Origin: Verrucomicrobiota bacterium
GTDB lineage: Bacteria > Verrucomicrobiota > Verrucomicrobiia > Verrucomicrobiales > DEV007
Reading direction: 5' to 3'
DNA: 61,363 nt
Assembly: GCA_018970725.1 (NCBI GenBank)
Contig: JAGWVU010000029.1
Location: forward strand, 1 to 61,363
Shown: one piece after another, positions 1 to 61,363 of the stretch
Position numbering within the stretch: position 1 is the first letter of the stretch
Layout: every line of letters starts with the position of its first letter
The notes under the pieces: model-generated
What the model saw: the letters and a program-made list of their open reading frames with translations, nothing else
Databases searched by the model: none
Told to the model about the DNA's origin: nothing
Program-made: the position numbers and the translations under genes

Positions 1-1639
<1,639 letters not shown>

Positions 1640-1743
1640 AATTTCTGAAACTAAACGAGAACTACTTGCACGTAACGCACTACATAGTCTTTTCTTCTCC
1701 CGTTCTGACCGGACGATTCCTCGTCTTGATCAGAACCAACTTC

Positions 1744-1752
1744 TCAAAGATC
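1744..1752 (-). promoter_or_regulatory. boxA-like antitermination site in the rrn leader
   Basis: On the minus strand this reads GATCTTTGA, close to the boxA core GCTCTTTRA used by Nus-factor antitermination. It lies about 105 nt upstream of the 16S 5' end. A better boxA (GCTCTTTGAT) is in the 16S-23S spacer at 60871-60880. The call rests on sequence and position only. Confidence 0.4.
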
Positions 1753-1852
1753 TGCTGGCCCTGCTTCCACCACCCAAATGAACCGACACTCACGCGCCCT
1801 TCATCCGACTGGCTTCTTCTTGCCGTCCCCACGTTTCCGGTGAGGGGCTGAC

Positions 1853-1900
1853 ATCCTATTCGATCGTTCCGGATGCGCAACTGACAATTGCTTCTTTTTC
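1853..1900 (-). promoter_or_regulatory. candidate rrn promoter
   Basis: On the minus strand a -10-like TAGGAT (1853-1858) is preceded, after 16 bp, by TTGCGC (1875-1880). A-rich sequence upstream, including AAAACAGAAAAAGAAGCAAT, could act as an UP element. TTGTCA just upstream is an alternative -35 but the spacing is poor. The 373-bp region 1640-2012 holds no gene. It contains this promoter, the leader with the boxA-like site, and the upstream region of the sugar isomerase gene. Confidence 0.4.
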
Positions 1901-2012
1901 TGTTTTCGGGCGGATCGACGGGCCGGACGGGCTCCGTCTCCCCCTCCGGCACCGCCCGGAACGCCACTTCCCGCTTGCCTCCCCGGCGCTCACGCGCTAA
2001 CAGGAACGCATT

Positions 2013-3017
2013 ATGGCACGCCCCGTCACCCTTTTCACCGGCCAATGGGCCGATCTGACCTGCGAAACGATGATCCGCAAGGCGAAGCAGTTCGGCTACG
2101 ATGGCGTCGAGCTGGCCTGTTGGGGGGATCACTTCGAAGTCCCCAAGGCGGATGCCGCCTACTGCCACGCCAAGCGCTCCCTTCTTGAGCACCACGGCAT
2201 GAAGTGCCAGGCGATTTCGACCCACTTGGTGGGCCAGGCGGTCTGCGACAACATCGACGCGCGGCACAAGCAGATTCTGCCCGACCACATTTGGGGGGAC
2301 GGCGACCCGGAGGGAGTGCGGCAGCGGGCCGCCGCGGAATTGAAAGCAACGGCGCGGGCCGCCCGGGAGTTCGGGGTTCCGGTCGTCAACGGATTCACCG
2401 GCAGTTCGATTTGGCACCTCATCTACAGCTTCCCTCCCAATCTTCCCGGCCAAATCGATCGGGGTTACGAGGACTTCGCCCATCGTTTCGGTCCGATTCT
2501 GGACGAATTCCGCAACAACGGAATCCGCTACGCCCTGGAGGTGCACCCGACCGAGATCGCTTTCGACATCGCATCCGCCGAGCGCGCGCTGAAAGCGGTC
2601 GGCAACCACCCGGCCTTCGGTTTCAACTATGATCCGAGCCACTTCGGCTACCAGGGGGTCGATTACGTCGAATTCATCTACCGGTTCGCCGATCGCATCT
2701 TCCACGTGCACATGAAGGACGTGGCCTGGAGCGAGAAGCCCTGCGAGGTCGGGGTCTTCGGAGGGCATGTCGACTTCCACAACCGCAAGCGTTTTTGGGA
2801 CTTCAAGTCCGTGGGCCGGGGCGACATCGATTTCGAGAAGATCATCCGCGCGCTCAACGACATCGGCTACACCGGCCCGCTCTCCGTGGAGTGGGAGGAT
2901 GGCGGGATGGACCGGGAGCACGGCGCCGCCGAGTCTGCGGCGTTCGTTCGCGACTTGGATTTTCCGACGTCAAACATCGTCTTCGACGCCCAGTTTGATA
3001 AAGAGCGTCAGGCTTGA
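2013..3017 (+). CDS. sugar phosphate isomerase/epimerase (xylose isomerase-like TIM barrel)
   Basis: A 334-residue protein of the AP endonuclease 2/xylose isomerase-like TIM-barrel family. Recognisable strand motifs are [13 protein letters not shown] near the N-terminus, [23 protein letters not shown] and LSVEWED. These carry the usual metal-binding Glu, His and Asp residues. Members act on keto-sugars, inositol derivatives or sugar phosphates, and the substrate cannot be read from sequence. The start has a good Shine-Dalgarno (AGGAA, 7 nt upstream). The next gene begins 16 bp downstream on the same strand, so the two probably form an operon. There is no signal peptide, so a cytoplasmic location is likely. 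Confidence 0.9.
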
Positions 3018-3033
3018 GCGTGGAGGGGGAGCC

Positions 3034-4296
3034 ATGCAAGCGTTCGCCGTTTCCGCCGTCGCCCTTCTCGGGTGCGCCCCTTCCGTGTTCTGTGCCGATT
3101 GGTCGCAATTCCGAGGCCCGGGTCAGCAGGGAGAGGCTCCTCCGGCAGCCAAACTGCCGTTGACCTGGAGTGCGACGGAGCATGTGGTCTGGAAGACGGC
3201 CGTCCCGGGGATGGGCTGGTCCTCCCCGGTGGTTCACGACGGAAAAATCTTCCTCTCCACGGCGGTGTCGGCCAGCGGGGTTCAAGATGATCTTCCTACG
3301 ATCGACCGCTCGTTGCGTGCCCTCTGTCTGGACGCGAAGACGGGAAAAATCCTGTGGGACCAGGAGGTCTTCCTCCAGAAAGGGAGTGACGCGAACCGGA
3401 TCCACAAGAAGAACAGCCATGCCTCTCCGACACCGGTGGTGGACGGCGGCCGGATCTTCTTCCACTTCGGGCCCCACGGAACGGCTTGCCTCACCCCGGA
3501 TGGCACGGTGGTATGGAAGGTAGACTCGATCCGCTATGCCCCGGTTCACGGCAACGGAGGATCCCCGGTGGTCGCAGGTGACAGGCTGATCTTCAGTTGC
3601 GACGGACCGCCTGATCCGTTCGTGATTGCGCTGGACACCGCGACAGGGAAAGAGGTTTGGAAGACCCCGCGCAAGACGGAAGCCACGCGGAAGTTTTCCT
3701 TCTGCACGCCCTTGCTCATCGGAGCAGGGAAGGATGAGGAATTGATCCTGCCGGGGAGCGGAAACATTTTTGCGTATGACCCGCGCTCCGGGGCGGAGAA
3801 GTGGCGTTGCAACTGGGGTGAAGGTTACTCGGTGGTGCCCCGCCCCGTTTTTGGGCACGGCTTGATTTTCGCGAGCAGCGGATACGACCAACCGGTGCTT
3901 TACGCCGTGCGGCCCGGGGGAACCGGTGACGTGACGAAAAGCAACGTGGCGTGGACGGCGAAAAAAGGAGTCCCGCGGAACGCGTCGTTCGTTCTGGCCG
4001 GCGACCATCTTTTCACGGTGGACGACAAAGGGATCGGCACCTGTTATCTCGCCTCCAGCGGAGAGGTGAAATGGCAGGAGCGGATCTGCAGCGATACCTC
4101 ATCCTCACTGCTCCATCACAACGGCAAGATCTATGCGCTGGACGAGCAGGGCACCTGCACCGTGTTCGGGGCTGGTCCGGAATACAAAGTGCTGGCCACC
4201 AACGCTTTGGGTGAACGAGCCCTCGCCTCGATGGCCGTGGTCGATGACCATTTCCTGATCCGGACCGAAGGCCATCTCTTCCGCATTGGGGAATGA
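3034..4296 (+). CDS. secreted PQQ-like beta-propeller protein
   Basis: A 420-residue protein with an N-terminal signal peptide (cleavage near CA-DW at residues 20-22) and repeated blades such as LCLDAKTGKILWDQEV, IALDTATGKEVWKT and FAYDPRSGAEKWRC. These are PQQ/WD-like propeller repeats. The WSQFRGPGQQG opening is common in planctomycete and verrucomicrobial members of this family, most of which lack a proven enzymatic activity. It is probably periplasmic. The start is the ATG after GGAGGGGGA (3022-3030). It sits 16 bp after the sugar isomerase gene and ends 10 bp from a convergent lipoprotein gene. Confidence 0.88.
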   Translation: MQAFAVSAVALLGCAPSVFCADWSQFRGPGQQGEAPPAAKLPLTWSATEHVVWKTAVPGMGWSSPVVHDGKIFLSTAVSASGVQDDLPTIDRSLRALCLDAKTGKILWDQEVFLQKGSDANRIHKKNSHASPTPVVDGGRIFFHFGPHGTACLTPDGTVVWKVDSIRYAPVHGNGGSPVVAGDRLIFSCDGPPDPFVIALDTATGKEVWKTPRKTEATRKFSFCTPLLIGAGKDEELILPGSGNIFAYDPRSGAEKWRCNWGEGYSVVPRPVFGHGLIFASSGYDQPVLYAVRPGGTGDVTKSNVAWTAKKGVPRNASFVLAGDHLFTVDDKGIGTCYLASSGEVKWQERICSDTSSSLLHHNGKIYALDEQGTCTVFGAGPEYKVLATNALGERALASMAVVDDHFLIRTEGHLFRIGE

Positions 4297-4306
4297 CAGG
4301 CGGGGT

Positions 4307-4765
4307 TCAGGCCCTCTTCAGGTAGATCCGGACCTTTCCGTCCCGGTCCAGCGTGCGCCACATGAGGTTTCCCTCACGCTTGAACGTCATAATCTCTCCC
4401 TTGGCATCCTGGATGAGGATGGTGTTTGCATCAGGTTTTTCAATCACCTTGTAGCCGACCGCGCTCCCGGAACCGTCCTTCTCGATGCGACGCATCTCGG
4501 TGAGGGTGAACTCCATTTTCATGCCCTCAAGATGAGCCGCCACCGCGCTGGAGACGGCTCCGCCGACCTTGCTGGCAAGAGAGTCCAGAAAGGACCGGGT
4601 GGCGGCGGGATCCGCGGCAGGGTCACTCTTGAGCGCCGCCTCGGTGGCCTGACGGTCGAACTCCCACTTGCCGATCAACCAGTTTCCGGGACCGGAACAG
4701 GAGCCCAGCGCCAAAGAGAGCGCGCAGAGGATGGAAACTTGCGAGGGAAAAGCGGAGATCGACAT
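4307..4765 (-). CDS. small lipoprotein of unknown function
   Basis: A 152-residue protein with a lipoprotein signal: a hydrophobic stretch ending in LALGSC, where Cys23 would be lipidated. The mature part begins GNWLIGKWEFDRQAT and ends with FKREGNLMWRTLDRDGKVRIYLKR. That pattern resembles lipocalin-like 'weight of a residual energy' lipoproteins common in Verrucomicrobiota, but no family is assigned. The ATG at 4765 was chosen because GGAGG lies 11 nt upstream; an ATG at 4783 would overlap that ribosome site. The gene lies downstream of the HEAT-repeat gene on the same strand and converges with the propeller gene. Confidence 0.7.
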   Translation of the reverse strand: MSISAFPSQVSILCALSLALGSCSGPGNWLIGKWEFDRQATEAALKSDPAADPAATRSFLDSLASKVGGAVSSAVAAHLEGMKMEFTLTEMRRIEKDGSGSAVGYKVIEKPDANTILIQDAKGEIMTFKREGNLMWRTLDRDGKVRIYLKRA

Positions 4766-4817
4766 GGGAGACGCTACCTCCATCCTGCAAAGCCTGTCAA
4801 TGCGGGCTTCCCGGGGG

Positions 4818-5618
4818 TCACGGGTTCACATCGGTCCGCAGGAGATGATTGTCGTAATGCACGAGATTGGCCTTCCACCACTGGGCCATGGCGGTGGCGG
4901 AATCGAACCCGGGGACATCCCCTCCCCCCGGAACGAGCCAGTTCTTGAGTTCCCCCAGGAGAAGGTTTTGGCGGGCGGCATCCGCGCCGGGCCGGACGGC
5001 TTCGGTCAGCATCATCTCAAAAAGAGCTTTCTCCGGGCGGATGCCCATTTCGCGGAACGCCTCCCTCACGATCGTCTCATCCCCCTCACGCAGCGCGCCC
5101 GAGAAGATCGTGACCTTGGATTCGACCGGGTAAGGCGCGGTGAGGCTCCAGGCCATCTCCCGCACGTCAGGATCCGGATTGGACGAAGCAGCGGCGAGCA
5201 CGGCGGTCGCTTCTCCCAGGGGTAACGAGGCCACGCTTTCCACCGCGAAAAGGCGCACGCCCGGATCGGCGTCCGAGAGGGCCTCGATGAGCAGATACGG
5301 GTTCCGGTCGTGCCCGAGGGCGATGAAGTTCGAGATCAGGTCCTTCCGGACTTGAGCGGGGGCATTCTTCGCCTTGCGATACCCGGTCACCGGATCTCCC
5401 TCGGGAGGTTTCCAAGCCTTGGCGGCGGTGGCACCCGGGTGGTCGCTGGTCCCGAGGACCGAACCGGAGGGAGCGGCGCCTCGCTTGCGGTCCTGCGATT
5501 CCCGGACCATCCGGGCGGGATTGAGAGGCAGGGAGGGATTGGACCGGAGGAGAAAGGCCACCGCCCCGATGACGATCAAGGCACCGGGAACGAGGAGACG
5601 GGCGCGAGCCGGGAACAT
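4818..5618 (-). CDS. membrane-anchored HEAT-repeat protein
   Basis: A 266-residue protein with one N-terminal membrane segment (about residues 8-24, LLVPGALIVIGAVAFLL) and a soluble region with HEAT-like helical repeats, for example YLLIEALSDADPGVRLFAVESVASL followed by a block with PDPDVREMAWSL. Such repeats mediate protein binding. No catalytic motif is seen. The ATG at 5618 is preferred because the hydrophobic segment follows at once; a TTG at 5654 would extend it by 12 residues. It is upstream of the lipoprotein gene, so the two may be co-transcribed. Confidence 0.72.
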   Translation of the reverse strand: MFPARARLLVPGALIVIGAVAFLLRSNPSLPLNPARMVRESQDRKRGAAPSGSVLGTSDHPGATAAKAWKPPEGDPVTGYRKAKNAPAQVRKDLISNFIALGHDRNPYLLIEALSDADPGVRLFAVESVASLPLGEATAVLAAASSNPDPDVREMAWSLTAPYPVESKVTIFSGALREGDETIVREAFREMGIRPEKALFEMMLTEAVRPGADAARQNLLLGELKNWLVPGGGDVPGFDSATAMAQWWKANLVHYDNHLLRTDVNP

Positions 5619-5882
5619 GATCAGGAGAATGCCAGAACCCCCGGACCACCGCAACGGGTTGTGCGCGGCGGCCGGTGAAATCCCGGGCCCGGGGTGCAGG
5701 CACCCCCGCGGAGAAAACCCCCTTGCCCAAACAGATTGAGTTTGCCACTACGCTTCATGCGCGTTATGCCTTGGCACATGCGTCTCGTTCCCGTTTGCAC
5801 TGAAACGCCGTTGCCCATTTCTCATTTTCCCAGCTGAGATTGCGGGACCCTGCTCATTCGACCGACGGATCGAATCGCGCTC

Positions 5883-7319
5883 ATGAATTTGGAGACCGAA
5901 AACGAGGAACTTCGTGGGGAATGCGCCCGTCTCCGGGACGCCTTGGCTCGTTGTGAGGAGTCCTTGGATTACTACAGCACTCTCTTTGTCCATTCTCCTT
6001 CCGCCCGCCTGACGATTGATGCCGACGGCGTGGTGATCGAAGCCAACCACTCGCTGGCGGAACTCCTGGACACAACCCCCGCGGACCTCGCGGGAAAGAC
6101 CTTCGAGGATCGGATCCATCATCTCGACCTCGGACGTTACCGCATCCACCGTCAGCCCCACTCAGCGCGGGGAACCCGGCTTTGCAGCGACTTCCGTTTG
6201 CTCCGTCCGGACGGATCGAGCGTGCCGGTGATGATGGAGAGTGTCAGGACGGACCTCGGGGGACGCGTCGACTGCGTCGTGGCCGCCCTCCACGACATCA
6301 CGGCCCGCCGCCTGACCGAAAAAGCGCTGCAAGACGAGCGGGACTTCAACCTGGCCATCCTCGCGACCTCAGGTGCCCTGATCATCGTGCTTGACGATTC
6401 CGGCCGCATCCTGCGCTTCAACCAAGCCTGTGAGCGGGCCAGCGGTTATGAGGCGGGTGAGGTGATCGGCCGGCGCCTCTGGGAGTTTCTCCCGCCGAGC
6501 GGACAAGTGGAAAGGGTGCGCGGTGTTTTCGATGCGCTGACGGCCACCCGGCTGCCGAGCCATTACGAGAATTACTGGGTCACCAAAAACGGCGAGCTGA
6601 GGCTCATTTCCTGGGTCAACAGCGTTTTGCAAAGCGAGGATCGCCAAATCCTCGCCGTGATCGGCTCAGGACTGGACATCACCGAGCGACGCCGTTTGGA
6701 AGCGGAAATCCTCACCATCGCCGAGCATGAGAAACGGCGGATCGGCACCGATTTGCACGATGATTTGGGGCAGCAACTGACGGCCATGTCGTTGATGTGC
6801 GAAAATCTTCGCGACGATCTCGATGGCCATGCGCCGCTCAAAAAACGGGCGGCCGCCCTCGGCCAATGCCTGCGCAACGCCATCGCGCACACCCGCAATC
6901 TCTCGCACGGGCTCATGGCGCGGAACCTCGAGGACGAGAGCCTCCCGGAGGCGCTGGAAGCGCTGGCCGCGAGCACCACGTCGGCGACCTCGGTGCCCTG
7001 TGTCTTCCACTGCGCCAAAGACACGGTGGTCCCCGACATCCAGATCGCCACCCATCTCTACCACATCGCCCAGGAAGCGATCGCCAATGCGCTGAAACAC
7101 GGTGCGCCCTCAAGGATCGAGCTGCAGCTGGTGCGCCGGGACGACACGGTCCAACTCGTGATCCGTGACGACGGCAAGGGCCTGCTGCCGCCCCCTTACA
7201 CCGGCCGGGGGTTGGCCACCATGGAATACCGGGCCAATCTGATGGGGGGCTCTCTGGACATTTCTTCCCGGGATGGCTCCGGGGTGACGATTGACTGTCT
7301 GGTCTATCTGAAGCAATGA
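5883..7319 (+). CDS. PAS-PAS sensor histidine kinase, NarL/DesK type
   Basis: A 478-residue kinase without membrane segments. It has a short N-terminal coiled coil, two PAS domains (about 30-140 and 150-270, each ending in a DIT motif), a HisKA_3 dimerisation domain with phosphoacceptor His292 in LHDDLGQQL, and a HATPase_c domain with N box (QEAIANALKHG), G1 (IRDDGKGL) and G2 (GRGLATM). HisKA_3 kinases normally signal to NarL/LuxR-type response regulators. No response regulator gene is in the window, so this is an orphan kinase. A sulfatase gene starts 9 bp after its stop codon, which suggests co-transcription. Confidence 0.92.
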   Translation: MNLETENEELRGECARLRDALARCEESLDYYSTLFVHSPSARLTIDADGVVIEANHSLAELLDTTPADLAGKTFEDRIHHLDLGRYRIHRQPHSARGTRLCSDFRLLRPDGSSVPVMMESVRTDLGGRVDCVVAALHDITARRLTEKALQDERDFNLAILATSGALIIVLDDSGRILRFNQACERASGYEAGEVIGRRLWEFLPPSGQVERVRGVFDALTATRLPSHYENYWVTKNGELRLISWVNSVLQSEDRQILAVIGSGLDITERRRLEAEILTIAEHEKRRIGTDLHDDLGQQLTAMSLMCENLRDDLDGHAPLKKRAAALGQCLRNAIAHTRNLSHGLMARNLEDESLPEALEALAASTTSATSVPCVFHCAKDTVVPDIQIATHLYHIAQEAIANALKHGAPSRIELQLVRRDDTVQLVIRDDGKGLLPPPYTGRGLATMEYRANLMGGSLDISSRDGSGVTIDCLVYLKQ

Positions 7320-7328
7320 TGGGGTCCC

Positions 7329-8840
7329 ATGGGTTCCTCACGCTCCGCCGTTCTTGCCTTGTTGTCCCTGCTCGCCATCCGGGCGGGCTTCAATCCCTGC
7401 CTTGCCGCGGAGCAACCACCCGCGGCGCGCCCCAACCTCCTTTTCGTGCTTTGTGACGACCTGCGACCGGCCGCGTTGGGTTGTTACGGCAGCCCGCACG
7501 TGCGGACCCCCCAGATCGACCGCCTGGCATCCGAGGGGATCCTCTTCCGGAACGCGTTCTGCACCACCTCACTCTGCTCGCCGAGCCGCGCCTCCATCCT
7601 CAGCGGTCTCTACGCCCATGCCCACGGGGTCACCAACAACTTCACCGAATATCCCGCGGCCATGACCTCCTTCCCCGGACGGTTGCACGATGCCGGCTAC
7701 GCCACCGCGTATTTCGGCAAATACCATATGGGCGAGGAGAATGATGGGCCGCGCCCGGGGTTCGACCGCTTCGTGACCCACAAAGGGCAGGGCAAATATT
7801 TTGACACCGAGTGGAACTTCCACGGGGAGAAACGCGAGGTGGTTCCGGGTTACTACACCACGGTGGTCACGGACATGGCGGTGCAGTGGCTCGAGGAACA
7901 AAAAGACTCCCCGCGCCCCTGGTGCCTTCTTCTGGGCCACAAGGCCCCGCACAGCTTTTACACCCCGGAACCGAAGTATGCCCATGCCTTCGATGGCGTC
8001 AGGGTCGCCTACCCCGAAAGCGCCTTCAAACTGGAGGACAAACCGGGATGGATCCGGGAACGGCTCACCACCTGGCACGGCATTTACGGACCGCTGTTCG
8101 AGTGGCGCAAACAGTTCCCGGACCCGCGCCCCGAGGCGGTGGTGGACTTCGAAAACATGGTCCACGGGTATTGGGGAACCATCCTGAGCGTGGACGACAG
8201 CCTCGGCCGGCTCCGGGCCTGGCTCGAAAAAACGGGCCAACTGGAACGCACCATCCTCGTCTTTATGGGCGACAACGGCCTGCTCGAGGGGGAACACGGC
8301 ATGGTGGACAAGCGCACCGCCCACGAAGCCTCACTCCGGATTCCCCTGATCGTGCGGGCCCCGGGCCTGCCGGCGGGGCGGACCATCGCGCAACAGGTGC
8401 TCACGGTCGATACGGCCCCGAGCCTGCTCGAACTGTGCGGCGCGGCCCCGCTGTCCGGGATTCACGGGCGCAGCTGGGTCCGGCTGGCGACGGAGGGCGA
8501 CCCGTCCTGGCGCACCAGCTGGTTCTATCATTACAATTACGAGAAGCAATTTCCCTACACGCCCAACGTCCGCGCCATCCGCACGGATGACTGGAAATAC
8601 ATCCACTACCCGACTGGTGCGGGCGGGCCGGACAAGCACTTGGCGGAACTTTACGACCTCAAGAATGATCCCGGTGAAACCAAAAACCTGATCGCAGACC
8701 CGGCGCAATCCGCCCGGATCGGAGCGCTTGGGGCCGAGCTTGCCCGTTTGATGGCCGGGACCGGCCTGACTCCGGAGACCGACAAAATGCCCTTGGACGA
8801 AGGTATCAAGGCGGCGCTGCCGGATCAGAAAATCCGGTGA
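7329..8840 (+). CDS. secreted sulfatase, CSPSR type
   Basis: A 503-residue type I sulfatase. It has a signal peptide (residues 1-27), the N-terminal metal motif ([16 protein letters not shown]) and the active-site signature CSPSR with Cys83, which would be converted to formylglycine. [14 protein letters not shown] and FMGDNG supply further active-site residues. It hydrolyses sulfate esters, most likely on polysaccharides, in the periplasm or outside. It resembles the heparan/choline-sulfatase-like S1 subfamilies, but the substrate is not predictable. It follows the orphan histidine kinase by 9 bp and converges with the MFS gene 21 bp downstream. The converting enzyme (FGE or anSME) is not in the window. 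Confidence 0.93.
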
Positions 8841-8861
8841 AGGGGGGCGGGAGCCTCCGCT

Positions 8862-10145
8862 TCAATCCGCTACGGGGCCGGGCGTGCCGGCCTCCTCGAC
8901 CGGGTTGGGCAGGAAGAGTGACAGGAGTGCCGCCGGGATGAACAAAAAGCTCGCCAGTTGCATGGCGGCCTGCACATCCAGATCTTTCTGGTAGATGCCG
9001 AAAAACACCGTTCCCCCGGCCGCCACGATCCGTCCGATATTGTAACAAAAGCCTGAGCCGGTCGTTCGGAGGAGGACGGGAAACAGCGGCGGCAGGCACA
9101 TGGTGAACAGGCCGAAAACACCCTGGCAGGCGCCAATCAGGAAGAAGAGAAACTTCGTCTGCGCCCAGTCCCAATCCCAGTGGAAGGCGACAAACATGGA
9201 ACCGAAATACGCGAGGAACATCCAGAAAATCGTTGCTCTGTAGCCCATGATCTTGGCCAGACCGCCGGCGATGAAGTTGCCGATGAGCGATCCGAACATG
9301 ATCCACATCAGTGCGGCGGCGACGATTTCGTCCTTGCCGCCCTTGTCGAGTCCCACGATGGACGGCAGCAGCTTCACGTATTTGGCCTGCCAGAACAAAA
9401 ACGCCCAGTGCGCGGTCAACCCCACGCCGCAAATCAGGAGGACCCGCCAGGTCACCGCGGCCACCTTTGGCCCGAACAATTCCGAGACTTTCGGTAGCGC
9501 TTGGCCCTCCCTGGCCGATTCCCAAGCCTCCGTCTCCGGCACCGCCTTGCGGATCCACAGGGTCAACAGGGCCGGCAGGATGCCCACCAAAAAGAGAAAC
9601 TTCGGTTCCTGCCCGGCCATGAGCCAACCGGCCAGGCAAGCCAGCAGGACGCCGCAGTTGACGGCGCATTGCAAGACCGCGGCGATCCAGGGGCGCCAGT
9701 TTTTCGGCCAGGTCTCCGACAACAGGGAGGCCCCGACGGCCCATTCCCCGCCGATCCCCAGCGCCGAGAGAAAACGGCACAGGGCGAGCTGCTGCCAGCT
9801 CTGGGCGAAGTAGGACAACCCGGTGAAACAAGCGTAGGTGAGAATCGTCAACATCAGGGTGCGGCTCCGGCCCAAGAGATCCCCGACGCGACCGAAAAAG
9901 CCTCCGCCCAAGGCCCAACCGATCAGAAACATCGCCTGAATGATGGCCCCGTTGCGGCCCACCTCCGGGTGATCCTCCGGCACCCCCATCAATTGGGCCA
10001 CGAACACGGCCCAGACGAGGGTGTAGAGATGCATGTCCAACCCGTCGAACAACCATCCCAGCCAGGCGGCGATTCCGGATTTCCATTGATGGGGCGTCAA
10101 ATCACGCAATCGCGTGACCTCTGGGGTCGAACTCATCGGGTCCAT
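8862..10145 (-). CDS. MFS transporter of the SHS/aromatic acid-type
   Basis: A 427-residue major facilitator protein with about 12 membrane segments. The MFS loop motif is seen as GRVGDLLGRSRT, and LGIGGEWAVGASLL is typical of the SHS/AAHS branch that carries organic acids such as lactate, sialic acid or aromatic acids. GLDMHLYTLVW in the first segment resembles the D-x-x-D motif region of that branch. The ATG at 10145 was chosen; another lies 9 bp downstream. The gene is alone on its strand, convergent with the sulfatase and divergent from the pyrophosphatase gene. Confidence 0.88.
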   Translation of the reverse strand: MDPMSSTPEVTRLRDLTPHQWKSGIAAWLGWLFDGLDMHLYTLVWAVFVAQLMGVPEDHPEVGRNGAIIQAMFLIGWALGGGFFGRVGDLLGRSRTLMLTILTYACFTGLSYFAQSWQQLALCRFLSALGIGGEWAVGASLLSETWPKNWRPWIAAVLQCAVNCGVLLACLAGWLMAGQEPKFLFLVGILPALLTLWIRKAVPETEAWESAREGQALPKVSELFGPKVAAVTWRVLLICGVGLTAHWAFLFWQAKYVKLLPSIVGLDKGGKDEIVAAALMWIMFGSLIGNFIAGGLAKIMGYRATIFWMFLAYFGSMFVAFHWDWDWAQTKFLFFLIGACQGVFGLFTMCLPPLFPVLLRTTGSGFCYNIGRIVAAGGTVFFGIYQKDLDVQAAMQLASFLFIPAALLSLFLPNPVEEAGTPGPVAD

Positions 10146-10267
10146 GGGCCCGCCAGTCTGCGTGAGCGGTGGGCGGCTGGCAAGCACGGGAACAAGATTT
10201 ACGGCGGATCCGAGAAAATTTGTCTAGCCGAACGGAAACGCGTCCCTCAGAATGATCCCTTTCCCAA

Positions 10268-12697
10268 ATGAAACCCCTATCATCCCTATTGTTGACGACT
10301 CTGCTGAGCTTCGCCGGCGCGGGCAGCGCTTTGGCCAGTGAAGCGGATTTGAAAATCCCGAAACTCGACTCCGTTTCCTTTCCCGCGCTCGGCGGGGTGA
10401 GCGGGCACACCCTCATGCTGATCGGCCTGGGGGTTTGTGTGGTCGGCGCCCTCTTCGGTCTGCTGCAATACCGGCAAACCCGGCAGCTTCCCGTCCACGA
10501 GAGCATGGCCGCGGTTTCCAACACGATCTGGGAAACCTGCAAGACCTATCTCTACACCCAGGGCAAGTTCCTCGGCATCCTGTGGGGACTGATCGCCCTT
10601 TGCATGATCTATTACTTCGGCTTCCTCCAACACGCCGGTCCCTTCCGTGTGGTGGTGATCCTCCTCGCCTCCATTCTCGGCATGGCCGGTTCCTTCGGGG
10701 TCGCTTGGTTCGGCATCCGCATCAACACGGTGGCCAACTCACGGACCTCCTTCGCCGCCTTGCGCGGCAACCCGTTCGCCACCCTCGGCATCCCGCTCCG
10801 CTCCGGCATGAGCGTCGGTCTGCTCCTCGTGTGCGTCGAACTCTTCTTCATGATCTGCATCCTGATCTTCCTGCCCACCGATCTCGTCGGCCCCTGTTTC
10901 ATCGGGTTCGCCATCGGCGAGTCCCTCGGGGCATCGGTCCTGCGGATCTGCGGCGGCATCTTCACCAAGATCGCGGACATCGGCTCCGACCTGATGAAGA
11001 TCGTCTTCAAACTCCCCGAGGACGACCCCAAGAACCCGGGGGTGATCGCGGATTGCACGGGCGACAACGCGGGCGACTCCGTGGGTCCATCCGCCGATGG
11101 ATTTGAAACCTACGGCGTGACCGGGGTGGCGCTGATCACCTTCATCGCGCTGGCCCTGGCGGACCGCCCTGAAGTCGGGGCCATCCTCATCGTCTGGCTG
11201 TTCGCGATGCGGGCGCTCATGATTGTGACCTCGTTGGGATCTTACCTGCTGAATGAATCGATCGGCAAATCGCTCTACGGAACCAAGAAGGACTTCGACT
11301 TCGAGGCTCCGCTGACCCACCTCATCTGGATCACGTCCGCGGTATCGATCGCCGTGACGTTCGTCGCCAGCCATCTTCTCCTGGGCGACTTCAAACTGGA
11401 CGGCAAGGCGTTGCCCGATCTCTGGTGGGTGCTGTCCTGCATCATCAGCTGTGGCACCGTGGCCGGAGCCTTGATCCCGGAATTCACCAAAATCTTCACG
11501 AGCCCGAATTCGCGGCATGTGAAGGAAATCACCAACGCCTCGCGGCATGGCGGAGCCTCGCTGAACATCCTGTCCGGATTCGTCGCCGGGAACTTCTCCG
11601 CCTTCTGGATGGGTCTGGTGATCACGGCGCTGATGTATTTCGCCTGGCAGTTTTCCCTGAACGAGGCCTTGATGGCGATCATGCCGACCAAGTTCGGTTT
11701 CGCCGTCCCGATCTTCGCCTTCGGTTTGGTGGCCTTCGGGTTCCTCGGGATGGGACCGGTGACCATTGCCGTGGACAGCTTCGGGCCGGTGACGGACAAC
11801 GCCCAGTCGGTCTACGAATTGAGCCAGATTGAAAGCCGGCCCAAGATCGGGGCGGAGATCAAGAAGGCCTTCGGATTCTCCCCGGATTTCGAGAACGCCA
11901 AATACCAGTTGGAGAAGGGGGACGGCGCGGGCAACACCTTCAAGGCCACCTCCAAGCCGGTGCTCATCGGCACGGCCGTCGTGGGAGCCACCACCATGGT
12001 CTTCGGCATCATCATGCTGCTGGAAAACCTCTTTGGCAACGTGGTCACGGACCTCTCCATCGTCCAACCGGAGATCATCCTCGGTCTTCTTATGGGTGGT
12101 TCGGTGATTTACTGGTTCACCGGAGCCTCCTGCCAGGCAGTGGTCACCGGGGCTTACCGCGCCGTGGTTTACATCAAGGAAAACATGAAGCTGGATGCCA
12201 CCACCGCTTCGGACAAGGACAGCAAGGAGGTCGTTTCCATCTGCACCCAATACGCCCAGCTGGGCATGTGGAACATCTTCGCCGTGATCTTCTGTTTCGC
12301 CTTGGCGCTCCCCTTCTTCGATCCCTATTTCTTCATCGGCTATCTCATCGCCATCGCCTTCTTCGGCCTCTTCCAAGCCATCTTCATGGCCAACGCCGGC
12401 GGTGCCTGGGACAATGCCAAGAAGATCGTGGAAGTCGATCTCCGCCAAAAAGGCACCGACCTTCACGCCGCCACCGTGGTGGGCGATACCGTGGGCGATC
12501 CCTTCAAGGACACTTCTTCCGTGGCCCTGAATCCGGTGATCAAGTTCACCACGCTCTTCGGCCTGCTCGCCGTGGAAATCGCCGTCACCATGACCAACCC
12601 GGCCACCAAAAGCTTCATCGGCGGCCTCTTCCTCCTCGCTGCCCTGGTCTTCGCCTACCGCTCGTTCTACGCGATGCGGATCCCGCAGGAGAAGTAA
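10268..12697 (+). CDS. hppA: divergent membrane-bound ion-pumping pyrophosphatase
   Basis: An 809-residue polytopic protein of the M-PPase family, which couples pyrophosphate hydrolysis to H+ or Na+ export. Catalytic motifs are clear: ADIGSDL (Asp237, Asp241), KLPEDDPKNPGVIADCTGDN, GPVTDNAQ, GGAWDNAKK and VGDTVGDPFKDTS. The segment GDSVGPSADGFETYG differs from the canonical GDCAGMxADLFES/TY. GNTFKA (Lys559) has the lysine that marks K+-independent enzymes. It is longer than the usual 660-770 residues. These traits fit the distant Na+-inhibited, K+-independent H+-PPase group described from Chlorobium and Cellulomonas, which is an inference. The N-terminus looks like a signal or first membrane segment. 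Confidence 0.92.
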   Translation: MKPLSSLLLTTLLSFAGAGSALASEADLKIPKLDSVSFPALGGVSGHTLMLIGLGVCVVGALFGLLQYRQTRQLPVHESMAAVSNTIWETCKTYLYTQGKFLGILWGLIALCMIYYFGFLQHAGPFRVVVILLASILGMAGSFGVAWFGIRINTVANSRTSFAALRGNPFATLGIPLRSGMSVGLLLVCVELFFMICILIFLPTDLVGPCFIGFAIGESLGASVLRICGGIFTKIADIGSDLMKIVFKLPEDDPKNPGVIADCTGDNAGDSVGPSADGFETYGVTGVALITFIALALADRPEVGAILIVWLFAMRALMIVTSLGSYLLNESIGKSLYGTKKDFDFEAPLTHLIWITSAVSIAVTFVASHLLLGDFKLDGKALPDLWWVLSCIISCGTVAGALIPEFTKIFTSPNSRHVKEITNASRHGGASLNILSGFVAGNFSAFWMGLVITALMYFAWQFSLNEALMAIMPTKFGFAVPIFAFGLVAFGFLGMGPVTIAVDSFGPVTDNAQSVYELSQIESRPKIGAEIKKAFGFSPDFENAKYQLEKGDGAGNTFKATSKPVLIGTAVVGATTMVFGIIMLLENLFGNVVTDLSIVQPEIILGLLMGGSVIYWFTGASCQAVVTGAYRAVVYIKENMKLDATTASDKDSKEVVSICTQYAQLGMWNIFAVIFCFALALPFFDPYFFIGYLIAIAFFGLFQAIFMANAGGAWDNAKKIVEVDLRQKGTDLHAATVVGDTVGDPFKDTSSVALNPVIKFTTLFGLLAVEIAVTMTNPATKSFIGGLFLLAALVFAYRSFYAMRIPQEK

Positions 12698-12709
12698 CCT
12701 CCCCGGAGA

Positions 12710-13198
12710 TCACTTGCCCCGCCCGCGGCACCGGCCTTTCCCCCGCCGGCTGCCGCGGTCCGTGGCCCGGTCCGGTTCGTGGAGCGCCTCCGTCACCGCC
12801 GTGACGAGATTCACCCCGCCCGTGCCCCCGAGCCCAAGATCGATCTCTTCGAGTCGCTGGATCAAGTCGCGGACCTCCCCGCGGGCATGGGGACCACCCG
12901 CCGCCTCGCAGAAATGGGTCCGGCATCCGAATGGCCGGGCTTCGTAAATCCCGCACCGTCCCGTCGCTCCCAGGAAGGGGCAGGAACCGTCCGGAGGCAC
13001 TGAAATCTCCCGGCGCCCGGACGCCCGCCAGGCCCGGGCCGCGACCAGCGCCTCCCCCTTGGTCAAAAAAGGCGTGCGTCCATTGGCGCGAAACGAACAG
13101 CACCGCGCCAGGGCCGTACAATGCCGCTCGATCTTCCGCTCCTCGAGGGCCCGGTAAACCGCGCGGACCTGATCCAGCGGATGTTCGCGCCCGGTCAC
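12710..13198 (-). CDS. YkgJ-family cysteine-cluster protein
   Basis: About 162 residues with the YkgJ zinc- or iron-chelating Cys pattern: HCTALARCC, then CPFLGATGRCGIYEARPFGCRTHFC. The Cys spacing and the RPFGCR element define the family. The role is unknown, probably metal or cluster binding in the cytoplasm. The C-terminus is Arg/Gly-rich. The start is taken as the GTG at 13198, two bases after the stop codon of the DHDPS-like gene, which suggests translational coupling. It is the last gene of a three-gene minus-strand operon. Confidence 0.75.
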   Translation of the reverse strand: MTGREHPLDQVRAVYRALEERKIERHCTALARCCSFRANGRTPFLTKGEALVAARAWRASGRREISVPPDGSCPFLGATGRCGIYEARPFGCRTHFCEAAGGPHARGEVRDLIQRLEEIDLGLGGTGGVNLVTAVTEALHEPDRATDRGSRRGKGRCRGRGK

Positions 13199-13200
13199 GG

Positions 13201-14334
13201 TCAAAACCCGGCAATTCCCAGCCGGTCCGCCATCCGGCGAACCCGGATCAGCGCCTCGTTCATGCGGGCCGGTTCCTCGCTGCCCCGGAGATCCCGGCAA
13301 TCCGGATGCGGTTCCGGAGCGGCAATCACACCGAGCGTGTGCAAGAGGTGCGCGGTGCTGTGGCGGTAGGAGGAAGCGCTGCCGTTGGCATCGAGCCGGA
13401 AGACCTGATCCTCCAGGGACTGGAAGGCCTCGAACAACTTGTAAACCCGGGTGTCGAACTTGCCCGGACCGGCTCCGGTGACGAAGCGTTTCGCCGGGGC
13501 GTCATCCGCCAGCCACATGTCCTTGGCGGCGCAAATCAGGGGCGCGGCGCTGCTGGCGGCACCGATGAGGAGGGGTCTCCCGAGTTTGATGGCGCAGGCA
13601 ATGCCGAAATCATCACCGCTGTGGGGCGCGAAATCGAGCCCCAGATCACGGCACATCGCGGCCCAATAGAGGAAGTGCGGGGCATCCAACGTGCTGATCT
13701 TGCCCCCGGTGAACTTCGGATGACTGGCCAACTGCCACAACAGCCAGGGCTCGAATGGCGTCGCCCAAGGCACGAAGGAGGGTTCCAGGGCATGCACGAT
13801 ACCCGGCCGCACCAGCCACTCCGCAATTTCATAATACCCGTCCCGGCGCCGCTCCGGATCCAGGCTGTTGAGCCAGCGCGAGGTCATGATCATCACCTCG
13901 CAATTCTCGTGTTCCTGCACGATGTCGAGCAGGGGCCGATAACGCACCGCTTGGAAGGAGGAATCGTTCTCCGCTCCCCGCGCCGTGATCCCGGCGACAA
14001 ACTTCATCCCGGGAAACTCCGCGCGGAAGCGCCGCAAAACCTCCGCGTAGAGGTCGTTGTCGAGATCGAAGATGTAGCCCGTGTCCGCGTTCAGGACTGG
14101 CACCAGCTCCACGCCGTAGTGATCCGCCGAGGCCTGCATCCAACGGAGGCTGGCGGCGAAGCTGTCCCAGTCCGGCTGGCGGTCCCGGAACGGCAGCAGG
14201 GCGGCGGCGCAAAGCCGCGCCTTGGTGTGGTGGTCGACCAACTCTTCCTCGCTGGTCCACGCCCATTTGGTCTCTTCCCAAGGAGTGTCCGGCCGCAACT
14301 CCGCCGGGTTGGCAATCAAGGATTTCATGTTCAT
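13201..14334 (-). CDS. DHDPS/DUF993-like aldolase-fold protein
   Basis: A 377-residue protein that looks like a distant member of the dihydrodipicolinate synthase/N-acetylneuraminate lyase superfamily. Visible parts are ELVPVLNADTGYIFDLDN, MKFVAGITARG, GGKISTLDAPHF (a candidate Schiff-base lysine) and HSGDDFGIACAIKLG. Exact family and substrate are uncertain. The gene starts inside the stop codon of the Gfo/Idh gene (ATGA overlap) and is followed at once by the YkgJ gene, so the three are likely one operon. The LysR gene transcribed divergently is its probable regulator. A role in sugar-acid or keto-acid catabolism is an inference from context. Confidence 0.62.
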   Translation of the reverse strand: MNMKSLIANPAELRPDTPWEETKWAWTSEEELVDHHTKARLCAAALLPFRDRQPDWDSFAASLRWMQASADHYGVELVPVLNADTGYIFDLDNDLYAEVLRRFRAEFPGMKFVAGITARGAENDSSFQAVRYRPLLDIVQEHENCEVMIMTSRWLNSLDPERRRDGYYEIAEWLVRPGIVHALEPSFVPWATPFEPWLLWQLASHPKFTGGKISTLDAPHFLYWAAMCRDLGLDFAPHSGDDFGIACAIKLGRPLLIGAASSAAPLICAAKDMWLADDAPAKRFVTGAGPGKFDTRVYKLFEAFQSLEDQVFRLDANGSASSYRHSTAHLLHTLGVIAAPEPHPDCRDLRGSEEPARMNEALIRVRRMADRLGIAGF

Positions 14335-15485
14335 TCGGGTAACTCATCCACGGGAAGCCACTGACGTTGCTCCCAACTCTTCAAACCAAGCTCGGCCAGC
14401 TGGACGCCCTTCGCCCCCTCGCGGAGCGTCCAAGGAAACGGGGTGTCGAGCGCCACGTGTTTGAGGAACTCCTCCCACTGCAACTTGAAGGCGTTGTCAT
14501 AGGTGGTCCCGTCCGGAACCTCCTGCCATCCGCCGAAGAAATGAATCGGCTGTTCAATGTCAGGGTTCCAGGTGGGGCGCGGCGTCGTGCCGAGACTTTG
14601 CACCCAACATTTGCGCAGGCCGATCAAAGCGCTCCCGTGCGTGCCGTCGACCTGCATGGTCAACAAATCGTCGCGCCGCACCCTCACCGTCCAAGAACTG
14701 TTGAACTGGCAGATCACGCCGTTTTCACATTCAAACGTGGCATAACAGGAGTCATCACTGGTGCAGGGATATTCCTTCCCGCTCTCATCGATCCGCTTCG
14801 GAACATGCGTCGCCCCCAGACAACTCACCGCTTTCACCTTGCCGAAAAGATCGTCGATCACATAGCGCCAGTGGCACAGCATGTCGATGATGATCCCGCC
14901 CCCGTCTTCCTTGCGGTAGTTCCAGGAGGGCCGCTGGGCCGGTTGGTCAGGATCCTCACCGGTGAACACCCAGTAGCCGAATTCCCCGCGGACACTCAGG
15001 ATCCGCCCGAAGAATCCCTGGTCCCGCAACATCCGGAACTTGCGGATCCCGGTCAACCATAACTTGTCCTGAACCACCCCGTTCTTCAGGCCCGCTTCCT
15101 CACACAGGCGCGCCAGCCGCAAGGCCTCGCCCGTCTCCACCGCCGTCGGCTTCTCACAATAAACCGCCTTCCCCGCCTTCACCGCTTTCTCGATGAAACC
15201 CGCCCGCTGCAACGTGCCGCTGGCATCGAAAAAGATTTCATTGGCAGGGTCCGCCAAGGCGCCATCCAAGTCCGTCGTGTGCTCGGGGATCCCGGTCCGC
15301 TCCGCGAGCGCCCGCAACTTCTCCGCATTGCGCCCCGTCAGGACCGGTTGCGGCATCAGGACCACGTCGCCGCAGCGCACGCCTCCCTGATCCCGGATCG
15401 CTTTGATCGAACGAATCAGGTGCTGGTTTGTTCCCATGCGCCCGGTGACGCCGTTCATGATGATGCCGATGTTCCTGACCTTCAT
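14331..15485 (-). CDS. Gfo/Idh/MocA-family oxidoreductase
   Basis: A 384-residue NAD(P)-dependent dehydrogenase. The N-terminal Rossmann fold begins NIGIIMNGVTGRMG. The family motif CEKPTAVETGEA contains the conserved EKP lysine. GGGIIIDMLCHWRYVIDDLFG carries the catalytic-region D and H residues in the C-terminal domain. Family members oxidise sugars, inositols or related polyols. The ATG at 15485 was chosen because GGAGG lies 11 nt upstream; an ATG 18 bp earlier overlaps that site. It overlaps the DHDPS-like gene by 4 bp (ATGA) and is divergent from the LysR gene, with only 73 bp between. Confidence 0.88.
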   Translation of the reverse strand: MKVRNIGIIMNGVTGRMGTNQHLIRSIKAIRDQGGVRCGDVVLMPQPVLTGRNAEKLRALAERTGIPEHTTDLDGALADPANEIFFDASGTLQRAGFIEKAVKAGKAVYCEKPTAVETGEALRLARLCEEAGLKNGVVQDKLWLTGIRKFRMLRDQGFFGRILSVRGEFGYWVFTGEDPDQPAQRPSWNYRKEDGGGIIIDMLCHWRYVIDDLFGKVKAVSCLGATHVPKRIDESGKEYPCTSDDSCYATFECENGVICQFNSSWTVRVRRDDLLTMQVDGTHGSALIGLRKCWVQSLGTTPRPTWNPDIEQPIHFFGGWQEVPDGTTYDNAFKLQWEEFLKHVALDTPFPWTLREGAKGVQLAELGLKSWEQRQWLPVDELPE

Positions 15486-15530
15486 TGTGCCCGGATCCTC
15501 CATCCGGATTCATCACTGGTAAAACAGTTC

Positions 15531-15553
15531 TTTCCGGCAATATTGATCGGAAA
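15531..15553. promoter_or_regulatory. candidate LysR operator, TTTCCG-N11-CGGAAA
   Basis: A perfect inverted repeat with 6-bp arms (TTTCCG and CGGAAA) separated by 11 bp. It lies in the 73-bp gap between the Gfo/Idh and LysR genes, 5 bp before the lysR start codon. LysR-type regulators usually bind dyads with an 11-bp centre (T-N11-A) in just this kind of divergent promoter. Position next to the lysR start suggests autorepression plus control of the divergent operon. Confidence 0.6.
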
Positions 15554-15558
15554 ATCCG

Positions 15559-16464
15559 ATGGAACTCTACCAACTGGAATATTTCCTCGAGGCCGCGCGC
15601 CAGCGCAGCTTCACCCGCGCCGCCCAATCCCTGCACCTCGCCCAGGCCGCGCTCAGCGAACAGATGCGGAAACTTGAGGCCGAACTGGGAACCCCGCTCT
15701 TCAACCGCGGTCGCCGGGAAACCACCCTGACCGCCGCCGGCGAAATCCTGCAACGCCACGCCGTGTTGCTCCAGCACCAAGCCGCCGCGGCCCGCCGCGA
15801 AATCCGGGATCTGGTCGAACTGCGCGCCGGCCGGCTCCTCATCGGCTGCATCCCGTCCGTCAGCGCCTGCGTCCTTCCCCCGGCCATCGCCAGCATGCGC
15901 CGGGACCATCCCCGCATCGAACTGGCCTTGCTCGAAGGCACCTCGGAACAAGTCGCCGGATGGGTCGAAAGCGGCAGGACCGAGCTGGGGATCGTCCAAT
16001 TGCCGGCTCCGGCCGGAAGCTTCGCCGAAACGCCGCTTTTCACGGAAGCGTTCACCCTGTTGGTGCCGGTCTCCCATCCGTTGTCCGCGAAGAAAAGCGC
16101 CCGCCTTGCCGATCTTGCCGGAGAGGGGTTCATCTTCTACAAGGGCCGCGCCCGGGACGCCGCCCATACCGCCTGTCTCGCCGCCGGCTTTGAACCCCGG
16201 ATCGTGTGCGAAAGCGAGGAACTGGACACGATCCGCTCCCTGGTCGGCGCCGCCCTCGGCATCGCCCTGCTCCCCGAACTGGCCACCCGCGACCCCCGGC
16301 CCGACTGCACCCGGGTGAAGCTCTCCGGTCCCCCCGTGACCCGCGGCGTGGGCCTGTTGCAGCGGCAGGGCCAGACCCTGTCCCCGGCGGCCCGGGCGTT
16401 TCGGGAACTGGTCACTCCGGTGGGAAACGCTTCCCCGGAAGCCACCCGATCGGTCTCCGGATAG
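15559..16464 (+). CDS. LysR-family transcriptional regulator
   Basis: A 301-residue LysR regulator. The N-terminal winged helix-turn-helix (about residues 1-60, YFLEAARQRSFTRAAQSL... LGTPLFNR) is standard, and the C-terminal periplasmic-binding-like domain runs from about 90 (LIGCIPSVSACVLPPAI) to the end. It resembles the CynR/OxyR-like clade rather than any named regulator. It is transcribed away from the Gfo/Idh-DHDPS-YkgJ operon and probably controls it in response to a pathway metabolite. The palindrome at 15531-15553 is the likely binding site. Confidence 0.9.
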   Translation: MELYQLEYFLEAARQRSFTRAAQSLHLAQAALSEQMRKLEAELGTPLFNRGRRETTLTAAGEILQRHAVLLQHQAAAARREIRDLVELRAGRLLIGCIPSVSACVLPPAIASMRRDHPRIELALLEGTSEQVAGWVESGRTELGIVQLPAPAGSFAETPLFTEAFTLLVPVSHPLSAKKSARLADLAGEGFIFYKGRARDAAHTACLAAGFEPRIVCESEELDTIRSLVGAALGIALLPELATRDPRPDCTRVKLSGPPVTRGVGLLQRQGQTLSPAARAFRELVTPVGNASPEATRSVSG

Positions 16465-16519
16465 AAGCCGCTCAACCTGCTACTGGACGACCGGCATGCG
16501 GCTCGCGTAAAACTGGATC

Positions 16520-17950
16520 ATGCTCATCCGGCTCTCGCTCCTCGGCCTTTTCCTCGCTTCCGGTCCCGCCCTCCCCGCGGAACCGCCGCGGCCGAATCTC
16601 ATTCTGATTCTGGCCGACGATCTGGGCTACGGCGATCTCGGTTGCTTCGGAAGCCAGCGGATCCAAACCCCCAACCTCGACCGGATGGCGGCGGAGGGCA
16701 TGAAGCTGACGGATTTTTACGCCGGCTGCACGGTCTGCGCCCCTTCCCGTTGCGTTCTCATGACCGGACGGCACTCGGGCCGGGCCGCGGTGCGGGGCAA
16801 CGCCGGGCAAGGCCGGGATGCCGCCCGCCAATCGCTCCCGGCCGGTTCGGTGACCGTGGCGTCTGTCCTCCAGCAGGCCGGGTATGCCACCGCCATGTTC
16901 GGAAAATGGGGTCTGGGGGAACTCGGTTCGCCCGGGCATCCCCTGAAGCAAGGGTTTGATACCTTTTACGGCTATCTCAACCAGACCCACGCCCACAATT
17001 ACTATCCTGAGTTCCTCATCTCCGACCATGACACCGTGCCGCTGCGCAACCGGACGGCCCGGGCGTGGCTCGACTCTCCGAAGGCCGCCAAGGCCCCCAA
17101 AGGCAGCGGCTGGGCGGAACCCGGAGAACGCGTCGATTACAGTCACGATCTCATCTTCACCCGGGCCCTCGAGTGGCTGGAGCGGCATCACGACCGCCCC
17201 TTCTTCCTCTACCTCCCTTTCACTCTTCCCCACGCCAACAACGAGGCCTCCGCCGGCACCGGCAATGGCCAGGAAATCCCGGACCACGGCCTCTACGCGG
17301 ACCGCGATTGGCCCGATCCCGACAAAGGCCAAGCCGCGATGGTCAGCCGGTTGGACCGGGACGTCGGCACGCTTCTCAGGAAACTCACCGGCTACGGGAT
17401 CGACCGCCGGACCCTCGTCCTGTTCAGCAGCGACAACGGTCCGCACCGGGAGGGCGGGAACCGGCCGGATTTTTTTCAGGCCTCGGGGCCGTTCCAAGGC
17501 ACCAAGCGCTCACTTCACGAGGGCGGGATCCGGGTTCCCACCCTGGCCTGGTGGCCTGGCCACATCGCCCCCGGCTCCAGCTCGGCCCACCCGGCGTATT
17601 TCGGTGACCTTCTGGCCACCGCCTGTGACTTGGCCAAACTCCCGGTCCCCTCCGATCTCGACTCCCTCTCCTTCCTCCCCACGCTCACCGGCAAGGGGAA
17701 CCAGGCCGCCCACCGCTGGCTCTACTGGGAATTTCACGAACAGGGAACCCGGCAGGCGGTGCGATTCGGAAACTGGAAGGCCATCCGGGAGCCGATGCCA
17801 AACGGCCCGATCCGCCTCTATGATTTGCACAACGACCCCGCCGAACGCACTGATCTGGCCGCGACCCTGCCGGAGAAAACCCGGGAGGCCGCCCGCCTGC
17901 TGGACGAGGCGCACCAGCCCCACCCACTCTGGCCGATCCCTGGAGAATGA
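16520..17950 (+). CDS. secreted arylsulfatase-like sulfatase, CAPSR type
   Basis: A 476-residue type I sulfatase with a signal peptide (about residues 1-20), metal-site motif LILADDLGYGDLGCFG and signature CAPSR with Cys73 as the formylglycine precursor. FGKWGLG, FTLPHAN and FSSDNGPH complete the active site. This is the arylsulfatase A-like layout common in polysaccharide-degrading Planctomycetes and Verrucomicrobiota. The substrate is unknown. It sits 55 bp after the LysR gene and 104 bp before a third sulfatase on the same strand. Confidence 0.93.
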   Translation: MLIRLSLLGLFLASGPALPAEPPRPNLILILADDLGYGDLGCFGSQRIQTPNLDRMAAEGMKLTDFYAGCTVCAPSRCVLMTGRHSGRAAVRGNAGQGRDAARQSLPAGSVTVASVLQQAGYATAMFGKWGLGELGSPGHPLKQGFDTFYGYLNQTHAHNYYPEFLISDHDTVPLRNRTARAWLDSPKAAKAPKGSGWAEPGERVDYSHDLIFTRALEWLERHHDRPFFLYLPFTLPHANNEASAGTGNGQEIPDHGLYADRDWPDPDKGQAAMVSRLDRDVGTLLRKLTGYGIDRRTLVLFSSDNGPHREGGNRPDFFQASGPFQGTKRSLHEGGIRVPTLAWWPGHIAPGSSSAHPAYFGDLLATACDLAKLPVPSDLDSLSFLPTLTGKGNQAAHRWLYWEFHEQGTRQAVRFGNWKAIREPMPNGPIRLYDLHNDPAERTDLAATLPEKTREAARLLDEAHQPHPLWPIPGE

Positions 17951-18054
17951 GGGCAAACGCCGGGTCGGTACGGCATTCCCGGGTGCCGGGGTAGGTTTGC
18001 TTCGTGCGGGTGATGGAAGAGGGTCGGAAGAGGTGAAAACACCGTCTCCCTCCC

Positions 18055-20427
18055 ATGAAAACCATTCCCGCCCCGCTCCTCTGTTTTGTCTGCCTCGGCT
18101 GGATCGCTCCGTCATCCAAGGCCGATGGCCCACGGGTCACCCCGGTGGCTCCACAGCCCGCCTTGGTGCTTCCGTTGCAGCCGTTTCATTACACCGGATC
18201 CGTGGGAAGAACGGTGGCGGAAAGTGATCCGCCGCAGTTTCCCCGACCGGTGCAACCACCCGCCGGCGCGCCCAATGTGGTGCTGATCCTGATCGACGAC
18301 GCCGGATATGGACAGTTTGGAACGTTCGGCGGACAGGTGCCGACCCCCGCCTTGGACCGGGTGGCACGCAACGGGCTCCGGTTCACCCGTTTCCATACCA
18401 CGGCGCTCTGCTCGCCGACCCGGGCGGCGCTGCTCACGGGCCGGAACCATCACTCCTGCGGAACCGGAGTCATCACCGAAGCGGCGAGCGGCTACGAAGG
18501 CTACACCGGAATCCTCGGGAAGGACACCGGTACCTTCGCCGAGGTGCTGCGTCAGCATGGTTATGCCACCGGTTGGTTCGGCAAGAATCACAACACCCCT
18601 GATTGGGAGACCAGCGCCGCCGGTCCTTTCGACCGCTGGCCAAGCGGCCTCGGGTTCGACCATTTCTACGGATTCATGGGAGGAGATGCCGATCAATGGC
18701 ATCCGACGCTCTTCGAGAACCATCAACTGGTCCAGTCCCGGCCCCAAGCGGGTCAGATCCTGACGAAAGACCTTGTGGACAGGGCGATCGCATGGCTGCG
18801 GCAGGTCCGCTCGATCGACGCGGAAAAGCCCTATCTTCTCTACATGGCCACCGGGGCCACCCACGCCCCCCACCACGTGCACCCGGAGTTCGTGGCTCCC
18901 TTCAAAGGACAATTCGACGATGGCTGGGATGTCTACCGGGAGCGGACGTTGGAACGCCAGAAACGACTCGGGGTGGTGCCGCCGGAGACCAAACTCACGA
19001 CCCGCCCCAAGGAACTTCCGGCCTGGAGTTCCCTGTCCCCGGAACAGAAGAGGCTTTTTGCCCGGATGATGGAAGTGTTCGCCGGGTTCACCGCGGAGAC
19101 GGACCACGAGATAGGCCGGTTGCTGGATCTGGTGGAATCCATGCCCGACGCCGAAAACACCCTTGTGTTTTACTTGGTCGGCGACAACGGGGCGTCGGCA
19201 GAAGGGGGCTTGGTCGGGCTCCTCAACGAGAATTCCTTTTTCAACGGAGTCCCGGAGACCTTGGAAGACAATTTGAAGGCGATCGATGAATTGGGGGGAC
19301 CGAAACACTTCAACCACTTCCCCGCCGGTTGGGCCCACGCGATGAACACGCCGTTCCAATGGACGAAGCAGATCGCCTCGCATCTGGGCGGAGTGCGCAA
19401 TCCGTTGGCCGTCTCCTGGCCGGCCCGCATCAAGGATCACGGCGGCGTGCGCGGGCAGTTCCATCATGTCATCGATCTGGCGCCGACGATTCTCGATGCC
19501 TGCGGCCTCCCGTTCCCGACCCTGCTCAACGGGGTGGCCCAAAAGCCGGTGGAAGGGGTTTCCATGCTCTACGCCTTCGACGACGCCCGGGCCCCGGGAC
19601 GACGCCGCAGCCAGTATTTTGAAATGCTCTCGAACCGGGGCTTTTACCGGGACGGTTGGTGGGCGGCCGCGCGGACCGGGATTCCGTGGGACACGACTTC
19701 CTCCCCGATCGATCCCGACAGCACCACTTGGGAACTCTACCATCTCGACGCGGACTTCAGTCAGGCGACCGATCTGGCGGCGCGTCATCCCCAGAAACTC
19801 CGCGCCTTGCAGGATGAGTGGTGGGCGGCGGCCTCCCGTTCCAACGTGCTGCCGCTGGATGGCCGGAAAGCGGAGCGGCTCAGCGCGGAATGGCAGGGAC
19901 GGCCCTCCCCGGGCCGGAACCGGACCACGTTCACGTATTACCCCGGCACGCTCGCGGTTCCGGCGGGCAGCGCTCCCCCGGTCCTTAACAAATCGTTCAC
20001 GGTGACGGCGGAGATTGACACGGACGGCGACGGCCCGGCCGATGGTGCCATCTGGTCGCTGGGCGGGAGCGACGGCGGATTCGGCCTCTACGTCCACCAC
20101 GGCTGCCCGGTCTTTGTGGGGAACTTCCTGAACCGATCCCATACCCGGGTCACTTCGCCGGATCCCCTGCCCTTGGGAACGGTGGTCCTGCGGGCCGAAT
20201 TCCTCTACGATGGTGGCGGGTTCGGGAAGGGCGGTCGTCTCAGCCTGTCCGTGGATGGCCAGCGAACGGGTGAGGAGCGCATGAGCCAGACGCATGCGAC
20301 CACCTTGGGTTTGGGAGGGACGCTGGATATCGGAGCCGATACCGGCACGGCAGTGGACCCGGTTTACGACCCACCGTTCCACTACGGGGGCAAAATCCGG
20401 CGGGTCACGGTGGAGTTGCGACCGTGA
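18055..20427 (+). CDS. large arylsulfatase with C-terminal beta domain, CSPTR type
   Basis: A 790-residue sulfatase with a signal peptide (residues 1-23), metal motif LILIDDAGYGQFGTFGG and signature CSPTR (Cys119). WFGKNHNTPDW and LVGDNGASAEG are typical of the long AtsA-like arylsulfatases. The last roughly 150 residues form an extra beta-rich domain (from about FTYYPGTLAVP) with a lectin-like look. It belongs to a different subfamily from the two other sulfatases in the window. Its stop codon abuts that of the convergent molybdoenzyme gene with no gap. Confidence 0.93.
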   Translation: MKTIPAPLLCFVCLGWIAPSSKADGPRVTPVAPQPALVLPLQPFHYTGSVGRTVAESDPPQFPRPVQPPAGAPNVVLILIDDAGYGQFGTFGGQVPTPALDRVARNGLRFTRFHTTALCSPTRAALLTGRNHHSCGTGVITEAASGYEGYTGILGKDTGTFAEVLRQHGYATGWFGKNHNTPDWETSAAGPFDRWPSGLGFDHFYGFMGGDADQWHPTLFENHQLVQSRPQAGQILTKDLVDRAIAWLRQVRSIDAEKPYLLYMATGATHAPHHVHPEFVAPFKGQFDDGWDVYRERTLERQKRLGVVPPETKLTTRPKELPAWSSLSPEQKRLFARMMEVFAGFTAETDHEIGRLLDLVESMPDAENTLVFYLVGDNGASAEGGLVGLLNENSFFNGVPETLEDNLKAIDELGGPKHFNHFPAGWAHAMNTPFQWTKQIASHLGGVRNPLAVSWPARIKDHGGVRGQFHHVIDLAPTILDACGLPFPTLLNGVAQKPVEGVSMLYAFDDARAPGRRRSQYFEMLSNRGFYRDGWWAAARTGIPWDTTSSPIDPDSTTWELYHLDADFSQATDLAARHPQKLRALQDEWWAAASRSNVLPLDGRKAERLSAEWQGRPSPGRNRTTFTYYPGTLAVPAGSAPPVLNKSFTVTAEIDTDGDGPADGAIWSLGGSDGGFGLYVHHGCPVFVGNFLNRSHTRVTSPDPLPLGTVVLRAEFLYDGGGFGKGGRLSLSVDGQRTGEERMSQTHATTLGLGGTLDIGADTGTAVDPVYDPPFHYGGKIRRVTVELRP

Positions 20428-22722
20428 TCAGGTCCCCGAGGGGGCGATCGTCACCAAAACGCACTTCGAGGTGGGCGTATGGCTGATGGCGGCAACGCTG
20501 TCGATGGGAACTAGCGGGTTGGCTTCGGGGAAATAGGCGGCGGCCATGCCCCGGGGCTGGTCATAGGGGACGGCCAGGAATCGTTCCACGGTGCGGGTTT
20601 TCCCCTGCCAGTGGCTGGTGATATCGACCGGTTGCAAGGGGCGGAGGTCGCGCTCCTGCAAATCCTCCGGGTTGAGAAAGATGATGCGGCGCTGGTTGGC
20701 AATGCCCCGGTAACGGTCGTTCATCCCGTAGATGGTGGTATTGAACTGGTCGTGGCTGCGCAAGGTCTGCAGGATCAACTGGCCGGGGCCAGCTTGGACG
20801 GTGGCCAGGGTATGAACGGAAAAAATCGCCTTGCCGCCCGGGGTGGGGAAGGCGCATTGTTTGGCGGGGTTGGGCAGGTAAAAGCCCCCGGGGTGGCGGA
20901 CGCGCCGGTTAAAATCCGCGAAGCCCGGGATGATGGCTTCGATTTCGTCGCGGATGCGATCGTAATTCTCGATCCAAACGCGCCACGGCATCCGCGGATC
21001 GAGCCCGAACGTGGCCTCGGCGATTCCGGCGACGATGGCACACTCGCTCTTGAGCCAACGGGAAGCGGGTTTTTCCCTTCCGGTGGAGGACTGGACCACG
21101 CCCATGCTGTTCTCCGTGGTGATGAATTGGGGGCCGAAGGCTTGCCTGTCGCGCTCACTGCGGCCCAGGCAGGGAAGGATGAGGGCGGTTTTCCCGGTCA
21201 CGAGATGTCCCCGGTTGAGTTTGGTGGAGATTTGCACCGTGAGGTCGCAAGTGCGCAGCGCCGCGGCGGTGAAATCGGTATCGGGCGAGGCTTGGAGGAA
21301 ATTGCCGCCGAGCCCGATGAAGACCTTGACGGAGCCCTCCTTCATGGCGTGGATGGTGTGCACCACGTCATGCCCTTCCTCGCGCGGGGCCTTGAATCCG
21401 TAACGTTCCTCCAGGGCGTCGGAATACGCATCCGGCATGAGGTGGAACACGCCCATGGTGCGATCCCCCTGGACATTGGAATGGCCGCGCACCGGACAGA
21501 GACCGGCCCCCGGACGCCCGATGGCTCCGAGGAGAAGGTGGAGGTTGACGATCTCCTGGATGGTGGCCACGGCGTGGGGCTGTTGGGTCAGGCCCATGGC
21601 CCAGCAGGTGATCAACTTGCGCCGCCGGGCGCATTCGGCGGCGAGGCGCTCGATCTCCGTCCTGGGGATGCCGCTGACTTGTTCGAGGGTTCCCCAGGCG
21701 AGGGATTTGAGATGCTTGAGGTAGGAATTCCAGCCCTTGGTATGAGACCGGATGAAGGCATGGTCGAGACGATCCGGATCGCGTTCGACAATGGCCTTGG
21801 CCACTCCCTTGAAAAGAGCCTGATCCCCGCCGATCCTGACCTGGAGATATTCCGCGGCGAGCGGCGTGGCCCGGCCCAACATGCCGACCAACTCCTGAGG
21901 ATGGGCGAATCCCCGGAGACCGGCCTCAATCAAGGGATTGATGGCAATCACCCGGGCCCCTTTCCGGACGGCAGCCTGCAGGGTGCTCAACATCCGGGGG
22001 TGGTTGGTGCCCGGGTTCTGGCCAACACAGAGGATCGTCTCGGCCTCGAGAAAATCCTCCAGCGTGACCGTCCCCTTGACCACCCCGAGGGCACCGCCGA
22101 GGGCAAAACCGCTCGACTCGTGACACATGTTGGAACAATCCGGAAGATTGTTCGTCCCGAAACGGCGGGCGAAGAGGGCCCAGAGAAACGCCGCCTCGTT
22201 GCTCGCCCGTCCAGACGTGTAAAAAGCGGCCGCGTTGGGACCGGGCAGGGCCTTGAGATGATCCGCGATCAAGGCAAACGCGTCGTCCCAAAGGATCGGC
22301 TCGTAATGAGCCGCACCTTCCCGCAACACCATCGGCTCGGTGAGCCGCCCGGCCCTTTCCAGCCAGTGATCGGATTTCCCCAGGAGCCGGGCGATGCCGT
22401 GGCGCTTGAAAAAGCCCCGCCCGGCGCGGGCCAGGGTCGTCTCCGAGGCGAGTGCCTTGGCCCCGTTCTCGCAAAACTCGAACGGAGAGCGGTGATCGTC
22501 CGGATCCGGCCACGCGCAGGAGGGACAATCGAATCCGTCCTTCTGGTTGAGCCGGGTCATCAGCTTCGCGCCCCGGGCCACCCCGGACTGGCCGAAGACG
22601 TGCTTGAACGACTGGATCACGGCCGGTGCCCCCGCCGCCTGTGTCTTGGACTTGCCCACCCGAATGCGAACCGATTCGTGCGGAGGGTGGCTGCCGGTGC
22701 CGGCGGGTGGTTCCGAGTGCAT
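20428..22722 (-). CDS. FdhF/YdeP-family molybdopterin oxidoreductase
   Basis: A 764-residue molybdopterin-guanine-dinucleotide enzyme of the YdeP-like formate dehydrogenase alpha group. YTSGRASNEAAFLW, SNMCHESSG (likely Mo-ligand region with Cys), GQNPGTNHPRML, GAGLCPVRGHSNVQGDRTMG and the C-terminal LRSHDQFNTTIYG are family hallmarks. The N-terminus has only CPSCAW in place of a four-Cys iron-sulfur motif, as in YdeP. The physiological reaction of this family is not settled; acid resistance and formate oxidation have been proposed for relatives. The ATG at 22722 was preferred to a GTG at 22758. The gene is divergent from the zinc uptake operon. Confidence 0.87.
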   Translation of the reverse strand: MHSEPPAGTGSHPPHESVRIRVGKSKTQAAGAPAVIQSFKHVFGQSGVARGAKLMTRLNQKDGFDCPSCAWPDPDDHRSPFEFCENGAKALASETTLARAGRGFFKRHGIARLLGKSDHWLERAGRLTEPMVLREGAAHYEPILWDDAFALIADHLKALPGPNAAAFYTSGRASNEAAFLWALFARRFGTNNLPDCSNMCHESSGFALGGALGVVKGTVTLEDFLEAETILCVGQNPGTNHPRMLSTLQAAVRKGARVIAINPLIEAGLRGFAHPQELVGMLGRATPLAAEYLQVRIGGDQALFKGVAKAIVERDPDRLDHAFIRSHTKGWNSYLKHLKSLAWGTLEQVSGIPRTEIERLAAECARRRKLITCWAMGLTQQPHAVATIQEIVNLHLLLGAIGRPGAGLCPVRGHSNVQGDRTMGVFHLMPDAYSDALEERYGFKAPREEGHDVVHTIHAMKEGSVKVFIGLGGNFLQASPDTDFTAAALRTCDLTVQISTKLNRGHLVTGKTALILPCLGRSERDRQAFGPQFITTENSMGVVQSSTGREKPASRWLKSECAIVAGIAEATFGLDPRMPWRVWIENYDRIRDEIEAIIPGFADFNRRVRHPGGFYLPNPAKQCAFPTPGGKAIFSVHTLATVQAGPGQLILQTLRSHDQFNTTIYGMNDRYRGIANQRRIIFLNPEDLQERDLRPLQPVDITSHWQGKTRTVERFLAVPYDQPRGMAAAYFPEANPLVPIDSVAAISHTPTSKCVLVTIAPSGT

Positions 22723-22849
22723 CGTGAGGCCCGGGCCGGAACGCATGAGCCGGAGCACAAGCGGTGGGACCCCGGAGGTGATGGGGTATCTTCGTGAGAA
22801 AGGTCCGGAAAGTCAACCGCCACACGGGGGAACGAAGCGGACGGGTTAC

Positions 22850-22864
22850 TGCAACAATTTTGCA
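22850..22864. promoter_or_regulatory. palindromic operator TGCAA-N5-TTGCA before znuA
   Basis: A perfect inverted repeat (TGCAACAATTTTGCA) 61 bp upstream of the zinc-type binding protein start. The same GCAA-N5-TTGC palindrome with the same spacing occurs at 25895-25909, just before the His-rich outer-membrane barrel of the same locus. Two matching sites before two functionally linked genes suggest the operator of a Zur/Fur-type metal regulator. Confidence 0.6.
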
Positions 22865-22925
22865 TTTACCCCTTGCAGAGTGATTCCGCCGGTGGCAGAG
22901 CGGAACCAGGAACCCATCGGCACCC

Positions 22926-23834
22926 ATGCTCTCGAAAACCACCCTGCCCCTCATCGCTCTCTCCGGCTGGCTCCTGCTTGGAAACGCCTCCGCCGATCTC
23001 AAGGTCGCCACCCTCCACCCGCTCATGACCGACCTCGCCAACAAGGTCGGAGGCGGCAAGGTGACCGTGGTCAGCCTGCTCAAACCCGGGAGCGATCCCC
23101 ATGATTTCCAGCCATCACCGGCGGATCTGGCCCGCGTCCGGGACGCCGGGGTGATCCTCGCCTCGGGCAAAGGATTGGAACCCTACCTGCCGAAGTTGCG
23201 GGACAACCTGGCCGCGGGCCAGAAGATCGTGGAGGTCGGCCGGACAATTCCCTCGATCCGCGTTTCGGCGGGCGACCAGCTCTTCATCTGCTGCCCGGCC
23301 CATGCCTCGGGTGGGATCGACCCCCACTGGTGGCACAGCGTGTCCGGCATGAAGCGGGCCACCCGCGTAGTGGCGGAGGAGTTCGCCGCCGCAGACCCCG
23401 CCAATGCCGGCTCCTATTCCGCCGGGGCCGCGGCTTACACCGCACAACTCGATGCGCTCGACGGTTGGATCCGGGGGCAGTTCGCGCGGATTCCCCGCAA
23501 CGACCGCAAACTTTGCACGGCGCACCTCGCTTTCGGCTATCTTTGCCGGGACTACGGATTCCGGGCCCTGCCCGTCCAGGGATTGTCCCGCGAGTCGAGT
23601 CCCTCGCCCGGATACCTGGCGGAGACGATCAACGCGATCAAGCGGGAGAAGGTCCGGGCGATCTTCCCGGAAAACATCGCCAACCCCAAGGTCCTGCAGG
23701 CGATGGTGGCCCAGACGGGCGTGAAACAGGGACAGACCCTGATCGCGGACGGCACGGGCACCGGTTCGGCGGCCACCTACGAGGGGATGATGCGGCAGAA
23801 TGTGGGCCGGATCGTCGCCTCGTTGGCTCCTTGA
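22926..23834 (+). CDS. znuA: zinc/manganese ABC transporter substrate-binding protein (ZnuA/TroA-like)
   Basis: A 302-residue periplasmic binding protein of the metal-cluster A-I family with a signal peptide (residues 1-23). Predicted metal ligands are His31 (ATLHPLM), His134 (IDPHWWH), His200 (CTAHLAFGY) and Asp275 (IADGTG). The usual His-rich loop of zinc-specific ZnuA proteins is missing; the protein has CCPAHASGG before the second ligand. Zinc rather than manganese is favoured because the locus also holds a His-rich outer-membrane protein. The palindrome at 22850-22864 lies upstream. It begins an operon with an unknown gene, the ATPase and the permease. Confidence 0.9.
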   Translation: MLSKTTLPLIALSGWLLLGNASADLKVATLHPLMTDLANKVGGGKVTVVSLLKPGSDPHDFQPSPADLARVRDAGVILASGKGLEPYLPKLRDNLAAGQKIVEVGRTIPSIRVSAGDQLFICCPAHASGGIDPHWWHSVSGMKRATRVVAEEFAAADPANAGSYSAGAAAYTAQLDALDGWIRGQFARIPRNDRKLCTAHLAFGYLCRDYGFRALPVQGLSRESSPSPGYLAETINAIKREKVRAIFPENIANPKVLQAMVAQTGVKQGQTLIADGTGTGSAATYEGMMRQNVGRIVASLAP

Positions 23835-23850
23835 GGAATCCACCAAACCC

Positions 23851-24282
23851 ATGCGTGGCTGGCCTTCGATCGAGTTGCTGGGACTGGGAATCGTCCTGGC
23901 GTTGCTGGTGCTCCCGCTCCACGCCTTCACCCTGGGCCGCCGCCCGGCCCTGGCCGCCGCCCCCATCCCCGCTCCCGCGCCGGAGCGGACGGAGGCACGG
24001 CTCGCGGCGCGGTTCGTCCATCCCCCGTTGCGCTTCCGCGTCGCGTGCGGACCGGACACCCTCTGGGATGCGTCCCCTCCCCCGTCCTCCGGCACTTTCA
24101 TCCCCTGCCATCTTCCGCCGATCGACGGGAACATCGACCTCCGGGTGGAGGTGGAGTGGCCCGACGGAACCCCCGAAACGGTGCTCGAACTGACGTTGGA
24201 GCCGGACGGTTGGGAGACGCGGTCGAAAACGCTTTGGGGCCGCGGGAACGTCTCGTCCCTCCTCACCTACGTCTGGCCATGA
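23851..24282 (+). CDS. unknown membrane-anchored protein in the zinc operon
   Basis: A 143-residue protein not recognised from any family. It has one N-terminal membrane segment (about residues 8-28, LLGLGIVLALLVLPLHAFTLG), a Pro/Ala-rich linker and a small beta-rich domain of about 90 residues with two cysteines (VACGPDTLWD and FIPCHLPP). Topology suggests it is anchored in the inner membrane with the domain in the periplasm. It sits 16 bp after the binding protein gene, and its stop codon overlaps the start of the ATPase gene (ATGA). Translational coupling inside the transporter operon suggests an accessory role in metal uptake, which is inference. Confidence 0.72.
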   Translation: MRGWPSIELLGLGIVLALLVLPLHAFTLGRRPALAAAPIPAPAPERTEARLAARFVHPPLRFRVACGPDTLWDASPPPSSGTFIPCHLPPIDGNIDLRVEVEWPDGTPETVLELTLEPDGWETRSKTLWGRGNVSSLLTYVWP

Positions 24283-25040
24283 ATTCCGCGGGAGGAACCC
24301 TGTTGATTCCCTGGGGCACGGAAGCGGGGTGCGCCCATGCCCTGCAAGTGTCCGGGTTGCGCGTGGACTACGGACCGATCCCGGCGCTCCGGGAAATCAC
24401 CTTCGAAGCCCGCTGCGGCCAATCGCTCGCCTTGATGGGGCGGAACGGGGCCGGCAAGAGCACCCTGCTGAAGGCCTTGGCCGGTTTGGTTCCCTCCTCC
24501 GGCACGGGAGGAATCCTCTGGCGCGGCCAACCGCTGGAGCGCAACCGGCGCGAGATCGCGTACCTGCCCCAACGGGAAGAGGTGGATTGGAATTTCCCGA
24601 TCACCGTGGCCGGTTTGGTCGAAATGGGCCGCTACGCCCATCTCGGGGCTTGGAGCCGGTTCGGAGCGCGCGATGCCGGGGTCGTCGACCGGGCGATCGA
24701 GGCGATGGAGTTGTCGGGCTTGCGGGACCGCCCCATCCGGTGCCTTTCCGGCGGCCAGCAGCAACGGGCCTTCATCGCGCGGGCCCTGGCCCAGGAGGCG
24801 CACGTTTTGCTGCTGGACGAACCGTTCGCCGGGTTGGACCGCGAGGCGGTCGGGATCCTGCAACGGCTGTTCCGGCAACTCACGTCGGAGGGAAGGTTGC
24901 TGCTCGCCTCCCACCATGATCTCGGCACGGTGTGCGAGACCTTCTCCCACGCCCTGCTGCTCAACGTGGAGACGGTGGCCTGCGGCACCGCGGCCGAGGT
25001 GCTCACGGACCACAACGTGCGACTCGCCTTCGCCGCCTGA
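24279..25040 (+). CDS. znuC: zinc/manganese ABC transporter ATP-binding protein
   Basis: A 253-residue ABC ATPase with Walker A GRNGAGKST, Q-loop YLPQREEVDWNFPITV (the PQR-x-x-VDW-x-FP form typical of metal-type importers), signature CLSGGQQQR, Walker B VLLLDEPFAGLD and switch His in ASHHDLG. It powers metal import through the permease encoded next. The ATG overlaps the stop codon of the unknown gene, and the permease gene starts 3 bp after its own stop. It has about 25 extra residues at the N-terminus compared with typical family members. Confidence 0.92.
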   Translation: MNSAGGTLLIPWGTEAGCAHALQVSGLRVDYGPIPALREITFEARCGQSLALMGRNGAGKSTLLKALAGLVPSSGTGGILWRGQPLERNRREIAYLPQREEVDWNFPITVAGLVEMGRYAHLGAWSRFGARDAGVVDRAIEAMELSGLRDRPIRCLSGGQQQRAFIARALAQEAHVLLLDEPFAGLDREAVGILQRLFRQLTSEGRLLLASHHDLGTVCETFSHALLLNVETVACGTAAEVLTDHNVRLAFAA

Positions 25041-25043
25041 AAG

Positions 25044-25889
25044 ATGATGGATATCGGTCAGATCCTGAGCTATGAACACAATCAGGAGGCGATCTTCGCC
25101 GGGGCCCTGATCGGTTTCTCCAACGGCTATCTGAGCGGCTACATCGTGCTGCGCAAATCGGCGCTCATGGTCAGCTCGCTCTCCCACAGCCTCTTGCCGG
25201 GCCTGGTCGTCGCCAGCTTTCTCGTCGGGCTCTCCGCTTGGTCGGGATTCACCGGAGCCTTGATCGCCGCCCTGATCGTCGGACTGGGGGCCATTCTCAT
25301 TTCCAAACGCTCGCCTCTGGACGGGCACTCCGCCTTGGGAATTCTCCACACCGGCGCCTTCGGAGCCGGTCTCCTCCTCCTCAGCCGCGCCCCCGGGAAC
25401 ATCGATCTCGATCACTGGCTTTTCGGCGATATCCTCGGCCTGGCGGATGCGGATCTCTGGACGGCGCACGGCATCAGCGCGCTCGTGCTGCTCACCCTCA
25501 CCGGGTTCCAGCGCCCGCTCCTGCTCATGCTCTTCGAGCCCTCGGTGGCCCGTTCCGTGGGCATTCCGGTGAAATCACTCGACCACCTGCTCATGGCCCT
25601 CTCCGTGCTCGCGCTGGTCAACTCCCTGCAAGCCGTCGGGTGCATCCTGTCGATCGGCCTGCTGGTCACCCCGGCGGCCATCCTCCACCTGTTCGCCTCC
25701 TCTCCCCGGGTTCTCTTCTGGGGCGGCGGCCTGCTCGGGGCGGGGGCCTCGGTCTTGGCGGTTTTTCTCTCCAACTGGTTCGATTGTCCGACCGGGGCGA
25801 TGATCGTGGTGCTGCTGGCCGGCTTGTTTCTGGTGGCGTTCGGGGTGAGACAGGTGGCGGACGCGATGCGGCGACCGACAAGCCCATGA
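25044..25889 (+). CDS. znuB: zinc/manganese ABC transporter permease
   Basis: A 281-residue inner-membrane protein of the ABC-3 family with about eight membrane segments. GALIGFSNGYLSGYIVLRKSALMVSSLSHSLLPG is split by the usual family pattern with the S-L-S-H-x-x-L-P-G element. LVTPAAILHLFA near residue 210 is also typical. It forms the channel for the metal delivered by the binding protein. The second palindrome (25895-25909) follows its stop codon directly, so the barrel gene downstream may have its own regulated promoter. Confidence 0.92.
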   Translation: MMDIGQILSYEHNQEAIFAGALIGFSNGYLSGYIVLRKSALMVSSLSHSLLPGLVVASFLVGLSAWSGFTGALIAALIVGLGAILISKRSPLDGHSALGILHTGAFGAGLLLLSRAPGNIDLDHWLFGDILGLADADLWTAHGISALVLLTLTGFQRPLLLMLFEPSVARSVGIPVKSLDHLLMALSVLALVNSLQAVGCILSIGLLVTPAAILHLFASSPRVLFWGGGLLGAGASVLAVFLSNWFDCPTGAMIVVLLAGLFLVAFGVRQVADAMRRPTSP

Positions 25890-25894
25890 ATTAT

Positions 25895-25909
25895 CGCAAC
25901 TTGGTTGCA
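25895..25909. promoter_or_regulatory. palindromic operator CGCAA-N5-TTGCA before the outer-membrane barrel
   Basis: Reads CGCAACTTGGTTGCA, sharing the GCAA-N5-TTGC core and spacing with the site at 22850-22864. It lies 46 bp before the start codon of the His-rich outer-membrane gene and 5 bp after the permease stop. The placement fits repression of a local promoter by the same regulator that acts on the binding protein gene. Confidence 0.6.
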
Positions 25910-25955
25910 AAAGCTCATTGACAGCTTCGCACCCCTCGGCAAGATCGGGATCAGC

Positions 25956-27317
25956 ATGCAAAAACTTTCCAGCGCCTGCCGCGCGTTTTTTATCATCCAA
26001 TCTCTTGGGGTCGGGTTGGCTTGCGGGCAAACCGGCAGCAATCGCGACCAATTCGACGCACAACAGGACGGTCGTTACGTCTATGCGCCCTACACCGCGC
26101 TTGGCTCCCCCGTGGTTCTTCCCATGGACGGCAAGATTGGCGATCAGGACTGGTTTACCGGACTGGATGTGAATTTGGGTGGCATCCTGTTCCCGCACCT
26201 TCACATTGACACGGCGCTGGGGAAATCCACGGGCGAACCGGGGGCGCTTCAACCGGGGCATCACGATCCCAACATTAACGGCTTCACCTGGCAGAACGTG
26301 GAGCTGGGGGTATCCGGTCGGTTCAACGAGTTTTTCGAGGGGTTCGCGACCTATGCGGGGAACGTGGACGCGCAAGGACATTGGGAGGGGATTTACGAGG
26401 AATGGTTCCTCAAACTGCAAAGGCTCGAACTCGGCGGGCTCGGGGAGTTCGAGGTTCGCGGCGGCCGCATTTACAACCGGTTCGGGATCCAAAACACGTA
26501 TCACCCGCACGGATTCGATTGGGCGGACCAGTATCTGGTCAACGCGCGGATCCTCGGGGAGGACTCGCTCACCATCCTCGGCACGGACATCACCTGGCGC
26601 CTGCCCCTGCCCTGGACCTCGCAGTTGGACGTGGCCATCGGGGTGGCTCCCGAGCCGCACGGCCATCATCATCACGGCGGACGGGAGATCGAACCACAGA
26701 TCTTCGAGGCGGACGGTGCGGCGTTTGACGACGTGATGACGGTGGCGAACTGGACCAACGTTTACAATTACAACGACTTCCACCAGTTCCGCGCCGGCAC
26801 TTCCGGAGCCTGGGGCGACAACCAGTATGGGCTGGGCACGGAGATTTATGGAGCCCACTTCGAATACCAGTGGCGCGAAAACGGTTTTGCCTCCGGCGGG
26901 AAATACTTCCGCTGGCGGACCGAGGCAATGTGGCGGGATTGGAGAGCGGACACCAGCCGGTTCGCGGGTCACGAGGAAGAGCATGGTCATGGAGAGGATC
27001 ACCATGACGACGAGGAACATCATGACGACGAGGCCCGCCGGGACAGTTTCGGGGAATTCGGCGTCTACTCGAGCCTGCTCTACGGCTTCAATCCCCGCTT
27101 CGAGGTTGGCTTGCGCGGAGAATATGTCTCCGGTGATCTGGCAGCGGGGTTGGATGACCGGTTCCGGATGGGACCGGGAGCGACTTGGTATTTGAACGAC
27201 GCCCGCACGTTCAAGTTCCGCACGCAATACAACTACGACCTGTCGCAAGAGTTCGGCACGGATCACAGTATCTGGGGCCAGTTCAGCCTGACCTGGGGGG
27301 GACCGGAAGTCCGCTGA
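25956..27317 (+). CDS. His-rich outer-membrane beta-barrel, probable zinc porin
   Basis: A 453-residue protein with a signal peptide (about residues 1-24) and alternating aromatic/hydrophobic strands ending in FSLTWGGPEVR, as in an outer-membrane barrel. Two predicted surface loops are rich in His and acidic residues: HGHHHHGG near residue 230 and HEEEHGHGEDHHDDEEHH near residue 350. No TonB box or plug domain is visible, so it would be a porin-like channel rather than a TonB-dependent receptor. Its place after the zinc ABC genes, with its own copy of the operator, suggests zinc capture and entry across the outer membrane. A TTG 51 bp upstream would place the start inside the palindrome and was rejected. 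Confidence 0.78.
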   Translation: MQKLSSACRAFFIIQSLGVGLACGQTGSNRDQFDAQQDGRYVYAPYTALGSPVVLPMDGKIGDQDWFTGLDVNLGGILFPHLHIDTALGKSTGEPGALQPGHHDPNINGFTWQNVELGVSGRFNEFFEGFATYAGNVDAQGHWEGIYEEWFLKLQRLELGGLGEFEVRGGRIYNRFGIQNTYHPHGFDWADQYLVNARILGEDSLTILGTDITWRLPLPWTSQLDVAIGVAPEPHGHHHHGGREIEPQIFEADGAAFDDVMTVANWTNVYNYNDFHQFRAGTSGAWGDNQYGLGTEIYGAHFEYQWRENGFASGGKYFRWRTEAMWRDWRADTSRFAGHEEEHGHGEDHHDDEEHHDDEARRDSFGEFGVYSSLLYGFNPRFEVGLRGEYVSGDLAAGLDDRFRMGPGATWYLNDARTFKFRTQYNYDLSQEFGTDHSIWGQFSLTWGGPEVR

Positions 27318-27430
27318 CCAAACGATTCGTCAGGCAAAAGGTCGCAGCCATCGTAAACGGGACTCGTCGCATTACCGTACAAGCGGCTTGACAGAAAGGC
27401 CGGGTGAGGGCATCAGGCATTCTTGTCAGG

Positions 27431-28057
27431 ATGAGTCTTGATCCCAGTAATAGCCTCTTTGCCTGCCCACCAGCCCCCTCAGCGTTTGATGCGCCGCCTG
27501 ACGGGGATCCGGCGGAAGAAAGTCTTTCCAAGTATCCGCTCGTTTCCGTGTTGCTTCCGGTGCGCGGCGCCCCTGATCCGCGGGTGAACCGGGCCATCGA
27601 GAGCGTGGTGACTCAGGATTATCCGCTTTGGCAACTCTGTGTGGCCTGTGACGGTTCGGCCAATCTCCAGACCCGGCAGATGCTGGAGGAATGGTCCGCC
27701 AGGGACCTTCGGATCGTGGTGCGTTTTTTGGCGGAACCGGGCGATCTCTCGAGGGTGGCGAATGCCGCGCTGGAGATGTGCCGCGGAGAGATCACGGCTT
27801 TCCTCAGCCCCGGTGATGAGCTGCCCGCGAAAGCGCTCTTTCACCTCGCCCGGAAGGCTGCCTCTCATCCGGATGGTGACGTAATTCTGAGCGGTTCCGA
27901 AGCCATCGAGGACCCGGGCCGCCAGTCTGCGCCAATCCGGGGGGCTTCCTCCAATTTGGAGGGCGGCTTTCCTCCGCGCCTCCGCCATCTCGAAGCCTGC
28001 CGCACCGACCGGCTCCGGGAAACGGGCGGTTTCGGGATCGATGAAGCCCCCTGCTGA
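27431..28057 (+). CDS. glycosyltransferase family 2-like protein, short and lacking DXD
   Basis: A 208-residue protein with the N-terminal half of a GT-A fold: YPLVSVLLPVRG, IESVVTQDYPLWQLCVACDGS and ALEMCRGEITAFLSPGDEL. In active GT2 enzymes the last motif reads DHDDEL; here the DXD acids are replaced (SPGDEL). The protein stops at RLRETGGFGIDEAPC, where family members continue with the acceptor-site half. It is probably inactive, either a decaying gene or a repurposed binding domain. It lies 58 bp upstream of ftsA, where ftsQ would often be found. Confidence 0.6.
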   Translation: MSLDPSNSLFACPPAPSAFDAPPDGDPAEESLSKYPLVSVLLPVRGAPDPRVNRAIESVVTQDYPLWQLCVACDGSANLQTRQMLEEWSARDLRIVVRFLAEPGDLSRVANAALEMCRGEITAFLSPGDELPAKALFHLARKAASHPDGDVILSGSEAIEDPGRQSAPIRGASSNLEGGFPPRLRHLEACRTDRLRETGGFGIDEAPC

Positions 28058-28115
28058 TTCCGATGGGATCAGATTGAAATCCAATCGTCCTGAAGTAAGT
28101 TCCGCGCCAATCGGA

Positions 28116-29336
28116 ATGGTGATGGCGCGCCCGAAGATCCATGTGGGACTTGAAATCGGCACCTCGAAAGTGGGGTTTGTCGTCTCGGAATCGCGCCCTG
28201 ACGGCGGGACGAAGAACCTGAGCTTCGGCCACAGCGTTTCCCGCGGGGTCCGCAAAGGGGAGATCGTGGATGCGGAAGCCGTCAAGCAGAGCCTCCGTGA
28301 AGCCTTGGACAAAATCGAGGCGGAATCCGGGCACGAGATTTCCGAAGTCTATCTGGCGGTCTCCGGAGGCCACATCGCGGGCGTCAATGTGAGCACGAGC
28401 GTGGAGATTCCCACGCCCCCCGGTCAAGTGGAACTGGTGGACATCGAGGACCTGCACGACGAGGCCCGTCGGATCACCCTCCCGCCGGACCATGCGCTGA
28501 TTCACACCATCCCGAATCAACTCCGGCTGGATGGACGGGTGGAACTGAATCCGGTGGGACAGTTCGGAAAACTGCTCGAGGGAGACTTTCACATCGTTCA
28601 CGGGGACCGGAACCGGACCCAAAAAGCGATCCAGTGCGTGCAACAGCTCTCGTTGGGCGTGGCGGACATCGTGTTCTCCCCGATCGCAGCCGCTCACGTG
28701 GCCCTGAGCGAGGAGCAGAAAAGGGAGGGAGTGGTGCTGATCGACCTGGGCGGTGGCACGACGGATTTCCTGCTCTACGCGCATGGCCAGCTGGTGGTGT
28801 CGGGATCGATCCCGTTGGGGGGGGAACACATCACGAACGACATCGCCCTCGTGTTGGAAATGCCGTTGCAGGCCGCGGAACAGTGTAAGTCCCGCGAAGG
28901 CTCGGTCTACTTTGATTCCAAATTGGAAACCCGTCCCAAACTGTTGCGGGAGGTGCGCGGATTGGAGAACCGGGAGATTGATTGCAACAAGCTCAACGAG
29001 GTGATCCACTGGCGCGCCTGGGAGATGTTGGGATTGGTCAAGCAGAGGCTGGAAGCCACGGGCAGGTTGTCGCAGGCCAAGGCGGGGCTGGTTCTGACCG
29101 GAGGCGGCAGCCTCTTGACTGGAATCGCGGAACTGGCGGGCCGGACCTTCGGCCTGCGGGTGATCGGAGCGCCCGAAGTGCCGAAAAACGGGACCCGCCC
29201 GGGTGGTTACCTGCCTCAATTCTCCACTTTGCTCGGCCTGGTCCGCTATGCCCAGATCCGCGAGCTGAAGGAGCAGCCGAAGAAGGGGGCGATGTCTTTG
29301 GGAGAGAGAATCGTCGGCTGGCTGGGAGTTTCCTGA
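28116..29336 (+). CDS. ftsA: cell division protein FtsA
   Basis: A 406-residue actin-fold protein that tethers FtsZ to the membrane. Phosphate-1 (GLEIGTSKVGFVV), phosphate-2 (VLIDLGGGTTDFLLY) and adenosine (LVLTGGGSLLTGIAELA) motifs are present. The 1C subdomain is present (LPPDHALIHTIPNQLRLDGR...GDFHIVHG). The C-terminus SLGERIVGWLGVS is an amphipathic membrane-targeting helix like that of E. coli FtsA. The ATG at 28116 is favoured; another lies 6 bp further on. The ftsZ gene follows 44 bp downstream, as in most division clusters. Confidence 0.92.
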   Translation: MVMARPKIHVGLEIGTSKVGFVVSESRPDGGTKNLSFGHSVSRGVRKGEIVDAEAVKQSLREALDKIEAESGHEISEVYLAVSGGHIAGVNVSTSVEIPTPPGQVELVDIEDLHDEARRITLPPDHALIHTIPNQLRLDGRVELNPVGQFGKLLEGDFHIVHGDRNRTQKAIQCVQQLSLGVADIVFSPIAAAHVALSEEQKREGVVLIDLGGGTTDFLLYAHGQLVVSGSIPLGGEHITNDIALVLEMPLQAAEQCKSREGSVYFDSKLETRPKLLREVRGLENREIDCNKLNEVIHWRAWEMLGLVKQRLEATGRLSQAKAGLVLTGGGSLLTGIAELAGRTFGLRVIGAPEVPKNGTRPGGYLPQFSTLLGLVRYAQIRELKEQPKKGAMSLGERIVGWLGVS

Positions 29337-29380
29337 ATCCCCGAGAGCGCGTCCCCGTCACAGTAACCGAATCGTCGCAC

Positions 29381-31096
29381 ATGGAGTTTCATCGCAAGGC
29401 CGGGGAGATCTCCGCACTCACCACAAAGCATCCCAAAATCCTCGTGGCCGGGCTCGGAGCGGCCGGGGCCAACATCCTGCGGCGCATCGTCATGGACGGG
29501 GGTAACCCGGATTCCCTGATCTGCATCGACACGGATCTGGGGACCCTGAACTCCTGCGCCGCGCCGCGGCGGGTGCAGATCGGCCGGAACCTGACCCGGG
29601 GGCTCACGGCCGGGGGGGACCCTGACTTGGGACGCGAAGCCGCGCAGGAAAGCGAGCAGGAAATCCGGCAGGCGTTCCGCGGGGTGGACCTCGTCTTCCT
29701 GTGCACCGGTCTCGGGGGAGGCACCGCATCGGGAGCTTCCCCGGTGATCGCCCGTCTCGCCCGGGAGGAAGGATGCTTCGTCCTCGTTTTCGTCACCCTG
29801 CCCTTTCATTTCGAAGGACGGCGGCGTCAGGCGCAGGCCCGCGAGGCCCTGGCCCAGCTGAAGCCCTTTGCGGGTGCCCTGCTAACCTTTGAAAACGACC
29901 GGATGGGGCAGTTGATCGTCCCCACGGAAGGCGTCCAAAAAGCCTTCGCGGTGGCGGACGCGACCATTTGCCACAGCATCCGCGCGATCACCGCGATGTT
30001 GGAGAAACCCGGGATGATCCGCCTGGAGCTCGCCCAGTTGTTGGAAGTGCTCAATGGCCAGGACGCCCGTTGTCTCTTCGGTTTTGGAAAGGCCACCGGT
30101 CCCGACCGCGCGCCCCTCGCGGTCAAGGTGGCCTTGGAAAATCCCCTGCTCCACGAAGGAGATCTGGTCTCCTCCGCCTCGACGATCCTCGTTCATATCT
30201 CCGGAAACCGGAGCGTCACCTTTGCCGAAGCCGAGCAGGTGATGACCGAGATTTCCTCGCAGGTCCATCCTTCGACCAAACTTTCCTACGGCGTTTCCGC
30301 CAGCGAGGAGATCGGAGAAGAATTGTGGGTGGCCATCATCAGCTCCGTGAGCCGGACCCAAGCGGCCCCAGTCGTGACCCAACGTGTCGCGGAACCGGCT
30401 CCGATCCCGCCCGCCTCCGTCTCCGCCCCTTCGCCGGAACCACTCACCCCGTTCCCGGTGGCGGCCCCGGAGAACGTTGTTCCCCTGGCACCACTGTCAG
30501 CGGAGGAAGCCCCCGCCCTGGTTCAACCCGGCCCCCTCAAGCCGCGGCTCAAGCCGCCCTTGCCGCTGCCTCCCGCTCCAGCTCCCATTCCCAACAAACC
30601 GCCACCGGTGGCGCGCCGGCTCATCGACACAGAGCATCTCGACGTCCCGCCCTCCCCGGCCCCCAAGCCTCCGGCCACTCCCGCTCCGGAACCGCCGGCT
30701 CCGGTCCGCCCGGTGCAGACTCCGGGCGTGCAGATCGAATACACCCCGAACGGCAACGGGGGCCATGGAATGCTCGGCGGCACGATCACGTTGGAACCTC
30801 CGGCGCCCTCCTTTCTCAACCGGGAGGGGGCGCAGCAGCCACCAACGCCGATCACCGGCATCCCCCCGGCTTCCGGTGGAGTGGAGAACGGACGGCCCCA
30901 GGCCCATGGAAACGGCAACGGAAATGGTCACGGCAACGGGAATGGTCACGGCAACGGGAATGGAACGCCCCCCCGGTCCTCCACCCCGTTGAGCCTGCGT
31001 CATCGGGGCCGGTTTGAAAATTGTGAACCGACCATCCTCGGCGGGCAGGACTTGGACATCCCCACTTACCTGCGCATGCCGCCCCGTCCCGAGTGA
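29381..31096 (+). CDS. ftsZ: divergent cell division protein FtsZ
   Basis: A 571-residue tubulin-like GTPase that forms the division ring. The GTP-binding half is well kept: T1 GLGAAGAN (24-31), LTRGLTAGGDPDLG, PFHFEGRRR and ENDR. The tubulin signature is GGGTASG (112-118) in place of GGGTGTG/S. In the T7 loop the catalytic pattern N-x-D-x-x-D is replaced by Arg214, Glu216 and Gln219 (GMIRLELAQLL). After about residue 330 comes a long Pro-rich linker and a Gly-Asn/His repeat. The last residues DLDIPTYLRMPPRPE match the conserved C-terminal peptide that binds FtsA. Such a protein may bind GTP but hydrolyse it poorly. Its neighbour ftsA supports a true division role. Confidence 0.9.
   Translation: MEFHRKAGEISALTTKHPKILVAGLGAAGANILRRIVMDGGNPDSLICIDTDLGTLNSCAAPRRVQIGRNLTRGLTAGGDPDLGREAAQESEQEIRQAFRGVDLVFLCTGLGGGTASGASPVIARLAREEGCFVLVFVTLPFHFEGRRRQAQAREALAQLKPFAGALLTFENDRMGQLIVPTEGVQKAFAVADATICHSIRAITAMLEKPGMIRLELAQLLEVLNGQDARCLFGFGKATGPDRAPLAVKVALENPLLHEGDLVSSASTILVHISGNRSVTFAEAEQVMTEISSQVHPSTKLSYGVSASEEIGEELWVAIISSVSRTQAAPVVTQRVAEPAPIPPASVSAPSPEPLTPFPVAAPENVVPLAPLSAEEAPALVQPGPLKPRLKPPLPLPPAPAPIPNKPPPVARRLIDTEHLDVPPSPAPKPPATPAPEPPAPVRPVQTPGVQIEYTPNGNGGHGMLGGTITLEPPAPSFLNREGAQQPPTPITGIPPASGGVENGRPQAHGNGNGNGHGNGNGHGNGNGTPPRSSTPLSLRHRGRFENCEPTILGGQDLDIPTYLRMPPRPE
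30908..30961 (+). repeat. three 18-bp tandem repeats inside ftsZ
   Basis: Three tandem 18-bp units at 30908, 30926 and 30944. The last two are identical (GGTCACGGCAACGGGAAT) and the first differs at four positions. They encode Gly-(Asn/His)-Gly-Asn-Gly-Asn units in the FtsZ linker. Such repeats can change copy number by slippage and so alter linker length. Confidence 0.85.
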
Positions 31097-31111
31097 TCCC
31101 GCACGGGCTCC

Positions 31112-32053
31112 TCAAGGTGCGGGCGTTTCGATGAAGACGTCCACTTGCTGGCCCACGTAAAGCGGCGGATCCTCCGGTTTTTTGAGGGAGAAAATCACCT
31201 GGAGCACCCGCGTGTCCACCCGCTCGGTGCTGGCCCCGGTCAGGGAGATCTTGGGAATCACGTAAGGTTCGATCCTCTCGAACTCCAACGGAATGGCCAC
31301 GCTCCGGTCGCCCTTGAGATAAGCGACCGCCCGTTGTCCCGCCCGGACCCGGGTGGCATTCTGCTCGTCGACATCGGCCCGGACCTGAAGCGTTCCCGTT
31401 TCCCCAACGAGTACCGGAGAACTGGCCGCGACCTCGCCGACGCGAATGTTCACTTGCAGCACCACGCCATGCCGGGGGGAGAGCACCGTGAGCCGTTGGA
31501 TCAGGAGATCGAGTCGCTTGATCTCCGCCTCGGCCGCTCCGATTTGGGCAAGGGCGGCGCGGGCCTGAGCCCGGGCGACGTTGAGGTCATTGCGGCGGAG
31601 ATCGAGTTCCTCGAGGCTGACGGCGGGACTGCCCGCCGCCTCATAACGCCGAAGCTGCGCGGCGAGCTTTTCCACGGTCGCCTCTTGAACGGCCGACTGG
31701 GCACGCACCACCTCCGCTTCGGCCAAAGCGGCCACCCGGGAGGAGAGCAACTCGCGGTCATCGAGCCGGAAGAGCGGCGTCCCCTGTTTGACCGGATCAT
31801 TGACCCGGACGAAGACTTCCTGGACCAAGGACTGGACCGGGACGCCCACGCTGACATTCTCACTCAGAGCCTCGAGCAGGCCCGTGGCGGCCACCGCCAG
31901 AGGAAACGGTTTGTCCGGCGGGGCCACCGGGGGCGCCTCCGGGGGAACTGCGGTCTGTTGGGCCTGGATCCGGCTGAAGGACCACATGGACCAAAGCCCA
32001 AACAGGGCGAGGAGTATGCTACCGGTTGAAAGGATTCTGGGAAGCCAGCGCAT
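31112..32053 (-). CDS. periplasmic adaptor (HlyD/DevB-like membrane fusion protein)
   Basis: A 313-residue adaptor with one N-terminal membrane anchor (about residues 9-27), a coiled-coil hairpin (about 105-190, rich in Ala/Glu/Arg), a lipoyl-like domain (SPRHGVVLQVNIRVGEV) and a beta-barrel domain (LQVRADVDEQNATRVRAGQ). It would link an inner-membrane ABC exporter to the outer membrane. It is the last gene of the minus-strand block, 12 bp after the ATPase gene. With the single-FtsX permease and ATPase the set matches the DevB/DevC/DevA layout of cyanobacterial glycolipid exporters. Confidence 0.85.
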   Translation of the reverse strand: MRWLPRILSTGSILLALFGLWSMWSFSRIQAQQTAVPPEAPPVAPPDKPFPLAVAATGLLEALSENVSVGVPVQSLVQEVFVRVNDPVKQGTPLFRLDDRELLSSRVAALAEAEVVRAQSAVQEATVEKLAAQLRRYEAAGSPAVSLEELDLRRNDLNVARAQARAALAQIGAAEAEIKRLDLLIQRLTVLSPRHGVVLQVNIRVGEVAASSPVLVGETGTLQVRADVDEQNATRVRAGQRAVAYLKGDRSVAIPLEFERIEPYVIPKISLTGASTERVDTRVLQVIFSLKKPEDPPLYVGQQVDVFIETPAP

Positions 32054-32065
32054 GCGTCGTGGGAT

Positions 32066-32815
32066 TCAGTGGGGCAACTCGTGAAGGAAATGCCGCCCGT
32101 GCCCGGCGGCGGCATCCCGTACCTCGATGATACGGCCGTCATCCATCCGGGCAATCCGGTCCGCGTAAGAAAAGATCCGGTTGTCGTGCGTCACGACCAT
32201 CACCGCCCGATCCCCGGACCGCGCCACCCCTGCGAGCAGATTCATGACAATCTCGCCGTTGGAGGCATCGAGGGCGGCCGTGGGTTCATCACAGATGACC
32301 ATGGGCGGCTCGTGCACCAGCGCCCGGGCGATCGCGACCCGCTGTTGCTGACCACCGGAAAGAAACCCGGGACGGTCCTTGGCCCGGTCCGCCAGCCCGA
32401 CCAACCCGAGCGTCTCGCGCGCCTTGCGGATGGCCACGGAGGAGCGCACCCCGGCGATCAAGAGAGGCACCGCCACGTTTTCCGCGCAGGAGATGGTGGG
32501 GATGAGATTGAACTGCTGGAAGATGAAACCGATGTGCCCGGCGCGGAATCGGGTGAGCTCGGAAGATCGCATCCGGTGCAACGGCTGGCCAAAGGCGGTG
32601 ACCTCGCCGCAATCCGGCCGGAGCGTGCCTCCGATGATGCTGAGCAGCGTGGTTTTTCCGCATCCGGAAGGCCCCACCAACATGAGGATCTCCCCTTTGC
32701 ACACGGTCAGACTGACCTGCTTGAGGACCAAAAGCTTTGCTGCCCCGTCGCCAAAGCTTTTCTCGATGCCGTGGGTCTCCACGGCGACGGGGCGGGTATC
32801 GGGAAAATCAGGCAC
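32066..32815 (-). CDS. ABC exporter ATP-binding protein (LolD/MacB/DevA type)
   Basis: A 249-residue ATPase with Walker A GPSGCGKTT, Q-loop FIFQQFNLIPTISCAENV, signature LSGGQQQRVAIARAL, Walker B MVICDEPTAALD and switch VVTHDNR. The FQQFNLIP segment is characteristic of the LolD/MacB/DevA class, which works with FtsX-type permeases by mechanotransmission rather than by moving substrate through the membrane. Its start overlaps the end of the permease gene by 8 bp, so translation is probably coupled. Confidence 0.92.
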   Translation of the reverse strand: MPDFPDTRPVAVETHGIEKSFGDGAAKLLVLKQVSLTVCKGEILMLVGPSGCGKTTLLSIIGGTLRPDCGEVTAFGQPLHRMRSSELTRFRAGHIGFIFQQFNLIPTISCAENVAVPLLIAGVRSSVAIRKARETLGLVGLADRAKDRPGFLSGGQQQRVAIARALVHEPPMVICDEPTAALDASNGEIVMNLLAGVARSGDRAVMVVTHDNRIFSYADRIARMDDGRIIEVRDAAAGHGRHFLHELPH

Positions 32816-33968
32816 GGAAAACCATGGCGGGTTCGTATCGGGCGATGCGCCAAATGCCGAGCATGGCCGCCAGAAAACAGATGATGATGATCACGGCAAA
32901 GGCACCGGCCGGCACCACCGCGGGCATGAAAAAGGGAGGTTGCTTGTTCTCCAGGGCCGCCCGGGCAAAGCCGGCGGTGGCAAACAGGCCCAGCCCGAAT
33001 CCGATGCACCCCACGGTCAGGGCCTGCACCATGAGCATGGCGCTCAGCCGCCAGGTGGACATCCCCATCGCCTTGAGCGCCCCAAGATAGCGGAGGTTGT
33101 CCAACACGAACGCATAAAAGGTCTGGCAGGCGATGGCGACCCCGACGATGAATCCCACGATCACGGTTGTCCCGAAGGAAATGGGAATGCCGGTGTTCCG
33201 GACATACCACCAGATCGTGGACCAGGCGAAGTTTTCGTCGTCTCCCCCGCTCTTCCCGGTCACATAAGCTCGCAAGCCGGTGACCCTTTGGATTTCCCGC
33301 GCCGCCTCGAGCGGTTCCACCCCCGCCACCGGTCCGGCGATGACCGCGGACAGCATTTTCCTCTGGGGCGGGGAATATTGCAGGGCCCGCTCGTAGATGG
33401 TCCAAACGTAGGGCCCGCCGGTGAAGGAGCGGTCCGCGTCACAGATACCGACCACCCGGGCCTCGATGTCGTTGATCTCGAACTGGTCGCCGATCTTGAG
33501 CCTGCCGCCTTTGACCGGGGAGAGCCGCGCGGTGGCCAGTTCATCGATCACCACCGTGTTCGGAAGACGGAGGGACTCGAGATTCCCCTCCAACATTCTC
33601 GGTGGGGCCCCGGCCAGCGACGCGGCGTCGATCCCGATCAGTTGCACCGTCTTGAAACTGCCGTCATCGAGCCGCACCCGTTGAATGCCGGAATAGAGAG
33701 GCATGGCCCAGGCGACGCCCGACACCGACCGAACGCGCCCCACGTCGGTGTCCCGGAGCGGGTTGGTCTCGTTGACCTGCTCCACCTGCTCTTCGACCAC
33801 CCAGATCGGAGCCGGCACGTTGCGCAGAGTGGAAGTGGTCCAACGCATCAGGCCACAAAAAACGGAGGCTTGTTGAACGATGAGGAAGGTGGCGAAAAAC
33901 AGGCCGACCACCAGCATCAGGTATTTGGCGATGTCTCCGAAGAGCATCTGGATGGCGAGTCGGAACAT
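32808..33968 (-). CDS. FtsX-type ABC permease (DevC-like)
   Basis: A 386-residue permease with one N-terminal membrane segment (about residues 11-32), a large periplasmic domain (MacB_PCD-like, about 40-255) and three C-terminal membrane segments. The permease motif YLGALKAMGMSTWRL contacts the ATPase. Length and topology match DevC. The ATG at 33968 was chosen because the family N-terminus begins there. A GTG at 34055 that overlaps the stop codon of the AsmA-like gene (GTGA) would add 29 residues and couple translation. It lies between the AsmA-like gene and the ATPase gene on the same strand. Confidence 0.88.
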   Translation of the reverse strand: MFRLAIQMLFGDIAKYLMLVVGLFFATFLIVQQASVFCGLMRWTTSTLRNVPAPIWVVEEQVEQVNETNPLRDTDVGRVRSVSGVAWAMPLYSGIQRVRLDDGSFKTVQLIGIDAASLAGAPPRMLEGNLESLRLPNTVVIDELATARLSPVKGGRLKIGDQFEINDIEARVVGICDADRSFTGGPYVWTIYERALQYSPPQRKMLSAVIAGPVAGVEPLEAAREIQRVTGLRAYVTGKSGGDDENFAWSTIWWYVRNTGIPISFGTTVIVGFIVGVAIACQTFYAFVLDNLRYLGALKAMGMSTWRLSAMLMVQALTVGCIGFGLGLFATAGFARAALENKQPPFFMPAVVPAGAFAVIIIICFLAAMLGIWRIARYEPAMVFRA

Positions 33969-34051
33969 GGACGCTTCTAGGACCGATACCACGGCCCCGG
34001 GGGACCGCAACGGGGAGATTGGCGGCAGCGCGGAGTCCGGGGGTTCCGCGA

Positions 34052-36652
34052 TCACTTGCGGGGGATGGCGGGAGCGGCGCGCGGGACCGGCGGCACCGGT
34101 TCCTTGTCCAAGCCCGGCAACCGTTTCGGAAGGGCCCCACCCACTTTGCGGAGGGCATCGAGGGTGGACTGCGTGATGTTCTCCACGTTCCCGAGGGTGG
34201 CATCCTTGACGCGGCCCAGGGTCTTGGTGCGCCAGACCGGCTCCTCCAAGGTCCCTGTTCCCTCGAATTCCAAAAGCTTGGCCACCGGCACCAGCAGCGC
34301 CCCGGCCGGCCCCTTGATGTTCACGGTGGTCTCCAGCGCCAGGGCTTGGTCCACCATGCCGATAGTTCCCTCTCCCTTGAGGTGAAAGGCACCCGTCTCC
34401 GCCTCCAGATGCTCGGCGATGAACTTGCCGTCCCGGATCCGGAAACGCAGCTCCGCCTGGCGGGCCATATTGAACCCGTCATGCAATCGGGGCAGGGCCG
34501 CGGCCAGGGGCTTGGATAGTGGACCGAACGTCGGCAAACAGAAAATGTTGCCCCGCTCGACCCGGGCCAATCCCTCCGCCCTGAGGTTTTTCAAGCCGGT
34601 ATCATCACTGTGGAACTTGGCCCGCCCGCTGAGTTCCCCACCGGTTTCATGCCCGCTGCCGTAAATCCGGGCCAACTTCTCAAAATCGATTCCGGCCAGT
34701 TGGACATCGACCTCGTAGACCGCCCCTTCCTCGGTCATATCCATCTTCGCCTCCGCCTGGACCGTGCCGTCGAGCGCTTCCGCCTTGAATCCGCGCAGAT
34801 GCACGGAGTCTCCCTTCATCACAACCGTTCCGGAGGGCCGCACCAGCTCAATTTTCTTGCCGACGACCGGGTAATGAGCCGTGCTGTCCCCGGCGAAGGA
34901 AATCGTGTAGTCATGACGGAGCGGCCCCGGGTCCGTGTCCGAGGGCAACCGGGTGTCGATCGTGCCCTCGATACTCCACTGGGGTGGCGTGGCGAAATCG
35001 TAAACGAGCAGATTCGCCGCCTCCTCCGGAGCGAACCAGCCGACCGCCTGGGCCGGAAAGACTTTCCCGCGGACATTGCGGAAGCGGCAGAGCTGGGAGT
35101 CGTGATCGATCTGGATGTGCTGGCCGCTGATCTCTCCTTCGGGCCGACGGATCACCACGTTGTAAAAGTTGTGCACCCCCTTTTCAAAATAGAGATCACA
35201 CTGCAATTGATCGATCGGGTGCTGGTTCAACCCGCAGTTCCGGAGATCGATGACGCCGGTCGTGACCCAGCTTTCCGGGGCCAGGGTGGGGCCGTGCCCC
35301 TCCAGATTGATGAACACCGCGGTTTGATCGGTCAACGTCCAGCGCTTCAGGAACTGCCTCGTCCCCTCCAACCCGAGAAAGGGCGCGAAAACGGTCGGAT
35401 GCAGGCGGATGTCACTGCGGAATCGAACCCCCTGTTCATCCCTCATGATGTCACAGGTCAGCACGCCGGTCTTGTGCTCCAGTTTCCCGTCGCGCAGGTA
35501 GAGCTTGTTCTTGTCGAAACTGAAGTTGGCGGACATCGCTTCGAAAATCACCCCGCGGCTCGTGGCGCGCTCCGCCCGGATGCTCCCGATCGCTTGCAGC
35601 GGAGGCAACTCCCAGGAGAAAGGCTGGGAGAGGTGCCAGACCCCGGAACTTTCGATCAACGGCGGCTCATAGAAGACCAGCTCGTTGAGCGCCGGATTCG
35701 GCACCATCGTCTTGAGCAGACCGAACGCGTCGATCGATGAAGTGAACTGGAACCGGAGATCGCGCTTCGGCAGGTTCAGCTCGAACTCCGCCTGCAGTTT
35801 GCCGCCCCCGTCCCGCAATTCCAGTTCGCGGACGATGATGCCGTCCCGCTCAAAGCGCAGGCTCGCGGCGAGGGATTCCGCGGAATACGTCCGGTAACGA
35901 AAGGGACCCGAACGCAAGGCCCCGGCCAGACGGATGGCCCGCAAGTTGGCGGTGTCTCCCTGCACTTGGATGTCCACGCGGGGATTCGACCCGGGCGGAA
36001 ACGAAATCTCCTGGAGTGGTTTGAGGAAATTGGCGATCAATTCACGCTGCTGCCGGACCTCGCTCAGCCGGGTGGACTGCTGCTGGCCGAGCGAGGGGCT
36101 GAGGTCATCCCGGTCCGGATTGGACGGAGGCCGGAAGAGAGAGCCGGAGAGGCGGAGCCCCACCCCGTGGATGAAGGCCTCCGCGCGGACGATCTCGATC
36201 TGGTCCGGAGGCATCAGGACCCGGGCACTGAACTGGTCGAGCACCAACTGCTCCCCTTGGAGCTTGCGGACGGGATCCAGCGGAATGGTGATCGCCGCGC
36301 TGCGGATCTCGAAGGCCCGGAGGGTGAAGCGCCGCTGCTCGAGATCGGACAAATTGATGTCCAGCGCAATCTGGCTGATCCGCATCAAGAGGATTTCATG
36401 GGCCGGATCCTCGTAGAGCATCACATCCTTGGCGATCAAGCCGCGGAGGGGATCGAGCGTGAGGCGGCGGATGCTGGCATGGATCCCCCGCTTTTCAAAT
36501 TCCTCGGTAACGATGTTGCGCCAGCGGTGCGTGAACCCCTTGCCCTGCGCATAGTAGGCCGCCCACGCTCCCACGAGGACCACCAGAACGAAAATGACAA
36601 GGGCGACTTGCGACGAACGACGCATGGCGGGGCGGATGACCGTTTCTACCAT
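34052..36652 (-). CDS. AsmA-like envelope protein (DUF3971/TamB/YhdP type)
   Basis: An 866-residue protein with a single N-terminal membrane anchor (VALVIFVLVVLVGAWAAYY, about residues 16-34), then a very long beta-rich region and a C-terminal AsmA-like segment (FNMARQAELRFRIRDGKFIAEHLEAET begins it; GEGTIGMVDQALALETTVNI is typical). AsmA-like proteins form long hydrophobic grooves that carry phospholipids across the periplasm, which is known for YhdP, TamB and YdbH. The tail is Pro-rich. It is the first gene of a block with an FtsX-type exporter, so lipid or glycolipid traffic is a reasonable inference. An ATG at 36625 is an alternative start. Confidence 0.75.
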   Translation of the reverse strand: MVETVIRPAMRRSSQVALVIFVLVVLVGAWAAYYAQGKGFTHRWRNIVTEEFEKRGIHASIRRLTLDPLRGLIAKDVMLYEDPAHEILLMRISQIALDINLSDLEQRRFTLRAFEIRSAAITIPLDPVRKLQGEQLVLDQFSARVLMPPDQIEIVRAEAFIHGVGLRLSGSLFRPPSNPDRDDLSPSLGQQQSTRLSEVRQQRELIANFLKPLQEISFPPGSNPRVDIQVQGDTANLRAIRLAGALRSGPFRYRTYSAESLAASLRFERDGIIVRELELRDGGGKLQAEFELNLPKRDLRFQFTSSIDAFGLLKTMVPNPALNELVFYEPPLIESSGVWHLSQPFSWELPPLQAIGSIRAERATSRGVIFEAMSANFSFDKNKLYLRDGKLEHKTGVLTCDIMRDEQGVRFRSDIRLHPTVFAPFLGLEGTRQFLKRWTLTDQTAVFINLEGHGPTLAPESWVTTGVIDLRNCGLNQHPIDQLQCDLYFEKGVHNFYNVVIRRPEGEISGQHIQIDHDSQLCRFRNVRGKVFPAQAVGWFAPEEAANLLVYDFATPPQWSIEGTIDTRLPSDTDPGPLRHDYTISFAGDSTAHYPVVGKKIELVRPSGTVVMKGDSVHLRGFKAEALDGTVQAEAKMDMTEEGAVYEVDVQLAGIDFEKLARIYGSGHETGGELSGRAKFHSDDTGLKNLRAEGLARVERGNIFCLPTFGPLSKPLAAALPRLHDGFNMARQAELRFRIRDGKFIAEHLEAETGAFHLKGEGTIGMVDQALALETTVNIKGPAGALLVPVAKLLEFEGTGTLEEPVWRTKTLGRVKDATLGNVENITQSTLDALRKVGGALPKRLPGLDKEPVPPVPRAAPAIPRK

Positions 36653-36759
36653 GCGGCCGGGGCCCGGGAAATGCAACCTTCGTCAGCGGGTCTGAAATGT
36701 GGGGGATGGGCGGAACAGTTGAATTTTCAGAAAATGAATCCTCGTGATTTTGGCCGGGC

Positions 36760-36990
36760 TCAATCCCCATCCATCGGTGCCTCACCGGGAGATGCATCGA
36801 GGAAACGCAGAAAGTCCTCCCGATTGGCCTGCGCAGCGCGCCGACGCAGGAGTTCCATGGTGAGCAACGCACTCACTTTCTCCGAAGCAGCGGAAGACAT
36901 TAGCTGATCCACGGTGACGCCCTCCCCGGCGGCGCATTGTTCCAGTTCCCGGGCGATGCCATCGGGCAAGTGAATGGTGAGAGGGGTCAT
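36760..36990 (-). CDS. HicB/CopG-like ribbon-helix-helix antitoxin, probably orphan
   Basis: A 76-residue protein. The N-terminal ribbon-helix-helix (LTIHLPDGIARELEQCAAGEGVTVDQLMSSA is two adjacent parts of it) is like Arc/CopG repressors. The tail REDFLRFLDASPGEAP matches the toxin-contacting tail of HicB-family antitoxins that pair with PIN toxins. The remains of a PIN toxin gene lie directly upstream and overlap its start codon. The antitoxin itself looks intact. Confidence 0.75.
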   Translation of the reverse strand: MTPLTIHLPDGIARELEQCAAGEGVTVDQLMSSAASEKVSALLTMELLRRRAAQANREDFLRFLDASPGEAPMDGD

Positions 36991-37154
36991 GGTTCAGGTC
37001 CGGCAGCGCCGGGTGCCAATGGAAGAAGATTTCCTGAAGATGGCTGACAGCGAGGAGATAGTCCAAGAATCCCTCGGCTTGGACGCCAGTCCTGGTGAGA
37101 AGGTTCTCGGGACGCGGCCACAAGCACACTGGTGTCGAGCACGACTCGCATCAT
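36987..37154 (-). pseudogene. PIN-domain toxin remnant with internal deletion and frameshift
   Basis: On the minus strand this begins MMRVVLDTSVLVAAS, the N-terminus of a PIN-domain ribonuclease toxin with its first catalytic Asp. The rest of the PIN homology is in another frame: RPENLLTRTG, then EGFLDYLLAVSHLQEIFFHW and HPALPDLNHD. In full-length members about 50 residues separate these blocks, and about 40 residues with further catalytic acids follow. Here the middle is deleted with a frame change, and the end is replaced by the antitoxin start. The first frame stops at a TGA that overlaps the antitoxin ATG. The toxin cannot be active. Confidence 0.7.
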
Positions 37155-37171
37155 GAGGTGGCCGACCTTCG

Positions 37172-38617
37172 TCAGCCGAACAAGTCGAGCAAGGGCCGAC
37201 CGCTGCCCACCACCGGGGTGGGCCGGTTCTCACGGTCGTTGAGGAAGAGATCCGGATTCACGCCCAATGCCCAGTAAATGGTCTTGGCGAGATCCTCCGG
37301 AGTGACCGGTTTCTCGACCGGTTGCGCTGCCTCCTTGTCCGAGGTGCCGTAGACAATCCCGGAACGCACCCCCGCGCCGGCGACCAGTGCGGGGAAGCAG
37401 GTGCTCCAATGCCCCCGCCCCCAGGTGGGTGTCGGCAAGGGCGTCCGGCCCATCTCGCCCAGCGCCACCACCAGCGTTTCCTCCAACAAGCCGCGCTCTT
37501 CCAAATCCTGCAGCAGGGCGCTGCAAGCTTGGTCGAAGGTCGGCAAGAGATGATCCCGCACATCCTGACTGTTCCGGTGGGAATCCCAGCTGTAACCGTC
37601 CACGCAGTCGTAATGCACCGTGACAAAACGCGTCCCGGCCTCCACCAGCCGGCGGGCCATCAGGCAGGATTGCCCGAACAAGTGCCGCCCGTAGCGATCC
37701 CGCAGCGCCTCCGGCTCCGCCAGCAACTGCAAGGCCCCGCGCGTCCGGTCGGAGGCGATGAGAGCCATGGCCCGCTTCCGGTGCCGGTCCAGCGCGTCCC
37801 CGTCCCCGAGATCGAGCCGGGCCCGGACCGCCTCGAACTGATCGAGCAGACCGGCTCTCTCCACCATCCGATCCACCGGGATCACCGGCCGGATGCCCTC
37901 GATCTCAAAGCGCAACTCCCCGTCCGCGCAGGCCCGCCAATAGGGATTGTCCTTCTCGTCCCGCTTGTCGATCACCGTGGTCATCGGGTTGAACGCCTGC
38001 CCCAGCCACCCCCCGTATTCCCCGGGCCGCACATAGCGCCCGCCGTCCTGGAGGCGCCCCAATCGGTTCGGCAAGACCACGTAGGAGGCCAGATCCCGCT
38101 CCATGCCGCCCGGTTCCTGCTGGCTCAGGTATTCCACCACCGAGCCCATCGACGGCCAATCCTTCGGGGTCGCGGAAAATCCTCCGCCGATCGGCACATG
38201 CCAGCGTCGGCCGGTCTGCAGGTAGTGCGCCGCGCCGCTGTGGTCGTTGTAACCATGGGTCATGGTCCGGATCACGGCATAGCGGTCCGACAAACCGGCC
38301 AACCGGGGCAGGTGCTCACAAATCTCCAGGCCCGGCGTTCGCGACCGGATGCTTTGGAACGGTCCCCGCACTTCCCGTTTCGCCCCGGGCTTCATGTCGA
38401 AGGTTTCCAGCTGGCTCGGCCCCCCGAACAAAAAGAGGAAAATGACCGACTTGGCCCGGCCCCCGGCGAAGTGATTCCCCCGCTGGACCTCTTCCGCCTC
38501 CAAAAGCTGCGGCAGGCTCAACCCGAAGAGTCCGGCCCCGCCGATTTGCAACAGTTCCCGCCGGTTGAGCCCCGTTCCGGAGCAGGTTTTCCGTGACAGT
38601 CCATTGATCGTCAGCAT
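37172..38617 (-). CDS. Tat-exported DUF1501 protein
   Basis: A 481-residue DUF1501 protein with a twin-arginine signal ([18 protein letters not shown], about residues 18-35). The alkaline-phosphatase-like fold shows [45 protein letters not shown] and [18 protein letters not shown]. In Planctomycetes and Verrucomicrobiota these genes usually sit beside a DUF1549/DUF1553 gene; here that partner is 6 kb away (44742-47558). The function is unknown. The ATG at 38617 was preferred to a TTG at 38644. Confidence 0.88.
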
Positions 38618-38711
38618 GGCAAGGGCGGATTGGAGTTGCCCCAATCACCGTCCCGGGACACGCCCTCTCTCAAAAAATCCGTTGCCTAAGCCCGCTTCCC
38701 GGTGTTTGGCC

Positions 38712-40424
38712 ATGCTCATGAGCAATCCCGACCCCTCCTCCCCCGCGCACCGCCAATACTCCGGCCCCATGCTGGACGGTCCCGATCGCGCCGCCAGCCG
38801 CGCCATGCTGCACGCCGTCGGGTTCCGGCGCGAGGACTTCGGCAAATCCCAGGTCGGGATCGCTTCCACCTGGAGCATGGTCACCCCCTGCAACATGCAC
38901 ATCGACAAACTCGCCCTCGAGGCGGTCAAAGGAGTCGATGCCGCCGGCGGCAAGGGCATCCCCTTCGGCACCATCACCATCTCCGACGGCATCTCCATGG
39001 GCACGGAAGGCATGAAATACTCCCTCGTCTCGCGCGAGGTCATCGCCGACTCGATCGAAACCGTGGCCGGGTGCGAGGGCATGGACGGCATCATCGCCAT
39101 CGGCGGTTGCGACAAGAACATGCCGGGCTGCGTGATGGCTCTGGCGCGCCTCAACCGTCCGGGCATCTTCGTTTACGGGGGCACGATCAAGCCGGGCTGT
39201 CACCAAGGCAAGGATGTCGACATCGTCTCCGTGTTCGAGGCCATCGGCCGGCATTCCGGCGGCCAGATCAGCGATGCCGAGCTGGACGATATCACCGAGG
39301 TGGCCATCCCCGGCCCCGGGTCCTGTGGCGGCATGTATACCGCCAACACCATGGCCTCCGCGATCGAGGCCTTGGGCATGAGCCTGCCCAACAGCTCGGC
39401 CCAAGCCGCCGTCTCCGATGAAAAACTGATGGATTGCTTCGATTCCGGGGCCGCCGTCATGGAAATGATCCGGCAGGGCATCCGCCCGCGCGACATCATG
39501 ACCCGGAAGGCCTTTGAAAACGCCATCACCGTGATCACCGCGCTGGGGGGATCGACCAACGCCGTCCTCCACCTCATCGCCATGGCCCACGAGGCGGGCG
39601 TCGCTTTGACCATCGACGACTTCACCCGGATCGGCCGCCGCACCCCGGTCCTCGCGGACCTCAAACCGAGCGGGCAACACGTCATGCTCCGGCTCGTCGA
39701 GATCGGCGGCACCCTCCCGCTCATGCGCATGCTGTTGGATGCCGGACTCCTCCACGGGGACTGTCTCACCGTGACCGGAAAAACCATGGCGGAGAATCTG
39801 GCCAAGGTTTCCCCGAACTATCCGGAAGGCCAGACCGTGATCCGCGGGTTTGACAACCCGGTGAAGAAGGAGGGACACCTCGTGATTCTCTACGGCAACC
39901 TCGCCCCGGAAGGCGCGGTCGCCAAAATCAGCGGCAAGGAAGGGGAGCGGTTCACCGGCAAAGCCCGCTGCTTCGACTCCGAGGAAATCGCCATGAAGGC
40001 CATCCTCGGCGGCCAAATCATGGGCGGCGATGTCGTGGTGATCCGTTACGAGGGTCCCAAGGGCGGCCCCGGCATGCGCGAAATGCTCGGCCCCACCGGC
40101 GCCATCATGGGACGCGGGCTCGGCAAGGAAGTCGCCCTCATCACCGACGGCCGTTTCTCCGGCGGCAGCCACGGCTTCGTGGTGGGGCACATCACTCCTG
40201 AGGCGGCAACCGGAGGCCCCATCGCCCTGCTCCGGGACGGCGATGAAATTACGATCGACGCCACCGGCCAAACCATCGCCGTGCGCCTGAGCGAAACCGA
40301 ACTGGCGGAACGGAAGGCCGCCTGGCGGGCTCCGGAACCCAAATACACCCGCGGCGTCCTCGCCAAGTTCGCCAAGCTGGCCAGTTCCGCCTCCCTTGGC
40401 GCCATCACGGACGGCAACCTGTGA
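38712..40424 (+). CDS. ilvD: dihydroxy-acid dehydratase
   Basis: A 570-residue iron-sulfur dehydratase of branched-chain amino acid synthesis. It converts 2,3-dihydroxy-isovalerate and -methylvalerate to the 2-keto acids. Cluster and metal motifs are present: TPCN (Cys60), SDGISMG (Asp92), [10 protein letters not shown] (Cys133) and [14 protein letters not shown]. The C-terminal [19 protein letters not shown] is the family signature. An alternative ATG lies 6 bp downstream. It stands alone, divergent from the DUF1501 gene with a 94-bp gap and followed by a glycoside hydrolase gene. Confidence 0.95.
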
Positions 40425-40445
40425 GCTGATCCCCCCCGGGAATCC

Positions 40446-41852
40446 ATGGCCCTCCTGTCCCTTCCGAAACCCGGCCTCGCACGGCGCCGCGGAGGATTCC
40501 CCCGGATTCTCCCATGGTGGCTGCTCCTCCCGCTCGCCGCCCCGGCGGCGGAATCCCGGTTCATCGACGCCAAGGCCGGGGTCACGGACCCATGGAAGGG
40601 ACGGGAGACACGCTCGGTCGCCTCCTTCGGCCTCGACCCGCTCGCCCCGGAGGCCTTGACCCGGTTCGGCGGCTTGGCGGCGGACAAACGCCGGGCGAGC
40701 GGTTTTTTCCGGGTCGAAAAGCTCGGGGATCGCTGGTGGTTCATCGATCCGGAGGGCGGCCGCTTCCTCTTCACCGGGGTCTGCTCGGTGAAGCCCGAGG
40801 CCCGCTTCCAAGCCGCGGAACCCTTCGCCAGGCTCTACGGAACGCCGCAAGCCTGGGCCGCGAAAACGATCTCCACCCTGCGGGAACACGGGTTCAATGG
40901 CTGCGGCGGTTTTTCTGATCATGACACGCTCCGCGCCGCCGCCAACCCCATCCCTTACACCGTCACCCTCGGGCTCATGGCCGGGTTCGGCCGGACCTTG
41001 GGCGTCACCCGGATGGATTCGGGACACACCGGTTACGAGGATGACATCCTCCCCGTGTTCGAACCCGGTTTCGCGGAATTCTGTCAGGGCGTGTGCCGGG
41101 AGCGTCTGACCGCCCTGAAGGACGATCCGTTCCTCGTCGGCGTTTTCTCCGACAATGAACTGCCCCTCAAGAAGGATCTGCTCGACCGCATGCTCAAGGC
41201 CTCGGGTGCCACCCGGGAAGCCGCCGCGAGATTCCAGTCAGGAAAAGGACCGGTGACGGACAGCCTGCGCCGGGACTTTGTGGAGCATGTCTTCGACACC
41301 TACTTCCGCATCACGACCGAAGCGATTCGTCAGGCCTTGCCGAACCACCTCTGCCTTGGCTCCCGCTTCCATGGTCCCGCCAAGGGCAACAGCGCGGTCT
41401 GGAAAGCGGCGGGACGCTGGTGCGACGTTGTTTCGATGAATTACTACGACCACTGGAACCCGCAAAAGGAACACCTGCGGCAGTGGCAGGAATGGTCCGG
41501 CAAACCCTGCCTGATCACCGAGTTTTACGTCAAGGCCATGGACAGCGGGCTCCCCAACACCTCGGGAGCGGGTTGGGTGGTCAAAACCCAGGCGGACCGC
41601 GGCGCCTTTTATCAAAACTTCGCCCTCGCCTTGATCGAATCGAAAACCTGCGTCGGCTGGCACTGGTTCAAATACATGGATAACGATCCCACCAACACCC
41701 GGACCGACGCCTCCAACCGGGACAGCAACAAGGGCCTCTTCAACATCCGGCACGAACCTTACACCGACGCCCTCGAATCCATGCGGGAGTTGAACCTGCG
41801 CCTCTATCCGTTGGTGGAGCGGATCGACGGGGCCAAGCCCCTCACACAATGA
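40446..41852 (+). CDS. secreted glycoside hydrolase, clan GH-A, agarase-like
   Basis: A 468-residue TIM-barrel hydrolase with an N-terminal signal or anchor (about residues 18-35). Candidate catalytic residues are Glu238 in GVFSDNELP (acid/base, after Asn as in clan GH-A) and Glu359 in LITEFYVK (nucleophile). WWFIDPEGGRFLFTGVCSV and VVSMNYYDHWNP are typical of agarase-like and related families. The precise GH family is not certain. With three sulfatases nearby it fits use of sulfated or algal glycans. It starts 21 bp after ilvD, and its 3' end overlaps the convergent TatD-like gene by 11 bp. Confidence 0.8.
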   Translation: MALLSLPKPGLARRRGGFPRILPWWLLLPLAAPAAESRFIDAKAGVTDPWKGRETRSVASFGLDPLAPEALTRFGGLAADKRRASGFFRVEKLGDRWWFIDPEGGRFLFTGVCSVKPEARFQAAEPFARLYGTPQAWAAKTISTLREHGFNGCGGFSDHDTLRAAANPIPYTVTLGLMAGFGRTLGVTRMDSGHTGYEDDILPVFEPGFAEFCQGVCRERLTALKDDPFLVGVFSDNELPLKKDLLDRMLKASGATREAAARFQSGKGPVTDSLRRDFVEHVFDTYFRITTEAIRQALPNHLCLGSRFHGPAKGNSAVWKAAGRWCDVVSMNYYDHWNPQKEHLRQWQEWSGKPCLITEFYVKAMDSGLPNTSGAGWVVKTQADRGAFYQNFALALIESKTCVGWHWFKYMDNDPTNTRTDASNRDSNKGLFNIRHEPYTDALESMRELNLRLYPLVERIDGAKPLTQ

Positions 41853-42753
41853 TCCTCGCGTTCCCCGCCAGAGCCGCTTCCACGTCCATCCCTCCCCGCA
41901 ACAGCGTGTTTCCCTGGAAGAGCGCGGTGGGATCCAACCCGGGCCGTTCCGCCCAATCCTCTTCCGCGATCTGTCCGCTCTGGCCGTAAGCCTGCAACGG
42001 ATTCCGGTAACTCACGGCGAGGATCTTCTCCATCGGAATCCCGCTGTCCCGCATCAGGGCCGCGGTTTTGGGGACCGCAAGGACATCACTGATCCCCCAA
42101 TCCGCCGAACTGTCGATGATGATCCTCTCCTCACCATATTGCCGGAGAATCTCGACCATCCGCTCGTTGCCCAGCTTGGTGAACGGGTAAATCGTGAAGG
42201 CCGCCCAATACCCGCGGTCGAGCACCGCCTTCACCGTCTCCTCGTTGTTGTGGTCGATGATCACCTTGTGCGGCGGCACACCCAAATCCTCAAGGACGTC
42301 CATCGTCCGGATCGTGCCCTGTTTCTTGTCCCGGTGAGGCGTGTGGATCTGAATCGGCAGGTCCGCCTCCAATGCCAGTTGCGCCTGCAACCGGAGATAC
42401 TTCTCCTCCGCCTTGGACTGATCGTCGAACCCGATCTCCCCGACCCCCACCACCCCTTCCTTGCAGATGTAAAGAGGCAGCAACTCCATCACCTCGTCCG
42501 CAAGACGCTCGTTGTTCGCCTCCTTCGGATTGAGCCCGATGGTGCAGTAATGGCGGATGCCGAACTGGCTGGCGCGAAACCGCTCGAACCCGAGCAAGGT
42601 GTTGAAATAATCCTTGAACGTGCCCGCACTGGTCCGCGGTTGCCCCTGCCAGAACGAAGGCTCGATGATGGCCACCGTCCCCGCCGCCGCCATGCGCTGA
42701 TAGTCGTCCGTGGTCCGGGAGACCATGTGAACGTGGGAGTCGAGGAACTTCAT
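41842..42753 (-). CDS. TatD-like metal-dependent hydrolase, EboB type
   Basis: A 303-residue amidohydrolase-fold protein. Metal ligands are seen in DSHVHM, GVGEIGFDD, IQIHTPHRD and IIDHNNEE, with IIIDSSADWG near the end. SRTTDDYQRMAAAGTVAIIEPSFW and GIRHYCTIGLNPKEANN are diagnostic of the EboB branch, found in ebo clusters that help export secondary metabolites or membrane-linked cofactors. No other ebo gene is present, so it is a stand-alone member here. It lies 92 bp downstream of the ROK kinase gene. Confidence 0.82.
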   Translation of the reverse strand: MKFLDSHVHMVSRTTDDYQRMAAAGTVAIIEPSFWQGQPRTSAGTFKDYFNTLLGFERFRASQFGIRHYCTIGLNPKEANNERLADEVMELLPLYICKEGVVGVGEIGFDDQSKAEEKYLRLQAQLALEADLPIQIHTPHRDKKQGTIRTMDVLEDLGVPPHKVIIDHNNEETVKAVLDRGYWAAFTIYPFTKLGNERMVEILRQYGEERIIIDSSADWGISDVLAVPKTAALMRDSGIPMEKILAVSYRNPLQAYGQSGQIAEEDWAERPGLDPTALFQGNTLLRGGMDVEAALAGNARIIV

Positions 42754-42845
42754 GCCTGCAGCATCGAAACCACCGGCAAAAGCGCAATCGAAAATCGCAC
42801 CCGCCACCTCCGAAATCCGTCCGGTGCGGAAGCGTGCCACCGGCT

Positions 42846-43754
42846 TCAACCGCCGGCCGCCCGCTCCGCCAAGGCCAGCGCCCCGCGCACCCCGGCCCAA
42901 TCTCCCAACCCGGGCTCCACGATGTAGTTCTCCACGTCTTGCGTGATCCGCGGCACCTGCAGATACCCATTCAAGAGTTTTTGGAAATGCCGCCGCGCCG
43001 ACGCCAGAACCCCGGGAGCCTTGACCACGCCGCCGCCCACGATGATGCGCCGCGGAGACAACGTCAGCGCAATGTTCACCAAACCGTGGGCCAGGGTTTC
43101 CCCGGTCTCTTCCCAAGCCGGGGAATCGGAAGGCAGGTCCGCGGCCTTGGCCACTCCCCAGCGTTTTGCGATCGCCGGACCGCAAATGAAGCCTTCCAAA
43201 CAGGAGGGATGGAACGGGCACTGTCCCTCCGCGTCCACCGCGGCGGACCTTCGCGGCGCCGGAATCAAGAGGTGCCCCATCTCCGGGTGCAACAGCCCGT
43301 GCAACGGTCCCCCGTTCACGATCACTCCTCCTCCCACTCCCGTCCCCACGGTGAGATAAACCAACGGGTCAATCCCCCGCCCCGCCCCGTGGAGATGCTC
43401 CCCCAAAGCGGCCGCGTTCACATCCGTATCGAACCCGACCGGCACCCCGAAACGCTCCGCAAAGACCCGGACCAACGGCACGTTCTGCCATCCCGGTTTC
43501 GGCGTGGTCGTGATGCTTCCATACCTCGCGGAATTCTCATCCAGCTCCACCGGCCCGAAGGACCCGATCCCGATGGCGTCAAACCGCCCGTGCTCCTGCG
43601 ACGCCGCGTCCAGCCAATCCATCACGTTGTCGAGGGTTTCCCCCGGCGTCGTGGTATCGATCTTTTCCCAGTCGCGAATCCCCTCCGCGTTGCCCAGGGC
43701 CACGACGAACTTGGTCCCGCCCGCTTCGATTCCAGCCTGCAGAAGTTCGCTCAT
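42846..43754 (-). CDS. ROK-family fructokinase-like sugar kinase
   Basis: A 302-residue ROK kinase. The ATP/phosphate motif is AGIEAGGTKFVVALG, the catalytic Asp is in FDTDVNAAALGEH, and VYLTVGTGVGGGVIVNG is the adenosine-side motif. The zinc motif appears as GHLLIPAPRR...GQCPFHPSCLEG (one His, two Cys, one His). IGIGSFGPVELDENSARYG and TTTPKPGW are typical of the ScrK/YdhR fructokinase branch. It phosphorylates a hexose, probably fructose or mannose. Its start codon overlaps the SDR stop codon (ATGA). Confidence 0.9.
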   Translation of the reverse strand: MSELLQAGIEAGGTKFVVALGNAEGIRDWEKIDTTTPGETLDNVMDWLDAASQEHGRFDAIGIGSFGPVELDENSARYGSITTTPKPGWQNVPLVRVFAERFGVPVGFDTDVNAAALGEHLHGAGRGIDPLVYLTVGTGVGGGVIVNGGPLHGLLHPEMGHLLIPAPRRSAAVDAEGQCPFHPSCLEGFICGPAIAKRWGVAKAADLPSDSPAWEETGETLAHGLVNIALTLSPRRIIVGGGVVKAPGVLASARRHFQKLLNGYLQVPRITQDVENYIVEPGLGDWAGVRGALALAERAAGG

Positions 43755-44554
43755 TTGACCGGGGCCGGGACCGTGTTGGCGTCCTTGGGCGGATTGCGCC
43801 CGATGAATGGATGTTGCTCGAGATCAACGACTTGCCCACTGATCGGGCCACTCTCGTCAGCCATCCAGTAGATCGCGGCCGCGGCAATTTCATCCGGCCA
43901 GAGAATGCGTCCCGCCGGAGCATAAACCCGGGGAACCGCCTTATACCAGTCTTCGGCCAAGCCGTGATCCCGCTTCCGGGCGGCTTCGTTCTCCGTGAGC
44001 ACCCAGCCGGGATTGATCTGGTTTACCCGCACCCCTTCCTCCCGGTGCAGGGTATCGCCAAGGTTGCGCGTCAAGGTCATGAGCGCTCCTTTGGACACAC
44101 TGTAGGGCATCAAATTGGGTTCCCCGCTGTGGGCATTGACCGAACCGATGTTGAGGACGCAACCCCGCGTCTTGCGCAGCTCCGGCAAGGCCGCTTGGAT
44201 CAGCAGATACGGAGCGATCAGGTTGATCTCCATCATCCGCCGGAAATAGGGACCGTCCGTGGTGTGAATGTTCCCCGTGTCCACCAAGGCCGCGTTGTTC
44301 ACCACCGCGTCAATCCGACCGAACGCGTCCATCGCGGTTTCCACCAGCCGGAGCGGCGCGTCCGGAACCGTCAAATCCGTGATCAAAAGCGCTGCCTTGT
44401 CCGGCCCCAGGTCAGCCGCCACTTGTTCCCCCAGTTCACGCTCCAGCCCATGAACGACCACGCGCGCCCCCTCCGCCACACACCGCCGGGCGATCGCCCG
44501 CCCGATCCCCGTGCAACTTCCGGTCACAATCACCACTTTGTTCTCAAGGCGCAT
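43751..44554 (-). CDS. short-chain dehydrogenase/reductase
   Basis: A 267-residue classical SDR. The cofactor motif is TGSCTGIG (TGxxxGxG), NNAALVD is the NNAG-like motif, and the catalytic set is Ser in NIGSVNAHSG with Y-x-x-x-K in PYSVSKGAL. INPGWVLTE follows, as usual. The substrate is probably a sugar or polyol given the coupled sugar kinase gene. Co-translation with the ROK gene (4-bp overlap) suggests they act in one pathway. Confidence 0.9.
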   Translation of the reverse strand: MRLENKVVIVTGSCTGIGRAIARRCVAEGARVVVHGLERELGEQVAADLGPDKAALLITDLTVPDAPLRLVETAMDAFGRIDAVVNNAALVDTGNIHTTDGPYFRRMMEINLIAPYLLIQAALPELRKTRGCVLNIGSVNAHSGEPNLMPYSVSKGALMTLTRNLGDTLHREEGVRVNQINPGWVLTENEAARKRDHGLAEDWYKAVPRVYAPAGRILWPDEIAAAAIYWMADESGPISGQVVDLEQHPFIGRNPPKDANTVPAPVK

Positions 44555-44741
44555 GACCCAAAGTTGGACGCGAAATCAGGATTGTCGACGACCGTTTCAC
44601 TCTCCATCCGGTGGAAAGAGCTCCAGCGCTTCCGGCCATTGGAGCCGCAATGTCATCAAGGATTGCGTCGCAAGGCGCCGCCAAATGGCATTGCCTGCGA
44701 GGCGCAGCAGCGAAAGCTTGGGAAATGCGGGCTGGGAAACC

Positions 44742-47558
44742 TCAATGGTTGAACATGAACTCCTTGGAGTTCAGCAAGGCCCAGAACACGTCCTCGAGGA
44801 TCTGCTGCTGGAGCGCCTTGTCAGCACCGGCTTTCTGGTATTGATCCATCACCGATTTCACCTCATCCGCCGTCGGTTTGCGGCTGACGCAGCGCACGTA
44901 AAGATCACCGATGATTTGATCCGGGGCCTTGCCGGCCGTGATGGCGTTCCGCACGATGCCTCCTTGGGCGATCTTGTTAGAGACCGTGTCCCCGTTCATC
45001 AGGTGGAGGGCTTGGGAAAGACTCGGGTCCATCTTGACCTCACAGGAGCAGACCGTGACCCGGGTGGCCCGGCCGAACGTGGTCAGGAAGTAGTTGGTCG
45101 TATTTCCGTCCGCAATCTGGGTGGCCCGGGCCCCAAGCGGAAGACCGGTGAATTTATCCTTGGTATCGGTCACCTGCGTCAGGGCGTTGAGGAGAATCTC
45201 CGCCCGCATCCGGCGGACCTGGGCCTTGGCGAAGTTCCGCTCGTCGTCCTTGTTCGTGGCATTCGGCTTGGTCGACAGCTGATAGGCCCGCGAATTGCAG
45301 ACGTCTCTCACGAGACTGCGAAAATCATAGCGATACTCCACCAACTTCTTGGCCAGCGCGTCGAGCAGCTCCGGGTTCGTCGCGGGATTGCTCACCCGAA
45401 CATCATCAACCGGATCGATGATGCCCATGCCGAAAAAGTGAGACCAAACCATGTTGGCCAGATTGGTCGAGAAGTAAGGGTTGTCCGAACCGGTCAACCA
45501 CTCGGCCATCACCTCGCGACGATCCCGCCCCTTCAGATCCACGGCGGATCCACCGAGGAACTGGGGAGGAGTGACCCGGTTGCCCACCGGGTTGCGCGCC
45601 TCACCGCTGCCGCTGTTGTAGATGATTTGCTCCCGCGGGTCCTCGGTGTTCTTGCGCCCCACCTGAGTGAAAAAGGCAGCCCAACCGTAGTAGTCGCCCA
45701 TCGTCCAACGGTCGAACGGATGGTTGTGGCACTGGGCGCACTGCAGCCGGAAGCCCATGAAGACCTGGGCCACATTTTCCGACAGCTTGAGCAAGTCCCG
45801 CTCCACGTTGTAAAAGTTCGTCGGCGGATTATTGAAAGTACCCCCGTTCGAAGCCAGAAGGTTCCGCACCACCTGATCCATGGGCACGTTGTTGGCGATC
45901 TGCGATTCCAACCAGTTGAAGTAGAGCAGGGCGGACTTGTAACTGATCCCCTGCCCCACGTTGGGCGATGAGCGGATCTGGAGGAGTTCCGCCCACTTCA
46001 TGACCCACATTTCCGTGAACTCCTTGCGCTGGATCAAGTCGTCCACCAGCTTGGAACGCTTGTCAGGGGCCTTGCTGGCCATGTAGGCGTTGTAAACATC
46101 CGCCGGTGGCAACATGCCCACCACATCGATGTAGGCGCGGCGGATGAAATCCTCGTCGGAGCACAGTTCCGAGGGAACGATCCGCATCTTGTGCAACTTG
46201 TCGTGGACCAGCTTGTCGATGTAATTGTTCTCCGCCAGCTTCGGCCGCTCGTATTCCAAGCCTTCCGGGATCACGATAACCTGGCTGCCCACGGTGAAGG
46301 TTTCATAACGGGCCATCACGAAGGCCTCGCCGCGCTTGCCGGCCGTGATCAACCCATCCTCGCTCACCGCCGCCGTCGGCTCGTTGTTGGTGATAAAGAC
46401 CGCCAATCCGGTCACATCCCGGTCCGTCCCATCCGAGTAGCGGGCCCGCACCGTGAGCTGGTGCTTCGTCCCGTCTCCTTCCAGCAACATCTGCTTCGGC
46501 ATCACGTCCAAGGCCACCACCTCCGGCAGCCCGGCGGCGTCTTTCGGAGCGCCGAGCGAAAGCCAGTCGACCAACGTCTTCCAACTCTCCGAGCCCTTCT
46601 CGATATTCTTCCCGCCGGTGTGCGGCACCGTCTCGGTCGCTTTCTCCACCAGCAGCGACTCCTCCGGAATCGCCAGGTTGATCCGGCGGCCGTTCATTTC
46701 CCGGGTCACCCGGTGAAAATCCCCGGCGGGATCGTATCCAAAAAGGGAAAGCATGAAACCGTCCTGCCCGCGGGCCGAACCATGACAGGAACCGACGTTG
46801 CAGCCCTCCCGCATGAAGACCGGCATGACATCGAGATCGAAACTGGTCGGCGGAGCCTTGGTCGCAGAAACTACCTTGAACGGCACCGTCACCGTCTGCC
46901 CCCCGACCTTGACCGACAGGTTGGTCGCGCCGTCCGCCTTGGGGAAAAAGGTGTGCTTGCGCCGCTCCGCGACTTTCCCGTCCGCCAGAACGAACTCCGC
47001 GTTCGCCGTCACGTCATAGGTGGTATCGTCCTCATACCGCGCCATCACCACGAGACTTTGCCGGTCCCGGGCACTTTCCAGATTCACCGTGTCTGGAAAA
47101 ACCTTGAGTTCGACAATCTTCTTTTTTCGGTCGGGTAGGGGTTGCGGCCCCGCATAATCCTCTTTCTTCTTGGCCACCAGCTGCATCCCGGCCGGCCACG
47201 GCGCCCCGGCGGCAATCCACTTGCGCAACAAATCGATTTCGGCGGGCTTAAGGGGACCACCCTCGGGAGGCATCACATCCGTGTCATCGGCAGGCAAGGT
47301 GACCCGCTCCAGCAACAGACTCTCCTCCGGTTTGCCCGCCACCAGCGCCGGCCCGCTGTCCCCACCCTTCAGAATCCACTCGTGCGTATCCATCCGGAGC
47401 TCCCCCTTGACCTTGTCCGCCCGGTGACACTCCACGCAGTTGAACTCGAAAATCGGAGCGATGTCCCGGGCGAAGTCGACGGAGGCGGACTCCGCGGCCG
47501 GGGCGGAAACCGCCGAAGCTAGGAACAGGGTGAGACAGGACGAAAAGAGGACTTTCAT
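44742..47558 (-). CDS. cytochrome c/Ig-like/DUF1549/DUF1553 protein
   Basis: A 938-residue secreted protein (signal peptide about residues 1-22) of the planctomycete-type PSD1 group. Domains in order: a cytochrome-like domain with heme motif CVECH (41-45), a bacterial Ig-like domain, a second cytochrome-like segment with CNVGSCH, another Ig-like domain, DUF1549 (from about NNYIDKLVHDKLHKM) and DUF1553 to the end (with CAQCHNHPFDRW before it). The second heme motif has four residues between the cysteines, which is unusual. Family members are thought to act in redox or glycan metabolism in the periplasm, but no function is proven. No DUF1501 partner is adjacent. Confidence 0.88.
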   Translation of the reverse strand: MKVLFSSCLTLFLASAVSAPAAESASVDFARDIAPIFEFNCVECHRADKVKGELRMDTHEWILKGGDSGPALVAGKPEESLLLERVTLPADDTDVMPPEGGPLKPAEIDLLRKWIAAGAPWPAGMQLVAKKKEDYAGPQPLPDRKKKIVELKVFPDTVNLESARDRQSLVVMARYEDDTTYDVTANAEFVLADGKVAERRKHTFFPKADGATNLSVKVGGQTVTVPFKVVSATKAPPTSFDLDVMPVFMREGCNVGSCHGSARGQDGFMLSLFGYDPAGDFHRVTREMNGRRINLAIPEESLLVEKATETVPHTGGKNIEKGSESWKTLVDWLSLGAPKDAAGLPEVVALDVMPKQMLLEGDGTKHQLTVRARYSDGTDRDVTGLAVFITNNEPTAAVSEDGLITAGKRGEAFVMARYETFTVGSQVIVIPEGLEYERPKLAENNYIDKLVHDKLHKMRIVPSELCSDEDFIRRAYIDVVGMLPPADVYNAYMASKAPDKRSKLVDDLIQRKEFTEMWVMKWAELLQIRSSPNVGQGISYKSALLYFNWLESQIANNVPMDQVVRNLLASNGGTFNNPPTNFYNVERDLLKLSENVAQVFMGFRLQCAQCHNHPFDRWTMGDYYGWAAFFTQVGRKNTEDPREQIIYNSGSGEARNPVGNRVTPPQFLGGSAVDLKGRDRREVMAEWLTGSDNPYFSTNLANMVWSHFFGMGIIDPVDDVRVSNPATNPELLDALAKKLVEYRYDFRSLVRDVCNSRAYQLSTKPNATNKDDERNFAKAQVRRMRAEILLNALTQVTDTKDKFTGLPLGARATQIADGNTTNYFLTTFGRATRVTVCSCEVKMDPSLSQALHLMNGDTVSNKIAQGGIVRNAITAGKAPDQIIGDLYVRCVSRKPTADEVKSVMDQYQKAGADKALQQQILEDVFWALLNSKEFMFNH

Positions 47559-47891
47559 TGCGAGTGGTGACCAATTCTTGGATGATTCTTTTCCCGGACC
47601 GTTCAAAAAAACAAAGGCGCCCGGATTTCGACCGAACCGCTTCCCTTTCACGTTCCACGCTCGATCCACCTTTCACCCGCCCCTGCGATTTTTGGGTGGG
47701 TGCCTCGGGCCGGAGCCCGGTCCGAGGCTGCGGAAATCCTCACCCCAGCGCCTGTTCAATCTTCTTAATGTTTCGGAAATGTTACATTTGCATGCTTCCA
47801 ACAACCGGCCCATGGTGTTGAAGTTAGGGTCTCGCCGCGCTCTCCCGCCGCTTGAACCAAAACGCGCGCCCGAATCACAACCTGACACTTG
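47559..47891. promoter_or_regulatory. divergent promoter region between DUF1549 gene and phoH
   Basis: A 333-bp gap without a supported gene. It contains an AT-rich patch at about 47755-47805 that includes a perfect 6-1-6 palindrome, AAATGTTACATTT, at 47777-47789, about 100 bp before phoH. This is the most likely regulatory element. No terminator or RNA gene was recognised. Confidence 0.4.
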
Positions 47892-49418
47892 ATGAGTTCA
47901 CGCACCCTTGCCCAAACCAGCGCGGCCTCCGCGAATCCCACCCCCAGCTCCTTCCCCTCGGCGGACCTTTCGGAAAGCAAACCGCTCCGCCGCAAGAAGG
48001 AACCGGCTTCCGGCCTTCGCGCCGCCTCCTCCCACGGCAAGAATTTCGTGCTCGACACCAATGTGCTGATCCACGACCCGCACTGCATCGAGCGGTTTGA
48101 GGACAATCACGTCTGCATCCCGGTGGAAGTTCTTTCGGAACTCGACCGCTTTAAAAACGAGCAGACCGACCGCGGAGCCAGCGCCCGCGTGGTGCATCGC
48201 ATCCTCACCGAGGTCTTCGAGGGCGCCCCGGACGCCATCACCAAGGGCGTGGCCACGCCGGGCGGCGGAACCCTGCGGCTCGTGGTGGCGGATCCGGCCC
48301 ACCCCGCGGCACGACAACGTCTCGCCCGGTTCTACCGCGTCTTCCCCAATGAATCCCAGGTCGACCACCGCATCATCGCCTGCACCCTGCTCGTGGCCGA
48401 GGAAAACGCCTCCCCCACCGTTCTGGTCACCAAGGACCTCAACATGCAGCTCAAGGGCCGCGCCATGGGCCTGATCTGTGAGGATTATAAAAACGACAAG
48501 GTCAAGCCCTCCGAAGTCCACAGCACCGGCGTCCCTCTCATCGAGGTTTGCTCCAACGAACTCCAGCGGTTCGCCAGCACCGGGGTCATCGAACTGGAAC
48601 CGGGCCGCCTCCCCCAACTCTTCACCAACGAATACGTCCTGCTGAACGCCGGGGAAAAGCGCACCATGCCCGCCCGCTTCAACAGCGCCGGACAGTTCAT
48701 CCGGTTGAATGTGCCGGACGCCTTGCGCAATCCGAAGGGCGTGCGTCTCAAGTCGATGAACCTCGGTCAGCACTGTCTCCTCGACGCCTTGCTCGACCCC
48801 ACCATCTCCCTCGTCACCTGCTTCGGCGCCGCCGGAACCGGCAAGACCCTGCTCGCCGTCGCCGCCGGTCTCCACTGCGTCTTCGAACGCCTCCATACCG
48901 GGATGACCATCAGCCGCCCCGTGGTGCCGATGGGTGATTCCGTCGGCTATCTGCCCGGTGATCTCGAGGAGAAAATGCGCCCTTGGCTGCAGCCGATCTA
49001 CGACGCCCTCGACTACCTCCTTCCCCCCGCGAACGCAGCCAAAAAAGGCGCCAAACAGCCTAACCCCCAGGAAAGGGTCCGCAGCCCTTACGAGGAACTC
49101 GTCGATTCCAAAATGATCGAGATCGAGGCCCTCTGTTACATCCGGGGACGGTCCATCCCGAACCGCTTCTTCATCCTCGACGAAGCCCAGCAGATGTCCC
49201 CGCTCGAGGCCAAAACCGTGGTCACCCGAATGTCCAAGGGCGCCAAGCTCGTGATGATCGGTGATCCCGAGCAAATCGACAATCCCTACGTCGACAGCCG
49301 CAGCAACGGCCTGGTTTACACCCGGCGACGCCTCCGCGGCCTCCCCATCGCCGCTCACGTCAGCCTCGAAAAAGGCGAGCGCAGCGATCTCGCAGAAGCC
49401 GGCGCCAAGCTGATGTGA
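47892..49418 (+). CDS. PIN-PhoH ATPase (PhoH2-like)
   Basis: A 508-residue protein with an N-terminal PIN ribonuclease domain (about 45-200; FVLDTNVLIHDP, VEVLSELDRFK, VDHRIIACTLL and VLVTKDLNMQLKGRA carry the acidic residues) and a C-terminal PhoH ATPase domain (Walker A GAAGTGKT; Walker B FFILDEAQQ; then GAKLVMIGDPEQID). PhoH2 proteins unwind and cleave RNA. The start is the ATG at 47892, just after a TTG. It stands alone, transcribed away from the DUF1549 gene. Confidence 0.92.
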   Translation: MSSRTLAQTSAASANPTPSSFPSADLSESKPLRRKKEPASGLRAASSHGKNFVLDTNVLIHDPHCIERFEDNHVCIPVEVLSELDRFKNEQTDRGASARVVHRILTEVFEGAPDAITKGVATPGGGTLRLVVADPAHPAARQRLARFYRVFPNESQVDHRIIACTLLVAEENASPTVLVTKDLNMQLKGRAMGLICEDYKNDKVKPSEVHSTGVPLIEVCSNELQRFASTGVIELEPGRLPQLFTNEYVLLNAGEKRTMPARFNSAGQFIRLNVPDALRNPKGVRLKSMNLGQHCLLDALLDPTISLVTCFGAAGTGKTLLAVAAGLHCVFERLHTGMTISRPVVPMGDSVGYLPGDLEEKMRPWLQPIYDALDYLLPPANAAKKGAKQPNPQERVRSPYEELVDSKMIEIEALCYIRGRSIPNRFFILDEAQQMSPLEAKTVVTRMSKGAKLVMIGDPEQIDNPYVDSRSNGLVYTRRRLRGLPIAAHVSLEKGERSDLAEAGAKLM

Positions 49419-49629
49419 CCGGGCCCGCCGGATGGCATTTCCCGGACTTCAAGCGCACAGAAAATGCGGGTTCGCCGGGAATCCCTCAATCCTCCGGAAT
49501 CCGGACGAACCCAAGTCTCCCGAGTCTGGAGGGGAGAAAGGAAAAGCGAACCATCATCCCGATTCACTGTTCACTTCCCCCCGTATGCTGAATCTATGAT
49601 CCGGCCCTTGAATGCGGTCGGAGCACGAA

Positions 49630-51678
49630 TCAACGGGTCCCCTCCCCGGCGGTCTCCGGCGACCACTCCAACCGGGCCTCCTCGCCTTCTCCCCTCATCC
49701 GCGCTTGATAGGTGACCGGGGCCGACTCCAAGACCTCTCCGCCGGGCCCCCGTTTCAGGATGAGACGCCCCCCGGCCGTGAACTCCTCATGCTTGTCCCC
49801 GATCCGCCGGCTCCACCCCGTGCAGACGCCGGAGCTGTCGTAAGTGAACTCGTCCCGCCAATCCCGACGCCCGTCGATCAATGGATCCGTGTAGGCTTCC
49901 CGTTCTTCCTTCGCGGTGCCGTCCGCCCAGAGGAGCCGCCGCGCCTCGTCATAGCCCCGGCGCACGTTGGCCGGAAAGTAAGTGGTGATGAATCCGGGGG
50001 CGGACTCCTGACGGCCATTGGAAACGAAAACCCCGATATCCACCCGGTTGGAAAACAACGGCGACCCTTCGCGGACCGGTCGCCGCTCGTGCCAGCCAAT
50101 CCTCACCTCAACCTCGGACGCCTCCGGGTTCAGCGGTTGGATGGAGACGCGCCCGGGATCCCCTCGCAGCAACGACCATCGGTAAGTCAACGGCTTTCCT
50201 CCAGCGTCGAAACTCCCCCGCGCGCTAAGGATCATGCGCCGGCTGAACGCCAGGGTCCGGTGCACCCGGGCAATCGCGCACGGCGTATCGAAAAGCTGTT
50301 CCGGTCCCCCGGCCCCGTCATCCAGACCGGGCAAAAGCCGGCTCTCCTCCACCACCCGGACCTGAACGAGGGGGGGAAACTCTCCGGGAACCAGATCGTG
50401 CGCCATCCGGACCATGGCGTTCCCATCCAACCCGGCCGCGTCAAAGACCGCCGGGTGGGCGTCTCCACCGAAGAAATCGCCGGGAGCGCTGTGGCCCGGT
50501 CCGCCGCGATAGGTCCGTCGCAAGATCATCTGTAGGGTCGGCATGAGCAGCCCGCCCCGCGCCAAGCCGGTCTTCACCTCGGGCCGGAACGCGGCCAGAG
50601 TGCACGCCAGCGCCTTGAGGAACGGCTGATCCGAGCCGGACGACCCTTGCGAGGTCACTAGATAAGGGGTGTTCGCCGCAAAGACATCCCCCCGGTGATC
50701 GGGGTCGTGATCGCGGTGCTCCGGGTAAACATAGAGATGATTGCCGCGATACTGCGCATACAGAAGGGCGGGACCTCCCCGGGCGGTGCAGGCCAGACGG
50801 GTCAAACTCCGCCAGTTCCCGTTGCCGGTCACGGCGGTCGAGGAGTTCCCCAAGGTCACCGCATTGTAAAGAAACCGCAGTTGCGGCCCCTGGGCCCATC
50901 CCTTCGCGACAACGGTCCCGCCATAGGTCAACCGGGCGAATTGCGGAAACACCGTCAGATCCATCGGCGAATGCCCTCCGTCCCGGTTGTCGTAGACGTC
51001 CCCCGCATTCCCCGCCGCAGTCCCCTCCGCAAACCAACCCCGCAGCCGTTCCGCCACCTCCTCCCGCCCCGTCATCACCGGAAGGGAGGCGCTCTGGGAG
51101 TCGCTGAATTCGAAAAAGCTGCGGAACATCCCCAGCCGGAAATCCCAGGTGGTGTTGCCCGCCTCCACCCGGGCCTGCCCCTCTTCCACCCGCGCCGGAG
51201 GCACTGCGGGCGTCATGGGCAGGGCCATCGTTTGCTCCGCCTCCCGCAGAATCCGGTTGAACTCGGGCTCCGCCTGCAACAACGCCAGATCCCGGTCCGC
51301 CCGGATCGCCGCGGCATCGCGCCAGCCCAGTTCCACCGCCCGGCGCAAGTTCGGCCAGACCTCCTCACGGCGTCCCTGCAAGGCCCGGACCTTGGCGAGA
51401 TGATAATAAAGCACCGGGTCCCCGGGGGCCAACCGAAGGAGTTTTTCCAGCCCGCTCCCGGCCGCCCCGTAGTCCCGTCTTTGCAGGGCCAAGGCCGCGT
51501 CCCGCTCCAGACCGGCAAAAAAATCCGCGAGTTCCGGGAGGTCGAAAACCCCGGCCGGAACGACCCCGCTCCCCGGGACCTCCGTGGAATTTCCCGCCGG
51601 GACCAACACCAAACCCGCCAGAATCCCGATCCCCTTCACCGGGAACCCTCTGCGTCGAGCCAATCGATCCGGGATCAT
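49630..51678 (-). CDS. secreted TPR-containing protein of unknown function
   Basis: A 682-residue protein with an N-terminal hydrophobic signal-like segment (GIGILAGLVLVPAG). A TPR-like part follows (about 45-130; AALALQRRDYGAAGSGLEKLLRL is two adjacent motifs of it, then DPVLYYHLAKVRALQGR). The rest, about 500 residues, is unrecognised, with patterns such as VYDNRDGGHSPMDL and YAQYRGNHLYVYPEHRDHDP. The latter suggest a large extracellular or periplasmic domain. The ATG at 51678 was chosen because the signal begins there. It converges with phoH (211-bp gap, nothing recognised) and is divergent from secA. Confidence 0.7.
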   Translation of the reverse strand: MIPDRLARRRGFPVKGIGILAGLVLVPAGNSTEVPGSGVVPAGVFDLPELADFFAGLERDAALALQRRDYGAAGSGLEKLLRLAPGDPVLYYHLAKVRALQGRREEVWPNLRRAVELGWRDAAAIRADRDLALLQAEPEFNRILREAEQTMALPMTPAVPPARVEEGQARVEAGNTTWDFRLGMFRSFFEFSDSQSASLPVMTGREEVAERLRGWFAEGTAAGNAGDVYDNRDGGHSPMDLTVFPQFARLTYGGTVVAKGWAQGPQLRFLYNAVTLGNSSTAVTGNGNWRSLTRLACTARGGPALLYAQYRGNHLYVYPEHRDHDPDHRGDVFAANTPYLVTSQGSSGSDQPFLKALACTLAAFRPEVKTGLARGGLLMPTLQMILRRTYRGGPGHSAPGDFFGGDAHPAVFDAAGLDGNAMVRMAHDLVPGEFPPLVQVRVVEESRLLPGLDDGAGGPEQLFDTPCAIARVHRTLAFSRRMILSARGSFDAGGKPLTYRWSLLRGDPGRVSIQPLNPEASEVEVRIGWHERRPVREGSPLFSNRVDIGVFVSNGRQESAPGFITTYFPANVRRGYDEARRLLWADGTAKEEREAYTDPLIDGRRDWRDEFTYDSSGVCTGWSRRIGDKHEEFTAGGRLILKRGPGGEVLESAPVTYQARMRGEGEEARLEWSPETAGEGTR

Positions 51679-51868
51679 GCCAACTTGCGCCCGGTCGCCC
51701 CAAGGGATCCGGACACCCCGAAGCCAACTGCCTCGCCGACGGTTCGTCAAGATGTTCCCTTGAGTCCACCCTGATGCTGCGCTATCGAAATTCTCCCGTT
51801 TCAGCGACGCCGGTGGTCCGGGCCGGGCGCAGGAAGCGGCTACCCCGCAAATTTCGTCACCTGACATC

Positions 51869-54800
51869 ATGGTAAAGTGGATTCTCAAGAAGATCGTCGG
51901 CAACCAAAACCAGCGCCGTCTCCGGCGTTTCTGGCCCATGGTCCAGGAAATCAACCGTCACGAGGCCGAGTGGCAATCGCGGCCGGATGACGACCTCCGG
52001 GCCAAAACCGCCGGGTGGAAGGCCTATCTCGCCCGATACGCCGAAGACGTCGAATACTTCTCCCGCCGCAAACTCGAATCGCTCCCCGCCGCGGACCTCT
52101 CCGCCCTGCTGAACCTCTGGGGTGACCGGTTGGAGGCGCTGAACAACGACTTTCCCGAGGCCGGGCCCAAGGCGGCCCACCTCCGTAGCCTCTCCTCCGG
52201 TGGCGACACCGAATCCCGCGTCGCGGCCGTCGTGAAAATCCAGCAGGATTACCACGACATGAGGGACAAATTTCCTCCGTTGCGGGCGGCCTATCTAGAT
52301 CAAATCACCACCGAGGCGCTCGCCGTGGTCAAGAACACCGCGCGGCGGCTTTGCGGCACCACAATCACCGTCTCCGACCAACCGCTGAACTGGGAAATGG
52401 TCCACTTCGATGTCCAGCTCATCGGGGGCATCGGCCTGCACAAGGGCATGATCGCGGAAATGGCCACCGGGGAAGGGAAAACCCTCGTCGCCACCCTGCC
52501 GGTCTTCCTCAACGCCCTGACCGGTCTAGGCGTCCATGTGGTCACGGTGAATGATTACCTCGCCCGGCGCGACTCCGAATGGATGGGGCAACTCTTCCGT
52601 TGGCTCGGCCTGACGGTCGGCTGCATCCAGAACAACCAGCCGCCCCATGTCCGCCGCGAGCAATACCACTGCGACATCACCTACGGCACCGCCAGCGAAT
52701 TCGGTTTCGACTACCTGCGCGACAACGGAATGGCCACTTCCGCCGCCACCCAGGTGCAACGCGGGCACTACTTCGCCCTCATCGACGAGGCCGACTCCGT
52801 GCTGATCGACGAAGCGCGCACCCCGCTGATCATCAGCGGTCCGGTCGCCTCGCCGATGGCCCCGCAATTCAAGCGCTTCCAGCCAATCGTCCAGCAACTG
52901 GTCAAAAAGCAGATCCTGCTCTGCAACGGCTTCGCCAACGAAGCCAAAAAAGCCCAGGAGGCCGCCGACTGGGACGCCGTCGGACTCAATCTTTTCAAGG
53001 TCAAGCTCGGCCAGCCCCGCCACCGCATCCTCCAACGCATGCTCGAGGAACCGGAGGTCCGCCGCGCCGTCGACAAAGCTGAACTCTCGTTCTACCAGGA
53101 CACCCAGAAAAAGGAACTCTTCGCGCTCAAAGAGGAACTTTACTTCACCATCGACGAGAAACAGCACGATGCCGATCTCAGCGAAAAGGGGCGCGAGTAT
53201 CTCAACCCGGACGACCCCCAGTCCTTCCTCCTCCCCGACCTTGCCGAGGCGTTCTCCGAAATCGATGGCAATCCCGCCTTCGACGAGGCCCAAAAGGAAA
53301 AGGCCAAGGACGACCTCCAGGCCTCGATGGACGGCCAAGCCCAGAAAATGCACTCCATCAGCCAGTTGCTGAAGGCTTACTGTCTCTACGACAAGGATGT
53401 CGATTACATGGTAGCGGACAACAAAGTCGTCATCCTCGACGAAAACACCGGCCGCCCCATGCCCGGCCGCCGCTGGAGCGACGGCCTCCACCAGGCGGTC
53501 GAGGCCAAGGAAAATGTCCGCATCGATCAGGAGACCCAAACCCTCGCCACCATCACCATCCAGAATTATTTCCGGCTCTATGAGAAAATGGCCGGGATGA
53601 CCGGCACCGCGGAGACCGAGGCGGCGGAATTCCACGACATCTACCACGTCGACGTCCTCGTGGTTCCCACCAACCGCCCGATCCGCCGGATCGACCAAAA
53701 CGACAAGGTCTACAAGTCGCAACGGGAAAAACTCAACGCCGTGGTGAACCAGGTGAAGGAGCGCCATGCCAAGGGCCAACCGATGCTCCTCGGCACGGCG
53801 AGCGAGCGATCTTCGGAAATCTTATCGAAGATGCTAAGCCGTGAGCGAATCGTTCACAACGTGCTCAACGCCAAGCATCACCGTCAGGAGGCGGAGATTG
53901 TGGCCCGAGCCGGGATGAAGGGGGCGGTGACCGTGGCCACCAACATGGCGGGCCGGGGGACGGACATCAAACTTGGCTCCAACGTGACCGAACTGGGCGG
54001 GCTGCTCGTGATCGGGACCGAACGCCACCCCTCGCGTCGGATCGACCGCCAGTTGCGCGGGCGATCCGCCCGTCAGGGGGATCCCGGGGAATCCATTTTC
54101 TACGTCAGCTTCGAGGACGACCTGATGCGTCAATACGGGGCCTCGGACCGCATGACGAAATTGATGGAACAGCTCAAGCTCGAGGAAGGCCAGGAACTGG
54201 AAGGCACCCTCCTCACCCGCACCATCGAAATGGCGCAAAAGCGCGTGGAAGAACGCAACTACCTCCGCCGCAAATGGGTGCTCCAATATGACGACGTCAT
54301 GAACCAGCAGCGGTCCGTGATCTATGGCTACCGCAACGAAGTCATTCAAACCGAGGATCCCCATGCCCTCATCCTGGAGGTCATGGACGAGGCGTTGCCC
54401 GCCCGGGTCCAGGAATTCCTCGCGCTGGAGGAGGAAGGGGCCGGGACCGGGCACGAGGCCCTCATCCACTGGGTGAACATGACCTTCCCCATCCGCCTCA
54501 CCGGGAAGGCCGCCGACGAACTGCGCGGCAAGGGAGCCGAGGAGATCCTCGAGGTCGTCAGCAAACGGATCCGCTCCGCTTACGACCTCAAGATGGCCCA
54601 TGAAAACCCGGACCACGCCGAGGAGTTGGAGCGCTACATCATCCTCTCCGCCGTCGACAACCTCTGGCGCGAACATCTCTACGCCATGGACGGTCTCCGT
54701 GAGGGGATCGGTCTGCGCGCCCAAGGTCAGAAGGACCCGCTCGTCGAATACAAAAAGGAGGGCTATGATTTGTTCGTCGGTCTCATGGGCAGCATCAAGC

Positions 54801-55117
54801 TGGAGATCCTCAACAACCTTTTCCGCAGCACCACCAACCCCGAAGGCTTCCAGTCGTTCCTCGGCAAAATCTCCAGCGGTCGCAGTGATCTGGCCAGCCT
54901 TTTCGGCGAAAAACCCGCTCCGCAACCCCAGGACCGGATCGCAGCCGTCCCCGAATCCTCCGGATCGGATCTCTCGCTCGGCGGTGGGGAGGGCGGTCTC
55001 GAACTTCCCGGCATCCAGCTCCCGTTGCGTCGGGAAGCTCCCAAAGTGGGACGAAACGACCCCTGCTCCTGCGGAAGCGGCAAGAAGTTCAAACAGTGCT
55101 GCGGCCGGAAAGCCTGA
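51869..55117 (+). CDS. secA: preprotein translocase ATPase SecA
   Basis: A 1082-residue SecA, much longer than the 901 residues in E. coli. The motor pushes preproteins through SecYEG. Walker A (ATGEGKTL, about 199-206) is nearly 100 residues later than in E. coli because of an insert at about residues 55-150. The DEAD-type motif is LIDEADSVLIDEARTPLIISG in two adjacent parts, then NMAGRGTDI and RQLRGRSARQGDPG. Another insert of about 100 residues follows LIISG (about 330-470). The C-terminal zinc motif CSCGSGKKFKQCC binds SecB or ribosomes in relatives. It starts a plus-strand operon with nfeD, floA and an unknown gene. Confidence 0.96.
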   Translation: MVKWILKKIVGNQNQRRLRRFWPMVQEINRHEAEWQSRPDDDLRAKTAGWKAYLARYAEDVEYFSRRKLESLPAADLSALLNLWGDRLEALNNDFPEAGPKAAHLRSLSSGGDTESRVAAVVKIQQDYHDMRDKFPPLRAAYLDQITTEALAVVKNTARRLCGTTITVSDQPLNWEMVHFDVQLIGGIGLHKGMIAEMATGEGKTLVATLPVFLNALTGLGVHVVTVNDYLARRDSEWMGQLFRWLGLTVGCIQNNQPPHVRREQYHCDITYGTASEFGFDYLRDNGMATSAATQVQRGHYFALIDEADSVLIDEARTPLIISGPVASPMAPQFKRFQPIVQQLVKKQILLCNGFANEAKKAQEAADWDAVGLNLFKVKLGQPRHRILQRMLEEPEVRRAVDKAELSFYQDTQKKELFALKEELYFTIDEKQHDADLSEKGREYLNPDDPQSFLLPDLAEAFSEIDGNPAFDEAQKEKAKDDLQASMDGQAQKMHSISQLLKAYCLYDKDVDYMVADNKVVILDENTGRPMPGRRWSDGLHQAVEAKENVRIDQETQTLATITIQNYFRLYEKMAGMTGTAETEAAEFHDIYHVDVLVVPTNRPIRRIDQNDKVYKSQREKLNAVVNQVKERHAKGQPMLLGTASERSSEILSKMLSRERIVHNVLNAKHHRQEAEIVARAGMKGAVTVATNMAGRGTDIKLGSNVTELGGLLVIGTERHPSRRIDRQLRGRSARQGDPGESIFYVSFEDDLMRQYGASDRMTKLMEQLKLEEGQELEGTLLTRTIEMAQKRVEERNYLRRKWVLQYDDVMNQQRSVIYGYRNEVIQTEDPHALILEVMDEALPARVQEFLALEEEGAGTGHEALIHWVNMTFPIRLTGKAADELRGKGAEEILEVVSKRIRSAYDLKMAHENPDHAEELERYIILSAVDNLWREHLYAMDGLREGIGLRAQGQKDPLVEYKKEGYDLFVGLMGSIKLEILNNLFRSTTNPEGFQSFLGKISSGRSDLASLFGEKPAPQPQDRIAAVPESSGSDLSLGGGEGGLELPGIQLPLRREAPKVGRNDPCSCGSGKKFKQCCGRKA

Positions 55118-55140
55118 ACCGAATCCACCCACCGTCCCGG

Positions 55141-55632
55141 ATGCTCACCCAAGACCTGACCATCCTCCTCCTCTTCGTCACGGGCCTCGGCCTGTTCTGG
55201 CTTGAAATGTACGTCCCCGGAGGCCTCGTCGGCGCGGCCGGGATCGCCGCCATCCTCGTCGGCATCGCCCTCGCCTTTGCCTCCCATGGCGTCGCCGCCG
55301 GGGCCACCGCCTCAGCCGCCATGCTGGCCCTCACCATCCTCATGCTGCGCCACTGGATGCACCGCTTCAGCCGGTCCTTCCTCGGCTCACGGATGACCAA
55401 CGTGGCCGTCTCAGGAAGAAACCAATTCGTCGATCACACCCGGAACCTCATCGGCAGGCACGGTGTCACCCTGTCCAGACTGCAACCCGGCGGCAAAGCT
55501 CAATTCGGAGAGGAACACCTCGACGTCCTCGCGGAACTCAACCCCATCGAACCCCACCGCCCCGTGGAAATCATCCACGTCGAGGGCATCGCCATCGTCG
55601 TCCGGGAACTCCCGCCGGGAAACGGGGTTTGA
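55141..55632 (+). CDS. nfeD: NfeD-like membrane protein
   Basis: A 163-residue protein with several N-terminal membrane segments (about 7-75, [20 protein letters not shown] is the first) and a small C-terminal OB-fold domain ([18 protein letters not shown]...[12 protein letters not shown]). The layout is of the short NfeD proteins that lie beside flotillin genes and help organise membrane microdomains. It starts 23 bp after secA, and its end lies 20 bp before floA. Confidence 0.9.
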
Positions 55633-55652
55633 CAAAGATCCTTATCCCGGGC

Positions 55653-56726
55653 ATGTTCGGAAAAACAATGGACCCCGCTTCCTCCATACTCGAGTTCCTC
55701 TCCTCTTCAAGCTTCGGCTTCATCCTCATCGCGGCCGTCGCGGTCATCGCGATCGTCTTCTCTTTCATCGTCATCCGGTTCTTCAACATCTGGCTGCGCG
55801 CCGTCGTCTCCAACGCGCCCGTCAGCATGCTCACCCTCGTCGCCATGTGGCTCCGTCGCGTGCCCGTCGACCTCATCGTCAACAACCGCATCACCGCCTG
55901 CAAAGCCGGTCTCAACATCAATACCGATCAACTCGAGGCCCACTATCTCGCCGGCGGGGATGTCGATCACGTCATCCTCGCTCTCATCGCCGCCGACAAG
56001 GCCGGTCTCGGCCTCAGCTTCGACCGCGCTTGCGCCATCGACCTCGCCGTCAAGGGAACCCGGAAGACCGTCCTCGAAGCCGTTCGCACCAGCATCAATC
56101 CTGCCGTCATCGATTGCCCGCCCCAAACTTCCGCAGGCGGGATGAGCAAGATCGAGGCCGTTGCCCTCGACGGCGTCTCGGTCTTCGCCCGCGCCCGCGT
56201 CACCGTCCGCACCAATCTCGACCGCTTCATCGGCGGAGCCACCGAGGAAACCATCATCGCGCGGGTCGGGGAAGGCATCGTCACGTCGATCGGCTCTTCC
56301 AAGAGTTACCAGACCGTCCTCGAAAACCCCGACCACATTTCCAAGCTGGTGCTCTCCAAAGGACTGGATGCCCACACCGCCTTCGAAATCCTCTCCATCG
56401 ATATCGCCGACGTCGATCTCGGAACCAACCGGGGCGCCAAACTTCAGATCGAGCAGGCCGAGGCGGACAAGGAAATCGCACGGGCCAAAGCCGAAGTACG
56501 GCGCGCCGCCGCCGTCGCCACCGAGCAGGAAATGCAGGCCAAGGCCCAGGAAATGCGCGCCCGGGTCATCGAGGCCGAAGCCCAGATCCCATTGGCCATC
56601 GCCGAAGCCTTCCGCAACGGCCGCCTCGGGGTGATGGATTACACCCGTTATCGCAATGTTCTGGCCGATACCGAAATGCGCGAGAGCATCGCCGCCGGTC
56701 AAAAACCGGACGATACCCCGAAATGA
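55653..56726 (+). CDS. floA: flotillin-like protein FloA
   Basis: A 357-residue SPFH-type protein. It has a membrane hairpin near residues 20-45 ([21 protein letters not shown] split across it), an SPFH domain (about 130-265; [34 protein letters not shown] is two adjacent motifs of it) and an Ala/Glu-rich coiled coil (about 270-335; [20 protein letters not shown]). FloA scaffolds membrane microdomains that affect secretion and wall synthesis. Another ATG at 55668 is possible. The nfeD-floA pair after secA fits a membrane-organisation operon. Confidence 0.92.
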
Positions 56727-56776
56727 GCCCACGGCTCCCCTGAGTTTCTCCCCACTCCCCCCGTCCATCCGTGCCG

Positions 56777-57298
56777 ATGAACCCGATGCTCCAAGCGGAC
56801 CTCGAGGATTTTCCTTGGGTGGTCGTGGCGATGCTCGTGATCGGTTTCTTCCAGTGGCTGGTGGCTCAAATCAAGAATCTCGCCGCTCCCCAGGCTCCGC
56901 CTTCGGACGAGACTTTTTCCAACGAGGATTTCCAGCCGAACATCCCCCCTCCGGTCCCCGTCGGACCACCGCCCATTCCCCCCCCGCGCACCGTCCCGGC
57001 CGCTCCCCGAACCCTTCAGGATTGGCGCCGGATTCTGGAGGCGATGCAGGAAGTCCAGCAGACGCCCCCCCCTCCGGTCCCCGTCCGCAAGCCTGAACCT
57101 CCGGCCTCTTTCGTTTCTCCCCCGGTCGCCCCGCGTCTTGCCCCATCTGTTCCCAAAACGGTGCCGCCTTCTAGCGCTCCCACCGCTTCCACCCGGGCCA
57201 TCTCCAGACGCATCACACCCCAGGCCATCCGGGACGCGGTGGTCCTCAAGGAAATCCTCGATCCTCCCCCGGGACTGAGGGAGGACGGCTTTCGCTGA
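56777..57298 (+). CDS. unknown membrane-anchored Pro-rich protein
   Basis: A 173-residue protein with one N-terminal membrane segment (FPWVVVAMLVIGFFQWLVA), a long Pro/Val-rich disordered middle and a short C-terminal helix ending AVVLKEILDPPPGLR. Similar C-terminal peptides (I/V-x-x-E-I-L-x-P-P-x-x-LR) occur at the ends of many small Pro-rich proteins in Planctomycetes and Verrucomicrobiota, but no function is known. It is the last gene of the secA-nfeD-floA operon, 50 bp after floA. The ATG was preferred to a GTG 6 bp upstream. Confidence 0.75.
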   Translation: MNPMLQADLEDFPWVVVAMLVIGFFQWLVAQIKNLAAPQAPPSDETFSNEDFQPNIPPPVPVGPPPIPPPRTVPAAPRTLQDWRRILEAMQEVQQTPPPPVPVRKPEPPASFVSPPVAPRLAPSVPKTVPPSSAPTASTRAISRRITPQAIRDAVVLKEILDPPPGLREDGFR

Positions 57299-57442
57299 GT
57301 CCCCTCCATCCCCCGGCAGCCCCTCCGTAGCCCGGTTCACCGCGGCCCATTCAAGCAGGTTGACTGTCATCTCCCGGAAGACGCGGCTCCGGACCACCGC
57401 CCATCACCCGCGACCATCGCCGGAGCGAGAAGGGTAGCTGAG

Positions 57443-57530
57443 CTTTACCCCCAAGTTTTGCTTGCCTTAAAGGCCCGAAGGGTCGGGCTAAGATAGCCCA
57501 GGGCTGCGGTCGCCTTCGGCACCCTGCAAG
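57443..57530. repeat. REP-like intergenic element with hairpins
   Basis: Within the 330-bp gene-free stretch 57299-57628. Consecutive small inverted repeats are seen: GGCCC-GAA-GGGTC, GGGCT-AAGAT-AGCCC, and CAGGG-(C)TGC...GCA-CCCTG near 57499-57526. The run AAGGCCCGAAGGGTCGGGCT resembles palindromic intergenic elements scattered in Verrucomicrobiota and Planctomycetes genomes. Only one copy is in the window, so repetition is not shown here. Confidence 0.35.
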
Positions 57531-57582
57531 TCTTCACCATCCATCCAAAGATTGTCACGGTGTCAGGGACGCTGGCCCCCCC

Positions 57583-57622
57583 AAAAAAAATCCCCCCACC
57601 TTTCTTTTGGAAAGATGGGGGG
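57583..57622 (-). terminator. intrinsic terminator of the rrn operon
   Basis: Read on the minus strand after the 5S gene: a strong hairpin with arms CCCCCCATCTTTC and GAAAGGTGGGGGG, and a 4-base loop, followed by ATTTTTTTT (57583-57591). It begins only 6 bases after the 5S 3' end. This is a textbook Rho-independent terminator for the leftward rRNA transcript. Confidence 0.92.
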
Positions 57623-57628
57623 AATAAC

Positions 57629-57742
57629 CTGGCAGCGACCTACTCTCACACGGCCTGTCGCCGCACTACCATCGGCGCTACAGCGTTTCACTTCCGGGTT
57701 CGGGATGGGACCGGGTGGTTCCACTGTGCTATGGCCACCAGA
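57629..57742 (-). rRNA. rrf: 5S ribosomal RNA
   Basis: About 114 nt, transcribed leftward. On the minus strand it begins TCTGGTGGCCATAGCACAG and contains the conserved core CCCATCCCGAACCCGGAAG, ending GGTCGCTGCCAGG. It is 158 bp downstream of the 23S gene and directly upstream of the terminator. Confidence 0.93.
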
Positions 57743-57900
57743 ATTCCCGGCCGGATGCCCCGGTTGAGGGGGTGCGGGCGGGAACCCTGAAGGCGGAGTT
57801 CATGGCTTCTTCGCATCGGGAAGACTCCCTGATAGCTGCACAAAGGGTAAAGTTTGATTTCATTGGGTCCGATCAATGCGGACACTTCAAGGGAAACGTT

Positions 57901-60713
<2,813 letters not shown>

Positions 60714-60870
60714 AGCTCTCTTGATTTACTTGTTCGCCGCTAAACGAACAAAAATTGTTCTCTTGAGTATCTATTGATCGAAGAGCGAGCGCCCTGACGC
60801 TGGTGTTGCCACCATTGAACCGGGCGCATCAACTCAAATGAAATCTTTATGATTACCCACTGTGCAGTTA

Positions 60871-60880
60871 TCAAAGAGCC
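60871..60880 (-). promoter_or_regulatory. boxA in the 16S-23S spacer
   Basis: On the minus strand reads GCTCTTTGAT, matching the boxA antitermination consensus. It sits between tRNA-Ile and the 23S gene, the standard place for the spacer boxA. Confidence 0.7.
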
Positions 60881-60920
60881 ATCCCGAGAAGATCAACGCT
60901 CACGCCCCCGGGTCAAAACA

Positions 60921-60994
<74 letters not shown>

Positions 60995-61081
60995 AGATCA
61001 TCGGAGACCGGGCGGAGAGGGGGGCAGGCGGCCGGCAGTGCCAGCACTCACTTCAGTTTCTCCCGAGGGAGGCAACCGGAG

Positions 61082-61154
61082 TGGAGGCATGCGGATTCGA
61101 ACCGCAGACCCTCTGAATGCAAATCAGATGCTCTACCAACTGAGCTATACCCCC
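61082..61154 (-). tRNA. tRNA-Ala (TGC)
   Basis: A 73-nt tRNA in the spacer, transcribed leftward. Acceptor arms GGGGGTA and TGCCTCC pair with wobbles. The anticodon loop TTTGCAT carries TGC, and the T-loop TTCGAAT is normal. The order 16S, tRNA-Ala, tRNA-Ile, 23S is the reverse of the common Ile-Ala order. Confidence 0.97.
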
Positions 61155-61234
61155 GCGTTTGCGTTGATTTGAAGAAGCAAAGACTATGTGGTGCGCTACG
61201 CCAAGCACCCTCGTCACAAACCTTGTTTGCGGGG

Positions 61235-61363
61235 CACTTTCGCTCCCCGCGGCACCTTTTCCGACGTTCATCGCCGGAGGCAGGTGTCGACCAGGACGCC
61301 TTGCGGTCGTGAGGACCGGCGTCCCATATTTCCTTTAGAAAGGAGGTGATCCAGCCGCAGGTT
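61235..61363. repeat. 129-bp direct repeat of the window start
   Basis: Positions 61235-61363 are identical to 1-129 in the same orientation. The repeat covers 104 bp of spacer and 25 bp of the 16S 3' end. It arises either from a second rrn operon or from circular closure of the assembled molecule. Confidence 0.95.
61339..61363 (-). rRNA. rrs: 16S ribosomal RNA, 3' end only
   Basis: The last 25 bases of the window are the reverse complement of a 16S 3' end, including the anti-Shine-Dalgarno. The gene is cut by the window edge. It is upstream of the tRNA-Ala, tRNA-Ile, 23S and 5S genes in the same transcript. Confidence 0.9.

Follow-up and report, generated by a model that had tools for sequence, protein, structure and literature searches.

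A division FtsZ with a rewritten T7 loop, and T7 variation across Verrucomicrobiota

FtsZ has been studied in a few model bacteria, and Planctomycetota and Chlamydiota, which belong to the same superphylum as Verrucomicrobiota, divide without it. In model bacteria N208, D210 and D213 of the T7 loop (S. aureus numbering, Sa, as throughout) are treated as conserved and each as needed (PMC8936486; here and below, the available part of that article). By swinging, D210 brings the attacking water into place in S. aureus filaments, and D213 and G72 shape the surroundings of that water; N208 binds K+ and touches D46 and Q48 of the neighbouring subunit, while R143 is arginine-finger-like. Each of N208L, D210N and D213N blocks assembly (PMC8936486). 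According to the accessible sections of three further articles, E. coli D212A hydrolyses GTP slowly, yet forms filament rings when wild-type FtsZ is present in the cell as well (PMC4383033), E. coli D212G allows division only in suppressor strains (PMC5405962), and B. subtilis cells expressing D213A beside the wild type still constrict (PMC8079713). Judging from D212A and D213A, slow hydrolysis is compatible with ring formation. No report of T7 loss in Verrucomicrobiota was found in the open-licence literature; the verrucomicrobial ftsZ work of Pilhofer and colleagues (2007, 2008) reportedly may mention such residues. Verrucomicrobial FtsZ are described, in the excerpts available, as among the most divergent (PMC9871819), with eight changes at otherwise fixed positions in Verrucomicrobium spinosum, for which the accessible text does not name T7 (PMC1845146), and ftsZ is essential in that species, for which targeted mutagenesis has been reported (PMC12283558).

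Here, we analysed an ftsZ gene in a window of 61,363 nucleotides (the whole stretch of DNA that was analysed) from a member of the Verrucomicrobiales. The gene (29381..31096, forward strand) encodes 571 aa followed by a stop, with a GTPase domain at about aa 15-325, a long Pro/Gly-rich linker and a C-terminal peptide. The protein belongs to the Tubulin/FtsZ superfamily, since it scores above the cut-offs of both PF00091 (120.5 bits, cut-off 33) and PF12327 (56.6 bits, cut-off 27). Its predicted structure, a monomer model with mean pLDDT 88.7 and pTM 0.87, has the FtsZ fold: it matches B. subtilis FtsZ (2rhj) with Z 43.7 and 1.8 A over 309 residues, and its best PDB matches are FtsZ chains (TM 0.90 to 1rlu_A). 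It is not a member of PF13809 (Tubulin_2), which matched none of three genomes of the genus (0/3, E <= 0.001). The NCBIfam equivalog TIGR00065 is missed (243.3 bits, cut-off 295.2), as it is by six of the eight other FtsZ scanned, most of them core fragments; five of these six are Verrucomicrobiota of the window's order or genus, with the third acid intact or not. Verrucomicrobium sp. (264.8 bits) and Prosthecobacter sp. (273.1) are among the misses, and sequences from Opitutaceae (306.3) and Anaerolineales (419.9) pass. Hence, we file the protein as a division FtsZ outside the strict limits of the equivalog.

Directly upstream, next door as the earlier note on this DNA had said, lies ftsA (28122..29336, forward strand; start assumed at the ATG of MARPKIHV), which scores 287 bits against TIGR01174 (cut-off 175.85) and is the sole FtsA over that cut-off in the genome. 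Two further marks named in that note are also in place, i.e. the NDR element FENDRM (29888-29905, forward strand), seen as sequence, and the FtsA-binding-type peptide DIPTYLR at the C terminus (31055..31075, forward strand, aa 559-565). The peptide reads DLPTFLR in the ortholog, and close forms such as DVPTFLR occur in the order; a strict pattern matches 77 of 135 tails, several of the misses showing close forms (DLPPFLR, DTPAYLR). Peptide and ftsA linkage together place the protein among FtsZ predicted to bind FtsA. That the gene is a genuine FtsA-linked division FtsZ, as the earlier note proposed, is the best reading of these sequence features.

The T7 loop, GMIRLELAQLL (30011..30043, forward strand, aa 211-221), does not follow the pattern N-x-D-x-x-D. 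It had been claimed that all three of its catalytic residues are replaced, and the alignment bears this out: GMIRLELAQLLEVL (window) aligns without gaps to GLINVDFADVKAVM and GLINLDFADVKTIM, from M. jannaschii and S. aureus FtsZ chains (the latter, 3wgj, is by its title a T7 chimera, with the same N/D/D), so that R214, E216 and Q219 (codons CGC, GAG and CAG) fall on Sa208, Sa210 and Sa213. By analogy with the S. aureus filament structures (PMC8936486), such a loop would be expected to hydrolyse GTP differently or slowly. The earlier note overlooked that, with Glu216, the position of the water-placing aspartate is occupied by an acid. It had also taken the GTP-site loops to be preserved, which holds in part. 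D46, G72 and R143 are kept, the last as R149, equivalent to the arginine-finger-like residue of S. aureus and among the constrained GTP-site residues. But each of T1 to T4 (all forward strand) carries a change: Ala at Sa21 in T1 (AGLGAAGAN, 29447..29473, aa 23-31), Gly54 at Sa48 in T2 (TDLGTLN, 29531..29551, aa 51-57), Thr76 instead of Gly at Sa70 in T3 (TAGGDP, 29606..29623, aa 76-81) and Ala at Sa110 in T4, where the tubulin signature GGGTG[ST]G has become GGGTASG (29714..29734, aa 112-118), a single change that the earlier note had rightly pointed out. Compared with 53 FtsZ of the order, the window protein and its ortholog share Sa48 R to G, Sa70 G to T, Sa110 G to A and Sa21 G to A; Sa110 is Ala in 3/3 proteins of the genus and Gly in 53/53 others of the order. 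Genus-specific changes do not clearly cluster in the GTP-site loops: with conservation thresholds of 0.8, 0.9 and 0.95, Fisher's test gives p 0.28, 0.17 and 0.040, so that two of the three fall short of significance, and we do not count the distribution as support. Covariation between Sa48 and T7 was considered and set aside, because the counts are confounded by ancestry; in Chthoniobacterales-type sequences, a G/D/D loop is often accompanied by Gln at Sa48.

An unusual active site in a single contig might be an artefact, i.e. a sequencing error, a chimera or a decaying pseudogene, and the genome of the window and that of its sister species are indeed draft assemblies (108 and about 210 contigs). 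But the frame is open, and R214, Q219, G54, T76 and A116 recur in the ortholog of a sister genome (G001), an independent assembly in which the domain is 86% identical; the shared R214 and Q219 exclude sequencing error as the cause. In the sister genome, too, ftsA lies upstream of ftsZ and HlyD and ABC-transporter genes lie on the other side. Between the two species the core has dN 0.079 and dS 1.64, a ratio of 0.048 that is rough since dS is near saturation; the linker (0.28) and ftsA (0.115) have higher ratios. Given the shared residues, the conserved synteny and a dN/dS of about 0.05, we reject the artefact, which is barely credible. In the window, the ftsA-ftsZ pair is flanked by a family 2 glycosyltransferase gene and HlyD/ABC/FtsX-type genes. 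The pair and murG are on different contigs. Among relatives, 14 have ftsZ and murG on a single contig at a distance of about 6-8 kb, and it seems that in the window's genus the pair has moved out of the customary cell-division gene cluster. Neither ftsZ nor an FtsA over the cut-off was found in another genome of the genus (G002, 81% complete), and no relatives of the window FtsZ were confirmed in viral contigs.

T7 varies widely among the verrucomicrobial FtsZ read. Our comparison comprised 258 rows, 240 of them distinct with controls included, four short pieces having been dropped. The 206 verrucomicrobial cores are a non-random sample, made of 80 sequences from among the best matches listed for a profile built on the window's order, and of loci from this and other searches; the controls are 29 Chloroflexota (one phylum) and five other non-verrucomicrobial loci, with E. 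coli and archaea outside the tally. The complete N-x-D-x-x-D is found in 14 of the 206 distinct verrucomicrobial cores (among the matches listed), in 29/29 Chloroflexota and in 5/5 of the other controls; such counts follow sequences, not evolutionary events. Position Sa208 is N in 86 cores, R in 53, K in 17, H in 15 and Q in 11, Sa210 is D in 71 and G in 122, and Sa213 is D in 124 and E in 33. Of the 206 cores, 46 have an acid at 210 alone, 131 at 213 alone, 26 at both sites and three at neither site; these three are the ortholog of the sister genome (R/G/D/Q), that genome's second FtsZ (K/G/Q/A) and a Chthoniobacteraceae sequence, L095 (H/G/A/Q). The last, with H/G/Q on the three T7 sites, apparently lost both acids separately. 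Other sites of the domain vary less: out of 206 cores, G20 and G108 are kept in 206, E139 and N166 in 205, D46 in 202, G72 in 200, T109 in 194, G110 in 192 and R143 in 184. More variable are D187 (171), G21 (167), N25 (150) and Q48 (63, with R in 110). From these sequences, the FtsZ active site looks rebuilt across the phylum. Among the matches listed, no FtsZ-profile match came from nine of the 240 Verrucomicrobiota genomes (G178, G136, G191, G194, G206, G217, G221, G234 and G254), each with a completeness of 90% or more, and further FtsZ loss or extreme divergence is possible there.

The patterns differ between lineages. In the window's order Sa210 is Gly in 53/53 sequences, Sa213 is acidic in 53/53 (D 42, E 11), Sa212 is Asp in 52/53 and Sa48 is Arg in 53/53, while N208 is kept in 11/53 and R found in 26/53. 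The three proteins of the window's genus have Q, Q and A at Sa213 and G, G and A at Sa48, and within the order the loss of the acid at Sa213 is specific to this genus. The Opitutales-type family (f9, assigned to Opitutaceae through loci so titled) shows N208 and D210 in 17/17 and an acid at Sa213 in 0/17; the third T7 site of such loci (e.g. L107, L114, L118, L152-L165) is Thr, Ala, Ser, Gly or Gln. So widespread a variation might mean that the T7 changes are compensated elsewhere and that the window protein has near-normal GTPase activity, with turnover as in model FtsZ. The 192 of 206 verrucomicrobial cores read without the full motif argue for this, as do the low dN/dS and, in the part of the source at hand, the description of the phylum as dividing by FtsZ-dependent binary fission, with an essential ftsZ in V. 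spinosum (PMC12283558). Yet in S. aureus and E. coli, single changes at these sites greatly impair activity or assembly (PMC8936486, PMC4383033, as excerpted), and the genus has given up even the acid otherwise kept throughout its order. We consider near-normal activity rather unlikely.

Some of the order of events can be proposed from a tree of 87 rows built with the T7 columns left out. All Gly-210 sequences sampled, window genus included, share one branch (SH-aLRT 99), which also holds a few sequences with Ser, Thr or Ala at that position. A second branch (SH-aLRT 100) holds the Opitutales-type rows. The fewest changes on this tree are six for N208, three for the acid at 210 and four for the acid at 213; the tree warns of long branches, and the deep position of the window genus is unsure. 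Branches and counts suggest that the change from D210 to Gly is old and that the genus lost the acid at 213 separately. In ancestors of the order, the water-positioning D210 would thus have become Gly and the K+-binding Asn at Sa208 mostly Arg, Lys, Gln or His, while the acid at Sa213 would have been retained and a new Asp acquired at Sa212. In the window's genus, Sa213 would then have become Gln and the facing T2 residue, Sa48, Gly. The window species would finally have gained Glu at Sa210, the sister species retaining Asp at Sa212; the sister codon GGA, against GAG in the window, suggests that a Gly gave rise to E216 on the line leading to the window species. Hence, the question whether R/E/Q is shared by the clade has a divided answer: the loss of N208 and D210 is older than the genus, but that of the acid at Sa213 is specific to it, and Glu216 stands in place of a Gly still present in the sister species.

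How might such a protein work? We propose that it is the working division FtsZ of its genome, anchored by the FtsA encoded beside it, and that it uses a rebuilt, probably slow, composite GTPase site with one relocated acid, a reading that we hold at even chances. It draws on what was observed, namely sequence, lineage pattern, constraint, a single detected copy, FtsA linkage and fold. Conserved binding residues and fold suggest that GTP binding and filament formation would be as usual. A composite active site would form where T7 enters the next subunit; there E216, the one relocated carboxylate, would position water in place of D210, and R214 would provide the positive charge that K+ gives in S. 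aureus. Compared with model bacteria, hydrolysis and filament turnover would be slowed. The essential ftsZ of V. spinosum, together with the R/G/D found on the three T7 sites of L080, an FtsZ of Verrucomicrobium sp., suggests by analogy that such loops may serve in division (V. spinosum's own loop lies outside the sequences read). Several results are at odds with the rebuilt site. E216 is no solution for the genus as a whole, since the sister ortholog lacks an acid at both 210 and 213; the binding residues N25, D187 and G21 vary in the phylum; the genus-specific changes show no clear enrichment in the GTP-site loops; the TIGR00065 cut-off is missed; and T7 has a middling pLDDT of about 76-79 in a model that is a monomer only. 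Since the S. aureus single mutants block assembly, the triple replacement might even abolish function, though a change from D to E is not the same as one from D to N. One might think of an FtsZ that forms GTP filaments without hydrolysis and is turned over by other proteins or by nucleotide-independent disassembly. The sister ortholog would fit, as would, from the partial texts cited above, the rings of E. coli D212A despite its slow hydrolysis and the constriction of B. subtilis with D213A, both beside wild-type protein, and the division of E. coli D212G, in suppressor strains only. But this is at odds with the continued constraint on GTP-site residues, R149 included, and with the acid that the window protein has at the key site 210; we find it unlikely.

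The sister genome encodes a second FtsZ (L032:7786-9765, i.e. G001:C97, with the same stretch in L040), 57% identical to the window FtsZ and fused to a MurG C-terminal domain. Its T7 loop, even further degenerated than that of the window protein, is acid-free and basic, with K/G/A on the N/D/D sites and K at Sa211; it has no C-terminal peptide and no ftsA beside its gene. The MurG domain scores 24.9 bits against PF04101 (cut-off 22), and the C-terminal part of the protein 47.5 bits against TIGR01133. The domain most resembles the MurG of the genus itself, at 43, 42 and 38% identity; for MurG elsewhere, identity is at most 31% in longer matches and 38% in one fragment of 74 residues at a contig edge. 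The domain is probably not an enzyme, because motifs common to 11 compared MurG are lost (GGSQGA has become GQGAQA and the DDHQ-type segment is absent). The record CAMCXS010000097.1 (L040) is titled Akkermansia muciniphila, but its genome has 6.5 Mb and its FtsZ groups with the window's genus, and the title looks wrong. The earlier note had suggested that the window protein may depend on a second FtsZ, which could complete its active site in the manner of alpha- and beta-tubulin. A basic, acid-free second copy in the sister genome with its MurG-like domain speaks for such a partner, and so does the T7 lysine of beta-tubulin, which blocks hydrolysis according to the available part of PMC13394414. 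The dependence is not borne out in the window's genome: searches with PF00091, a protein query, a profile and PF13809 found one Tubulin/FtsZ locus and neither a second FtsZ nor a Tubulin_2 match. At 96.5% completeness in 108 contigs, the assembly is unlikely to have missed a copy. Moreover, a copy like that of the sister genome, with neither C-terminal peptide nor ftsA neighbour, cannot supply a canonical T7. A partner FtsZ is therefore quite improbable. In the 87-row tree the second copy falls outside the pair formed by window protein and ortholog, which suggests that the window's species may have lost it.

The T7 pattern at the scale of the phylum is more interesting than the window case alone. 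One might speculate that Verrucomicrobiota have several differently built, K+-independent FtsZ GTPases and that one species has split the job with a MurG-linked, acid-free FtsZ, a view that we regard as doubtful. If true, division FtsZ would have abandoned the standard N-x-D-x-x-D site throughout the phylum, the window's genus having gone furthest, and lineages would retain roughly one carboxylate each, at either 210 or 213, with the K+-binding Asn often replaced by Arg or Lys; the acid-free FtsZ with its MurG-derived domain would tie the ring to the supply of cell-wall precursors. Natural, constrained FtsZ that lack one, two or three of these residues offer a direct test of the need for hydrolysis and treadmilling. 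They could show which of the acids is the chemically active one, and are relevant to the question of how division without FtsZ arose in Planctomycetota and Chlamydiota.

Compared with known systems, the window protein resembles alpha/beta tubulin in that T7 chemistry decides the cutting of the neighbour's GTP, with a basic residue in beta (PMC13394414, in the part available), but differs in that one FtsZ was detected in its genome and no heterodimer partner. With the FtsZ of S. aureus, B. subtilis and E. coli it shares the fold over about 309 residues, the GTP-binding signature, the FtsA linkage and the C-terminal peptide; it differs by R/E/Q for N208/D210/D213, by altered residues in T1, T2, T3 and T4, and by its TIGR00065 score (243 versus 295 bits). 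Like the Opitutales-type FtsZ (Opitutaceae and Opitutus titles) it has lost the acid at 213 (17/17 in f9), whereas these keep N208 and D210 (17/17), of which it has neither. The other FtsZ of Verrucomicrobiales and Chthoniobacterales (Verrucomicrobium, Prosthecobacter and Akkermansiaceae titles) share with it the loss of D210, to Gly, and a variable N208. Yet these keep Asp or Glu at 213 and usually Asp at 212, where the window's genus has Gln or Ala at 213, and the Arg at 48 of other FtsZ of the order is Gly or Ala in this genus.
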